A stretch of 42,947 nt of DNA from Oceaniglobus roseus (GTDB taxonomy: Bacteria > Pseudomonadota > Alphaproteobacteria > Rhodobacterales > Rhodobacteraceae): NCBI RefSeq assembly GCF_002869745.1, contig NZ_PNOS01000042.1:1-42947 (forward strand), written 5' to 3'. Below are positions 1 to 42,947 of the stretch, in pieces. Position 1 is the first letter of the stretch; the number at the start of each line of letters is the position of its first letter. The notes under the pieces were generated by a model, which was not told the origin of the DNA, did not search any database, and saw only the letters and a list, made by a program, of their open reading frames with translations. The position numbers were made by a program, and so were the translations under genes.

Positions 1-1019
1 GGCGCGGCGACGGGGATCTGCACCGGCGCGACGGGCAGCAGCGACGGGTCGGCCACCACGTCCCCCCGCCCGCCCATGGCGGCGGTCATCCGGGCGAAGC
101 GCTCGGCGGCGCGGCCGTCCTGCAGCGTGGCGCGCAGCGCCGCCTGTCCGGCCTCCGGCGTGGCCGAGACCCCGGCGAGCGACAGCAGTTCACCGCCGAG
201 CGCCAGCGTCACCCCGGCCAGCGGCGTGTCAGTGGCGCCGCGAAGGCAGGCGATCACCTCATGCAGTTCCAGAGCGTTGCCGAGGGCGCCGGCAAGCGGC
301 TGGTCCATGTCGGTGATCAGCGCCAGCGTCGGGCAGCCCGCCCCGTTCGCCGTGTCCACCAGCGCCCGGGCCAGGGCGCGGGCGGCGTCGAGATCGGCCA
401 TGAAGGCGCCCGAGCCGCATTTCACGTCCAGCACCAACGCGCCGAGCCCCGCGGCGAGCTTCTTCGACAGGATCGAGGCGGTGATGAGGTCGAGGCTGTC
501 CACCGTCCCCGTCACGTCGCGGATCGCGTAGAGCCGCCGGTCGGCCGGGGCGATGCGGGCGGTGGCCGAGACGATGGCGCAACCGACCTCGCCCACCACG
601 GCGCGGAACCGCTCCTCGGGCAGGTCGGTCGAGAGGTCCGGGATCGCCTCGAGCTTGTCGAGGGTGCCGCCGGTGTGGCCGAGGCCGCGGCCCGAGATCA
701 TCGGGACGTAACAGCCGAGCGCCGCCAGCGCCGGGGCGAGCACCAGCGAGACCGGATCGCCGATGCCCCCCGTGGAGTGCTTGTCCACCACCGGCCCCGG
801 CAGATCCCAGGCCAGCACGTCGCCGCTGTCGCGCATCCCTTCGGTCAGCGCGACCGCGCCGCCCTCTCCCAGCCCGTTCAGGCAGGCGGCCATGGCGAAG
901 GCGCCCGCCTGCGCGTCGCTCACCCGCCCGTCGGCCAGCCCGGCGGCGAAGGCGCGCAGGGCCTCCGGCGCGGGAGCTTGACCGGCGCGCAGGGCGGCGA
1001 GGACGGTGCGGGGCTCCAT
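1..1019 (-). CDS. deoA: Thymidine phosphorylase, C-terminus cut by window edge
   Basis: Phosphorolysis of thymidine/deoxyuridine to the free base and deoxyribose 1-phosphate (pyrimidine salvage, cytoplasm). About 339 codons are visible from an ATG at 1019; the remaining ~100 residues expected for the family lie beyond the left edge. Seen: an N-terminal helical region, then the family phosphate-binding motif KHSTGGIGD, a Gly-rich GRGLGHTGGTLDKLE stretch, and the central VKCGSGAFM motif, in the order known for pyrimidine nucleoside phosphorylases. It starts 4 bases after the cdd stop, so cdd and deoA are almost certainly one transcript that first deaminates and then cleaves nucleosides. Pyrimidine-nucleoside phosphorylase (pdp) is the alternative name; the pairing with cdd does not separate them, so deoA is favoured by similarity only. 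Confidence 0.9.
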   Translation of the reverse strand, partial: MEPRTVLAALRAGQAPAPEALRAFAAGLADGRVSDAQAGAFAMAACLNGLGEGGAVALTEGMRDSGDVLAWDLPGPVVDKHSTGGIGDPVSLVLAPALAALGCYVPMISGRGLGHTGGTLDKLEAIPDLSTDLPEERFRAVVGEVGCAIVSATARIAPADRRLYAIRDVTGTVDSLDLITASILSKKLAAGLGALVLDVKCGSGAFMADLDAARALARALVDTANGAGCPTLALITDMDQPLAGALGNALELHEVIACLRGATDTPLAGVTLALGGELLSLAGVSATPEAGQAALRATLQDGRAAERFARMTAAMGGRGDVVADPSLLPVAPVQIPVAA

Positions 1020-1023
1020 CGGC

Positions 1024-1416
1024 TCAGGGCTTGTCCATGTGGGCCAGACTGAAGGCGCCGGGCAGCAGGTCGGCCACGGTCACCGTTTCGGACTTGCCGC
1101 CTGTGGTCGCCATGGTCACGGGGGTGCCCGGCGCCGCGAACTCGGCCAGCTTCTGGCGGCAGCCGCCGCAGGGAGGCACCGGCGCGGGGCTGTCGGCGAC
1201 GACATAGGCCTCGGCGATCTCGTATTCGCCGGCAGCGCACATGGCGGCGATGGCCCCGGCCTCGGCGCAGGTGCCTTCGGGATAGGCCACGTTCTCGACG
1301 TTGCAGCCGGCATAGATGTTGCCCGCGGGGGTGCGGATGGCGGCCCCCACCTTGAAGCCGGAATAGGGGGCGTGGGCGTTCTCGCGCACCTGGCGCGCGG
1401 CGGTCTTCAGGGTCAT
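1024..1416 (-). CDS. cdd: Cytidine deaminase
   Basis: Hydrolytic deamination of cytidine/deoxycytidine to (deoxy)uridine. The 130-residue length fits the homotetrameric small class. Zinc ligands and the proton-shuttling glutamate are visible: TCAEAGA near residue 50 and PPCGGC near residues 81-86. The N-terminal APYSGFKVGAA substrate motif is also present. The ATG at 1416 is chosen because GGAAGGAAG lies just upstream on the minus strand; a longer in-frame extension reads through low-complexity sequence unlike the family. It is followed 4 bases later by deoA, giving a two-gene salvage operon. Confidence 0.96.
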   Translation of the reverse strand: MTLKTAARQVRENAHAPYSGFKVGAAIRTPAGNIYAGCNVENVAYPEGTCAEAGAIAAMCAAGEYEIAEAYVVADSPAPVPPCGGCRQKLAEFAAPGTPVTMATTGGKSETVTVADLLPGAFSLAHMDKP

Positions 1417-1523
1417 GTCGCTTCCTTCCGGGCGTTCGCGCGCATGGTGCAGTGCCCCACCGGGGCGCGCAAGGGGAACCCCGCGTGCGGTGCGGCCGTT
1501 CGCTTGGGGAAGGAGGAATTCCC

Positions 1524-1733
1524 ATGTCCAGCAACGAACATCCCGACGTCGTGGCCGCCACCGAGATCGGCGCCGTCGCCGCCCCCGAGACGGGCGAGGA
1601 CGAACCGATGACCGAGAAGCAGGCCGCGGAACTGCGCCAGCTCTGCGAGGAGAAGGGCGAGGAGTACGACGCCAGCCTGACGAAGACGCAGGCCGAAGAG
1701 CGGATCGCGGCGCTGAAGGGGCAGGATGGGTGA
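1524..1733 (+). CDS. DUF3072 small protein, copy 1
   Basis: A 69-residue acidic protein with a strong ribosome binding site (AGGAGG, 8 bases before the ATG). The C-terminal half has the DUF3072 pattern: EPMTEKQAAELRQLCEE, then a Gly-Glu-x-x-Asp turn and an LTKTQAEERIAALKG helix. The N-terminal ~25 residues are Ala/Glu-rich and probably disordered. Function is unknown for the family. A second copy of the same type lies 1.2 kb downstream on the same strand, with a cupin gene on the other strand between them. The stop codon falls inside a perfect 24-base palindrome. Confidence 0.88.
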   Translation: MSSNEHPDVVAATEIGAVAAPETGEDEPMTEKQAAELRQLCEEKGEEYDASLTKTQAEERIAALKGQDG

Positions 1734-1746
1734 TATCACCCATCCT
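1723..1746. repeat. Perfect 24-base palindrome overlapping a stop codon
   Basis: The 12-base arm AGGATGGGTGAT is followed directly by its exact reverse complement, with no spacer. It includes the last codons and TGA of the first DUF3072 gene. No T-run follows, so it is not a textbook intrinsic terminator. It could fold in either transcript and act as a bidirectional end between the converging DUF3072 and cupin genes, or be a dispersed palindromic repeat. Confidence 0.8.
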
Positions 1747-1781
1747 ACGTCAGGCGCGGCGGGCTGACCGCTGCCGCGCGG

Positions 1782-2879
1782 TCAGGCGAGCGTCGTCCTG
1801 AAGCCCCCCGGCAGCGACACCTCCAGCAGCTCGAAATCCTCGCTCGGGGCCGCGTAGGTGGTGACCATGCCCGGCGGGATCGCGAGGGCGTCGCCGGGCG
1901 TCAGATCCACCGGATCGCGTCCCTCGCCCTCCAGCCGCATCGCGCCCTCCATGACGAATCCGAACAATATGTCGGCGTCATGGGTCGCGGCGGCGGGCAA
2001 TCCTTGTCCTTTTCGAACAACCTGAACATTTGCCACGTTATTCGTATTCGTCCCGATCGTGGTGTCCCGGCAGATGAACCCCGGAACCCGGAAGTCCTGC
2101 CACTCGGCCTCTTCCGCGCGGTGATGGACGAACCTCTGGCCCTGGAACCGCCGGCCGGGGTTCACCGTGGCGTTCGGCAGGGTCATCTCGTGGTCGATGG
2201 TGGTGACGTGTTCCGCCGGAACCCCGATCTCGATCACCTCGATGCTGTCGGAGGCGTAGAGGACGCGGTGGCGGATCTCGGGCGGCTGGATCACGCAGTT
2301 GCCCGCGTGCAGTCGGAAGGGTTCGCCCTGGTCCTCGTAGACGAGGTCGACCCAGCCGCGATAGCAGAAGATCAGCTGGAAACCGACGGTGTGGTAGTGG
2401 ACCATGTCCGGCACCGGCCCGCCATCGGGGATGCGGATGTGGCTGGCGATGATCGAGCCGCCCAGCCGGTCGGGCAGAAGGTCGCGGTAGTGCATCCCGG
2501 CCCGCCCGATCACCCAGGGCGCCTGGTCGGCCAGGCGGCGCACGGTGAAGGCGTGGGTCGTCGGCGGGATCGTCAGCGGCGGGTGCAGCTCGGCGATCTC
2601 GACCCGCGTACCGTTCGGGGCGGTCAGCAGGCGCTGGCCACCGGCGAAGGCATCGGGGTCGTCGGTGAGGATGCGGAGCGTGCCGGGGGCCTCAGGGGCG
2701 CCCTTTTCCAGCCGCACGCGCAGCCCGTGGCCCGAGAAGACGCCGACGGAGGGATCGTCGGCGGGATAGATCGTGTCGAGCCGCATCCCCAGCACCCTGG
2801 TGAAGAAGGGGATGTCGTCGCGCAGTTCGGCGGTGGGCAGGCGGACCTCGGCCCGGATCTCTGGCGCATGTTCTGTCAT
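1782..2879 (-). CDS. Bicupin protein with N-terminal VOC-like domain
   Basis: 365 residues from the ATG at 2879. Residues ~10-85 resemble a vicinal-oxygen-chelate (glyoxalase-like) half-module (DIPFFTRVLGMRL and a following beta-rich segment). Residues ~150-230 form a first cupin barrel with metal-ligand-type histidines (HYHTVGFQ and a later PPEIRH). Residues ~290-360 form a second cupin (HDADILFGFVMEG, then LTPGDALAIPPG). Cupins of this kind bind a metal and act as oxygenases, isomerases or small-molecule sensors. The substrate cannot be read from sequence, and no pathway neighbour suggests one. It ends close to the palindrome that also closes the first DUF3072 gene. Confidence 0.85.
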   Translation of the reverse strand: MTEHAPEIRAEVRLPTAELRDDIPFFTRVLGMRLDTIYPADDPSVGVFSGHGLRVRLEKGAPEAPGTLRILTDDPDAFAGGQRLLTAPNGTRVEIAELHPPLTIPPTTHAFTVRRLADQAPWVIGRAGMHYRDLLPDRLGGSIIASHIRIPDGGPVPDMVHYHTVGFQLIFCYRGWVDLVYEDQGEPFRLHAGNCVIQPPEIRHRVLYASDSIEVIEIGVPAEHVTTIDHEMTLPNATVNPGRRFQGQRFVHHRAEEAEWQDFRVPGFICRDTTIGTNTNNVANVQVVRKGQGLPAAATHDADILFGFVMEGAMRLEGEGRDPVDLTPGDALAIPPGMVTTYAAPSEDFELLEVSLPGGFRTTLA

Positions 2880-2967
2880 GGCGGCGAAGGTGCTGCGGCG
2901 CGCGGGCGGATGCAAGACGGGAACTTCTCCGCCACCCGGAACATTATGGGAACAAAGGAGACACACC

Positions 2968-3189
2968 ATGGACAAGATCACCGAGACGCCCAAGGCCGAC
3001 GCGCCGGGCAATGCCGAGAAGCCGGTCGAGGACTGGGTGACGGGCGACGAGCCGATGACGGGGGCGCAGGCCTCATATCTCAAGACGCTCTGCGAGGAGG
3101 CGGGAGAGGATTTCGACCCCGGCCTGAGCAAGGCCGAGGCGAGCAGGCGGATCGACGCGCTGCAGGGGGAAACCGGGCGCGGCGGCTGA
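2968..3189 (+). CDS. DUF3072 small protein, copy 2
   Basis: 73 residues, paralogous to the protein at 1524-1733. The shared core reads DEPMTGAQASYLKTLCEEAG, then DPGLSKAEASRRIDALQG. The N-terminus is again acidic and low complexity. The ATG at 2968 has AAAGGAG upstream. It is divergent from the bicupin gene (88-base gap) and 68 bases upstream of maeB on the same strand. Function is unknown. The cysteine in LCEE and the helix pattern are conserved between the two copies. Confidence 0.88.
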   Translation: MDKITETPKADAPGNAEKPVEDWVTGDEPMTGAQASYLKTLCEEAGEDFDPGLSKAEASRRIDALQGETGRGG

Positions 3190-3257
3190 AACCGGGCTGG
3201 CGGAGCGCGGCGGGCTTCGGATAGTGTGCCCGGAAAAGGACCGCGGGGGACACGGAT

Positions 3258-5540
3258 TTGCAGAACAAGGAACGCGCCGAGGCGCTGCGCCAGGCGGCGC
3301 TGGAGTACCACCGTTTCCCGAAGCCCGGCAAGCTGGAGATCCGCGCCACGAAGCCGCTGGCCAACGGCCGCGACCTGTCCCGCGCCTATTCCCCCGGCGT
3401 CGCCGAGGCCTGCCTGGAGATCAAGGCGGACCCGGCGACGGCGCGCGACTATACCTCGCGCGGGAACCTCGTGGCGGTGGTCAGCAACGGCACGGCGGTG
3501 CTGGGTCTCGGCAACATCGGGGCGCTGGCCTCCAAGCCGGTGATGGAGGGCAAGGCGGTCCTGTTCAAGAAGTTCGCCAACATCGACTGCTTCGACGTCG
3601 AGGTGAACGAGGCCGATCCCCACAAGCTGGCCGACATCGTCTGCGCGCTGGAGCCGACCTTCGGGGCGATCAACCTGGAAGACATCAAGGCGCCGGACTG
3701 CTTCATCGTCGAGAAGCTGTGCCGCGAGCGGATGAACATTCCCGTCTTTCACGACGACCAGCACGGCACCGCCATCGTGGTCGGGGCCGCCGCCACCAAT
3801 GCGCTCAGGGTCGCGGGCAAGAGCTTCGAGGACATCAAGGTGGTGTCGACGGGCGGCGGGGCGGCGGGGATCGCCTGCCTCAACATGCTGCTGAAGCTCG
3901 GGGTGAAACGCGAGAACGTGTGGCTGTGCGACCTTCAGGGGCTGGTGCATGTGGGACGAGTGGCCGACATGACCGAGCAGAAGGCGGCCTATGCGCAACC
4001 GGGCGGGCCGCGCGGCCTGGCCGACGTGATCGAGGGCGCGGACCTGTTCCTGGGGCTGTCGGGGCCGGGCGTTCTGACGCAGGAGATGGTGGCGAAGATG
4101 GCCCCTGCCCCGGTGATCTTCGCGCTGGCGAACCCAAACCCCGAGATCGACCCGGAGGATGCCCGCGAGGTCGCGCCGAAGGCACTGATCGCCACGGGTC
4201 GGAGCGACTATCCGAACCAGGTGAACAACGTCCTGTGCTTCCCGTTCATCTTCCGCGGCGCGCTGGACGTGGGCGCGACCGAGATCAACGACGCGATGAA
4301 GATCGCCTGCATCGAGGGGATCGCGGCCCTGGCCCGCGCCACCACCTCGGCCGAGGCCGCCGCGGCCTACCAGGGCGAGCAGATGACCTTCGGCCCCGAC
4401 TACCTGATCCCGAAACCCTTCGATCCGCGCCTGATGGGCGTGGTCGCCGTGGCCGTGGCGAAGGCCGCGATGGAGACCGGGGTCGCGACGCGGCCGATCG
4501 AGGATCTGGCGGCCTACAAGGCGCAGCTCGACGGTTCGGTGTTCAAGTCGGCGATGATCATGCGCCCGGTGTTCGAGGCGGCCTCGGTCGCCTCCCGTCG
4601 CCTGGTCTTCGCCGAGGGCGAGGACGAGCGGGTGCTGCGCGCGGCGAGCGCGATCATGGAAGAGACGATCGACAAGCCGATCCTGATCGGCCGCCCCGAC
4701 GTGATCGAGGCCCGGGCCGAGCGCGCGGGGCTGGTGATCCGGCCGGGCCGCGACTTCGAGATCGTGAACCCCGAGAGCGACTCGCGCTATCGCGACTACT
4801 GGGGCACATACCACGAGATGATGCAGCGGAAGGGCGTGACGCCCGACCTCGCGCGGGCGATCATGCGCACGAACTCCACCGCCATCGGCGCGGTGATGGT
4901 GCACCGGGGCGATGCCGACAGCATGATCTGCGGCACCTTCGGGCAGTACCTGTGGCACCTGAACTACATCCAGCAGGTGCTGGGCACGGACGAGCTGCAC
5001 CCGATCGCGGCGCTGTCGCTGATGATCCTGGAAGACGGGCCGCTGTTCATCGCCGACACCCATGTGCACCCGAACCCCTCGCCGCAGCAGATCGCCGAGA
5101 CGGTGATCGCCGCGGCCCGCCACGTGCGGCGTTTCGGGGTCGAACCGAAGATCGCGCTGTGTTCGCATTCGCAGTTCGGCAACCTCGACTGCGACACGGG
5201 GATCCGGATGCGCGGCGCGCTCGAGATCCTCGATTCCGAGCCGCGCAATTTCGCCTACGAGGGCGAGATGCACGCAGATGCCGCGCTCGACGGCGAGCTG
5301 CGGGCGCGGATCTTCCCGAACAGCCGTCTGGAGGGTGCGGCGAACGTGCTCGTCTTCGCCAACACCGACGCCGCCTCGGGCGTGCGCAACATCCTGAAGA
5401 TGAAGGCGCGGGGGCTCGAGGTGGGGCCAATCCTGATGGGCATGGGCAACCGGGCGCATATCGTGACCTCGTCGATCACTGCCCGGGGCCTGCTCAATAT
5501 CGCGGCTCTGGCTGGTACGCCGGTTGCACAGTACGGCTGA
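3258..5540 (+). CDS. maeB: NADP-dependent malic enzyme with phosphotransacetylase-like domain
   Basis: Oxidative decarboxylation of malate to pyruvate with NADPH formation, linking the TCA cycle to gluconeogenesis. 760 residues, the usual length for the fused MaeB family. The N-terminal ~430 residues are the malic enzyme: [22 protein letters not shown], the dinucleotide motif [12 protein letters not shown], and [12 protein letters not shown]. The rest is a phosphotransacetylase-like domain (from about [18 protein letters not shown]), which in this family is regulatory (acetyl-CoA sensing) rather than catalytic. The start must be TTG at 3258: an in-frame stop lies at 3222-3224 and no ATG or GTG intervenes. 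The last 47 bases overlap the 3' end of the opposing Hint-domain gene. Confidence 0.96.
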
Positions 5541-6528
5541 CGCGTTCGGCGAGTTTGGTCTTGCTGCGCACCAGGTCCGCCTGGGAAATCGCCCGCGCCT
5601 CGTAGCTGCGCAGCACCGGGAAGGCCATCTCCATGGTGCGTCCGGCGAACAGGGCCGTCACCGTGTCGTAATCCTGCGCGCCAAGCGCCTCCATCGCCAC
5701 GTCGCCGAGGAACATGCTTTCGGCGGCCATGCCGTTGGCGAGAAGCACGACGTGGCTGTCGCACAGGATGTGGTGATACTCGATCCGGCTGCGCGTGGCG
5801 TCGACGGTGATCGAGCAGCCGTTGACCAGGTTGACCGCCGGCGCCAGGCAGGCTTCGCCGAAGATGATCTGGCAATGGGCGGTCCGCAGGAGGAGACGGT
5901 GCTGCTGCGAGACGTAGGTATCGACGTAGGGCACCCCGTCGCCGAAGGTGTTGCGGGCGATGCGGACTGGGTACCACTTGCGGTAGCTGTCGTTCACCGG
6001 AACCGTCAGCCGGCGTGATCCGCTCCAGCGCACGGGATGGACCTTGCCCTCGATGTCGATCACCTGGGTGCCGACGCCGATCTCCTCGACCGGGATGTCG
6101 CCGTCCGTGGTGCGGATCAGCGTGCCGCTGCAGAAGCAGACGGGCGTGAACACCGGATAGGCGGTGGGGTCGATGTCGATGACCTCGGCGATCTGGCCAA
6201 GGGAGCTCGGCCGCCCGGCCGGGTAGTAGAAGTAGATCTGTCCACCGGCCTCGAACACCACGACGTCGACCTGCGTGCCAATACCCACCGTGATCCCGGC
6301 GACATCGACACCGGCCTGGGCCGTACCGCTGCCGATGTAGTTCAGCGGCTGCCCCTCGAAGGTGGCGATACCGTCGTCGGCGTCCGACAGGGTGCCGTCG
6401 TCGTCGGTCAGCGTTCCGCTGGTCGACCCGCCGAAATCGCCGAGGACGATGTTGACGGGATTTGAAAGAAGCTGCGCCTCCAGCAGGGCGCCGTCGTAGG
6501 GAATTACCGAAATCGTTTCCGTTGCCAT
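5494..6528 (-). CDS. Hint (hedgehog/intein) domain protein
   Basis: 344 residues from the ATG at 6528 (GGAGAG upstream). Residues ~1-125 are an acidic, beta-rich segment (many Asp/Gly/Thr, including TDDDGTLSDADDG) resembling extracellular Ca-binding proteins. Residues ~131-290 are a Hint_2 domain starting at VCFCSGTLIRT. The candidate nucleophile is Cys133; the block HPVRWSGSRR and the later QQHRLL follow. Such proteins are frequent in marine Rhodobacteraceae and are thought to be exported or self-processing, but processing is unproven. No classical signal peptide is visible, so type I secretion through an uncleaved C-terminal signal is possible; no transporter gene is adjacent. It converges on and overlaps maeB. 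Confidence 0.88.
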   Translation of the reverse strand: MATETISVIPYDGALLEAQLLSNPVNIVLGDFGGSTSGTLTDDDGTLSDADDGIATFEGQPLNYIGSGTAQAGVDVAGITVGIGTQVDVVVFEAGGQIYFYYPAGRPSSLGQIAEVIDIDPTAYPVFTPVCFCSGTLIRTTDGDIPVEEIGVGTQVIDIEGKVHPVRWSGSRRLTVPVNDSYRKWYPVRIARNTFGDGVPYVDTYVSQQHRLLLRTAHCQIIFGEACLAPAVNLVNGCSITVDATRSRIEYHHILCDSHVVLLANGMAAESMFLGDVAMEALGAQDYDTVTALFAGRTMEMAFPVLRSYEARAISQADLVRSKTKLAERVSRTVQPAYQPEPRY

Positions 6529-7021
6529 GTGCACTCTCCACCACTCACCGGTGCGGCCGGACACCCAGGGCGCGACCGGCCGCAATCCGAGGTTGCAGAG
6601 TTCAAAGTGGACAAATCGACATGTTTGTTGGAAACAATGCACGCCGCGGCGCCGCCTTGTTTGTGCTCAAATATTTGATCTGTTAACGGAAATTAACCAT
6701 TTGTTCCCTGTCCGGCCGTCGCGTTCCGCACGCGGAGACCAAGCCAGAACGTTACTTTTACAGGAAAGTTTTTCTCTGCCCAAAGATCGATCGGATCGGG
6801 CTGTCACGGCACGGGGAGCAGAGCCACGCACCATTGTACGACAGACTTCGCGGAGGGGGCTGAGCAACAATCCGCCCACGCCGGATTTCACATTTTCGTG
6901 AGGTTACGGGCAGCCATTCCGCGCGGGGCTAAGGCCGCGGTCGACACGTCGAGGGATACGGACCCAGTCATCCTTGCCTCGGCGCGCTGCCGCCGGATCG
7001 GCCCGGCGGCAGCGATTCGCG
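6529..7021. other. AT-richer intergenic region upstream of the Hint gene
   Basis: 493 bases without a convincing gene; the short open frames here have no family features or good ribosome sites. Composition is clearly richer in A/T than the surroundings, especially 6600-6720. Seen inside: an inverted repeat TTGTT-GGA-AACAA at 6625-6637, and two TTAA boxes at 6683-6686 and 6693-6698, the second within TTAACC. This resembles a CtrA half-site, although the spacing is 6 rather than the consensus 7. These lie about 100-170 bases upstream of the Hint gene start, so regulatory DNA for that gene is the likely content. Confidence 0.5.
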
Positions 7022-7144
7022 CTACTTCTTCGGTGCGGGCTTCTTTGCCGGAGCGGGCTTCGCGGCGGCTTCGGCCGGGGCGGCCATCTTGGCGTCGGGC
7101 TTCGATGGCTGCTTCATCTTCTTCTTCGGATTCTTGTCGCCCAT
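7022..7144 (-). CDS. 40-residue Lys/Pro/Ala-rich basic protein
   Basis: Begins MGDKNPKKKMKQPSKPDAKM and continues as an Ala-Pro-Lys repeat tail ending in PAKKPAPKK, giving a strongly positive protein without hydrophobic segments. The MGDKNPKK opening recurs in short annotated proteins of proteobacteria, which is the main reason for calling it real. AGAGG lies 10 bases upstream of the ATG on the minus strand. A longer frame to 7255 has no supporting start site. Function unknown; nucleic-acid binding would fit the charge but is only a guess. Divergent from prpE. Confidence 0.65.
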   Translation of the reverse strand: MGDKNPKKKMKQPSKPDAKMAAPAEAAAKPAPAKKPAPKK

Positions 7145-7337
7145 GGCAACGTGACCTCTGTTGCGGGCAGGCCCTGCGCCGACCCTCCCCCCGACGCTAG
7201 TCGCCGGGCGGGAACGGGGCCGCTCCGTTTTCGACGGGAATGTCGAATCCGGCACATCGGCGCGCGCAACCCCATGCTGGCGCTCTGCTTTCGCCCGCGC
7301 TACTCCTCAAGGCGGACAGGACGTTTGGGAGGGCGGC

Positions 7338-9236
7338 ATGGCGTATTCGGAGATCTACAGGGCCTGGCAGGACGACCCCGAGGCGTTCTGGATGGAACAG
7401 GCGAAGGCCATCGACTGGGACCGTGCCCCGACCTTCGCGCTCGACGACAGCCGGGCGCCCTTCTACGGCTGGTATCCCGATGCGATGGTCAACACCTGCT
7501 TCAACGCGGTGGACCGGCACGTGCGCGACGGACAGGGCGATCGGGCCGCGATCATCTACGACAGCCCGATCACGGGCGCGAAATCCAGGACGACCTTCGC
7601 CGAGCTGAAGGAGCAGACCGCGCGGCTGGCCGGGGCCCTCGCGGCGAAGGGCGTGGGCAAGGGCGACCGGGTCATCATCTACATGCCGATGGTGCCCGAG
7701 GCGCTGGTGGCGATGCTGGCCTGCACCCGGATCGGGGCGGTGCACTCGGTGGTCTTCGGCGGCTTCGCGGCGCACGAGCTGGCGACGCGGATCGACGACG
7801 CCGCGCCGAAGGCGGTGATCGCCGGCTCCTGCGGGATCGAGCCGGGGCGCGTGGTGGCCTACAAGCCGCTGCTCGACAACGCCATCGCGGCGGCGAAGCA
7901 CAAGCCCGCGTTCTGCGTGATCTTCCAGCGCGAACAGTTGCGGGCCGAGCTGGTCGAGGGGCGCGATCACGAGTGGCACGCCTTCCAGGAGGGCGCGGAA
8001 CCGGCGGACTGCCTGCCGGTCGAGGGGATGCACCCGGCCTATGTGCTCTATACCTCGGGGACGACGGGACAGCCGAAGGGGGTGGTGCGGCCCACGGCGG
8101 GGCACCTGGTGGCGCTGAACTGGACCATGAAGGCGGTCTACAACGTCGCGCCGGGCGAGGTGTTCTGGGCGGCATCGGACGTCGGCTGGGTCGTCGGCCA
8201 CAGCTACATCTGCTATGCCCCGCTGATCCACGGCAACACCACGGTGGTGTTCGAGGGCAAGCCTGTGGGCACGCCGGACGCGGGCACCTTCTGGCGGGTG
8301 ATCGCCGAGCATGACGTGAAGTCCTTCTTCACCGCGCCCACGGCGTTCCGCGCGATCAAGCGCGAGGATCCGAAGGCCGAGTGCCTGAAGGCGCACGACA
8401 TCTCCTGCCTGCGCGCGCTGTATCTCGCCGGAGAGCGGGCGGATCCCGACACGATCGAATGGGCGCAGCGGGTGATGAACGTGCCGGTCTACGACCACTG
8501 GTGGCAGACCGAAACCGGCTGGCCCATCGTCGCCAACCCCGCCGGGATCGAGCCGCTGCCGGTGAGGATCGGCTCGCCCACCGTGGCGATGCCGGGTTAC
8601 GACGTGCAGGTGCTGTCGCCCGAGGGGACGCCGGTCGCGCCGGGTACGCTCGGCGCCATCGCCATCAGGCTGCCCCTGCCCCCGGGCACCCTGCCGACGC
8701 TCTGGAATGCGGAGGAGCGGTTCAGGAAGGCGTATCTGACCACCTTCCCCGGCTATTACGAGACGGGGGATGCGGGGTACATCGACGAGGACGGCTATCT
8801 CTGGATCATGGCGCGCACCGACGACGTGATCAATGTCGCGGGGCACCGGCTGTCGACGGGGGCGATGGAGGAGATCCTGGCCTCGCACCCCGATGTCGCG
8901 GAATGCGCGGTGATCGGCGTCGCGGACCAGCTGAAGGGGCAGCTGCCCATGGGGTTCGTCTGCCTGTCGAAGGGCGTGAACAAGCCGAAGGAGACGGTGG
9001 AGGCCGAGTGCATCCAGCTGGTGCGCGACCAGATCGGCCCTGTCGCCGCCTTCCGGCTGTGCCGCGTGGTCGACCGGCTGCCGAAGACGCGCTCGGGCAA
9101 GATCCTGCGCCGCACCATGGCCAGCATCGCCGACGGGCAGGAGTTCAAGCTGCCCGCCACCATCGACGACCCCGCGATCCTCGACGAGATCCGGGAGGCG
9201 CTTTCCGGGATCGGCTATCCGAAGGCGGAGGGCTGA
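7338..9236 (+). CDS. prpE: Propionyl-CoA synthetase
   Basis: ATP-dependent activation of propionate to propionyl-CoA (acyl-adenylate mechanism, cytoplasm). 632 residues, as expected. Seen: the adenylation P-loop YTSGTTGQPKGVV, the segment DVGWVVGHSYI and HWWQTETGWP typical of the acetyl/propionyl-CoA synthetase branch, the hinge region YETGDAGYIDEDGYLWIMAR, and the catalytic lysine in TRSGKILRR near the C-terminus. GHSYICYAPLIHGNTTVV favours PrpE/ACSS3 over acetyl-CoA synthetase. GGGAGGG precedes the ATG at 7338. The 193-base divergent region upstream holds an inverted repeat TCGAC-N6-GTCGA at 7231-7246, a possible operator. No methylcitrate or methylmalonyl genes adjoin, though mmsA, which also yields propionyl-CoA, lies 11 kb away. 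Confidence 0.93.
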   Translation: MAYSEIYRAWQDDPEAFWMEQAKAIDWDRAPTFALDDSRAPFYGWYPDAMVNTCFNAVDRHVRDGQGDRAAIIYDSPITGAKSRTTFAELKEQTARLAGALAAKGVGKGDRVIIYMPMVPEALVAMLACTRIGAVHSVVFGGFAAHELATRIDDAAPKAVIAGSCGIEPGRVVAYKPLLDNAIAAAKHKPAFCVIFQREQLRAELVEGRDHEWHAFQEGAEPADCLPVEGMHPAYVLYTSGTTGQPKGVVRPTAGHLVALNWTMKAVYNVAPGEVFWAASDVGWVVGHSYICYAPLIHGNTTVVFEGKPVGTPDAGTFWRVIAEHDVKSFFTAPTAFRAIKREDPKAECLKAHDISCLRALYLAGERADPDTIEWAQRVMNVPVYDHWWQTETGWPIVANPAGIEPLPVRIGSPTVAMPGYDVQVLSPEGTPVAPGTLGAIAIRLPLPPGTLPTLWNAEERFRKAYLTTFPGYYETGDAGYIDEDGYLWIMARTDDVINVAGHRLSTGAMEEILASHPDVAECAVIGVADQLKGQLPMGFVCLSKGVNKPKETVEAECIQLVRDQIGPVAAFRLCRVVDRLPKTRSGKILRRTMASIADGQEFKLPATIDDPAILDEIREALSGIGYPKAEG

Positions 9237-9258
9237 GGCGCGGGAGGAAGGCGGGCGC

Positions 9259-9588
9259 TCAGGGGTGGAAGAACACCTCTTCCATCGGCGCCCACCACTC
9301 GCCCTTGCCGACGCTGTCGAGCTGGCGCTGGCAGGGACCGCAGACTGCCCACCACTCCTGCGTCACCGGATCCTGCGCCATGGCGGCGGCGTCCCTCTCC
9401 CAGTCGTCGCCGTGGTATTCGAAGTGCGAGAACAGCAGGTTCTCGGGTTCGCGCAGGTAGATGACGTAGTTGCGGATGTGGCTGGCCGTGATCCGCTCCA
9501 GCACGGCAGGCCAGACGGCAGCGTGGAGCCTCTTGTACTCGGCGATGCGCTCGGGGCGCACCGCGATGACCGATCCCATCCTGACCAT
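9259..9588 (-). CDS. L-rhamnose mutarotase family protein
   Basis: 109 residues of the RhaM family (ferredoxin-like fold), which interconverts alpha and beta anomers of aldoses. Seen: the opening VIAVRPERIAEYKRLHAAVWP, the centre LLFSHFEYHGDDWERDAAAMA, and EWWAVCGPCQ. The ATG overlaps the stop of the upstream dehydratase gene by one base (TGATG), so it is the translationally coupled last gene of the operon beginning with the GntR regulator. Its job here is probably to supply the right anomer to the aldo-keto reductase. Sugar specificity cannot be read; L-fucose or L-rhamnose-like sugars are plausible. Confidence 0.88.
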   Translation of the reverse strand: MVRMGSVIAVRPERIAEYKRLHAAVWPAVLERITASHIRNYVIYLREPENLLFSHFEYHGDDWERDAAAMAQDPVTQEWWAVCGPCQRQLDSVGKGEWWAPMEEVFFHP

Positions 9589-10706
9589 CAGGCGCCCTTT
9601 CGCAGCTCGACGTTGAACTCGGGGATCGCGCGGGCGGCCAGCGCCGCGCGGTCCCAGGCGATGCCGAGGCCCTGCGTCTCGGGCGCCTGCGCCATGCCGT
9701 TCTCGATCACGAGGCCGGTCTCCGTCACCTCGTCGAGCTGCGGGATGTATTCGACGTAACGCCCGTTCGGCACCGCGCAGACGAGGCTGACGTGAAGCTC
9801 CATCAGGAAGTGCGGGCAAACCGGCAGGTCGAAGCATTCCGCCATGTGGGCGACCTTCAGCCAGGGGGTGATGCCGCCGATCCGCCCCGCGTCCACCTGG
9901 ATCACCGAGGCGGCGCCGCGCGAGATGTATTCGGCGAAGTGGCGCACGGAATAGAGGCTTTCGCCCACCGCCACGGGCATCGCCGCCGCGCGGGCCAGGT
10001 CGACGTGGCCCGCGATGTCGTCGGCGGCCAGGGGCTCCTCGATCCAGGCCAGGTCGAAGGGGCGCAGCGCCTCGGCGCGGCGGCGGGCGGTGTCGCGGCT
10101 GAACCCCTGGTTGGCGTCGGTCATGATCTCGTAGGACGGCCCCAGCGCCTCGCGCATGGCGGCGATGCGGGCCACGTCCTCGGCCGCCGTGGGCTTGCCG
10201 ATCTTGACCTTCGAGCCGGTGAAGCCCTTCTCGCGCGCCGCCAGCGCATCCTCGACCAGCGCCTCGGGCGCGATGTGCAGCCAGCCGCCCTCGGTCGTGT
10301 AGCAGGGCGCGGCGGGGCGCGCGCCGCCCGCCATGCGCCAGAGCGGCAGGCCCGCCTTGCGGCAACGCAGGTCCCACAGTGCCGTGTCGATGGCGGCGAG
10401 CGCGATGGCGGTGATGGCGCCGATGGTGGTGGCGTGGGTGGCGAACTCCAGCTCGTGCCAGATCGCCTCGACCTCCGTCGCCTCGCGCCCGATCAGGCGC
10501 GGCGCCAGGTGATCGGCCAGCAGCCGCATGACCGAGGAGCCGCCGGTGCCGATGGTGTAGGAATATCCGGTGCCGGTCGCCCCGTCGCTGTCGGTGATCG
10601 TGACCAGCGGCGTCTCCTGGCTGACGAAGCTCTGGATCGCGTCGGTGCGCTTCACCTTCGGCACGAGGTCGACCATGGAGAGTTCGACGCGCTCTATGCG
10701 GGACAT
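9588..10706 (-). CDS. Mandelate racemase/muconate lactonizing family sugar-acid dehydratase
   Basis: 372 residues, enolase superfamily. An N-terminal capping domain (~1-125) is followed by a TIM-like barrel. Catalytic positions visible: K166 and K168 in SKVKIG, metal ligands D197 (TDANQ), E223 (WIEEP) and E249 (GES), and the general-base His299 (CPHF) with Asp272 (QVDAG). This is the MR-subgroup set typical of acid-sugar dehydratases. Placed after a sugar dehydrogenase and a lactonase, it most likely dehydrates an aldonate to a 2-keto-3-deoxy acid. It is shorter than classical L-fuconate dehydratases (~430-440), so another aldonate or a cycloisomerase is possible. Overlaps the mutarotase start. 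Confidence 0.87.
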   Translation of the reverse strand: MSRIERVELSMVDLVPKVKRTDAIQSFVSQETPLVTITDSDGATGTGYSYTIGTGGSSVMRLLADHLAPRLIGREATEVEAIWHELEFATHATTIGAITAIALAAIDTALWDLRCRKAGLPLWRMAGGARPAAPCYTTEGGWLHIAPEALVEDALAAREKGFTGSKVKIGKPTAAEDVARIAAMREALGPSYEIMTDANQGFSRDTARRRAEALRPFDLAWIEEPLAADDIAGHVDLARAAAMPVAVGESLYSVRHFAEYISRGAASVIQVDAGRIGGITPWLKVAHMAECFDLPVCPHFLMELHVSLVCAVPNGRYVEYIPQLDEVTETGLVIENGMAQAPETQGLGIAWDRAALAARAIPEFNVELRKGA

Positions 10707-10734
10707 GGGAGGGGCCTTTCGCTTCGGCAGAGGA

Positions 10735-11580
10735 TCAGTCGGGCAGGCCGTAGAAGCGGCGCGCGTTCCGGTGGCCGATCTTCGCGCGCTCGTCCTCGGA
10801 GAGGCCGGACAGCAGGCGGTGGGTCATCTCGATCCAGCCGGGCAGCCCGACGCCGAGGTCCACCACCGGCCAGTCGCCGCCCCAGACCAGACGGTCGGGG
10901 CCGAACAGCTCCAGCGCGGTCATCGCCACGGCATCGGTCGGCGCCTCCGGCCCGGCGTCGTCGGGGACATAGGCCGTCATGCCCGAGAACTTGACCATCA
11001 GGTTCGGCAGCTTCGCCAGCCGTTCCATGCCCGCGCGCCAGCCGTCGAAGCCACCCGCCGCCATGTCGTTGGTGCCGAAGTGGTCGAGGATGAAGGAGAC
11101 ATCCGGGCAGGCCGTGACAAGGTCCGCGGCAAGGTGCAGCTGCCGGGCGGCGAAGCACAGGTCCACCGGCCAGCCCGCCGCGCCGATCCGCCGGACGTTG
11201 GCGCGATAGCTGTCCGAGGTGCTGGTGTCGTCGGGCATGGTGTGCAGGATGCGGCGGAAGCCGACGACGTGCAGGTCGCGGCATTCCTCCAGCCACGCCT
11301 CGAAGCCGTCGTCGGTCTCCGGGCGGCAGGCGGCGATCTGGCCGTACATCGGCAGATCGCCCGTGCCGACCATCCCCGCGACAAGCCGCGCCTCGCGCTG
11401 GTAGTCGGCACCGTCCACGCCGGTTTCCATGAACACCGTGCCGATCACCCCCCGCCCCGCGACAAGCGCGGCATAATCGTCGCGGGTGAAGCCGCCCGAA
11501 AGCGCCGGGATGCCCTCGGTCCACGTATATCCCAAGTGGTCGCGCAGGATCAGGTGCTGGTGGGTGTCGATCAGCTGCAT
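10735..11580 (-). CDS. Amidohydrolase, sugar lactonase type (COG3618)
   Basis: 281 residues, TIM-barrel metal-dependent hydrolase. Seen: the HxH start DTHQHLILRDHLGYTW (His7, His9), a central FILDHFGTND containing the barrel histidine, and the late aspartate in LVWGGDWPV. This subfamily contains L-fuconolactonase and L-rhamnonolactonase, which open aldono-1,4/1,5-lactones. The position between the aldo-keto reductase and the acid-sugar dehydratase supports this role; exact substrate unknown. The gap to the next gene is 28 bases, within one operon. Confidence 0.87.
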   Translation of the reverse strand: MQLIDTHQHLILRDHLGYTWTEGIPALSGGFTRDDYAALVAGRGVIGTVFMETGVDGADYQREARLVAGMVGTGDLPMYGQIAACRPETDDGFEAWLEECRDLHVVGFRRILHTMPDDTSTSDSYRANVRRIGAAGWPVDLCFAARQLHLAADLVTACPDVSFILDHFGTNDMAAGGFDGWRAGMERLAKLPNLMVKFSGMTAYVPDDAGPEAPTDAVAMTALELFGPDRLVWGGDWPVVDLGVGLPGWIEMTHRLLSGLSEDERAKIGHRNARRFYGLPD

Positions 11581-11602
11581 GGCGGCTCCTTCTGCTGCGT
11601 CT

Positions 11603-12598
11603 TCAGGCGGGGATTGCGATGCGGTCCATGTCCGGCCAGAGCGCCTCGGGCACCTCCCGGGCGAACAGGTCGAGGTTGCGGGTCAGGCTCGACGGTTTCG
11701 CCGTGCCGATCAGGACGCTCGCCACCACCGGATTGCGCAGCGGGAAATGCAGCGCGGCCGTGGGAAGGGCGACGTCGTGGGCGGCCGCGACGGCCTCCAT
11801 CCTTTCGACCCGCTCCAGGATCTCCGCCGGGGCCTCGGCATAGTTGAAGGTCGCGCCGGGTTTTGCGCCCGTGGCGAGGATGCCGGAGTTGAAAACCCCG
11901 CCGACGACCATCGCCGTGCCGCTCTCCTCGCACATCCTCATCAGCCGCCCCTCGGCGCCCCGGTCGAGCATGGAGTAGCGCCCGGCCATCAGCAGGCAGT
12001 CGAGCTGCACCCGCTCCATCACCGCGACGCATGCCGCCACCTCGTTCACGCCAAGGCCGAAGGCGCCGATCCTGCCCGCCTGCTTCAGCTCGCGCAGCGC
12101 GTGGATGCCGTCGGTGCAGAAGGTGTCGAGGTGGCGGGCGTAATCCTCGCCCGTGAAGGTCGCGCTTTCCAGGTCGTGGACGAACAGGATATCGATGGAG
12201 GTCAGCCCCAGCCGCGCCAGGCTGTCCTCGACCGACCGCAGGATGCCCTCGCGGCTGTAGTCGTAGGAGACGGCGAAGGGCAGCGCGTCGACGAAACCGT
12301 TGTCCGGTGTGCTGCCGTCAGTGATCGGCGACAGCAGGCGGCCGACCTTGGTGGACAGCACGAAGTCGCCGCGCGGCTTGCCTTGCAGGAAGTCCCCCAC
12401 CCGCCGCTCCGACAGGCCCTGCCCGTAGTAGGGCGCGGTGTCGAAGTACCGCATCCCGCCCTCCCAGGCGACCTCCATCGTCGCCATCGCGTCCTCGCGC
12501 ATCACGGGGCGGTAGAGGTTGCCGATCCCCGCCGCGCCGAAGCCGAGTTCGGTCAGGTGCAGGTCGGTGCGGCCAAGGCGTCTGGTCTTCATCGTCAT
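11603..12598 (-). CDS. Aldo/keto reductase, aldose 1-dehydrogenase type
   Basis: 331 residues, (beta/alpha)8 NAD(P)-dependent oxidoreductase. The AKR tetrad can be placed: Asp53, Tyr57/58 (DTAPYYGQGLSE), Lys84 (STKVG) and His141 (FVHDLE). The sequence resembles D-threo-aldose 1-dehydrogenase/L-fucose dehydrogenase more than general stress AKRs. The first pathway step would be oxidation of the free aldose to its lactone. It starts 7 bases after the regulator gene and leads the three catabolic genes. An in-frame second ATG two codons in is an alternative start. Confidence 0.87.
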   Translation of the reverse strand: MTMKTRRLGRTDLHLTELGFGAAGIGNLYRPVMREDAMATMEVAWEGGMRYFDTAPYYGQGLSERRVGDFLQGKPRGDFVLSTKVGRLLSPITDGSTPDNGFVDALPFAVSYDYSREGILRSVEDSLARLGLTSIDILFVHDLESATFTGEDYARHLDTFCTDGIHALRELKQAGRIGAFGLGVNEVAACVAVMERVQLDCLLMAGRYSMLDRGAEGRLMRMCEESGTAMVVGGVFNSGILATGAKPGATFNYAEAPAEILERVERMEAVAAAHDVALPTAALHFPLRNPVVASVLIGTAKPSSLTRNLDLFAREVPEALWPDMDRIAIPA

Positions 12599-12605
12599 GT
12601 CCTGT

Positions 12606-13382
12606 TCAGGGAATATCGCGCGCGGGCACGTCGAAGGGGAGGTTCGCCTGCTGCTCGTCCGTCATCCGGTCGAAGATCACGAACACCATGTCGAGATGCC
12701 GCGCCAGCGCCTCTTCCGCGCCAAGGGCGTCGCCCGCGTCCAGCGCGTCGATCACCTGGCGGTGCTCGTCCAGCACGTCGAACAGCCGCTCGCGCTGCGC
12801 CCAGTAGCGGTGGAAGCGCATCAGCGGGGTCTTGGCCGCCTGGATCGCGGCCCAGACGCCCTGCCGGCCCGAGTGGCCCGCCAGCACCTGGTGGAACCGC
12901 TCGTCCTCCTGGAAGAAGCCGTCGGGATCCAGCGCCTCCACCATCTCCTCCTGCCGGGCGATGATCGCGCGCATCGTCTCGCCCATCTCCGGCGTCCAGA
13001 TCGGCGCCGCCTCGCGCAGCAGCGCCAGTTCCAGGGAGCGGCGCACGAAGTGGCTGTCGCGCAGCCCTTCCAGCCGCAGGGGCGCCACGAAGCTGCCCCG
13101 CTGGGGCGAGACATCGACCAGCCCCTCCTCGGCCAGCCGCTGGATCGCGGCGCGCACGGGGGTGCGGGAGACCGAGAACTGCTTGCAGATCGAGTTCTCG
13201 CTGATCCGCTCGTTCGGGGCCAGCCGGACGTCGACGATTGCCTTGCGGAGCACCGCGTGCACCTGGTCGGAGACCGAGAGGTGACGGTCGAGATCGAGCG
13301 TCAGGGTTTCCAGCCCCGGTCGGCTGGCCCCGATCGGCGGGGCAAGCTCGGGGTGCGGCAGCGCGGTTCGGTCCCTGGCCAT
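12606..13382 (-). CDS. GntR family transcriptional regulator (FCD/FadR subfamily)
   Basis: 258 residues from the ATG at 13382 (GAGGG upstream; an ATG at 13406 is possible). Residues ~35-100 form the winged helix: SDQVHAVLRKAIVDVRLAPNE at the start and FSVSRTPVRAAIQRLAEEGLV as recognition helix and wing. The C-terminal FCD domain shows metal-ligand positions: Asp/His in DERFHQVLAGH, His in DEHRQVIDAL and His in ALARHLDMV. Such regulators usually bind sugar acids or pathway intermediates and repress. It is first in the catabolic operon and divergent from the sugar importer, so it probably controls both directions from the 167-base shared region. Confidence 0.92.
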   Translation of the reverse strand: MARDRTALPHPELAPPIGASRPGLETLTLDLDRHLSVSDQVHAVLRKAIVDVRLAPNERISENSICKQFSVSRTPVRAAIQRLAEEGLVDVSPQRGSFVAPLRLEGLRDSHFVRRSLELALLREAAPIWTPEMGETMRAIIARQEEMVEALDPDGFFQEDERFHQVLAGHSGRQGVWAAIQAAKTPLMRFHRYWAQRERLFDVLDEHRQVIDALDAGDALGAEEALARHLDMVFVIFDRMTDEQQANLPFDVPARDIP

Positions 13383-13417
13383 CTGGAGCCCTCGGCGGCA
13401 AAGCAAATGTCTTGCGA

Positions 13418-13429
13418 CTTGGATACAAG
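13418..13429. promoter_or_regulatory. Candidate GntR operator, CTTG-GATA-CAAG
   Basis: A 12-base inverted repeat (CTTG, 4-base spacer, CAAG) lies 36 bases upstream of the regulator start, in the region shared with the divergent importer. Size and symmetry suit a FadR-type GntR dimer. Assignment is by position and symmetry only. A second, wider dyad, TTGCA with TGCAA about 20 bases apart, lies further toward the importer gene. Confidence 0.4.
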
Positions 13430-13549
13430 GATACTAGTGTTCCGAACATGATTGCAAGCCGGTGCATCGACACCCGTGCAAACGCGAAGGGACGGGCGGG
13501 CCGGGAGACCCGATCCGGACTTGGCAATCGGGAAGTGGAGGAGAAAATC

Positions 13550-14572
13550 ATGAGAAAGACGTTCAATTTCATTGCGATGGCCGGTCTCTGCAGCCTCGGC
13601 GCCGCAGCCGCGCAGGCCGCCGACGACAGCCAGCTGGCCTTGGTGCCGGGCGGCCCGCACCCCTATTTTGCGGCGTGGGAGCAGGCGGGGGCCGACGCGG
13701 TCAAGGACCTCGGCATCGCCGCCGCCGACTACAAGGTGCCGCAGAAGTGGGAGCTGACGCAGCAGAACCAGCTGCTCGAAAGCCTGCTGAGCCAGGGTTA
13801 CAACGGTTTCATGATCTTCCCCGGCGATCCCGTCGGCGCCGTCTCGACGGCCGAGGAGCTGGCCGAGAACGGCGCGCAGGTGATCGCGGGCGCCGGCTGC
13901 TTCAAGGATCCCTCCCCGGCGGCCTTCTGCCTTGGCACCGACACGGGCAATTCCGCCTATCTCGGCACCAAGGAGCTTCTGAAGACCCTCGGTGACGGCG
14001 AGAAGAGGATCGCGCATTTCACCGGCTTCCTCGTCGACCCGAACACCCAGCTGCGCATCGACGCGGTGAACAAGGCGGCGGAGGAAGGCGGCGCGACGGT
14101 GGTGCAGGTCATCGCCGACATCGACGCGCCGGAACCGGCCGAGGAGAAGATCAACGCCTATCTCGCCGCCCATGCCGACGAGATTGACGGGATCATCACC
14201 ACCGCCTGGGTGCCTGCCGTGGTCGCGGCGAACGCGCTCAGGAAGATGGGCGACACCGGCATCCACATGGTCGGCATCGACCACGACGAGGTGGTGCTGG
14301 CGGCGATCAAGGACGGCGTGATCGACGGCACCATGCTCCAGAACCCCTATGGCCAAGGCTATATCGGGGCCTTCGCGCTGGACAAGCTGCGCTCGGGCTG
14401 CACGGTGAAGGAGGATGCGCCCTTCGCGTCGAACGCGCTGACGAACAAGTTCATCGACTCGGGCACCGCCTATGTCGATGCCAGCAGCGTCGACGGCTAC
14501 ATCGACGCGATGCGGGCCGAGACGGACAAGATCCTGAAGGACTTCGAGGCGACCTACCTCACCTGCAACTGA
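13550..14572 (+). CDS. Sugar ABC transporter periplasmic binding protein (CUT2 type)
   Basis: 340 residues. A Sec signal peptide (MRKTFNFIAMAGLCSLG start, predicted cleavage after AQA at residue 23) is followed by a type I periplasmic binding fold of the ribose/galactose class: an N-domain beginning LALVPGGPHPYFAAWEQAG, PGDPVGAVSTAEEL, and a C-domain with IITTAWVPAVVAANAL and VGIDHDEVVLAAIKDG. GGAGGAG lies 6 bases before the ATG at 13550. It is the first gene of the importer operon with two permeases and an ATPase, divergent from the sugar-oxidation genes. The ligand is probably the aldose oxidised by that operon. Confidence 0.93.
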   Translation: MRKTFNFIAMAGLCSLGAAAAQAADDSQLALVPGGPHPYFAAWEQAGADAVKDLGIAAADYKVPQKWELTQQNQLLESLLSQGYNGFMIFPGDPVGAVSTAEELAENGAQVIAGAGCFKDPSPAAFCLGTDTGNSAYLGTKELLKTLGDGEKRIAHFTGFLVDPNTQLRIDAVNKAAEEGGATVVQVIADIDAPEPAEEKINAYLAAHADEIDGIITTAWVPAVVAANALRKMGDTGIHMVGIDHDEVVLAAIKDGVIDGTMLQNPYGQGYIGAFALDKLRSGCTVKEDAPFASNALTNKFIDSGTAYVDASSVDGYIDAMRAETDKILKDFEATYLTCN

Positions 14573-14586
14573 GGTCTGCCGCCCCT

Positions 14587-14613
14587 CCGCCGATGCCCGC
14601 GCGGCATCGGCGG
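14587..14613 (+). promoter_or_regulatory. Strong stem-loop between binding-protein and permease genes
   Basis: Perfect 11-bp stem (CCGCCGATGCC and its complement) with a 5-base loop, starting 15 bases after the binding-protein stop and 47 bases before the permease start. No T-run follows. In ABC operons such a structure commonly stabilises the 5' segment or causes partial termination, so binding protein is made in excess over membrane parts. That role is inferred. Confidence 0.65.
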
Positions 14614-14660
14614 AACAGCCCGTTCGGCCCCCTGCCGCTTCCCTACTGGACCCGCTGTTG

Positions 14661-15695
14661 ATGTCTGCACAAGATCTCGTCCCCGCCTCCGCCGGACCGC
14701 TCTCGCCCACCGGAGGCGGGCTGTCGCGCACCCGGTTCTTCCTGTCCAACGAATTCGGGCTGATCCTGCTGATCGCCGCCTTCGTGGCCGTCTTCGCCTT
14801 CACCACCCGCGGTTTCCTGTCGCCGTTCAACCTGTTCTCGCTCGGCCGCAACTCGGCCGTGAACATCATGATCGGGCTGTCGATGATGACCGTGATCGTC
14901 ACCGGCGGGCTGAACCTGGCGGTCGGCGCGATCGGCGTCTGCGCGGCCATGGTCTGCGGCTGGATGATCGAGGTCCTGGCCCTGCCCTGGCCGCTGGCCG
15001 TGCTCGGCGGCCTGGCGCTTGGCGCCGCGCTCGGCTTCGTCAACGGCTGGATGGTGGTGCGCACCGGGCTTCACAGCTTCATCATCACGCTTGCCACCAT
15101 GAGCATCTTCTTCGGCGCGATGATCTTCCTCACCCGGGCCGAGTCGTTCCGCGCCATGCCCGAGGTCTTCTCGGCTTTCGGCAAGATGAAGCTCGCGACC
15201 TACCTCTCGCCGCTCCTTCTGGTCACGCTGGCCTGCGCGCTGCTGCTCGCCTGGCTCTACCGCTTCACCGTCACGGGGCGCGAGATGCTGGCCGCGGGCG
15301 CCAACCCGGCGGCGGCGGAGCTTTCGGGGATCAACGTCAACCGCGCGGTGATCCTCTGCCATGTCCTGTCGGGCGTTCTCGCGGGCCTGGCGGCGCTGAT
15401 GCTCGTCACCCGCAACGGCGCGGCGATCCCGTCGATGGCGGGGCAGCTCGGGCAGGACTGGCTGCTGCCCGCCTTCCTCGGCCCCGTGCTGGGAGGCACG
15501 CTGCTGAAGGGCGGCAAGGTCTCGGTGCTGGGCACCGTGCTGGGCGCCTTCCTCGTCACCATGCTGACGAGCGGGCTGCTGATGCTCCAGGTCGGCGCCT
15601 TCTGGGTGCAGACCTTCCTCGGGCTGATGCTGCTGGTCGCCGTGCTGCTGGACAAGGCGCGCCGCTCCTACCTCGCCCGCCGCAATCTGGCGTGA
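14661..15695 (+). CDS. Sugar ABC transporter permease 1 (RbsC type)
   Basis: 344 residues, with about 8-10 hydrophobic segments spread from residue 32 to the C-terminus. Seen: LSMMTVIVTGGLNLAVGAIG (the CUT2 permease motif of the second/third membrane helix), LGFVNGWMVVRTGLHSFIITLA, and the cytoplasmic coupling loop GREMLAAGANPAAAELSGIN. The ATG at 14661 is preferred over a TTG one codon earlier. Partners are the permease 10 bases downstream and the double ATPase; two different permeases suggest a heterodimeric channel. Confidence 0.92.
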   Translation: MSAQDLVPASAGPLSPTGGGLSRTRFFLSNEFGLILLIAAFVAVFAFTTRGFLSPFNLFSLGRNSAVNIMIGLSMMTVIVTGGLNLAVGAIGVCAAMVCGWMIEVLALPWPLAVLGGLALGAALGFVNGWMVVRTGLHSFIITLATMSIFFGAMIFLTRAESFRAMPEVFSAFGKMKLATYLSPLLLVTLACALLLAWLYRFTVTGREMLAAGANPAAAELSGINVNRAVILCHVLSGVLAGLAALMLVTRNGAAIPSMAGQLGQDWLLPAFLGPVLGGTLLKGGKVSVLGTVLGAFLVTMLTSGLLMLQVGAFWVQTFLGLMLLVAVLLDKARRSYLARRNLA

Positions 15696-15705
15696 AGGGA
15701 CCGAC

Positions 15706-16668
15706 ATGCTGCACCTCTCCCGCCTCTCCCGCGCCGACTGGTTCGGCCCGCTGCTCGCCACGATCCTCGCGATCCTGCTGATCCAGAGCTTCAGCGCGTC
15801 GTTCCTGTCGGCCTACAACATCGAGATCCTGCTGCTGGCCATCGCCGTGAACGCGCTGGTCGCCTACAGCCAGATGGTCATCATCGCCATCGGCCAGATG
15901 AACTTGTCGGTCGGCGCCATCGGCGGGCTTGCCGCGATCTCCTTCGCCGGCGTGATGGAGGTCTGGGGCCTGCCCGCGCCTCTGGCGCTGCTCCTCGCCC
16001 TGGCGATCGGGGCGCTCGCTGGGGCGGTCAACGGCATCCTGATCCGCATCACCGGCATCTCGGCCTTCGTCATCACCCTGGCGACGCTGTCGATCTTCAA
16101 GGGCATCAACCTCGGCATCACCGAGGCGCAGCCGTTCTACGGCATCCCCGAAAGCGTCAAGAGCTTCGGCGCCTCGATCCTGTTCGGCCCAGTCCCCCTG
16201 CTGGTCCTGCCGACCGCCATCGTCACGCTGCTGCTCTGGCTCATGCTGCGCCGCCTGCCCATGGGGCGGTTCATCCTGGCCGTGGGCAGCAACGAACACG
16301 CCGCGGCGCTCTCGGGCATCTCGGTCGGCACCACCGTCGTCGCCGCCCACGCGATCTCGGGCCTGCTCGCGGCGCTGGCGGGCGTGCTGGTGGTCGCGCG
16401 GCTCCAGATCGGCCAGCCCTCGATCGGGGACGACTGGCTGATCCTGTCCTTCGCCGCCCCGGTGATCGGCGGCGCGATCCTCGCGGGCGGACACGTCAGC
16501 ACCATGGCGACGCTGCTCGGCGTCGTGATCGTCGCCATCATCACCCAGGCGCTGGTGCTGTTCTCGATCGACCCGTTCCTGGTGCAGGTGGTGCTGGGCG
16601 CGATGATCCTGGCCGCGGTCGGGCTGAACCGGCTGCGCGCCCGCACGCCCTTGAAGGGGAGCCACTGA
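15706..16668 (+). CDS. Sugar ABC transporter permease 2 (RbsC type)
   Basis: 320 residues, hydrophobic throughout. Same family as the upstream gene: MVIIAIGQMNLSVGAIGGLA, GALAGAVNGILIRITGISAFV, and a coupling loop GRFILAVGSNEHAAALSGIS. The N-terminal extension is shorter than in permease 1. It begins 10 bases after the first permease and ends 2 bases before the ATPase start, indicating tight co-translation. Confidence 0.92.
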   Translation: MLHLSRLSRADWFGPLLATILAILLIQSFSASFLSAYNIEILLLAIAVNALVAYSQMVIIAIGQMNLSVGAIGGLAAISFAGVMEVWGLPAPLALLLALAIGALAGAVNGILIRITGISAFVITLATLSIFKGINLGITEAQPFYGIPESVKSFGASILFGPVPLLVLPTAIVTLLLWLMLRRLPMGRFILAVGSNEHAAALSGISVGTTVVAAHAISGLLAALAGVLVVARLQIGQPSIGDDWLILSFAAPVIGGAILAGGHVSTMATLLGVVIVAIITQALVLFSIDPFLVQVVLGAMILAAVGLNRLRARTPLKGSH

Positions 16669-16670
16669 GA

Positions 16671-18200
16671 ATGACCGCGACCCCGATCTTCCGTGCCGAG
16701 GGCATCCAGAAGGCCTTTCCGGGCGTCCTCGCCCTGAAGGGCGTCGACATCTCGCTCCACCCCGGCTCGATCCACGCGCTCCTGGGCGAGAACGGGGCGG
16801 GCAAGTCGACGCTGATCAAGGTCATCACCGGGGTGCACGCGCCCACCGCCGGGAAGATGTACCTCGACGGCGCCGAGACGGGCTTCGCCAGCCCCCGCGA
16901 CGCCATCGCCAAGGGGATCGGCGTCGTCCACCAGGAGAGAAACCTGTTCCCCCGCTTCTCGGTGGCCGAGAACATCTTCCTCGAACAGCTCGCCGACTCC
17001 TGGGTCCGCCCCGTGGACTATGCCCGGCTGAACCGCGAGGCGCGGCCCTGGCTCGAGTCGCTCGAGCTCGACATCGACCCGGCCACGCCGGTGTCCGAGC
17101 TGTCGGTGGCGCGGATGCAGCTGGTGGAGATCGCCAAGGCGCTTTCGCTGAAAAGCCGGGTGCTGCTGCTGGACGAACCCACCGCCTCGCTCACGTCGAG
17201 CGAGACCGACCGGCTGTTTACCATCCTGCGGCGGCTGCGCGACGACGGCACCAGCCTGGTCTTCGTGTCCCACAAGCTGGAGGAGGTGCAGGAGATCTGC
17301 GACCGCGTCACCGTGCTGCGCGACGGCGAGAACGCCTGCGACAGCCGCCCGATGCAGGGGGTGGACCGCAACGACCTGGTGCAGATGATGATCGGGCGCG
17401 CGGAAAGCGGCGGCGCCTGGCGCCACCGCGACACCGAGGCGCAGCCCGAGGTGCTGGGCCTCACCGGCGTCGCCACCGCGCTTGGCCACCGCGACATCGA
17501 CCTGACCGTGAGGAAGGGCGAGATCGTCGGACTCTACGGGCTGATCGGCGTCGGACGGACGGAGCTGGCGAAATGCATCATGGGCCAGTTCGCCGTCACC
17601 GGGGGCGAGCTCAGGGTCGACGGCAGCGCGGTCCGGATCGGCTCGGTCGCCGAGGCGATCCACCGCCACGGCATCGGCTACATCAGCGAGGACCGGAAGG
17701 GCGAGGGCCTGATCCTCCAGCACACGGTGCTGGAGAACGCGGGCGTGCCGATCTGGCGCAAGCTGGCGCGCGCCTTCGGCAGCCTCTCGGACCGGCGGGT
17801 CGAGGGCGTGGTCACGCCGTTCCTGAGGAAGCTCGAGGTGAAGACGCCGAGCCTGGCGCAGACCGCGGGCAACCTGTCGGGCGGCAACCAGCAGAAGATC
17901 AGCGTGGCGAAATGGCTGGCGGCGGGGGTGTCGCTGCTGATCGTCGACGAGCCCTCGGTCGGCATCGACATCAAGACCAAGGCCTATCTGCACGACCTCC
18001 TGCGCGAACTCGCGGACAACGGCACGGCGATCCTGCTGATCTCCAGCGACATGCCCGAGATGATCGCGCTGGCCGACCGAATCGCGGTGATGGACGGCTA
18101 CCGCATCCGCGGCGAGGTGGCGAACACCGGCGTCTACCGCGACATCAGCCGCCGGATCATGGACCTGATCCACGGCGAAAGCGCCGCCCGGGCGGGATAG
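16671..18200 (+). CDS. Sugar ABC transporter ATPase, tandem nucleotide-binding domains
   Basis: 509 residues of the RbsA/MglA class with two fused nucleotide-binding domains. Domain 1 has a canonical Walker A (GENGAGKST), Q-loop VHQERNLFP, a degenerate signature (LSVARMQ) and Walker B LLLDEPTASL. Domain 2 starts near residue 260, has a degenerate Walker A (GLIGVGRTEL), a good signature (LSGGNQQK) and Walker B LIVDEPSVGID. One consensus site and one degenerate site is normal for this class. Last gene of the importer operon; the next gene starts 128 bases on behind its own regulatory-looking sequence. Confidence 0.95.
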   Translation: MTATPIFRAEGIQKAFPGVLALKGVDISLHPGSIHALLGENGAGKSTLIKVITGVHAPTAGKMYLDGAETGFASPRDAIAKGIGVVHQERNLFPRFSVAENIFLEQLADSWVRPVDYARLNREARPWLESLELDIDPATPVSELSVARMQLVEIAKALSLKSRVLLLDEPTASLTSSETDRLFTILRRLRDDGTSLVFVSHKLEEVQEICDRVTVLRDGENACDSRPMQGVDRNDLVQMMIGRAESGGAWRHRDTEAQPEVLGLTGVATALGHRDIDLTVRKGEIVGLYGLIGVGRTELAKCIMGQFAVTGGELRVDGSAVRIGSVAEAIHRHGIGYISEDRKGEGLILQHTVLENAGVPIWRKLARAFGSLSDRRVEGVVTPFLRKLEVKTPSLAQTAGNLSGGNQQKISVAKWLAAGVSLLIVDEPSVGIDIKTKAYLHDLLRELADNGTAILLISSDMPEMIALADRIAVMDGYRIRGEVANTGVYRDISRRIMDLIHGESAARAG

Positions 18201-18236
18201 CCAGGGGTCGACGACACGCCAGGCCCGGGCGGCACC

Positions 18237-18250
18237 TTACAGCGATGTAA
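18237..18250. promoter_or_regulatory. Inverted repeat TTACA-GCGA-TGTAA
   Basis: A 14-base dyad 78 bases upstream of the start of the secreted repeat-protein gene. The arms are perfect. It can also be read as two near-direct GTTAC-like elements, as bound by OmpR/PhoB-type response regulators. The regulator is unknown; assignment rests on symmetry and position. Confidence 0.4.
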
Positions 18251-18327
18251 CGCGGCGGAAAGCGCCCGGGCAGGTTCGGCCCCCAGGTGGAGTGGTGACA
18301 GAACAACTGCCCGAAAGGAGCAATGTC

Positions 18328-18984
18328 ATGAAACCCCTCTCGAAACTGGCCGCCGCCGCGACCGTCGCCACCAGCCTTCTTGCCCTCGGCGCGCCGCTCG
18401 CCATGGCCCAGCAGGCGCAGTCCGAAGCCGGTCTTCGCGCCTCCGTCGTGTCGGAAGCCAGGGCCAACGGGATCACCATCGCCGACCCCCAGGCCCTGAC
18501 GATGGCGCAGCTGACCGAGCTTTCCGACGTGCTGAACTCCGGCGATCGCCAGAAGGCCTCCGAGGTCGAGACGATCCTGAACGCCCGTCACGAGACGGCG
18601 CTGCTGGACCGCTCCGCCGCCGCGGATCCGGGCCTGCGCGACAGCTTGGTGTCCGAAGCCGCGGCCAACGGTCTCGACATCGCCAATCCCGACCAGCTGA
18701 CCGTCGCCGAGCTGATCCGGATGAGCGACATCCTGAACTCGGACAGCCAGGACAAGGCCGCCGCCCTGCGCGCGGTGCTCGGAAGGACCGACATGGACCG
18801 GGCGAGCGATCCCTCGACCGCGGGACTGCGTGACAGCGTGGTGTCCGAGGCGGCGGCCAACGGCGTGACCATCGCCAATCCGGGAAGCCTGACGGACGAG
18901 CAGCTGGCCGAACTCGGCAACATCCTGAACTCCGGCAACCGCGACAAGCCGGCGGCGATCCGCGCGGTCATCGGCCGCGGCTGA
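18328..18984 (+). CDS. Secreted protein of three 51-residue tandem repeats
   Basis: 218 residues with AAAGGAG 7 bases before the ATG. Signal peptide 1-27 (MKPLSKLAAAATVATSLLAL, cleavage after AMA). The mature part is three copies of a 51-residue module at about 35-85, 102-152 and 166-216, joined by 16- and 13-residue linkers. Each module begins GLR-x-S-[VL]-VSEA-x-ANG, continues to an [AN]P turn, then an LT...L helix, and ends [DN][VI]LNS followed by an acidic/basic helix. Repeats 2 and 3 are the most alike, suggesting recent duplication. No cysteines, catalytic motif or anchor is seen. I do not recognise the family. A periplasmic or extracellular helical-repeat protein is likely; the function is unknown. 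Confidence 0.85.
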   Translation: MKPLSKLAAAATVATSLLALGAPLAMAQQAQSEAGLRASVVSEARANGITIADPQALTMAQLTELSDVLNSGDRQKASEVETILNARHETALLDRSAAADPGLRDSLVSEAAANGLDIANPDQLTVAELIRMSDILNSDSQDKAAALRAVLGRTDMDRASDPSTAGLRDSVVSEAAANGVTIANPGSLTDEQLAELGNILNSGNRDKPAAIRAVIGRG

Positions 18985-18994
18985 CCTCCGCTTT

Positions 18995-19035
18995 TTCCCC
19001 GCGTCGATGACACCCCCCTGCGTCGGCGCGGGGAA
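18995..19035 (+). terminator. Possible terminator-like stem-loop after the repeat-protein gene
   Basis: A 9-bp stem, TTCCCCGCG pairing with CGCGGGGAA, with a 23-base loop, 10 bases after the stop codon. A T-run lies before rather than after the stem on the plus strand, so it reads better as a 3'-end stabiliser; read on the minus strand it has the usual stem-then-T order. Weak call. Confidence 0.35.
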
Positions 19036-19105
19036 GCGCGGCCGGGCCCCATCGGTCCGGCCGTTGCGGGCGATACAATGCCATCGGTCGGGCGCCTCGC
19101 CGCAT

Positions 19106-19306
19106 CCGGTTACTTCGAAGAAACCGGATCATTTTCCTCGATGAGAATGGGCCCGCCACGAAACAAGCGTCCGGATCCGGGCCCGGTTTTCTCAAGAAAA
19201 CCGGGCCATTTTCCTTGAGGAAAATGGCTTCCCCCCAAGCGCCGACGTCTGGGCCCTTTCCCGGTTTTCTCAAGAAAACCGGGCCATTTTCCTTCAGGAA
19301 AATGGC
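19106..19306. repeat. Array of three double-palindrome repeats
   Basis: Each unit is two adjacent palindromes. P1 has arms CCCGGTTTTCT and its complement around 2 bases. P2 has arms GCCATTTTCCT and its complement around 2 bases. Near-perfect units: P1 19182-19205 with P2 19205-19228, and P1 19260-19283 with P2 19283-19306; P1 and P2 share one base. A third, decayed unit is at 19106-19127 (P1, one mismatch) and about 19129-19150 (P2). It sits in the 447-base gap 18985-19431, which otherwise shows only the stem-loop at 18995 and ordinary GC-rich DNA. Minus-strand frames across it give repetitive peptides, which I take as a by-product of the repeats. Confidence 0.85.
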
Positions 19307-19431
19307 TGGCTTCCCCAACGTCGCGCAAGTCCGTTCCGGACCGCACGCCGCGGCTTCTGTTTCCCACCGGCTCTGCTAGGCTTTGCCACGGGGGAGCAGC
19401 CTGGCTCCCCGGCAGACACGGCGAGGGGTCG

Positions 19432-20463
19432 ATGAACGATTACACCCACCCGACGGAGCACCACGTCTTCGAGATCGCGAACCTCCGCCTCCAGCGCGGC
19501 TTCACCCTGCCGACGGCGCGGCTGGTCTACCAGACCTACGGGCGGCTCAACGGCGACAGGTCGAACGCGATCCTCTACCCGACCTCCTACGGCGCGCAGC
19601 ACACCGACATCCAGTGGCTGATCGGCCCCGGCCGCGTGCTGGACCCGACCGAATGGTTCATCGTCATCCCGAACATGTTCGGCAACGGCCTCTCCTCCTC
19701 GCCCGGCAATCTCGAACCGCCGTTCGGCCCCGAGCGGATGCCGCTCTTCACCCACTGGGACAACGTCCACGCCCAGCGGCGGATGCTGGCCGAGGTGTTC
19801 GGGATCGAGAGGCTGGCGATGATCTACGGCTGGTCCATGGGCGGGCAGCAGGCGCTGCACTGGGGTGCGATCTTCCCCGACCGGGTCGAACGGATCTGCG
19901 CCACCTGCACCTCGGCCCGCACCTCGGTGCACAACCGGGTGTTCCTCGAGGGGGTGCGCGCCGCGCTGACGGGGGATCCAAGCTGGCAGGGGACGCATTT
20001 CACCGCCCATCCCACGCGGGGCCTGCGGGCCATGGGGCGGGTCTATGCCGGCTGGGCGATGTCGCAGGCGTGGTATCGCCAGAGGCTCTACGAGAAGGAC
20101 GGATACGCATCGCTCGAGGATTACCTCGTGCGCTTCTGGGAGGCGAACTTCCTGCGCCGCAATCCCCACGACCTCCTGGCCAGCATCGAGACCTGGATGG
20201 CCTCCGACATCTCCGACAACCCGCTGTTCGGCGGCGATCTCGACAGGGCGCTTGGCGCGATCACGGCGAAATCCATCGTGATGCCCTCGCGCACCGACCT
20301 CTACTTCACGCCCGAGGACAGCGAGGAACAGACGGCGCGGATGCCGAATGCCGAGTTCAGGGTGATCGAATCGATCTGGGGTCACCGGGCGGGCAATCCC
20401 GCGACCCACCCCGAGGACGAGGCGGTGCTGCGGCAGGCCGCGGAAGACCTGCTGGCGTCATAG
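19432..20463 (+). CDS. Alpha/beta hydrolase related to homoserine O-acyltransferase (MetX)
   Basis: 343 residues. The nucleophile elbow GWSMGGQQ places Ser135, with Asp289 (PSRTDL) and His318 (IWGHRAG) completing a triad in the MetX arrangement. N-terminal LPTARLVYQTYGRLNGDRSNAIL also fits that superfamily. It is about 30 residues shorter than typical MetX, and no methionine or sulfur genes are nearby, so the true acyl acceptor may differ. I would not assign homoserine acylation without more evidence. GAGGGG lies upstream of the ATG at 19432. It ends in a perfect palindrome shared with the convergent mmsA gene. Confidence 0.8.
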   Translation: MNDYTHPTEHHVFEIANLRLQRGFTLPTARLVYQTYGRLNGDRSNAILYPTSYGAQHTDIQWLIGPGRVLDPTEWFIVIPNMFGNGLSSSPGNLEPPFGPERMPLFTHWDNVHAQRRMLAEVFGIERLAMIYGWSMGGQQALHWGAIFPDRVERICATCTSARTSVHNRVFLEGVRAALTGDPSWQGTHFTAHPTRGLRAMGRVYAGWAMSQAWYRQRLYEKDGYASLEDYLVRFWEANFLRRNPHDLLASIETWMASDISDNPLFGGDLDRALGAITAKSIVMPSRTDLYFTPEDSEEQTARMPNAEFRVIESIWGHRAGNPATHPEDEAVLRQAAEDLLAS

Positions 20464-20467
20464 GACC

Positions 20468-20491
20468 GGGGCGCCGCAATTGCGGCGCCCC
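20468..20491. terminator. Perfect 24-base palindrome, bidirectional terminator
   Basis: The 12-base arm GGGGCGCCGCAA is followed directly by its exact complement, in the 36-base gap between two converging stops (20463 and 20500). Position and stability support transcript end formation in both directions, although no T-run follows. Confidence 0.75.
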
Positions 20492-20499
20492 GCCGGCGA

Positions 20500-21996
20500 T
20501 CAGTCCATCGCCTTGAAGTTGAACTCGCCGCCTTCCTTGATGCCCGAGAACCAGCGCGCCGTGACCGTCTTGGTCTTGGTGTAGAAGCGGAAGGCGTCGG
20601 GGCCGTACTGGTTCAGGTCGCCGAAGGCCGATTTCTTCCAGCCGCCGAAGGTGTGATAGGACAGGGGCACGGGGATCGGGAAGTTGATCCCGACCATGCC
20701 CACGTTGACCCGGTGGGCGAAGTCCCGCGCCGTGTCGCCGTCGGCGGTGTAGATCGCGGTGCCGTTGCCATAGGGGTTGTCCATGGTCAGCTTCAGCGCC
20801 TCCTCGTAGCTCTCGGTGCGCACGGTGCTGAGGACCGGGCCGAAGATCTCCTCCCTGTAGATTTCCATGTCCGGCGTCACGTCGTCGAACAGCGAGGGGC
20901 CGACGAAGAAGCCGTTCTCGTAGCCCTGGAGCTTGAAGCCGCGCCCGTCGACCACCAGCTTCGCGCCCGCGTCCACGCCGCTGTCGATCAGCTTCTCGAT
21001 CCTGGCCTTCGAGGCGGCGGTGATGACGGGGCCGTAATCCACCTCCTCGCCCGAGGTGTAGGGGCCGACCTTCAGCTTCTCGACCCGCGGCACCAGCTTC
21101 TCGATCAGCGCGTCGGCCGTCTCCTTGCCGACCGGCACCGCGACCGAGATCGCCATGCAGCGTTCGCCCGCCGCGCCGTAGCCGGCACCGACCAGCGCGT
21201 CGGCCGCCTTGTCGATGTCGGCGTCGGGCATGATGATCATGTGGTTCTTCGCCCCGCCGAAGCACTGGGCGCGCTTGCCGTTGTTCGCCGCGCGGCCATA
21301 GATGTACTGCGCGATCGGGGTCGAGCCGACGAAGCCCACGCCTTGGATCGTCTCGTTGTCGAGGATGGCGTCCACCGCCTCCTTGTCGCCGTTCACCACC
21401 TGCAGCACGCCGTCGGGCAGGCCCGCCTCCTGCAACAGTTCCGCGAGGCGCAGCGCGGTGGAGGGGCAGCGCTCGGACGGCTTCAGCACCATCGCGTTGC
21501 CGCAGGTCAGGGCCGGGGCCATCTTCCAGAGCGGGATCATCGCCGGGAAGTTGAAGGGCGTGATGCCCGCGACCACGCCGAGCGGCTGGCGCATGGAGTA
21601 GAGGTCGATGCCCGGGCCGCCGTCGTCGGTGAACTCGCCCTTCAGCAGCGACGGGCCGCCCATGCAGACCTCGACCACTTCCAGACCGCGCTGCACGTCG
21701 CCGCGCCCGTCGGGCAGGGTCTTGCCGTGCTCCTTCGACACCAGCTCGGCCAGCTCGTCCATGTGCTCGTTGATCAGCTGGCCGAACTTCATCATCACCC
21801 GCGCCCTACGCTGCGGGTTGGTGGCGCCCCAGGCGACCTGCGCCTCGGCGGCCTTGGCCACGGCCTCGTCCAGCTCGGCCTTGCTGGCCAGCGGCACCTG
21901 CGCCTGCACCTCGCCGGTAGCGGGGTTGTAGACGTCGGCCATCCGGCCCGAGCCCTTGACGCGGGCGCCGTTGATCCAGTGGTGCAGGGTTTCCAT
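20500..21996 (-). CDS. mmsA: CoA-acylating methylmalonate-semialdehyde dehydrogenase
   Basis: Converts methylmalonate semialdehyde (valine, thymine catabolism) to propionyl-CoA, CO2 and NADH, and malonate semialdehyde to acetyl-CoA. 498 residues. Seen: PFNFP with Asn149, the NAD-domain GFVGSTPIAQYIY, GAKNHMIIMPDAD, and the catalytic Cys280 in ERCMAIS; CoA-dependent ALDHs characteristically lack the general-base Glu of other ALDHs. The start at 21996 is chosen because GGAGG sits 5 bases before it; an in-frame ATG at 22008 overlaps that site. Divergent from a LysR-type regulator that probably controls it. Confidence 0.95.
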   Translation of the reverse strand: METLHHWINGARVKGSGRMADVYNPATGEVQAQVPLASKAELDEAVAKAAEAQVAWGATNPQRRARVMMKFGQLINEHMDELAELVSKEHGKTLPDGRGDVQRGLEVVEVCMGGPSLLKGEFTDDGGPGIDLYSMRQPLGVVAGITPFNFPAMIPLWKMAPALTCGNAMVLKPSERCPSTALRLAELLQEAGLPDGVLQVVNGDKEAVDAILDNETIQGVGFVGSTPIAQYIYGRAANNGKRAQCFGGAKNHMIIMPDADIDKAADALVGAGYGAAGERCMAISVAVPVGKETADALIEKLVPRVEKLKVGPYTSGEEVDYGPVITAASKARIEKLIDSGVDAGAKLVVDGRGFKLQGYENGFFVGPSLFDDVTPDMEIYREEIFGPVLSTVRTESYEEALKLTMDNPYGNGTAIYTADGDTARDFAHRVNVGMVGINFPIPVPLSYHTFGGWKKSAFGDLNQYGPDAFRFYTKTKTVTARWFSGIKEGGEFNFKAMD

Positions 21997-22093
21997 CGCA
22001 TCCTCCATGTTCCGGTTGGCCGCAGTCTAGGGTTGCCGGGACGCCGCGGAAAGCGGCAGTTTGGCAAAGAGGTCTTGCAGGAATGAGGCTACG

Positions 22094-23095
22094 ATGGCGG
22101 AACCAAGCTGGGACGATCTGCGCATATTCCTGTCCGTCGCCCGGCAGGACAGCCTGTCGGCCGCGGGGCGGGCGCTTCGGCTGGACCCGGCTACCGTGGG
22201 TAGGCGCGTCGCGCGGCTGGAACGGGCGGTGGGCGCGGCGCTGTTCGTCAAGTCGCCACAGGGCTATGCGCTGAACGAGGCCGGGCTGCGCCTGCTGGTC
22301 CATGCCGAACGGGCCGAGCAGGCGATGAGCGCCGCCACCGAGGAACTGGCGGGGCGGGACGCGGGCCTCGGCGGCTCGGTGCGGCTCGGGGCGCCGGACG
22401 GCTGCGCGAACTTCCTGCTGCCGCAGGTCTGCGCCGACATCGCGGCCCGCAATCCCGGGCTGGAGGTGCAGATCGTCGCCCTGCCCCGGATCCTCAACCT
22501 GTCGCGGCGCGAGGCGGACATGGCCATCGGCGTCTCCCCGCCCACGGGCGGGCGGCTCGCCGTGCAGAAGATCGCCGACTACCGGCTGCACCTTGCCGCC
22601 CATCCCCGCTATCTCGAGGGCGCGCCGCCGCTGGAGCGGCCCGAGGACCTGCGCCACCACCGGATCGTCGGCTATATTCCCGACATGATCTTCGACAGCG
22701 AACTCGACTATCTCGGCGGGATCGGGGTCACCCGCGTGGACCTCGCCTCGAACTCGGTCGCGGTGCAGATGCGCTGGCTCGCCGCGGGGGCCGGGGTTGG
22801 CATCGTGCACGATTTCGCCCTGCCCTCCGCCCCCGGCATGGTGCGGCTGCTGACCGGGGCGGTGTCGCTCGAGCGGACGTTCTGGCTGATCCGCCAGCAG
22901 GAGGACCGCCGCTCGGACCGGCTGAACCGGTTCGCCGCGGCGCTGACCGAGGGCCTGCGGGCCGAGATCCGGCGGCTGGAGGCGCTGTGCGCCACGGCGG
23001 CGGCGGCCGGAAGCGCGACCAATGGTGGCTTGACAGACGCGGGGGCGAAGTTGGACGCTGATCCCAGGCGGCCCCGCGCCGGGTCTGCCGGTTGA
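22094..23095 (+). CDS. LysR-type transcriptional regulator
   Basis: 333 residues from the ATG at 22094 (GAGG upstream). N-terminal HTH: WDDLRIFLSVARQDSLSAAG, then LDPATVGRRVARLERAVGAALFV. The effector domain runs ~90-300 (GSVRLGAPDGCANFLLPQV, then MAIGVSPP). The C-terminal ~30 residues are Ala/Pro-rich and low complexity. It faces mmsA across 97 bases, the classic LysR/target arrangement, so regulation of mmsA is the natural inference; the ligand could be a branched-chain catabolite. The CBS-domain gene follows 23 bases downstream. Confidence 0.92.
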   Translation: MAEPSWDDLRIFLSVARQDSLSAAGRALRLDPATVGRRVARLERAVGAALFVKSPQGYALNEAGLRLLVHAERAEQAMSAATEELAGRDAGLGGSVRLGAPDGCANFLLPQVCADIAARNPGLEVQIVALPRILNLSRREADMAIGVSPPTGGRLAVQKIADYRLHLAAHPRYLEGAPPLERPEDLRHHRIVGYIPDMIFDSELDYLGGIGVTRVDLASNSVAVQMRWLAAGAGVGIVHDFALPSAPGMVRLLTGAVSLERTFWLIRQQEDRRSDRLNRFAAALTEGLRAEIRRLEALCATAAAAGSATNGGLTDAGAKLDADPRRPRAGSAG

Positions 23096-23118
23096 ACGGT
23101 CCTAGGGAGGAGCACTCC

Positions 23119-23553
23119 ATGCTGGTGCAGCAGATTCTCAACGGCAAGTCCGGCGGCGAGGTCTATACCCTGCCCTCCGGCACCTCGGTTTCGGACGCGG
23201 CCAGGCTGCTGTCCGAGAAGCGGATCGGCGCGGTGATCATCTCGGACGACGGGACCACGCCCCTCGGCATCCTGTCCGAGCGCGACATCGTGCGCGAACT
23301 CGGCAAGCGCGGCGCGGGCTGCATGGACGACCGGGTGGAGCGGCTGATGACCCACAAGCTGGTCGGCTGCGCCCCCGAGGACGAGGCCCATTCGGTGCTG
23401 ATGAAGATGACCGAGGGGCGGTTCCGCCACATGCCGGTGATGCAGGGCGAGACGATGGTCGGCCTGATCTCGATCGGCGACGTGGTGAAGGCGCGGCTGG
23501 CCGAACTCGCGATGGAGCGCGATGCGCTGGAAGGCATGGTGATGGGCTACTGA
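23119..23553 (+). CDS. CBS-domain protein
   Basis: 144 residues, essentially one Bateman module. CBS1 spans ~10-65 (SVSDAARLLSEKRIGAVIIS, then GILSERDIVREL). CBS2 spans ~75-130 (VERLMTHKLVGCAPEDEAHS, then HMPVMQGETMVGLISIGDVV). CBS pairs bind adenosine nucleotides and act as energy sensors; no fused effector is present. AGGGAGGAG precedes the ATG at 23119. It lies between a LysR gene and coaD on the same strand and may be partly co-transcribed; no specific partner is evident. Confidence 0.92.
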   Translation: MLVQQILNGKSGGEVYTLPSGTSVSDAARLLSEKRIGAVIISDDGTTPLGILSERDIVRELGKRGAGCMDDRVERLMTHKLVGCAPEDEAHSVLMKMTEGRFRHMPVMQGETMVGLISIGDVVKARLAELAMERDALEGMVMGY

Positions 23554-23583
23554 CGCCCCGGGCGCGGAGTGCCTTGCATTCCC

Positions 23584-23604
23584 GCGCGCAATAATGTTGC
23601 GTGC
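23584..23604 (+). promoter_or_regulatory. Small stem-loop upstream of coaD
   Basis: An 8-bp stem with one G-U pair, GCGCGCAA and TTGCGTGC around a TAATG loop, ending 25 bases before the coaD start. Could be a 5'-leader structure or chance in GC-rich DNA. Confidence 0.3.
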
Positions 23605-23628
23605 GCCCATTGCGGCAGCGAGGACTCC

Positions 23629-24126
23629 ATGCGCATCGGACTTTACCCCGGCACCTTCGACCCCATCACCCTGGGCCATCTCGACATCATCCGCCGGGCC
23701 TGCCGCCTGGTGGACCGGCTGGTGGTGGGCGTGGCGATCAACGACGACAAGGGGCCGATGTTCTCGCTCGACGAGCGGGTGGCGATGGTCGAGGCCGAGT
23801 TCGGCGGGCTGACCGAGAAGACGGGTTGCGAACTGGTCGCCCATCCATTCGACAACCTGCTGATCGACTGCGCCCGTGACGTGGGCGCCACGCTGATCGT
23901 GCGGGGACTGCGGGCGGTCGCCGATTTCGAGTACGAGTACCAGATGGTAGGCATGAACCGCGTGCTCGACGATTCGGTCGAGACGGTGTTCCTTATGGCC
24001 GAGGCGCGCCACCAGGCTATCGCCAGCAAGCTGGTGAAGGAGATCGCTCGCCTTGGCGGCGACGTGTCGAGCTTCGTCAGCCCGGCCGTGCGCGACGCGC
24101 TCAGCGGCAAGCTCGACCGGGTCTGA
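23629..24126 (+). CDS. coaD: Phosphopantetheine adenylyltransferase
   Basis: Fourth step of CoA synthesis: 4'-phosphopantetheine plus ATP to dephospho-CoA and pyrophosphate. 165 residues, typical length. Seen: the nucleotidyltransferase motif GTFDPITLGHLD (T/HxGH type), VRGLRAVADFEYEYQM for substrate binding, and the C-terminal SKLVKEIARLGGDVSSFVSPAV. A GAGGA ribosome site precedes the ATG at 23629. The DUF3445 gene starts 12 bases downstream. A housekeeping gene with no oddities. Confidence 0.97.
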   Translation: MRIGLYPGTFDPITLGHLDIIRRACRLVDRLVVGVAINDDKGPMFSLDERVAMVEAEFGGLTEKTGCELVAHPFDNLLIDCARDVGATLIVRGLRAVADFEYEYQMVGMNRVLDDSVETVFLMAEARHQAIASKLVKEIARLGGDVSSFVSPAVRDALSGKLDRV

Positions 24127-24138
24127 GCGGCGCCGCCG

Positions 24139-24939
24139 ATGGATGCCGCGCCACCCTGGCTGCACCGCGCCCTGCCCCACGACCCGAGGCCGCGCCGCCT
24201 GCCCGGCGTCCAGCCGCTGGACCCGGCCGACTGGCTGAGGGTGGACGAGGCCTTCGGAGCGCAGATGGCGCTGCGGGACCGGCTGGTGGCCGAACGCCCC
24301 GAGGCGGTGCTGGCGCTGCTGCCCGAGGCGCGGGAGGCGGCGCTGGAAGCCATGGAGGAAACGGCGTCGGCCCTCGCGCGCCTTCCGGGATACGAGCGGC
24401 GCGCAGATGTGCTGAACCGTCCCGACGGCGTGGCCGTCGCGCTCGACCCGTCGGATCCCATGGCGGCGCTGGCGCGCATGGGCCAGGCCGACATCTGCCT
24501 GATGCTGCCGGGCGCCGACGAATATGTCCTGGCCGCGGGCGCGCTGTGCTTTCCGGCCAGCTGGACCCTGTCACAGAAGCTGGGCCGCCCGCTGACCGGC
24601 GTGCACCGTCCCGTCGCGTCCTACGACGCCGACCTCGCGCGGCGGGTGGACCGTCTGTTCCGCGGGATCGCGGCGGGGCGGCCGCTCTGGCGGAGCAACG
24701 CGCTGGTCTACACCGATCCCGCCCTGTTCCTGCCGCGCAGTGAGGGCGAAGGGCGGGCCCGCGGCGAGGGCACCCGCCGCTACCTGCGCAGCGAGCGTCA
24801 GTGCCTTCTGCGCCTGCCCCGCAGCGGCGCGGTGGCCTTCACCATCCACACCTACCTGGTGGCCGTCGAGGATCTGCCGACGGCGTGGCGGTCGGCCTTC
24901 GACCCCGAGCCGGACGGCGCGGCGAAGCGCACCGCCTGA
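24139..24939 (+). CDS. DUF3445 protein, heme-dependent oxidative N-demethylase-like
   Basis: 266 residues covering the DUF3445 family. Seen: an N-terminal segment LPGVQPLDPADWLRVDEAF, a central AALARMGQADICLMLP and LCFPASWTLSQKLGRPLTGVHRPV (family-defining), RSNALVYTDPALF, and YLRSERQCLLRLP. Some members are alpha subunits of heme-dependent oxidative N-demethylases acting on small methylamines; whether this one does is unknown, and the usual partner reductase subunits are not adjacent. It follows coaD by 12 bases on the same strand, probably sharing its transcript. Confidence 0.85.
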   Translation: MDAAPPWLHRALPHDPRPRRLPGVQPLDPADWLRVDEAFGAQMALRDRLVAERPEAVLALLPEAREAALEAMEETASALARLPGYERRADVLNRPDGVAVALDPSDPMAALARMGQADICLMLPGADEYVLAAGALCFPASWTLSQKLGRPLTGVHRPVASYDADLARRVDRLFRGIAAGRPLWRSNALVYTDPALFLPRSEGEGRARGEGTRRYLRSERQCLLRLPRSGAVAFTIHTYLVAVEDLPTAWRSAFDPEPDGAAKRTA

Positions 24940-24945
24940 GCGGCC

Positions 24946-25761
24946 TCAGAACAGGTGCGCGAGGGTCAGCGCCACGGGCAGCAGCCCGCCGAGGTCCGAC
25001 CCCGAGGCCAGGCCCTGCGTCGCCGTCAGGGTCGTCAGGCCGCAGGCCGTCCCGGTCAGCGCCAGGGCACGGGAGGTGCCCGCGATGGTGCCGCCGCGGA
25101 TCAGGTTGTAGGTCATCAGCCCGGCGCCGATCGGCAGGCTCAGCACCATCACCGTGGTGTTCAGCGCATAGAGCGTGACGGTCTCGCAGACATTGTGCTG
25201 CTCGCGCTCGGACGCTTCCGGCAGAACCGCCTCGACCGTCGCGTCCAGTCGGGCGCGAAGCTCGGCACGGGCCTTGTCGAAGAAGTCCGGATCGAGCGTG
25301 TCGAGCTTGCCGGCCGGCGCCGCGGCTCGCGGGGCAGCCGACAGGCTGGTGCCGACAGTGGCCAGCGTCGCCGGCTCGGGACGGGCCGAGGGCACGGCAT
25401 AGGTCTTGTCCTCGTGCCGCCACAGCACCCGGTGCGGCGTGATCTGGCCGAAGATCTGGAGCGTCGCCGCGGTGAGCGCGCGGAACCGCCGGTCGGCAAC
25501 GCCGTCCCCGCAGGAGCCGTCGCGGGGCGTTTCGGCGCTGATCTGGATCTGCGACGGCCGGTCGGTATCGCAGGCGACGGTGACGATCAGCTTGGCGCTG
25601 ATGTACTGAAGCTCGCAATCCTCGGACATGCCGACGACGTCGAACACGAACCCCCGCCGCTCCAACGCCTTCGTCAGCGGCGCGGCCATCGCCTCGAGGT
25701 TGAACGCAACCTTGCCGTCGTAATGCAGGACCGCCAGGCTCTCATCGTACCTTCTGGACAT
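24946..25761 (-). CDS. Unrecognised protein with C-terminal membrane segments
   Basis: 271 residues from the ATG at 25761, chosen because GGAGC lies 5-9 bases upstream; an ATG at 25779 has no good site. I do not recognise the family. Residues ~1-110 look like a soluble alpha/beta domain (LERRGFVFDVVGMSEDCELQ, then LIVTVACDTDRPSQIQISAE) with three cysteines. Next comes a Pro/Ala linker (~120-150) and a charged helix (DFFDKARAELRARLDATVEA). The C-terminal ~80 residues are hydrophobic, with one clear membrane segment (VTLYALNTTVMVLSLPIGAG) and one or two weaker ones ending at AHLF. The soluble part therefore probably faces the cytoplasm on an inner-membrane tail. It converges with the DUF3445 gene at a 6-base gap and lies downstream of the glnA terminator. 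Confidence 0.75.
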   Translation of the reverse strand: MSRRYDESLAVLHYDGKVAFNLEAMAAPLTKALERRGFVFDVVGMSEDCELQYISAKLIVTVACDTDRPSQIQISAETPRDGSCGDGVADRRFRALTAATLQIFGQITPHRVLWRHEDKTYAVPSARPEPATLATVGTSLSAAPRAAAPAGKLDTLDPDFFDKARAELRARLDATVEAVLPEASEREQHNVCETVTLYALNTTVMVLSLPIGAGLMTYNLIRGGTIAGTSRALALTGTACGLTTLTATQGLASGSDLGGLLPVALTLAHLF

Positions 25762-25920
25762 CTCTTGCTCCACGTTCATGGATCTGTTCAACCTGAGATT
25801 GCCGAGCAAAAGAGAAAAGAATGAGGCGGGAAACGCGCCTTTTCGGCATCCGGAACGGTTTTCGCGGGGCGGGAGGGCGGTTTCGGCAATCATCCGCCGA
25901 CAACAGGCGGAAAAGCGCAA

Positions 25921-25942
25921 GGGGCGCCCCGAAGGACGCCCC
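25921..25942 (-). terminator. glnA intrinsic terminator with UUCG tetraloop
   Basis: On the minus strand, a 9-bp stem (one G-U pair) closes on C(TTCG)G, the very stable tetraloop, 26 bases after the glnA stop. The sequence beyond includes CTTTT. This fits an intrinsic terminator for the glnB-glnA transcript. Confidence 0.75.
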
Positions 25943-25968
25943 CGCACCGCTGTCGCACAAGGGAGGTG

Positions 25969-27375
<1,407 letters not shown>

Positions 27376-27459
27376 GTGACTTTTCTTCCCTTGAAGTTTC
27401 GTTGGTATCAGGCGCCGGGCCGCGGCGCGGATCGGGACGCGGCGGAAACCGCCCGCGCG

Positions 27460-27819
<360 letters not shown>

Positions 27820-27915
27820 CTACATCGGGTCAGACCACTTCCGCCCGCCGGTCACAATTCGGCAGGCCGACGGGGCGCCGTGGCGGCGGGGGAAATCTCG
27901 AAGGAGCGCCTAAAA

Positions 27916-27972
27916 ATGCAGCACATGGATCAATTCACGGGCGGTTTTGAAACCCGCCGCGACGCGGCATGA
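27916..27972 (+). CDS. 18-residue leader ORF overlapping the nnr start
   Basis: Encodes MQHMDQFTGGFETRRDAA and ends in TGA that overlaps the nnr ATG as ATGA. It has a good ribosome site (AAGGAG, 10 bases before its ATG), whereas nnr has no Shine-Dalgarno-like sequence of its own. This is the expected layout for translational coupling. The last third includes a near-inverted repeat, GGCGGTTT with AAACCCGCC. Whether the peptide itself matters is unknown. Confidence 0.55.
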   Translation: MQHMDQFTGGFETRRDAA

Positions 27973-29522
27973 GCGCGCTGCTGACCTCGGCCGAGATGCG
28001 CGCCCTGGAACAGGCCGCGATCACCGGAGGCAGCGTCACCGGGCTGGAGCTGATGGAGCGTGCGGGGCGCGGCGCGGTCGAGGCGATGCTGGCGGAATGG
28101 CCCGCGCTGGCGTCCGGCGGACACCGGGCCGCGGTGTTGTGCGGCCCCGGCAACAACGGCGGCGACGGCTTCGTGGTGGCGCGGCTGCTGCACGACCGGG
28201 GCTGGGAGATCACGCTGTACCTGTTCGGCGATCCGGCGAAGTTGCCCCCCGATGCGCGGACCAACCACGACCGCTGGTGTCAGCTCGGAAAGGTTCTGCC
28301 CTGGCCCGGTCCGGACACGCCCCATGATCCCCGGAACAGCGATCTGATCGTCGATGCCCTGTTCGGTACGGGGCTGACCCGGGGCCTGTCCTTCGACAGC
28401 GGCTTCGGGTCGATGCTGCCCGGGCGGGACCTGCGAAACCAACCGGGGTCGCCGCGCGTCGTCGCGCTCGACGTGCCTTCCGGGCTTTGCAGCGACAGCG
28501 GGCGGCTGCTGGAAGGCGACGCGCTCCGGGCCGACCTGACCGTCAGCTTTCACAGCCTGAAGGCGGGTCACGTGCTGGCCGAGGGGCCTCATCTGTGCGG
28601 GAAGGTTGCGGTCTGCGACATCGGCCTGTCGGGGCCGGGGGGCCGCGTGGCACGGCTGGTCGGCCCCCCGCACCGCCAGGTCGGCACCCGCGCCGACCCC
28701 TTCGGGCGGCCGCAGCACAAGTTCGACCACGGCCACGCCCTGGTGCTGTCGGGCGGCGTCGGCCACGGCGGCGCGGCGCGGATGGCGGCGCGCGGGGCGC
28801 TCCGGATCGGGGCGGGGCTGGTGACGGTGGGCTGCCCTCCCGCGGCGCTGATCGAGAACGCGGCGCAGCTGACCGCGATCATGCTGAAAAGCGTCAAGGA
28901 CGCCGATGCGCTGGCCGACATGCTGGAGGACAGCCGGCTCAACGCGCTCTGCGCCGGGCCGGGGCTGGGGCTGGATCCGCGGGCGGCGGCGCTGGTGGGG
29001 TGCGTGCTGAAGGCGCGGCGGCCCACGGTGCTGGACGGCGACGCGCTGACCCTCGTGGCGCGCGACCCGGAGCTGTTCGCCGTGCTACACCGGGACTGCG
29101 TGCTGACGCCCCACGGCGGCGAGTTCGCGCGCCTGTTCCCCGACATCGCCGACCGGCTGGCCGAACCGGAGGTGCACGGCCCGGCCTATTCCAGGCTCGA
29201 CGCGGCGCGCGCCGCGGCGGCGCGGGCGGGAGCCTGCGTGCTGCTGAAGGGGCCGGACACGGTGATCGCGGCGCCCGACGGCAGCGCCGCGGTGCATGCC
29301 GCCGCCTACGGGCGCGAGGCGCCCTGGCTGGCCACGGCGGGGGCGGGCGACGTGCTGGCCGGGTTCATCGCGGGACTCCTGGCGCGCGGACTGCCGCCGC
29401 TGGAGGCGGCGGAAAATGCGGCGTGGCTGCATGTCGAATGCGCGCTGGACTTCGGCCCCGGCCTGATCGCCGAGGACCTGCCCGAGCGCCTGCCCGCAGT
29501 GCTGCGGCGGCTCTCAGACTGA
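27969..29522 (+). CDS. nnr: Bifunctional NAD(P)H-hydrate epimerase/dehydratase
   Basis: Repairs hydrated NAD(P)H: the N-terminal YjeF_N domain epimerises R- to S-NAD(P)HX and the C-terminal domain dehydrates it using ADP. 517 residues, usual for the fused form. N-domain: LLTSAEMRALEQAA, LCGPGNNGGDGFVVARLL, a conserved ALDVPSGL. C-domain: HALVLSGG, CAGPGLGLD, LDGDALTL, TPHGGEFARLF, and the catalytic-type Gly-rich WLATAGAGDVLAGFI. No ribosome site is visible before the ATG; translation is probably coupled to the preceding leader ORF. The last 9 bases overlap the convergent HAD gene. Located beside glnBA, as often in this group of bacteria. Confidence 0.96.
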   Translation: MSALLTSAEMRALEQAAITGGSVTGLELMERAGRGAVEAMLAEWPALASGGHRAAVLCGPGNNGGDGFVVARLLHDRGWEITLYLFGDPAKLPPDARTNHDRWCQLGKVLPWPGPDTPHDPRNSDLIVDALFGTGLTRGLSFDSGFGSMLPGRDLRNQPGSPRVVALDVPSGLCSDSGRLLEGDALRADLTVSFHSLKAGHVLAEGPHLCGKVAVCDIGLSGPGGRVARLVGPPHRQVGTRADPFGRPQHKFDHGHALVLSGGVGHGGAARMAARGALRIGAGLVTVGCPPAALIENAAQLTAIMLKSVKDADALADMLEDSRLNALCAGPGLGLDPRAAALVGCVLKARRPTVLDGDALTLVARDPELFAVLHRDCVLTPHGGEFARLFPDIADRLAEPEVHGPAYSRLDAARAAAARAGACVLLKGPDTVIAAPDGSAAVHAAAYGREAPWLATAGAGDVLAGFIAGLLARGLPPLEAAENAAWLHVECALDFGPGLIAEDLPERLPAVLRRLSD

Positions 29523-30224
29523 CAGCGCGTCGAGCGCGTCGATCACCGCGCTAGCCCCGGTCTCGGCCAGCTTCCGCCCGTGTTCGGCGCGGATCCCGGC
29601 CAGATGCGCGCCGCCGGTGAAGCCGACCGACCGGATGCCCGCCGCCTTCGCCGCCATGATGCCGAAGGGCGAATCCTCGATCACGAGGCAGTCCCTTGGC
29701 GCGACGCCCATCGCCGCGGCGGCGTACAGGAACAGGTCCGGCGCCGGCTTGCCCCGCACCACCATCTCGGCGCTGAAGACATGGGGAAAGCGGTGGGTCA
29801 GGTCCATCGCGCCAAGCGCGACGCTGATCCGCTCGAAGGTGCCGCTGGAGGCGATGCAGTAGGGCAGCCCGCGCGCGTCCAGCCGGTCGAGCAGCGCCGG
29901 CAGGCCCTGCACCGGCGCCAGCTCGGCGCGGAAGCGGTCGTAGAGGACGGAATGCCAGGCGGCCTCGAACCCCTCGGCCGGGCCATGGGGCGAGCGCGCG
30001 GCGACATCGGCGGCGATGGTGGCAAGCGAGGCGCCGAGGTAGCGGTGGCGCACGTCCTCCTCGCTGCCCGCGATGCCAAACTTTTCCAGCACGTCGCGCA
30101 GGGAGGTGAGCGAGATGATCTCGCTGTCCGCCACCACCCCGTCGAAATCGAAGATGACGAGCGACGGGGCGCCGAAGGGATCGCTGCCTCCAGGCGGGGC
30201 CGCGGCGGGTTCATCCTGGGCCAT
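29514..30224 (-). CDS. HAD family phosphatase
   Basis: 236 residues. HAD motif I DFDGVVADS (Asp26 nucleophile, Asp28), motif II serine/threonine in IASSGT, and the later KPAPDLFL and VIEDSPFGIMAA (motifs III/IV). A four-helix cap lies between motifs I and II, so it belongs to the beta-phosphoglucomutase/phosphatase-like subclass. It starts 9 bases after the stop of the ABC ATPase gene and is in its operon, so it probably acts on a phosphorylated intermediate of the polyol/sugar this system imports; the substrate is unknown. The 3' end overlaps nnr by 9 bases. Confidence 0.9.
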   Translation of the reverse strand: MAQDEPAAAPPGGSDPFGAPSLVIFDFDGVVADSEIISLTSLRDVLEKFGIAGSEEDVRHRYLGASLATIAADVAARSPHGPAEGFEAAWHSVLYDRFRAELAPVQGLPALLDRLDARGLPYCIASSGTFERISVALGAMDLTHRFPHVFSAEMVVRGKPAPDLFLYAAAAMGVAPRDCLVIEDSPFGIMAAKAAGIRSVGFTGGAHLAGIRAEHGRKLAETGASAVIDALDALSV

Positions 30225-30233
30225 GACCGCCCC

Positions 30234-31253
30234 CTAGCGCAGCGCGTGGCCGGCCGAATCGAACTGGTGCAGCCGCGCCTCGGGGATCGCGAGGCCGATC
30301 TCGGACCCGACCGGCGTCTCGTCGTCGCCGTTCACGCGCACCACCAGCTCTCCGGCGCCGCCCTCCCGCGCGGTGTAGAGCAGCGTCTCGCCACCCAGCC
30401 GCTCCTTCACCGTCACCGTGGCGTCGAGGTTGCCCTGCCCCTTCGCCACCGGCGCGAAATGCTCGGGACGGCAGCCGATGAAAGCCGTCTCGCCCTTCAG
30501 GTCCAGGCCGCGCACCCCCGCCTTGTCGAAGACGTTCATCGCGGGCGAGCCGATGAACTCGGCCACGAATCGCGAGACGGGCCGGTGGTACAGCTCCATG
30601 GGCGAGCCCACCTGCTCGACCCGGCCGCGGTTCAGCACCACGATCTTGTCGGCCATGGTCATCGCCTCGACCTGGTCGTGGGTGACGTAGATCATCGTCG
30701 CCTTCAGCTGCTTGTGCAGGCTCTCCAGTTCCACCCGCATCTGCACCCGGAGCTTGGCGTCGAGGTTCGACAGCGGCTCGTCGAACAGGAACACCTTGGG
30801 GTTCTTCACGATCGCCCGCCCGATCGCGACCCGCTGGCGCTGGCCGCCCGAAAGCTGGCCGGGCTTCCTGTCGAGATAGTCCTCAAGTTGCAGCACCCGC
30901 GCCGCCTCGGCGATCCGCTCTTCCCGGAGCTTCGGGTCGAACCTGTTGACCTTCATCCCGAAATCCATATTCTCGCGCACCGTCATGTGCGGGTAGAGCG
31001 CGTAGGACTGGAACACCATCGCGATGTCGCGGGCGGAGGGCTCGGCGAAGGTCACGTCGTTGCCGTCGATGGTGACGCGGCCCGAATCGATGCCCTCCAG
31101 CCCCGCCAGCGTCCTCAGCAGCGTGGACTTGCCGCAGCCTGAGGGGCCGACGAAGACCACGAACTCGCCCTCGGCGATGTCGAGGCTGACATCGAACAGC
31201 GCCTGCATTCCCCCGTAGGACTTGTTGATCCCCTTGATCTCGATCCCGGCCAT
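30234..31253 (-). CDS. Polyol/sugar ABC transporter ATPase (UgpC/MalK class)
   Basis: 339 residues from the ATG at 31253 (GGAGGAGGG upstream). Walker A GPSGCGKST (36-44), Q-loop VFQSYALYPHMTV, signature LSGGQRQRVAIGRA, Walker B VFLFDEPLSNLD, H-loop VTHDQ. A C-terminal TOBE-type regulatory domain (~235-339) includes IGCRPEHF. One such subunit dimerises to power the CUT1 importer encoded divergently at 31413-34522. Separating the ATPase from the binding protein and permeases in the opposite orientation is unusual; the shared promoter region should keep them co-regulated. Confidence 0.94.
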   Translation of the reverse strand: MAGIEIKGINKSYGGMQALFDVSLDIAEGEFVVFVGPSGCGKSTLLRTLAGLEGIDSGRVTIDGNDVTFAEPSARDIAMVFQSYALYPHMTVRENMDFGMKVNRFDPKLREERIAEAARVLQLEDYLDRKPGQLSGGQRQRVAIGRAIVKNPKVFLFDEPLSNLDAKLRVQMRVELESLHKQLKATMIYVTHDQVEAMTMADKIVVLNRGRVEQVGSPMELYHRPVSRFVAEFIGSPAMNVFDKAGVRGLDLKGETAFIGCRPEHFAPVAKGQGNLDATVTVKERLGGETLLYTAREGGAGELVVRVNGDDETPVGSEIGLAIPEARLHQFDSAGHALR

Positions 31254-31315
31254 GGCCGCGCCCTCCTCCGCTTCCGTCGCGCCGCGGGGCGGGCGACCAG
31301 ATGTTGCCGTTGCGT

Positions 31316-31357
31316 TACTTTTGTATTGACATCGGCCCGAGATCAATACTTTTGTAT
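31316..31357. promoter_or_regulatory. Divergent promoter region with paired operator-like repeats
   Basis: Two exact 11-base copies of TACTTTTGTAT at 31316-31326 and 31347-31357, 31 bp apart (about three helical turns), so both face the same side of DNA. Each has internal dyad symmetry (TAC-TTTT-GTA). A half-site in opposite orientation (TACAAA) follows at 31367. A perfect -35 box TTGACA at 31326-31331 sits between them for the plus-strand genes; the -10 would fall within the second repeat. Placement between the ATPase operon and the binding-protein operon suggests a repressor acting on both, most simply the SorC protein encoded at 34820. Confidence 0.6.
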
Positions 31358-31412
31358 CTCCACCAGTACAAATGAATGTTTGCACAGTCTGCATTTGTCA
31401 GGGAGGACACCA

Positions 31413-32756
31413 ATGACACTGAAGAAGCTGCTCTGTTCGGCCGCCATCGCGACCGCACTGGCCACCGGCGCCCATGCGCAAAGCGACGGCTGGAGCCTCG
31501 CCAAGGCCGCCGAACCCTACAAGGGAACGACCGTCGACGTCGTGTTCCTGCTGCGCCCCGGCTACGAGGCCATAGAGGCCATGCTGCCGGAGTTCGAGAA
31601 GGAAACCGGCATCAAGATCAACATCATCAAGCACCCCTACGAGAACGCGCTCGGCGAGCAGGTGCGCGACTTCGTGGCCGGGGGCGACCTGGACATCGCG
31701 CTGATCGACCTCGTCTGGATCGGCAGCTTCGCCGAGAACGGCTGGATCGTCCCGGTCGACAAGATCAGGGAGCAGTATCCCGACATCATCGACCCCGATC
31801 TCGACATGGCCGACTTCTTCCCGCTGACGCTGGACGCCTTCGGCACCTGGGACGGCACCGTCTACGGCCTGCCCTTCGACAACTACTCGGGGCTGATGTT
31901 CTACAACGCCTGCATGCTGAAGGACGCGGGCTTCGACGGGCCGCCCGAGACTTGGGAAGAGCTGAAGGACACCTATGGCCCGGCCCTGACGAAGGACGGC
32001 AAGTACGCCTTCGCGCTTCAGTCCAAGCGCAACGAGACCCAGTCGGCCGACAGCTTCGCCCGGGTGATCTGGCCCTTCGGCGGCTCGTTCCTGGACGACA
32101 ACTTCAAGTCGAACCTGATGTCCGAGGGCTCGCAGGCCGGTCTGAAGTTCCGTCAGGACCTGATGCAGTACATGCCCGACGGCATCGTCGCCTATGACCA
32201 CGCCGAGACCGTCAACGCCTTCGCCCAGGGCGACGTGGCGATGATCACCGAGTGGTCGGCCTTCTACTCCTCAGTCGTGTCGCCCGACACCTCGGCGGTG
32301 GCCGACTGCGTCGAGATCGCGCCCGAGCCGAAGGGCCCCGCGGGCCGCAAGCCCGCGCTCGGCGGCTTCTCCCTTGCCGTGGCCGAGCAGGCCGACGAGG
32401 CCGAGAAGGCGGCCGCCTGGCTGTTCATCCAGTGGGCGACCTCGAAGGCCAACGCGAAGGAATACGTCGAGCGCGGCGGCGTCTCGGCCCGGCAGTCGGT
32501 GTACAACGACGAGGAGCTCGCGAAGAGCAAGAAGTTCATCCCGGCGCTGGTGGAAAGCTGGCAGGAGGGCGTGCCGGAGTTCCGCCCGCGCTTCGCCGAA
32601 TGGCCCGAGATCACCGAGATCGTGCAGGAGTGGGGCACGAAGATGATGCTCGGCGAAGTCTCGACCGAGGACGGCGCCAAGGAGATCGGCACCCGCATGG
32701 AAGAAGTGCTGGACGCCGCCGGCTACTACGACGGCAAGAAGCCGCTCGTCCAGTAA
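31413..32756 (+). CDS. Polyol/sugar ABC transporter binding protein (CUT1 type)
   Basis: 447 residues, extracellular solute-binding family 1. Signal peptide 1-23 (MTLKKLLCSAAIATALATG, cleavage after AHA). Mature features: MLPEFEKETGIKINIIKHPY, DIALIDLVWIGSFAENGWIV, YGLPFDNYSGLMFYN, and GDVAMITEWSAFYSS, the usual family-1 landmarks. GGGAGG lies upstream of the ATG at 31413. First of three importer genes; it resembles binding proteins for sugar alcohols and disaccharides. Ribitol or a related pentitol is inferred from the enzymes downstream. Confidence 0.92.
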   Translation: MTLKKLLCSAAIATALATGAHAQSDGWSLAKAAEPYKGTTVDVVFLLRPGYEAIEAMLPEFEKETGIKINIIKHPYENALGEQVRDFVAGGDLDIALIDLVWIGSFAENGWIVPVDKIREQYPDIIDPDLDMADFFPLTLDAFGTWDGTVYGLPFDNYSGLMFYNACMLKDAGFDGPPETWEELKDTYGPALTKDGKYAFALQSKRNETQSADSFARVIWPFGGSFLDDNFKSNLMSEGSQAGLKFRQDLMQYMPDGIVAYDHAETVNAFAQGDVAMITEWSAFYSSVVSPDTSAVADCVEIAPEPKGPAGRKPALGGFSLAVAEQADEAEKAAAWLFIQWATSKANAKEYVERGGVSARQSVYNDEELAKSKKFIPALVESWQEGVPEFRPRFAEWPEITEIVQEWGTKMMLGEVSTEDGAKEIGTRMEEVLDAAGYYDGKKPLVQ

Positions 32757-32833
32757 GGCCATCGCCCCCGACAACCGGCCGGGCGCCCGTCGCGGCGCCC
32801 GGCCCCTTCGCTCCGGTCATGGGAGGACACGGC

Positions 32834-33700
32834 ATGCGCGGCCAGGTTTCACGGCGCACGACCCTCGGCTTCATCGGCCCGGCCGTCTTCGGCCTCGCCA
32901 TCGTCGGCATCGCGCCGCTGCTCTATGCCGTCTGGACCTCACTCCACTTCTTCAACCTGACCAAGCTGGCCCGGGTCGAGTTCATCGGGCTCGAGAATTA
33001 CTGGACGGTGCTGACCGACGGCGTGTTCTGGCAGGCCATGGGGCGCACCTTCTTCCTGCTCGCCACCGCCCTGCCCCTGCAGATCGCGCTCGGCCTCGGG
33101 ATCGCGCTGCTCCTGCACCAGCCGGGGCTGACGCTGGTCAAGACGCTGGCGCGGCTGTCGCTGGTGCTGCCGATGGCGACGACCTATGCCGTGGTCGGCC
33201 TCCTGGGCCAGGTGATGTTCAACCAGAAGTTCGGGGTGGTGAACCAGCTTCTGGGGGGCGCCAACATCAACTGGATCGGCGATCCGACCAACGCCTTCGC
33301 CATGATCATCTTCTGGGACGTCTGGCAGTGGACGCCCTTCGTCGCCCTCGTCCTGCTCGCCGGCCTGACCATGGTGCCGGGCGAGGTGGAAGAGGCCGCG
33401 CGGCTGGAGACGAACAGCTGGTGGACGATCCTGCGCCACGTCCAGCTGCCGTTCCTGCTTCCGGGGCTGACCGCGGTGCTGATCCTGAGGACCGCCGACA
33501 CGCTGAAGCTGTTCGACATGGTCTTCACCCTGACCCGGGGCGGCCCGGGTGCGGCGACCGAGTTCATCTCGCTGATGATCCAGCGGGTCGGCTTCCGCGG
33601 CTTCGACCAGGGGCTGGCCTCGGCCCAGGCGGTGATCCTGCTGATCATCACCATCATCCTCGCCCGGATCTACATCCGCGTCTTCTACAAGGAGGTCTGA
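32834..33700 (+). CDS. ABC transporter permease 1 (MalF/UgpA class)
   Basis: 288 residues with six membrane segments. Begins RTTLGFIGPAVFGLAIVGIA; the EAA coupling loop is EEAARLETNSWWTILRHVQLP. GGGAGG lies 7 bases before the ATG at 32834; another in-frame ATG at 32819 lies before that site and is less likely. It pairs with the next permease, 3 bases downstream. Confidence 0.92.
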   Translation: MRGQVSRRTTLGFIGPAVFGLAIVGIAPLLYAVWTSLHFFNLTKLARVEFIGLENYWTVLTDGVFWQAMGRTFFLLATALPLQIALGLGIALLLHQPGLTLVKTLARLSLVLPMATTYAVVGLLGQVMFNQKFGVVNQLLGGANINWIGDPTNAFAMIIFWDVWQWTPFVALVLLAGLTMVPGEVEEAARLETNSWWTILRHVQLPFLLPGLTAVLILRTADTLKLFDMVFTLTRGGPGAATEFISLMIQRVGFRGFDQGLASAQAVILLIITIILARIYIRVFYKEV

Positions 33701-33703
33701 GTC

Positions 33704-34522
33704 ATGCGCCGCCAACGCTCCACCCTCTGGCAGCTCGTGCTTCTGGCCGGGGTGATCCTGCTCTGCGTCTTCCCGTTCTACTGGATGGTCACGACCTCGC
33801 TGAAGACGCAGATCGTGGCGCTCGAGGCGCCGCCGGTCTGGATCTTCGAGCCGACGCTCGATAACTACCGCGAGGCGCTGTTCGAGGACGGGGTGCTGCG
33901 GACGCTGGTCAACTCGCTGATCATCGCCGTCTGCACGACGCTGCTGGCGCTGCTGCTGGGGGTGCCTGCCGCCTTCGCGCTCGCCCGGTTCGAGTTCCGC
34001 GGCAAGAAGGACCTGTGGTTCTGGTTCATCACCAACCGCATGGTGTCGCCCATCGTGCTGGCGCTGCCGTTCTTCCTGATCGCGCGCAACCTCGACCTGC
34101 TCGACAAGCACATCACGCTGATCCTGATCTACCTGACCTTCAACCTGCCGATCGTCATCTGGATCGTCACCGACCAGTTCCGCGGCATCCCCTACGACCT
34201 CGACGAGGCGGCGCGGCTGGAAGGCGCCTCGCAGTTCACCATCATGCGCAAGATCTGCCTGCCGCTGGCGATGCCCGGCGTGGCGGTGTCGGCGATCTTC
34301 TCCTTCATCTTCTCGTGGAACGAGCTGATGTTCGGCCTGATCCTGACCCGCTCGGACGCCAAGACCGCGCCGGCCATGGCGGTGTCGTTCATGGAGGGCT
34401 ACGACCTGCCCTATGGCAAGATCATGGCGACCTCGACGCTGATCGTGATCCCGGTGCTGATCTTCGCGCTGATCGCCTCGAAACAGCTGGTGCGCGGGCT
34501 GACCATGGGGGCGGTGAAGTGA
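33704..34522 (+). CDS. ABC transporter permease 2 (MalG/UgpE class)
   Basis: 272 residues, six membrane segments. The N-terminus LCVFPFYWMVTTSLKTQ is typical. The EAA loop is DEAARLEGASQFTIMRKICLP. The end, FALIASKQLVRGLTMGAVK, is the family C-terminus (usual form G-x-x-x-GAVKG) but stops one residue short of the usual Gly. It begins 3 bases after permease 1. Downstream is a 297-base gap containing the structured repeat. Confidence 0.93.
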   Translation: MRRQRSTLWQLVLLAGVILLCVFPFYWMVTTSLKTQIVALEAPPVWIFEPTLDNYREALFEDGVLRTLVNSLIIAVCTTLLALLLGVPAAFALARFEFRGKKDLWFWFITNRMVSPIVLALPFFLIARNLDLLDKHITLILIYLTFNLPIVIWIVTDQFRGIPYDLDEAARLEGASQFTIMRKICLPLAMPGVAVSAIFSFIFSWNELMFGLILTRSDAKTAPAMAVSFMEGYDLPYGKIMATSTLIVIPVLIFALIASKQLVRGLTMGAVK

Positions 34523-34596
34523 GGGGGGTGGCCTCCAGTGGCGTCGCCTTCGCTCCGGGCATCGCCGCAGTCTCCGAAGTCTCCGCTCTGCGCAAA

Positions 34597-34688
34597 GGGC
34601 AGCCCCCGGCCGCCGGGCGGGGGAAAAGCCCCCGCCCGGGGGGGCGGTCGGGGGCTGCCCGGCGTGCCGCCGGGCGGGACATCTGCGG
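34597..34688 (+). repeat. Structured GC-rich repeat, copy 1
   Basis: In the 34523-34819 gap. An outer 12-bp stem (34597-34608 with 34649-34660) encloses a 9-bp hairpin (34615-34623 with 34629-34637). An alternative hairpin, GCCCGGC (34657-34663) with GCCGGGC (34669-34675), shares bases 34657-34660 with the outer stem, so the two folds exclude each other. Bases 34649-34688 match 40748-40787 at about 33 of 40 positions. In the alternative hairpin, one C-G pair here (34663/34669) is G-C in the other copy, a compensatory change. Confidence 0.75.
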
Positions 34689-34819
34689 CGGTGTGCCAAA
34701 CGGCAAACGGGTAACCCGTTCTGCCCTATCACGCGCCGCCGCCCCCTCCCCGCGGGACATCCCCGCCCTCCCGCATTACATCTCCGCTCCAAGGCCATAG
34801 CCCCAAGGAGACCGGAGCC

Positions 34820-35809
34820 ATGTCGCGCTACATCAAGATCGGCCAGATCGACCCGGACGAGCAGCTTCTCGTCCGCCTCGCCTGGGCCTGCGAGGTCGAG
34901 GGGCTGACCCAGAGCGACGCGGCCGAGCGCTTCGGCATCACCCGCCTGCGCGTCAACAAGGCGCTGAGCGAGGCGAAGCGCCGTGGCATCCTGAGGATCA
35001 GCATCGAGTCGATCTACCGCGCCGCCGCCGATCTCGAATGGCAGCTCGAACGCCGCTTCGGGCTGAAGGGCGTCTGCGTCGTCCCCTCGCCCGAGGACGC
35101 CGAGACGGTGACGACGCTGGTCAGCGCGGGCCTCGGCGCCTATCTTGGCAAGCTGCTGGCCGACACGAGGATCACGACCTTCGGCATGTCCTGGGGCAAC
35201 ACGCTGAACCTCGCCACCCGCTACATGCAGCCGGTGAACCGGCCCGACCTCGAAATCGTGTCGATCATGGGCGGAGTCGCCCGCGGCTCGGACGTCAACG
35301 GCTACGAGATCACGACCCGCCTCGCCGACATCTGCAATGCCGAGCACAGCTTCTTCACCGCGCCGCTCTTCGCGGGCAGCGCCGAGAGCCGCCGGATCAT
35401 CATGGAGCAGGACGTCATCGCCTCGATGATCGCCCGGATTCGCGAATGCGAGGCGGTGGCGCTGGCCACCGGCGACCTGACCAGCTCGCTCCTCGTGAAG
35501 GACGCCCTGCCCCGCGACATCGACCCGGCCGAACTGCGCGCCCGGGGCGGCGTCGGCGACATCATCGGCCATGTCCTGAACGCCGAGGGCGAGCTGATCG
35601 ACCACGAGGTGAACCGGCGGGTCATCGGCATCTCGCTCGACGACCTTGCGCGGATCGACAACGTGATCCTCGCCGCCGGCGGCCTGCACAAGGTCCCCGT
35701 GATCCTCGCCGCGCTCCGCCGCGGCTTCGTCGACACGCTGGTGACGGACGAGAACACGGCGCAGAAACTGCTCGAGACCGCGGACGCGCGGATCGCCGAG
35801 ACCACCTGA
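34820..35809 (+). CDS. SorC/DeoR-type sugar-binding transcriptional regulator
   Basis: 329 residues. N-terminal [23 protein letters not shown], then [20 protein letters not shown]. The C-terminal ~250 residues are the SorC phosphosugar-binding domain ([48 protein letters not shown] near the end). This family includes EryD (erythritol) and sorbitol/pentitol regulators that respond to a phosphorylated intermediate. AAGGAG lies upstream of the ATG. It heads the enzyme genes and most likely controls both this operon and the importer through the 31-bp-spaced repeats. Confidence 0.92.
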
Positions 35810-35821
35810 GGAGAAAGAACC

Positions 35822-36865
35822 ATGGCCGAAGCCCTCGTCCTGGAAGAGAAGAACAAGCTCGCCCTGCGCGACATCGACCTGCCCGACACGCTGGGCGCGG
35901 GCGACGTGCGCATCGCCATCGACACCGTCGGCGTCTGCGGCAGCGACGTGCACTACTATACCCACGGCAAGATCGGCCCCTTCGTGGTGAAGGAACCGAT
36001 GGTGCTGGGCCACGAGGCGGCGGGAACCGTCACCGAGGTCGGGCCCGAGGTCACGCACCTGAAGGTCGGCGACCGGGTGTGCATGGAGCCGGGCATCCCC
36101 GACATGCGCTCGAAGGCCAGCAAGCTCGGCGTCTACAACGTGGACCCCGCGGTGCGGTTCTGGGCCACGCCCCCGGTCCACGGCTGCCTCACGCCCTCGG
36201 TCGTCCATCCCGCCGCCTTCACCTACCGCCTGCCCGACAACGTCAGCTTTGCCGAAGGCGCCATGGCCGAACCCTTCGCCATCGGCATGCAGGCGGCGCT
36301 GCGCGCGAAGATCAAGCCGGGGGACATCGCCCTTGTCACCGGCTGCGGGCCCATCGGGATCATGGTGGCGCTGGCGGCGCTCGCCGGGGGCTGCGCGAAG
36401 GTCTTCATCGCCGACCTCGTGGACGAGAAGCTGGGCGTCGCCGCGCAGTACGACGGGATCGAACCGGTCAACGTCACGCGGGAGAACCCGGCCGAGGTGG
36501 TGCGCGAGGCCACGGGTGGCTGGGGCGCCGACGTGGTGTTCGAATGCGCGGGCGCGGCCAAGTCGGTGCAGACGGCGCTGGAGGCGGTGGCGCCCGCCGG
36601 CTGCGTCGTCTGGGTGGGCATGCCAGTGGATCCGGTGCCCTTCGACCTGGTGCTGGCGCAGTCCAAGGAGATCCGGATGGAGACGGTGTTCCGCTACGCC
36701 AACATCTACGATCGCGCCATCGCCCTGATTGCCTCGGGCAAGGTGGATCTGAAGCCGCTGGTCTCTCAGACCTTCGCGTTCAAGGACAGCATCGCCGCCT
36801 TCGACCGGGCAGTCGAGGCCCGGCCCACAGACGTGAAGATCCAGATCCGGCTCGGACAGGACTGA
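35822..36865 (+). CDS. Zinc-dependent polyol dehydrogenase (xylitol/sorbitol type, MDR)
   Basis: 347 residues, oxidises a polyol to a ketose with NAD. Catalytic zinc ligands can be placed at Cys in [10 protein letters not shown], His-Glu in GHEAAG, and Glu in MEPGIP. The Rossmann motif is [10 protein letters not shown]. The segment [24 protein letters not shown] is diagnostic of xylitol/sorbitol dehydrogenases and replaces the structural-zinc cysteine loop. Starts 12 bases after the SorC gene with AGGAG upstream. Substrate is likely xylitol, D-arabitol or sorbitol; with a ribitol dehydrogenase and pentulose kinase in the same operon, a pentitol is favoured. The stop overlaps the SIS gene start (TGATG). 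Confidence 0.92.
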
Positions 36866-37425
36866 TGACCCTTCCGGACGATATCGCGACCCGCGTGCTG
36901 GACGAGCTTCGACCCGGCCTTGCGCCGGAGGTGCTGGCGCAGATTCCCGCCCTATCCGAAACGCTGGCGGGGGCGGGCCCCATCGTCTGTTACGGCGTCG
37001 GGCGCGAAGGGCTGATGATGCGCGCGCTGGCCATGCGGCTGTTCCATCTCGGCCTCGACGCGCATGTGGTCGGCGACATGACGGCCCCCGCCCTCGGGCG
37101 GGGCGGCGTGCTGCTGGTCAGCGCGGGGCCCGGGCAGTTTTCCACCGTCGCGGCGCTGGCGGGGGTGGCGAAGGAGGCCGGCGCGAAGGTCGTCTGCTTC
37201 ACCGCCACGCCCTCGGGCGCGGTACCGCGGGGCGCGGACATGGCGGTGCACCTCCCCGCGCAGACCATGGCCAACGACCGGGGCGCGGCGCCGTCGGTCC
37301 TGCCCATGGGCTCGCTCTACGAGGCGCTGATGTTTCTGTTCTTCGAGCTTGTCATCCTCGAACTGCGCGACCGCATCGGCGTCACGCCCGAGGCCATGCG
37401 CGCCCGCCACACGAACCTGGAGTGA
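36865..37425 (+). CDS. SIS-domain protein (sugar isomerase-like)
   Basis: 186 residues, a single SIS domain. [20 protein letters not shown] is the phosphosugar-binding start, followed by [21 protein letters not shown] and [20 protein letters not shown]. The nearest known type is 6-phospho-3-hexuloisomerase (HxlB-like), but no partner hexulose-phosphate synthase is here. The start codon overlaps the dehydrogenase stop by one base, so it is made with the pentitol enzymes. It may isomerise a ketopentose or hexulose phosphate, or bind one as a sensor. The catalytic Glu/His of well-studied SIS isomerases cannot be assigned by eye. Confidence 0.85.
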
Positions 37426-37429
37426 CCCG

Positions 37430-38197
37430 ATGCGCCGCTGGCAGGACCGCTTCTCTCTGACAGGCCGCCGGGCGCTGATCACCGGCGCCTCTTCCGGCAT
37501 CGGTTGGGCGATCGCCGAGGTCTTCGCCGATGCAGGCGCCGACATCGTCGCGCACGGGCGGGACAGCGACCGGCTGGCAACCCTGGCCGAAACCGTCCGC
37601 GCGACGGGCCGCCGCTTCGACGCCGTGACAGGCGACCTCGCCTCGGCGGAGGAAACGGTGCGGGTCGCGGAGGATGCGCTGGCGGGCGGCGCAATCGACA
37701 TCCTCGTGAACTCGGCGGGCATCGCCCTCACCGGCCCCGCGACGGAATACAGCCTGGAGGACTGGAACCGCACGCTGGCCGTGAACCTCACCGCGCCGTT
37801 CCTCCTTTCGAAGGCCCTGCTGCCCGCGATGATGGCGCGTCGGCGCGGCAAGATCGTCAACATCTCGTCCCAGACCGGGGTGATCGCGCTGGCCGACCAT
37901 GCGGCCTATGCCACGTCGAAGGGCGGGCTCAACGCGCTGACCAAGTCGCTGATGACCGAGGCCGCGCCACACAATGTGCAGGTGAACGCGATCTGCCCGA
38001 CCGTGGTGCTGACCGAGATGGGCAAACAGCTCTGGTCGGCGCCCGAGAAGAAGGATCCGTTCATCGCGCGCACCCCGCTCGGCCGGTTCGGGGAGCCGGT
38101 CGAGATCGCGGACCTCGCCCTCTATCTCGCCTCGCCAGCATCGGACCTCGTCAACGGCGAGATCGTGATGATCGAAGGCGGCTATTCCAGCATCTAG
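37430..38197 (+). CDS. Short-chain dehydrogenase/reductase, gluconate 5-dehydrogenase-like
   Basis: 255 residues, classical [16 protein letters not shown] for cofactor binding, the NSAGIA motif, catalytic Ser in NISSQTG, and Tyr/Lys in YATSKGG. The C-terminal IEGGYSSI is intact. By its N-terminal pattern ([16 protein letters not shown]) it is closest in appearance to the gluconate 5-/2-deoxygluconate dehydrogenase branch. It starts 4 bases after the SIS gene. It probably oxidises a second polyol or aldose; the substrate is unknown. Confidence 0.88.
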
Positions 38198-38208
38198 GGA
38201 GGATTTCG

Positions 38209-38937
38209 ATGACCGACGGACTGCAGGGAAAGGTCGCCGCCATCACCGGCGCGGCCTCGGGAATCGGGCTGGAGTGCGCGCGCCAGTGCCTTGCGGCCGG
38301 GGCGCAGGTGGCGCTGGTGGACCGCAACGCCGAGGCGCTGGAGAAGGCCTGCGCCGACCTGGGCGACGGCGCCTTCGCCGTAGAGACCGACCTGATGGAC
38401 CGCGACAGCGTCGCCCGGATGCTGCCGCAGATCCTGAAGGAGGCGGGGCAGCTCGACATCTTCCACGCCAACGCAGGCGCCTATGTCGGCGGAGACATCC
38501 TGGAGGGCGATCCGGACCAGTGGGACCGGATGCTGAACCTCAACATCAACGCCGCCTTCCGCTCGATCCACGCGGTGCTGCCGCATATGGCGGAGCGCAA
38601 GACCGGCGACGTGATCCTGACCAGCTCGGTCGCGGGCGTCATCCCCGTGGTGTGGGAGCCGATCTATACCGCCTCGAAACACGCCGTGCAGGCCTTCACC
38701 CACACCGTCCGCCGCCAGATGGCGCGCCACGGGGTGCGGGTCGGGGCGATCTTGCCGGGCCCCGTGGTGACGGCGCTGCTCGACGACTGGCCGAAGGCGA
38801 AGCTCGACCAGGCGCTGGAGGAAGGCAGCCTGATGCAGCCGAAGGAGGTGGCCGACTGCGTGGTGTTCATGCTGACGCGGCCGCGCAACGTGACGATCCG
38901 CGACCTCGTCCTGCTGCCGAACGCGGTGGACCTGTGA
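38209..38937 (+). CDS. rbtD: Ribitol 2-dehydrogenase
   Basis: 242 residues. NAD-dependent oxidation of ribitol to D-ribulose. SDR features: [13 protein letters not shown], the unusual HANAGAY in place of NNAG, catalytic [11 protein letters not shown], and [20 protein letters not shown] near the C-terminus. From memory, blocks such as [18 protein letters not shown] and [15 protein letters not shown] are shared with the Klebsiella ribitol dehydrogenase, which is why I use the symbol. GGGAGG lies upstream. The stop overlaps the kinase start (TGATG). Confidence 0.88.
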
Positions 38938-40577
38938 TGGCGGGACCGTATTTCATCGGCGCCGACGTCGGCACCGGCAGCGCCCGGGCGGGGATCTTCG
39001 ACGCCGCAGGCACGCTGCTCGCCAGCCACAAGCACGACATCCGCACCTGGCGCGAGGACGGCGGCATCGCCGAACAGTCCTCGGACGACATCTGGTCCGC
39101 CGTCGCCACCTGCATCCGCGCGGTCGTGGCCGAGGCGCAGGTCGTGCCGGAGCAGGTGGCCGGGGTCGGCTTCGACGCCGCCTGCTCGCTCGTCGTGCTG
39201 GACCGCGACATGCAGCCGCTGACGGTCTCCGCCTCGGGCGAGGCCGAGCGCAACGTCATCGTCTGGATGGACCACCGCGCGACCGAACAGGCGGAACGCA
39301 TCAACGCCACCGGCCACCGGGTGCTCGACTACGTCGGCGGGCGGATCTCGCCCGAGATGCAGACGCCGAAACTCCTGTGGCTGAAGGACCGGATGCCCGA
39401 GACCTTCGCGGCGGCGGGCCAGTTCCTCGACCTGCCCGACTTCCTGACCTGGAAGGCGACGGGATCGCTGGCCCGTTCCGCCTGCACGGTGACCTGCAAG
39501 TGGACCTACCTCGCCCACGAGGAACGGTGGGACGACAGCTATTTCCACGCCGTCGGGCTGGGCGAGCTGGCGGACGAGGGCTTTGCCCGGATCGGGCAGG
39601 AGATCCTGCCGCCCGCCGCCCCTCTCGCCGGTGGGCTGAGCGAAGAAGCCGCCGCCGACCTCGGGCTGTCCCCCGGCACGGCCGTCGGCGCGGGGCTGAT
39701 CGACGCCCACGCGGGCGGCATCGGCACCGTGGGCGCCGACCCCGGGGCGGGGCCGCAGCAGGTCATGGCCTATGTGTTCGGCACCTCCGCCTGCACCATG
39801 GCCTCGTCGGACGAAGCCCATTTCGTGCCCGGCGTCTGGGGCCCCTACTACTCCGCCATGGTGCCGGGGCTCTGGCTCTCCGAGGGCGGGCAGTCGGCGG
39901 CGGGCGAGGCCATCGCGCATCTCATCGCCACCCACCCGGCAGGGGCCGAGGCGGCGGCGCGGGCGAAGGCGGCGGGACAGTCGGTGCAGGCGCTGCTGCT
40001 GGACGAGGCCGAACGGCGCGCAGGCAGCGCCAGCGCCATGGCCGAACTTGCGGGCAACCGCCTTGTGGTGCCCGACTTCCTCGGCAACCGCGCGCCCCAC
40101 GCCGATCCCCACGCGACGGCCACGGTGTCGGGTCTGACGCTGGCCCGCGGCTTCGACGACCTGCTCGCGACCTACGTGGCGGGCGTGCTGGGCGTCGGCT
40201 ACGGGCTGCGCCAGATCCTCGCGGCGCAGCGCGACCGGGGCGTGGCGCCCGGGGCGGTGGTGATCAGCGGCGGCGCGGGAGAAAGCCCGGCGATCCAGCA
40301 GCTCCTGGCGGACGCCGGGGGGCTGCCGGTCCTGTCGACGACCTGCCCCGAGCCGGTGCTGCTCGGCGCCGCGATGCTCGGGGCGGTGGCGGCGGGGCAA
40401 TACGACTCGGTACGCGACTGCATGGGCGCGATGTCCCACATCGGGAAACGGCACGATCCCGCGGGCGGCGCGGTGGCCGAGCGTCACGCGGCGCGGTTCG
40501 CGGCCTACATCGCGATGCAGGAGGCCGAGCGTGCGCTCAGGGCGCGGCTCGCGGAGATCGGCGCCGGGCAACCCTAG
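38937..40577 (+). CDS. FGGY pentulose kinase, D-ribulokinase-like
   Basis: 546 residues. ATP-dependent phosphorylation of a ketopentose, most likely D-ribulose to D-ribulose 5-phosphate, which enters the pentose phosphate pathway. FGGY_N: IGADVGTGSARAGIFDAAG (phosphate loop), VGFDAACSLVVLD, VIVWMDHRATEQA. FGGY_C: VFGTSACTM, LVVPDFLGNRAPHADP, VVISGGAGESPAIQQLLAD. Features fit the eukaryote-like FGGY/ribulokinase branch rather than AraB or xylulokinase. Last gene of the operon, coupled to rbtD. It converges on trpD across a repeat-rich 316-base gap. Confidence 0.9.
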   Translation: MAGPYFIGADVGTGSARAGIFDAAGTLLASHKHDIRTWREDGGIAEQSSDDIWSAVATCIRAVVAEAQVVPEQVAGVGFDAACSLVVLDRDMQPLTVSASGEAERNVIVWMDHRATEQAERINATGHRVLDYVGGRISPEMQTPKLLWLKDRMPETFAAAGQFLDLPDFLTWKATGSLARSACTVTCKWTYLAHEERWDDSYFHAVGLGELADEGFARIGQEILPPAAPLAGGLSEEAAADLGLSPGTAVGAGLIDAHAGGIGTVGADPGAGPQQVMAYVFGTSACTMASSDEAHFVPGVWGPYYSAMVPGLWLSEGGQSAAGEAIAHLIATHPAGAEAAARAKAAGQSVQALLLDEAERRAGSASAMAELAGNRLVVPDFLGNRAPHADPHATATVSGLTLARGFDDLLATYVAGVLGVGYGLRQILAAQRDRGVAPGAVVISGGAGESPAIQQLLADAGGLPVLSTTCPEPVLLGAAMLGAVAAGQYDSVRDCMGAMSHIGKRHDPAGGAVAERHAARFAAYIAMQEAERALRARLAEIGAGQP

Positions 40578-40641
40578 ACTCCGATACCGACCGGCTTTCC
40601 ACGCCGCGCGGCTACCGGCGCCACCCGGTCTTCATCGGGGT
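40578..40641 (+). repeat. Inverted repeat after the pentulose kinase gene
   Basis: 17-base arms (40578-40594 and 40625-40641) pair at 13 positions, with outer CCGAT/ATCGG and inner GACCGG/CCGGTC blocks, 30-base loop. It starts right after the kinase stop and could protect the 3' end or terminate transcription. It is the first of several structures filling the 40578-40893 gap. Confidence 0.5.
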
Positions 40642-40729
40642 TACGGGACCCGGAGCAGAACCGGCCATCGTCCCGCGAAGGCCGACAGGCACACTGCCGG
40701 CCATTCCCGGCCACCGCTCCGCACGAAGA

Positions 40730-40787
40730 GCAGCCTCCGACCGCGGGCGGGGGCTGCCCGGGATTCCCCCGGGCGGGAGATCTCCGC
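40730..40787 (+). repeat. Structured GC-rich repeat, copy 2
   Basis: Homologous to 34649-34688. A first stem pairs 40730-40739 with 40748-40757 (one mismatch); copy 2 lacks the inner hairpin of copy 1. The second hairpin, GCCCGGG with CCCGGGC, carries the compensatory base pair and shares bases with the first stem. It lies 153 bases past the kinase stop. Confidence 0.7.
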
Positions 40788-40794
40788 AAAGCGC

Positions 40795-40878
40795 GCGGAG
40801 TTCCCCGAACTCCGCTCCCCCGGCGCCGCTCGGCACTCCCCCTTCCGCGGGTGTGCCCCGGAGTTCCCCGAACTCCGG
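40795..40878. repeat. Two identical palindromes 63 bp apart
   Basis: CGGAGTTC-CCC-GAACTCCG occurs at 40796-40814 and 40859-40877. Each extends by one further complementary pair, but the added pair differs (G-C versus C-G), so symmetry is maintained beyond the identical core. They lie between the converging kinase and trpD genes, 16 bases from the trpD stop. Candidate bidirectional terminators or protein-binding dyads; no T-run. Confidence 0.75.
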
Positions 40879-40893
40879 CCGCGCGCCGCCGCC

Positions 40894-41910
40894 CTAAGCC
40901 GCGCTCGTCACCTTCGCCAGCGCCTCGACCTTCCCCTTCGCCGCGCCCGAATCGATGCTCGTCCGCGCCATCTCGACCCCCTCGGGAAGAGAAGACGCGC
41001 GCCCCGCCACCACAAGCGCCGCGGCAGCGTTGAACAGCACCGCGTCGCGATAGGCCGAGTCCGCACCGTCCAGCAGCGCCCGGAACGCCTTCCCGTTCTC
41101 CTCGGGGGTGCCGCCCAGGATCGCCTCGAAGGGGTGCATCGGAAGCCCGGCGTCCTCCGGCGCGATCTCGGTCTCGCTGACGACGCCGCCCTCCAGCTTC
41201 GCCACCCGCGTCGGCGCGGCGATGGAGATCTCGTCGGTCCCGTCGCCGCCATGCACCAGCCAGGCCACCTCGGACCCGAGCGCGGCCAGCGTCTCGGCCA
41301 TGGGCCGGATCACCTCGGCGGAGAACGCGCCCGTCAGCTGCCGCTTCACCCCGGCCGGATTGGTGAGCGGGCCGAGGATGTTGAAGATCGTCCGCGTCCC
41401 GAGCTCGCTGCGCGCGGGCATCACGTGGGCCGTCGCCGGATGGTGCATCGGCGCCATCATGAAGCCGATCCCCGCCTCGGCCAGCGCCCGCTCCACCACC
41501 TCCGGGCCGACCATCACCTGGATGCCCATCTGGGTCAGCGCATCCGCCGCCCCGGATTTCGAGCTGAGGTTGCGGTTGCCGTGCTTGGCCACCACCACCC
41601 CCGCCCCGGCCACCACGAAGGCCGTCGCGGTCGAGATGTTCAGCGTCCCCTTGCCGTCGCCGCCGGTGCCGACGATGTCGATCGCCCCCTCGGGCGCCTT
41701 CACCTTGCGGCACTTCGCGCGCATCACCGCGGCGGCGGCGGCGTATTCGTCCACCGACTCGCCCCGCGTCCGAAGCGTCATCAGGAAGCCGCCGATCTGC
41801 GAGGGCGTCGCCTCGCCCTCGAACAGCAGGCGGAAGGCGGTCTCGGCCTCGGGGCGGGTCAGCGGGCGGGACACGGCGGCGGCGATGAGAGGCTTCAGAT
41901 CCTGGGTCAT
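40894..41910 (-). CDS. trpD: Anthranilate phosphoribosyltransferase
   Basis: Second step of tryptophan synthesis: anthranilate plus PRPP to N-(5-phosphoribosyl)anthranilate. 338 residues. Seen: the PRPP-binding [15 protein letters not shown], the [19 protein letters not shown] segment, and the late [10 protein letters not shown]. Its ATG overlaps the trpG stop (4 bases), so translation is coupled. The usual next gene, trpC, is absent; the convergent pentulose kinase lies there instead. Confidence 0.97.
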
Positions 41911-42488
41911 GCCGGAACCTTCGCGCTCTCGAGGAAGGTCTTCAGCATCCTGTGCCCGTGTTCCGAGCGGATGGATTCGGGGTGGAACTGCACCCCCTCG
42001 ATCGGCAGGTTCCGGTGGCGCAGCCCCATGATGGTGCCGTCCTCCAGCGCCGCCGTGACCTCCAGCGCGTCGGGCAGGCTCTCCCGCTCGACCACCAGCG
42101 AGTGATAGCGCGTCGCCGACAGCGGCGAGGGCAGACCGGCGAACACGCCCTTGCCCTCGTGCAGGATCCGCCCGGCCTTGCCGTGCACGATCTCGTGGCA
42201 GCGCACCACCTTGCCGCCGAAGGCCTGCCCGATGGTCTGGTGGCCAAGGCAGACGCCCAGAAGCGGCGTCCCCGTCTCGGCCGCGGCGGCGGTCAGCGCC
42301 AGGCAGATCCCCGCGCGGTCGGGATCGCAGGGGCCGGGCGACAGGACGATGGCCGACGGGTTCAGCGCCATCGCCTGCCGCACGTCCATCGCGTCGTTGC
42401 GGTGCACCCGCACGTCGGCGCCGAGTTCGCCCAGATAATGAACGAGATTGTAGGTGAAGCTGTCGTAGTTATCTATGAGAAGCAGCAC
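41907..42488 (-). CDS. trpG: Anthranilate synthase glutaminase subunit
   Basis: 193 residues, class I glutamine amidotransferase feeding ammonia to TrpE. The triad is intact: Cys80 in GVCLGHQ, and His/Glu in VQFHPESI. The opening [21 protein letters not shown] is canonical. Could also serve 4-amino-4-deoxychorismate synthase as PabA, but the coupling to trpD argues for tryptophan. Upstream, a stem-loop (42562-42603, 11 bp with one G-U) and a possible minus-strand -35 TTGACC at 42605-42610 may form its promoter/leader; no Trp-codon leader peptide was found. Confidence 0.96.
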
Positions 42489-42682
42489 GTTGGGCGTCCT
42501 TCGGCTGGGTCGGTGGCGGCGGGGCGCCGTGGCGTCGGCACGGCGCGGTTAAGGGGTGAACCCGGCCGTCAGCCGGGCTATACATGGCCGGACTGGCGGC
42601 CGGGGGTCAAGCGCCCTCGGGCAGGACCGTGACAGCGGCGGCGGACGGCAGGGCAACAGGCAGGAGACGGAGAGATGGCATC

Positions 42683-42947
42683 GTGACAGGCGGCAAGGTT
42701 TCGGGTGTGATCGGCGGTCTGTTCTGGGGGCTTGTGCTGTGCTGCGTCTTCCTCGCCTTTGCCTCGCAGCAGGCCCGCCGCTATGCCGTGGCGCCGCCGC
42801 CAGCCGTGGTGCCCGAAACCGCGCCGGAACCGGCGCCGGACGCGGAGTCCCCTCCGGCGGCGCGCACGGAAGGACCGGCGGTGGATACGACGTCCGATGC
42901 CGGAACCGGAACCGTCACCGATCCGGAGACACCCGACGCCGGGGCGC
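42683..42947 (+). CDS. Membrane-anchored Pro/Ala-rich protein, N-terminus only
   Basis: 88 codons are visible before the right edge. Start GTG at 42683 with GGAGAG 8 bases upstream; an ATG at 42675 sits directly on that site and stops after three codons. A single N-terminal membrane segment (VIGGLFWGLVLCCVFLAF) is followed by a long Pro/Ala/Glu/Thr linker. In related bacteria such an N-terminus often precedes a divergent polysaccharide deacetylase domain, but nothing of a domain is visible here, so the product is undetermined. Divergent from trpG. Confidence 0.6.
   Translation, partial: MTGGKVSGVIGGLFWGLVLCCVFLAFASQQARRYAVAPPPAVVPETAPEPAPDAESPPAARTEGPAVDTTSDAGTGTVTDPETPDAGA

Follow-up and report, generated by a model that had tools for sequence, protein, structure and literature searches.

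Two related copies at the pentitol locus

The window, meaning the whole analysed stretch of 42,947 nt, carries genes for an importer and pentitol enzymes, and two copies of a structured repeat lie between genes at this locus (Table 1). Direct comparison of the 40-mers at 34649-34688 (copy 1) and 40748-40787 (copy 2) reproduced the identity at 33/40 positions given by the first-pass annotation, together with its compensated pair, C34663/G34669 in copy 1 and G40762/C40768 in copy 2. The runner-up ungapped match to copy 1 within the window, on either strand, reached 25/40. The small hairpin was also correctly described as sharing bases with a longer upstream stem, CCC at 34658-34660 (copy 1) or 40757-40759 (copy 2) being required by both. 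The repeat itself exceeds the 40 nt noted earlier; in copy 2 the core is shortened to 58 nt, and 31 positions that the model has in its upstream hairpin are missing.

RNA folding gave a z of -5.2 for copy 1 (equally stable shuffles, 0/200) and of -3.0 for copy 2 (2/200). In the minimum-energy fold of copy 1, the shared bases were assigned to H1 and H2 adopted a longer, different form. When the window was scanned with the covariance model, filters off, the reverse strand of copy 1 gave E 0.0058 and the next site E 0.31. Copy 2 was absent among the 22 matches listed in the covariance-model search of the whole source genome (Oceaniglobus roseus). The H3 palindrome trails a minority of the copies in that genome. 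No terminator-like site was found within 34400-41000. A known RNA family was rejected, as Rfam gave no match in the window at the gathering score; five element-bearing loci compared with Rfam at E 0.1 yielded tRNA only.

Table 1. Coordinates of the repeat copies and their hairpins in the window
Feature	Position	Strand	Basis
Copy 1, full-length core, 90 nt	34596..34685	+	Covariance model R1, 83.1 bits; copy 1 is among the model's 22 building copies
Copy 1, long hairpin H1	34597..34660	+	RNA fold and covariation
Copy 1, H1 outer arms	34597-34613 / 34644-34660	+	RNA fold and covariation
Copy 1, H1 inner arms	34615-34623 / 34629-34637	+	RNA fold and covariation
Copy 1, small hairpin H2	34658..34674	+	Bases 34658-34660 common to H1 foot
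Copy 2, shortened core: H1 minus inner hairpin, then H2	40727..40784	+	Covariance model R1, 41.4 bits; RNA fold
Copy 2, hairpin H2 with compensated G40762-C40768	40757..40773	+	Sequence comparison
Hairpin H3 (GGAGTTCCCCGAACTCC), accessory palindrome	40797..40813	.	Sequence
Second H3 copy	40860..40876	.	Sequence

Architecture, covariation and strand preference

Two small palindromes make up the core as an inverted doublet (A1-B1, loop, A2-B2); A1 and A2, and likewise parts of B1 and B2, are near direct repeats. The strands can form either one long hairpin (A1:B2 around B1:A2), with a stem of ~16-17 bp and an inner hairpin, or two side-by-side hairpins (A1:B1, A2:B2). The third hairpin, H2, follows the doublet and overlaps its foot by 3-4 bases; this shared foot can pair upstream or downstream. 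Both strands of a typical copy fold about equally (-72.6 and -73.9 kcal/mol). Flanks of 25 nt on either side were inspected by eye for 91 copies: AGGGC is preceded on the 5' side by a GCACAA-like or variable stretch, and no GTAG or CGTC tag was seen at the palindrome foot. Downstream of H2, copies of the source genome carry GACATCT and single Ts, and relatives have no T-run, T peaking at 44% across 25 positions. A T-run is absent after either hairpin on either strand, and the repeat is therefore no ordinary intrinsic terminator.

The pairing proposed from two copies held in further ones: across 22 copies, 96.4% of cells pair, and two-sided changes occur at 8/29 pairs (24 cells vs 5.4 shuffled). 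The top MI ranks were occupied by H1 and H2 pairs, by 34-57, 26-57 and 9-34 (four-arm linkage) and by 4-62-78 (three-strand linkage). Linkage among A1, B1, A2 and B2 was analysed in 152 of 170 pooled copies. Most substitutions preserve the long-hairpin, two-hairpin and shared-foot pairings, and U at column 38 accompanies A at column 48 in 31/33 copies. The shared base at column 62 is changed in 19 copies, where it is Watson-Crick with foot column 4 in 13/19 and with H2 column 78 in 16/19; eight neighbouring partner columns served as control, seven giving 0-4 and column 6 giving 10. With G.U allowed this contrast fades, to 17/19 at both true partners and 12-15 at six of the eight neighbours. 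The competing folds noted in the window hold family-wide, a change at the shared base tending to bring change in both partners.

The inner hairpin is not kept in every copy, with U.U at 22-38 in 21/152 copies. Wobbles were seen in 44/152 copies at 14-52 and in 78/152 at 22-38. On one strand, G.U outnumbers A.C by 299 to 34; at rare-wobble columns G.U:A.C was 19:7 ('++'), 25:11 ('--') and 33:6 ('+-') in copies that are related, not independent. In copies lying antisense to the adjacent mRNA, the same strand still shows G.U and A.C at 87:11, and selection on sense mRNA was for that reason rejected as the source of the G.U excess. Lagging-strand ssDNA was also rejected. A hand tally of 36 copies gave 21 lagging and 15 leading, with an inconsistent bias among 5 of 12 genomes (lagging/leading: G070 8/2, G014 6/2, G008 1/4, G066 4/5, G096 2/2; for G066 and G096 the arms were taken from dnaA as an assumption, and all matches in G066 are weak).

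Distribution, gene position and spread

A DNA search of the source genome recovered 33 copies on 19 contigs, the highest copy number seen in one genome, and the covariance model located the repeat in 72/149 genomes drawn from Rhodobacteraceae, with 1 to 21 model matches per carrier. The dispersed structured family offered as one option in the first-pass annotation is hereby established. In a class-wide draw 2/190 genomes were positive, both Rhodobacteraceae. No match was obtained in 50,697 phage records. No title describing such a repeat in Rhodobacterales turned up in the literature searched, a scope that excludes most subscription journals. The other options, RNA elements that act as a pair to control the locus, or marks of module boundaries, are not supported, given this copy number; copies cluster elsewhere too, three lying within 3.4 kb on contig C2. 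In relative G002 the transporter-regulator junction is a 96-nt gap without the repeat. The fetched trpD regions of G001-G004 contained no copy (model search, best E 0.79), and the trpD end of G001 bears another long inverted repeat instead (by eye). A locus-specific switch was rejected on copy number and on relatives lacking the repeat at the locus.

Genes were called with a codon-usage script, not taken from annotation. In the source genome every one of the 33 copies is intergenic, and 32 follow the 3' end of a gene, with both orientations represented. Among pooled copies 4/170 fall inside a called gene. Copies occupy convergent and divergent gaps at 34/7 vs a background of 17/43, for which a slightly stricter gene score and only gaps of 100-1000 nt were used; a smaller background from the element loci themselves comprised 7 convergent, 28 divergent and 60 tandem gaps. 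Between tandem genes, 71/94 copies are closer to the stop than to the next start. In relatives the median distances to stop codons were 30 and 21.5 nt, with some genes missed by the script (some distances >500 nt). At locus L121 the repeat lies between the tandem genes sucD and sucA, and at the cysS-cimA position it is present in either orientation.

For 42/115 copies the nearest relative is in the same genome (5.8 by label shuffling); with the source genome excluded, only 18/88 remain. At least one genome, G110, carries an amplified subfamily of its own, a four-arm variant occurring in 6/10 of its pooled copies. Some positions recur between genera (after sucD; cysS-cimA), evidence of long residence and not of active movement. 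In five L. aquaemixtae plasmids compared, site a lacks 25 bp between internal repeats in 2/5, sites c and e differ in presence/absence, and at sites b and c the difference extends to the entire intergenic cassette. Neither a clean target-site duplication nor an exact empty site was seen among these plasmids, and the flanks differ too. Allelic recombination could explain the cassette differences. The shortening of copy 2 would fit the same kind of loss between internal direct repeats.

The Y1 transposase domain PF01797 was found in 15/149 family genomes, 9 among the 72 carriers and 6 among the 77 others (both draws treated as one set), and not in the source genome. No repeat was found near Y1 matches in 14 stretches (148,436 bases) from the 9 Y1-bearing carriers, G075 being represented by 2 of its matching contigs only. 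A RAYT-driven REP was consequently rejected: the source genome has no such gene, carriage is unassociated and copies are unlinked. Also rejected was an autonomous form in which two copies enclose an ORF: reading the translations from the three pairs of the source genome 2-3.4 kb apart revealed no recognisable transposase.

Affinity and interpretation of the repeat

Enterobacterial BIME/REP elements lie 3' of genes in either orientation, are scarce in divergent gaps and clustered, and have been proposed to protect mRNA 3' ends. The Rhodobacteraceae repeat is like them, by description, in gene-end position, scarcity in divergent gaps and clustering. The Rhizobium-specific intergenic mosaic element (RIME) is alphaproteobacterial and intergenic, with large palindromes and mosaic variants; its host order is Rhizobiales, unlike that of the Rhodobacterales repeat, and this likeness too is one of description. 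REPINs are described in PMC3116915 as REP doublets forming hairpins in Pseudomonas fluorescens. The present repeat is like them in being extragenic, dispersed and in many copies per genome, in its two inverted small palindromes forming one long hairpin (as the four-arm linkage and folds indicate), in its less stable 'clover' alternative and in its compensatory stem changes. In contrast to REPINs, there is no cognate RAYT in the source genome and no copy flanking a RAYT gene in the stretches searched, an extra overlapping hairpin (H2) is present, and at most 33 copies per genome were seen. The main text of PMC3733652 presents GTAG- and CGTC-tagged REPs as short dispersed palindromes, the CGTC families being common in Alphaproteobacteria, and makes no mention of Rhodobacter, Roseobacter, Ruegeria, Paracoccus or Rhodobacterales. 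CGTC families have 8-9 bp stems and the CGTC tag, whereas the present repeat has the longer stem and inner hairpin and no tag.

The repeat belongs to a known kind (REP/REPIN-like) without the usual enzyme and sequence tag. With a probability of about two in three, the window copies are members of a RAYT-less, dispersed REPIN-like palindromic repeat of Rhodobacteraceae, which by position is a 3'-end hairpin and whose function we infer. It may have spread, now or formerly, in the form of a folded single strand, one of the two strands being preferred, and would have been moved by a putative enzyme. Its retention at gene ends probably reflects that a strong hairpin is tolerated in such places, or is useful as a two-way 3'-end structure; such a structure would protect or delimit mRNA, not regulate the pentitol operon. 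Counting against this reading are the missing Y1 gene of the source genome, the positions common to several genera, the inner hairpins that are not kept and the near-equal folding of both strands.

Selection for two-way transcription terminators at gene 3' ends, with dispersal by ordinary recombination and duplication, would account for the 3' position and convergent-gap excess, the short distances to stop codons in relatives, the retention in either orientation at cysS-cimA and the substitute inverted repeat at the trpD end of G001. This explanation is nevertheless unlikely: the T-run is absent on either strand, G.U persists over A.C in copies antisense to the mRNA, a genome-specific subfamily exists in G110, and the L121 copy would separate sucD from sucA. 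Less probable still is an origin free of folding selection, in which template switching during replication copies one palindrome arm onto the others. Such homogenisation would yield the three- and four-strand covariation, and deletion between internal repeats was observed within a species; yet it predicts no strand preference, against the G.U excess found overall and at the rare-wobble columns, and the wobbles at 14-52 and 22-38 persist, not copied away. A switch or attenuator pair, its two folds being alternative RNA states that regulate the importer or enzyme genes of the pentitol locus, has in its favour that the competing folds are real and family-wide. It is highly improbable given the many copies on 19 contigs in both orientations, the related G002 locus without the repeat, the lack of a T-run or Rfam match and the location of copies after genes, not in leaders, although the regulator gene does lie downstream of copy 1.

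Beyond the REPIN-like reading, a tentative and rather doubtful extension is a RAYT-independent class of single-strand-folded repeat, in which one strand would be selected to refold between long hairpin and clover while the overlapping hairpin competes for the foot. It would point to a Rhodobacteraceae enzyme that recognises or moves the single strand in its folded state, as DNA or as RNA, and whose recurrent targets would be the same gene ends, in one orientation or the other (cysS-cimA, Leisingera plasmid site).

To marine Rhodobacteraceae the analysis adds a repeat that occurs family-wide and covaries strongly, across three and four strands. Two questions become testable: whether a REPIN-like repeat can persist without a RAYT, and what purpose the strand preference of the fold serves. 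For annotation, paired hairpins at operon borders in marine Rhodobacteraceae may be this REPIN-like repeat, not operon-specific switches.

The window copies and the spread of the repeat

The two intergenic 40-mers compared first had 33 identical positions out of 40; the best match elsewhere in the window reached 25 of 40. The compensated base pair described between them in the first-pass annotation was present, as were the three bases that the small hairpin has in common with the upstream stem. None of 200 shuffles was as stable as the copy 1 region, and 2 of 200 were as stable as that of copy 2.

Features and their coordinates (unprefixed positions are those of the window)
Feature	Position	Remark
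ABC permease gene	33704-34522	copy 1 lies 73 nt after it
Copy 1	34596-34685 (+)	
40-mer of copy 1	34649-34688	pair C34663-G34669
Copy 2	40727-40784 (+)	
40-mer of copy 2	40748-40787	pair G40762-C40768
GGAGTTYCCCRAACTCC-like palindromes	40797-40813; 40860-40876	H3 type, after copy 2
Other inverted repeat, relative G001	L139:3098-3169	CCGGAGCCTCCGGCGGGAGTATTT ... AAATACTCCCGCCGGAGGCTCCG
Copies with ~60 nt within the H1 inner loop	L096:6723-6874; L106:1401-1556; L221:1206-1361	three genomes
Orthologous site with and without extra arm	L117:4473-4590; L084:1501-1590	Shimia record; G052

A DNA search with copy 1 matched the window's own genome at 33 places, spread over 19 contigs, both window copies included. 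A covariance model built from 22 copies (R1) matched this genome 22 times at E ≤ 0.001, one match being new (contig C72); copy 2 was not among these and was found at E 7.5e-5 in a search of the window alone. Using the DNA search, 13 of 41 genomes were matched (own included), all Rhodobacteraceae. R1 matched 72 of 149 genomes drawn from this family (own included; 1 to 21 matches each), bearing out the earlier reading as a dispersed structured repeat family. In a class-wide draw run with stricter filters, 2 of 190 genomes were matched, both of the family; among the 188 genomes without match, the 20 listed comprise one of the family and 19 of other families, the other 168 not being listed.

A pattern scan of named genomes gave 35 stretches, including Roseobacter, Ruegeria, Leisingera, Shimia, Roseovarius, Tropicimonas, Oceaniglobus, Seohaeicola and unclassified Rhodobacterales. 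One further stretch among them was titled Oceanobacillus (WNWL01000002.1, Oceanobacillus sp. HTM 045; L126); since it shares its element, with identical score and length, with G009 from the window's family, this record is probably mislabelled or a mixed assembly. Two genomes of the same genus, G003 and G004, held elements identical to those in Oceaniglobus records. The element was carried by 64 plasmid records (Phaeobacter 35, Leisingera 26, Tritonibacter 2, Ruegeria 1); it was not matched in phage records, and no Rfam family matched.

Copy 1 is followed by a SorC/DeoR-like regulator, and copy 2 lies between an FGGY pentulose kinase and the convergent trpD. This bracketing of the pentitol block had been proposed as possibly meaningful, as a pair of controlling elements or a mark of module boundaries. 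The corresponding transporter-regulator gap of relative G002 measures 96 nt and holds no element, and none was present in the trpD regions fetched from G001-G004. Neither reading is supported, and the best account of the bracketing is accordingly that a repeat favouring gene ends came to lie there by chance.

Other palindromes occur nearby. At the trpD end of G001, between convergent genes where the window has copy 2, a long inverted repeat was found, a gene-end palindrome different from the element. The GGAGTTYCCCRAACTCC-like palindrome, which follows copy 2 twice, also occurs in L010, L018, L020, L023, L027 and L030 and is found with several own copies, at 9 places in the 27 own sources scanned; it could be a small repeat in its own right.

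Anatomy, covariation and competing folds

A typical full copy reads AGGGCAGC-S-CCCGACCG, GGGYGGG-S-G, NGAAG, C-S-CCCGCCC and a G-rich spacer, followed by CGGTCGGG-S-GCTGCCC, GGCG-loop-CGCC, GGGC and then GGGACATC or variable sequence. The long hairpin H1 (arms A1, B1, A2 and B2) has an outer stem of ~16-17 bp and a 9-bp inner hairpin; the first three or four bases of the small hairpin H2 are also the final ones of H1. Among the own copies, some have a longer extra arm within H1 and some a third palindrome (H3) past the tail; in three, by eye, H2 and the tail alone seemingly remain. In copy 2 the inner hairpin, 31 model positions of R1, is missing, which would fit loss of the segment between the G-runs inside B1 and B2.

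For pooled analysis, 181 model hits were reduced to 170 distinct copies by removing 3 weak opposite-strand hits, 1 truncated hit, 4 duplicate-locus records and identical sequences. Short forms like copy 2 (≤72 nt, inner hairpin lost) made up 6 of the 170. The ~60-nt sequences within the H1 inner loop of three copies are otherwise unlike and share the end GACGTTGCAAAAGCGCCC; they may represent a nested insert or a variable loop. Matches of similar length (145-150 nt) were also listed for G066, G094, G008, G097 and G119. At the orthologous Shimia/G052 site, the same element occurs with or without an extra ~30-nt arm resembling the long arm of own copies, in which three strands are altered together (AAA/TTT/AAA vs GTG/CAC/GTG, by eye).

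Applied to 22 copies, structure S1 paired 96.4% of cells and showed two-sided changes in 8 of 29 pairs; 24 cells were changed on both sides, where shuffling gave 5.4 and slid controls no more than 6. Mutual information was ranked over 152 of the 170 copies (length 85-98; effective number 125). The top ranks were H1 and H2 pairs. Four-arm links (9-57, 34-57, 26-57, 9-34, 9-26 and 26-34; a second, 12-54-23-37) and a three-strand link joining foot, shared strand and H2 (4-62-78) were also obtained, and these are beyond what a single fold gives.

The shared base, column 62, was non-C in 19 copies, forming Watson-Crick pairs with column 4 in 13 and with column 78 in 16; neighbour columns 2, 3, 5, 76, 77, 79 and 80 gave 0 to 4, but column 6 gave 10. 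When G.U was allowed, the true partners reached 17 and 17, and six of the eight neighbour columns 12 to 15. Full triple changes (AUA, CGC, UAU) occurred in 12 copies from 9 genomes. Of 152 copies, 21 had U.U at the inner-hairpin pair 22-38, and where column 38 was U, column 48 was A in 31 of 33; here the 3′ inner arm tracks the outer 3′ arm, not its long-hairpin partner. The register of 38-48 differs from that of 34-57 and 37-54, so a single simple stem does not describe the alternative fold. From this multi-strand covariation, the mutually exclusive folds proposed on the window pair do exist and recur in the wider family. They are of two kinds: long hairpin (A1:B2 round B1:A2) versus clover (A1:B1 with A2:B2) within H1, and foot versus H2.

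Comparison with REPINs and apparent turnover of copies

REPINs, as described in PMC3116915, consist of an inverted palindrome doublet that can adopt a long-hairpin or a clover fold, and the window repeat has the same architecture. Unlike REPINs, it has no cognate RAYT (Y1 transposase, PF01797) in its own genome (0 found). RAYTs were present in 9 of 72 carriers versus 6 of 77 others, and no copies lay in 148 kb around the Y1 matches of the 9 carriers. By inspection, it also lacks the tag of GTAG/CGTC-tagged REPs (PMC3733652). On these three differences the repeat was filed as REPIN-like, not as a REPIN.

Judged by the similarity of their left flanks, 7 genomes share a position after sucD (L108 has sucD named, L121 has sucA adjoining). 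The cysS-cimA junction holds the element in 15 genomes, 9 sense (L080, L093, L094, L119, L151, L158, L197, L204, L208) and 6 antisense (L071, L092, L091, L148, L180, L223); both genes were named in L071, three further cases were identified by eye, and the rest were assigned by flank similarity. The copies there are of different subtypes, and recurrent gain or flipping may have occurred there. Of 115 copies, 42 had their nearest relative in the genome they came from, versus 5.8 by label shuffling; with the own genome left out, this held for 18 of 88. In G110, a four-arm variant was seen in 6 of 10 pooled copies; it recurred in two further copies (G162 and G097).

Five 175-kb plasmids of Leisingera aquaemixtae carried 3 to 5 copies. 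At site a, 25 bp between internal repeats were missing in 2 of 5 plasmids. At site b, two strains had a different copy, in opposite orientation and with a different spacer, from the other three; with the same gene upstream, L300 and L304 versus L306, L302 and L303 represent two cassette forms with unlike spacers. At site c, two strains had another, hairpin-bearing sequence instead of the element (z -2.1; 5 of 200 shuffles equally stable). Site d was alike in all five, and site e held a short-form element in one strain and a bare H2-like palindrome in four. Clean target duplication was not seen at these sites. They look like intergenic cassettes that are swapped and trimmed.

Gene ends and apparent strand preference

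By our gene calls, all 33 own copies were intergenic (17 convergent, 9 tandem sense, 6 tandem antisense, 1 in a divergent gap). The pooled 170 comprised 53 with both neighbours read from the opposite strand ('--'), 41 '++', 34 convergent, 7 divergent, 4 inside a called gene and 31 with a neighbour missing. Tandem copies were closer to the stop than to the following start in 71 of 94 cases. The convergent:divergent ratio was 34:7 for copies versus 17:43 for background gaps of 100-1000 nt in 800 kb sampled from three relatives (Fisher P 6.5e-8). Neither H2 nor the reverse of H1 was followed by a T-run, and no terminator-like sites were found in 34400-41000.

Over the 170 copies, G.U/U.G cells numbered 299 versus 34 A.C/C.A cells. 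In '--' copies the mRNA would carry the A.C version, yet the G.U excess persisted (87 vs 11). After removal of common-wobble columns, G.U:A.C was 19:7 ('++'), 25:11 ('--') and 33:6 ('+-'), the copies being related and the events in all these counts so non-independent. In a typical copy, both strands fold equally well. At gene ends the element could serve 3′ protection or the two-way delimiting of transcripts, or may have no role; one strand's fold seems to matter whichever way the adjacent genes run.
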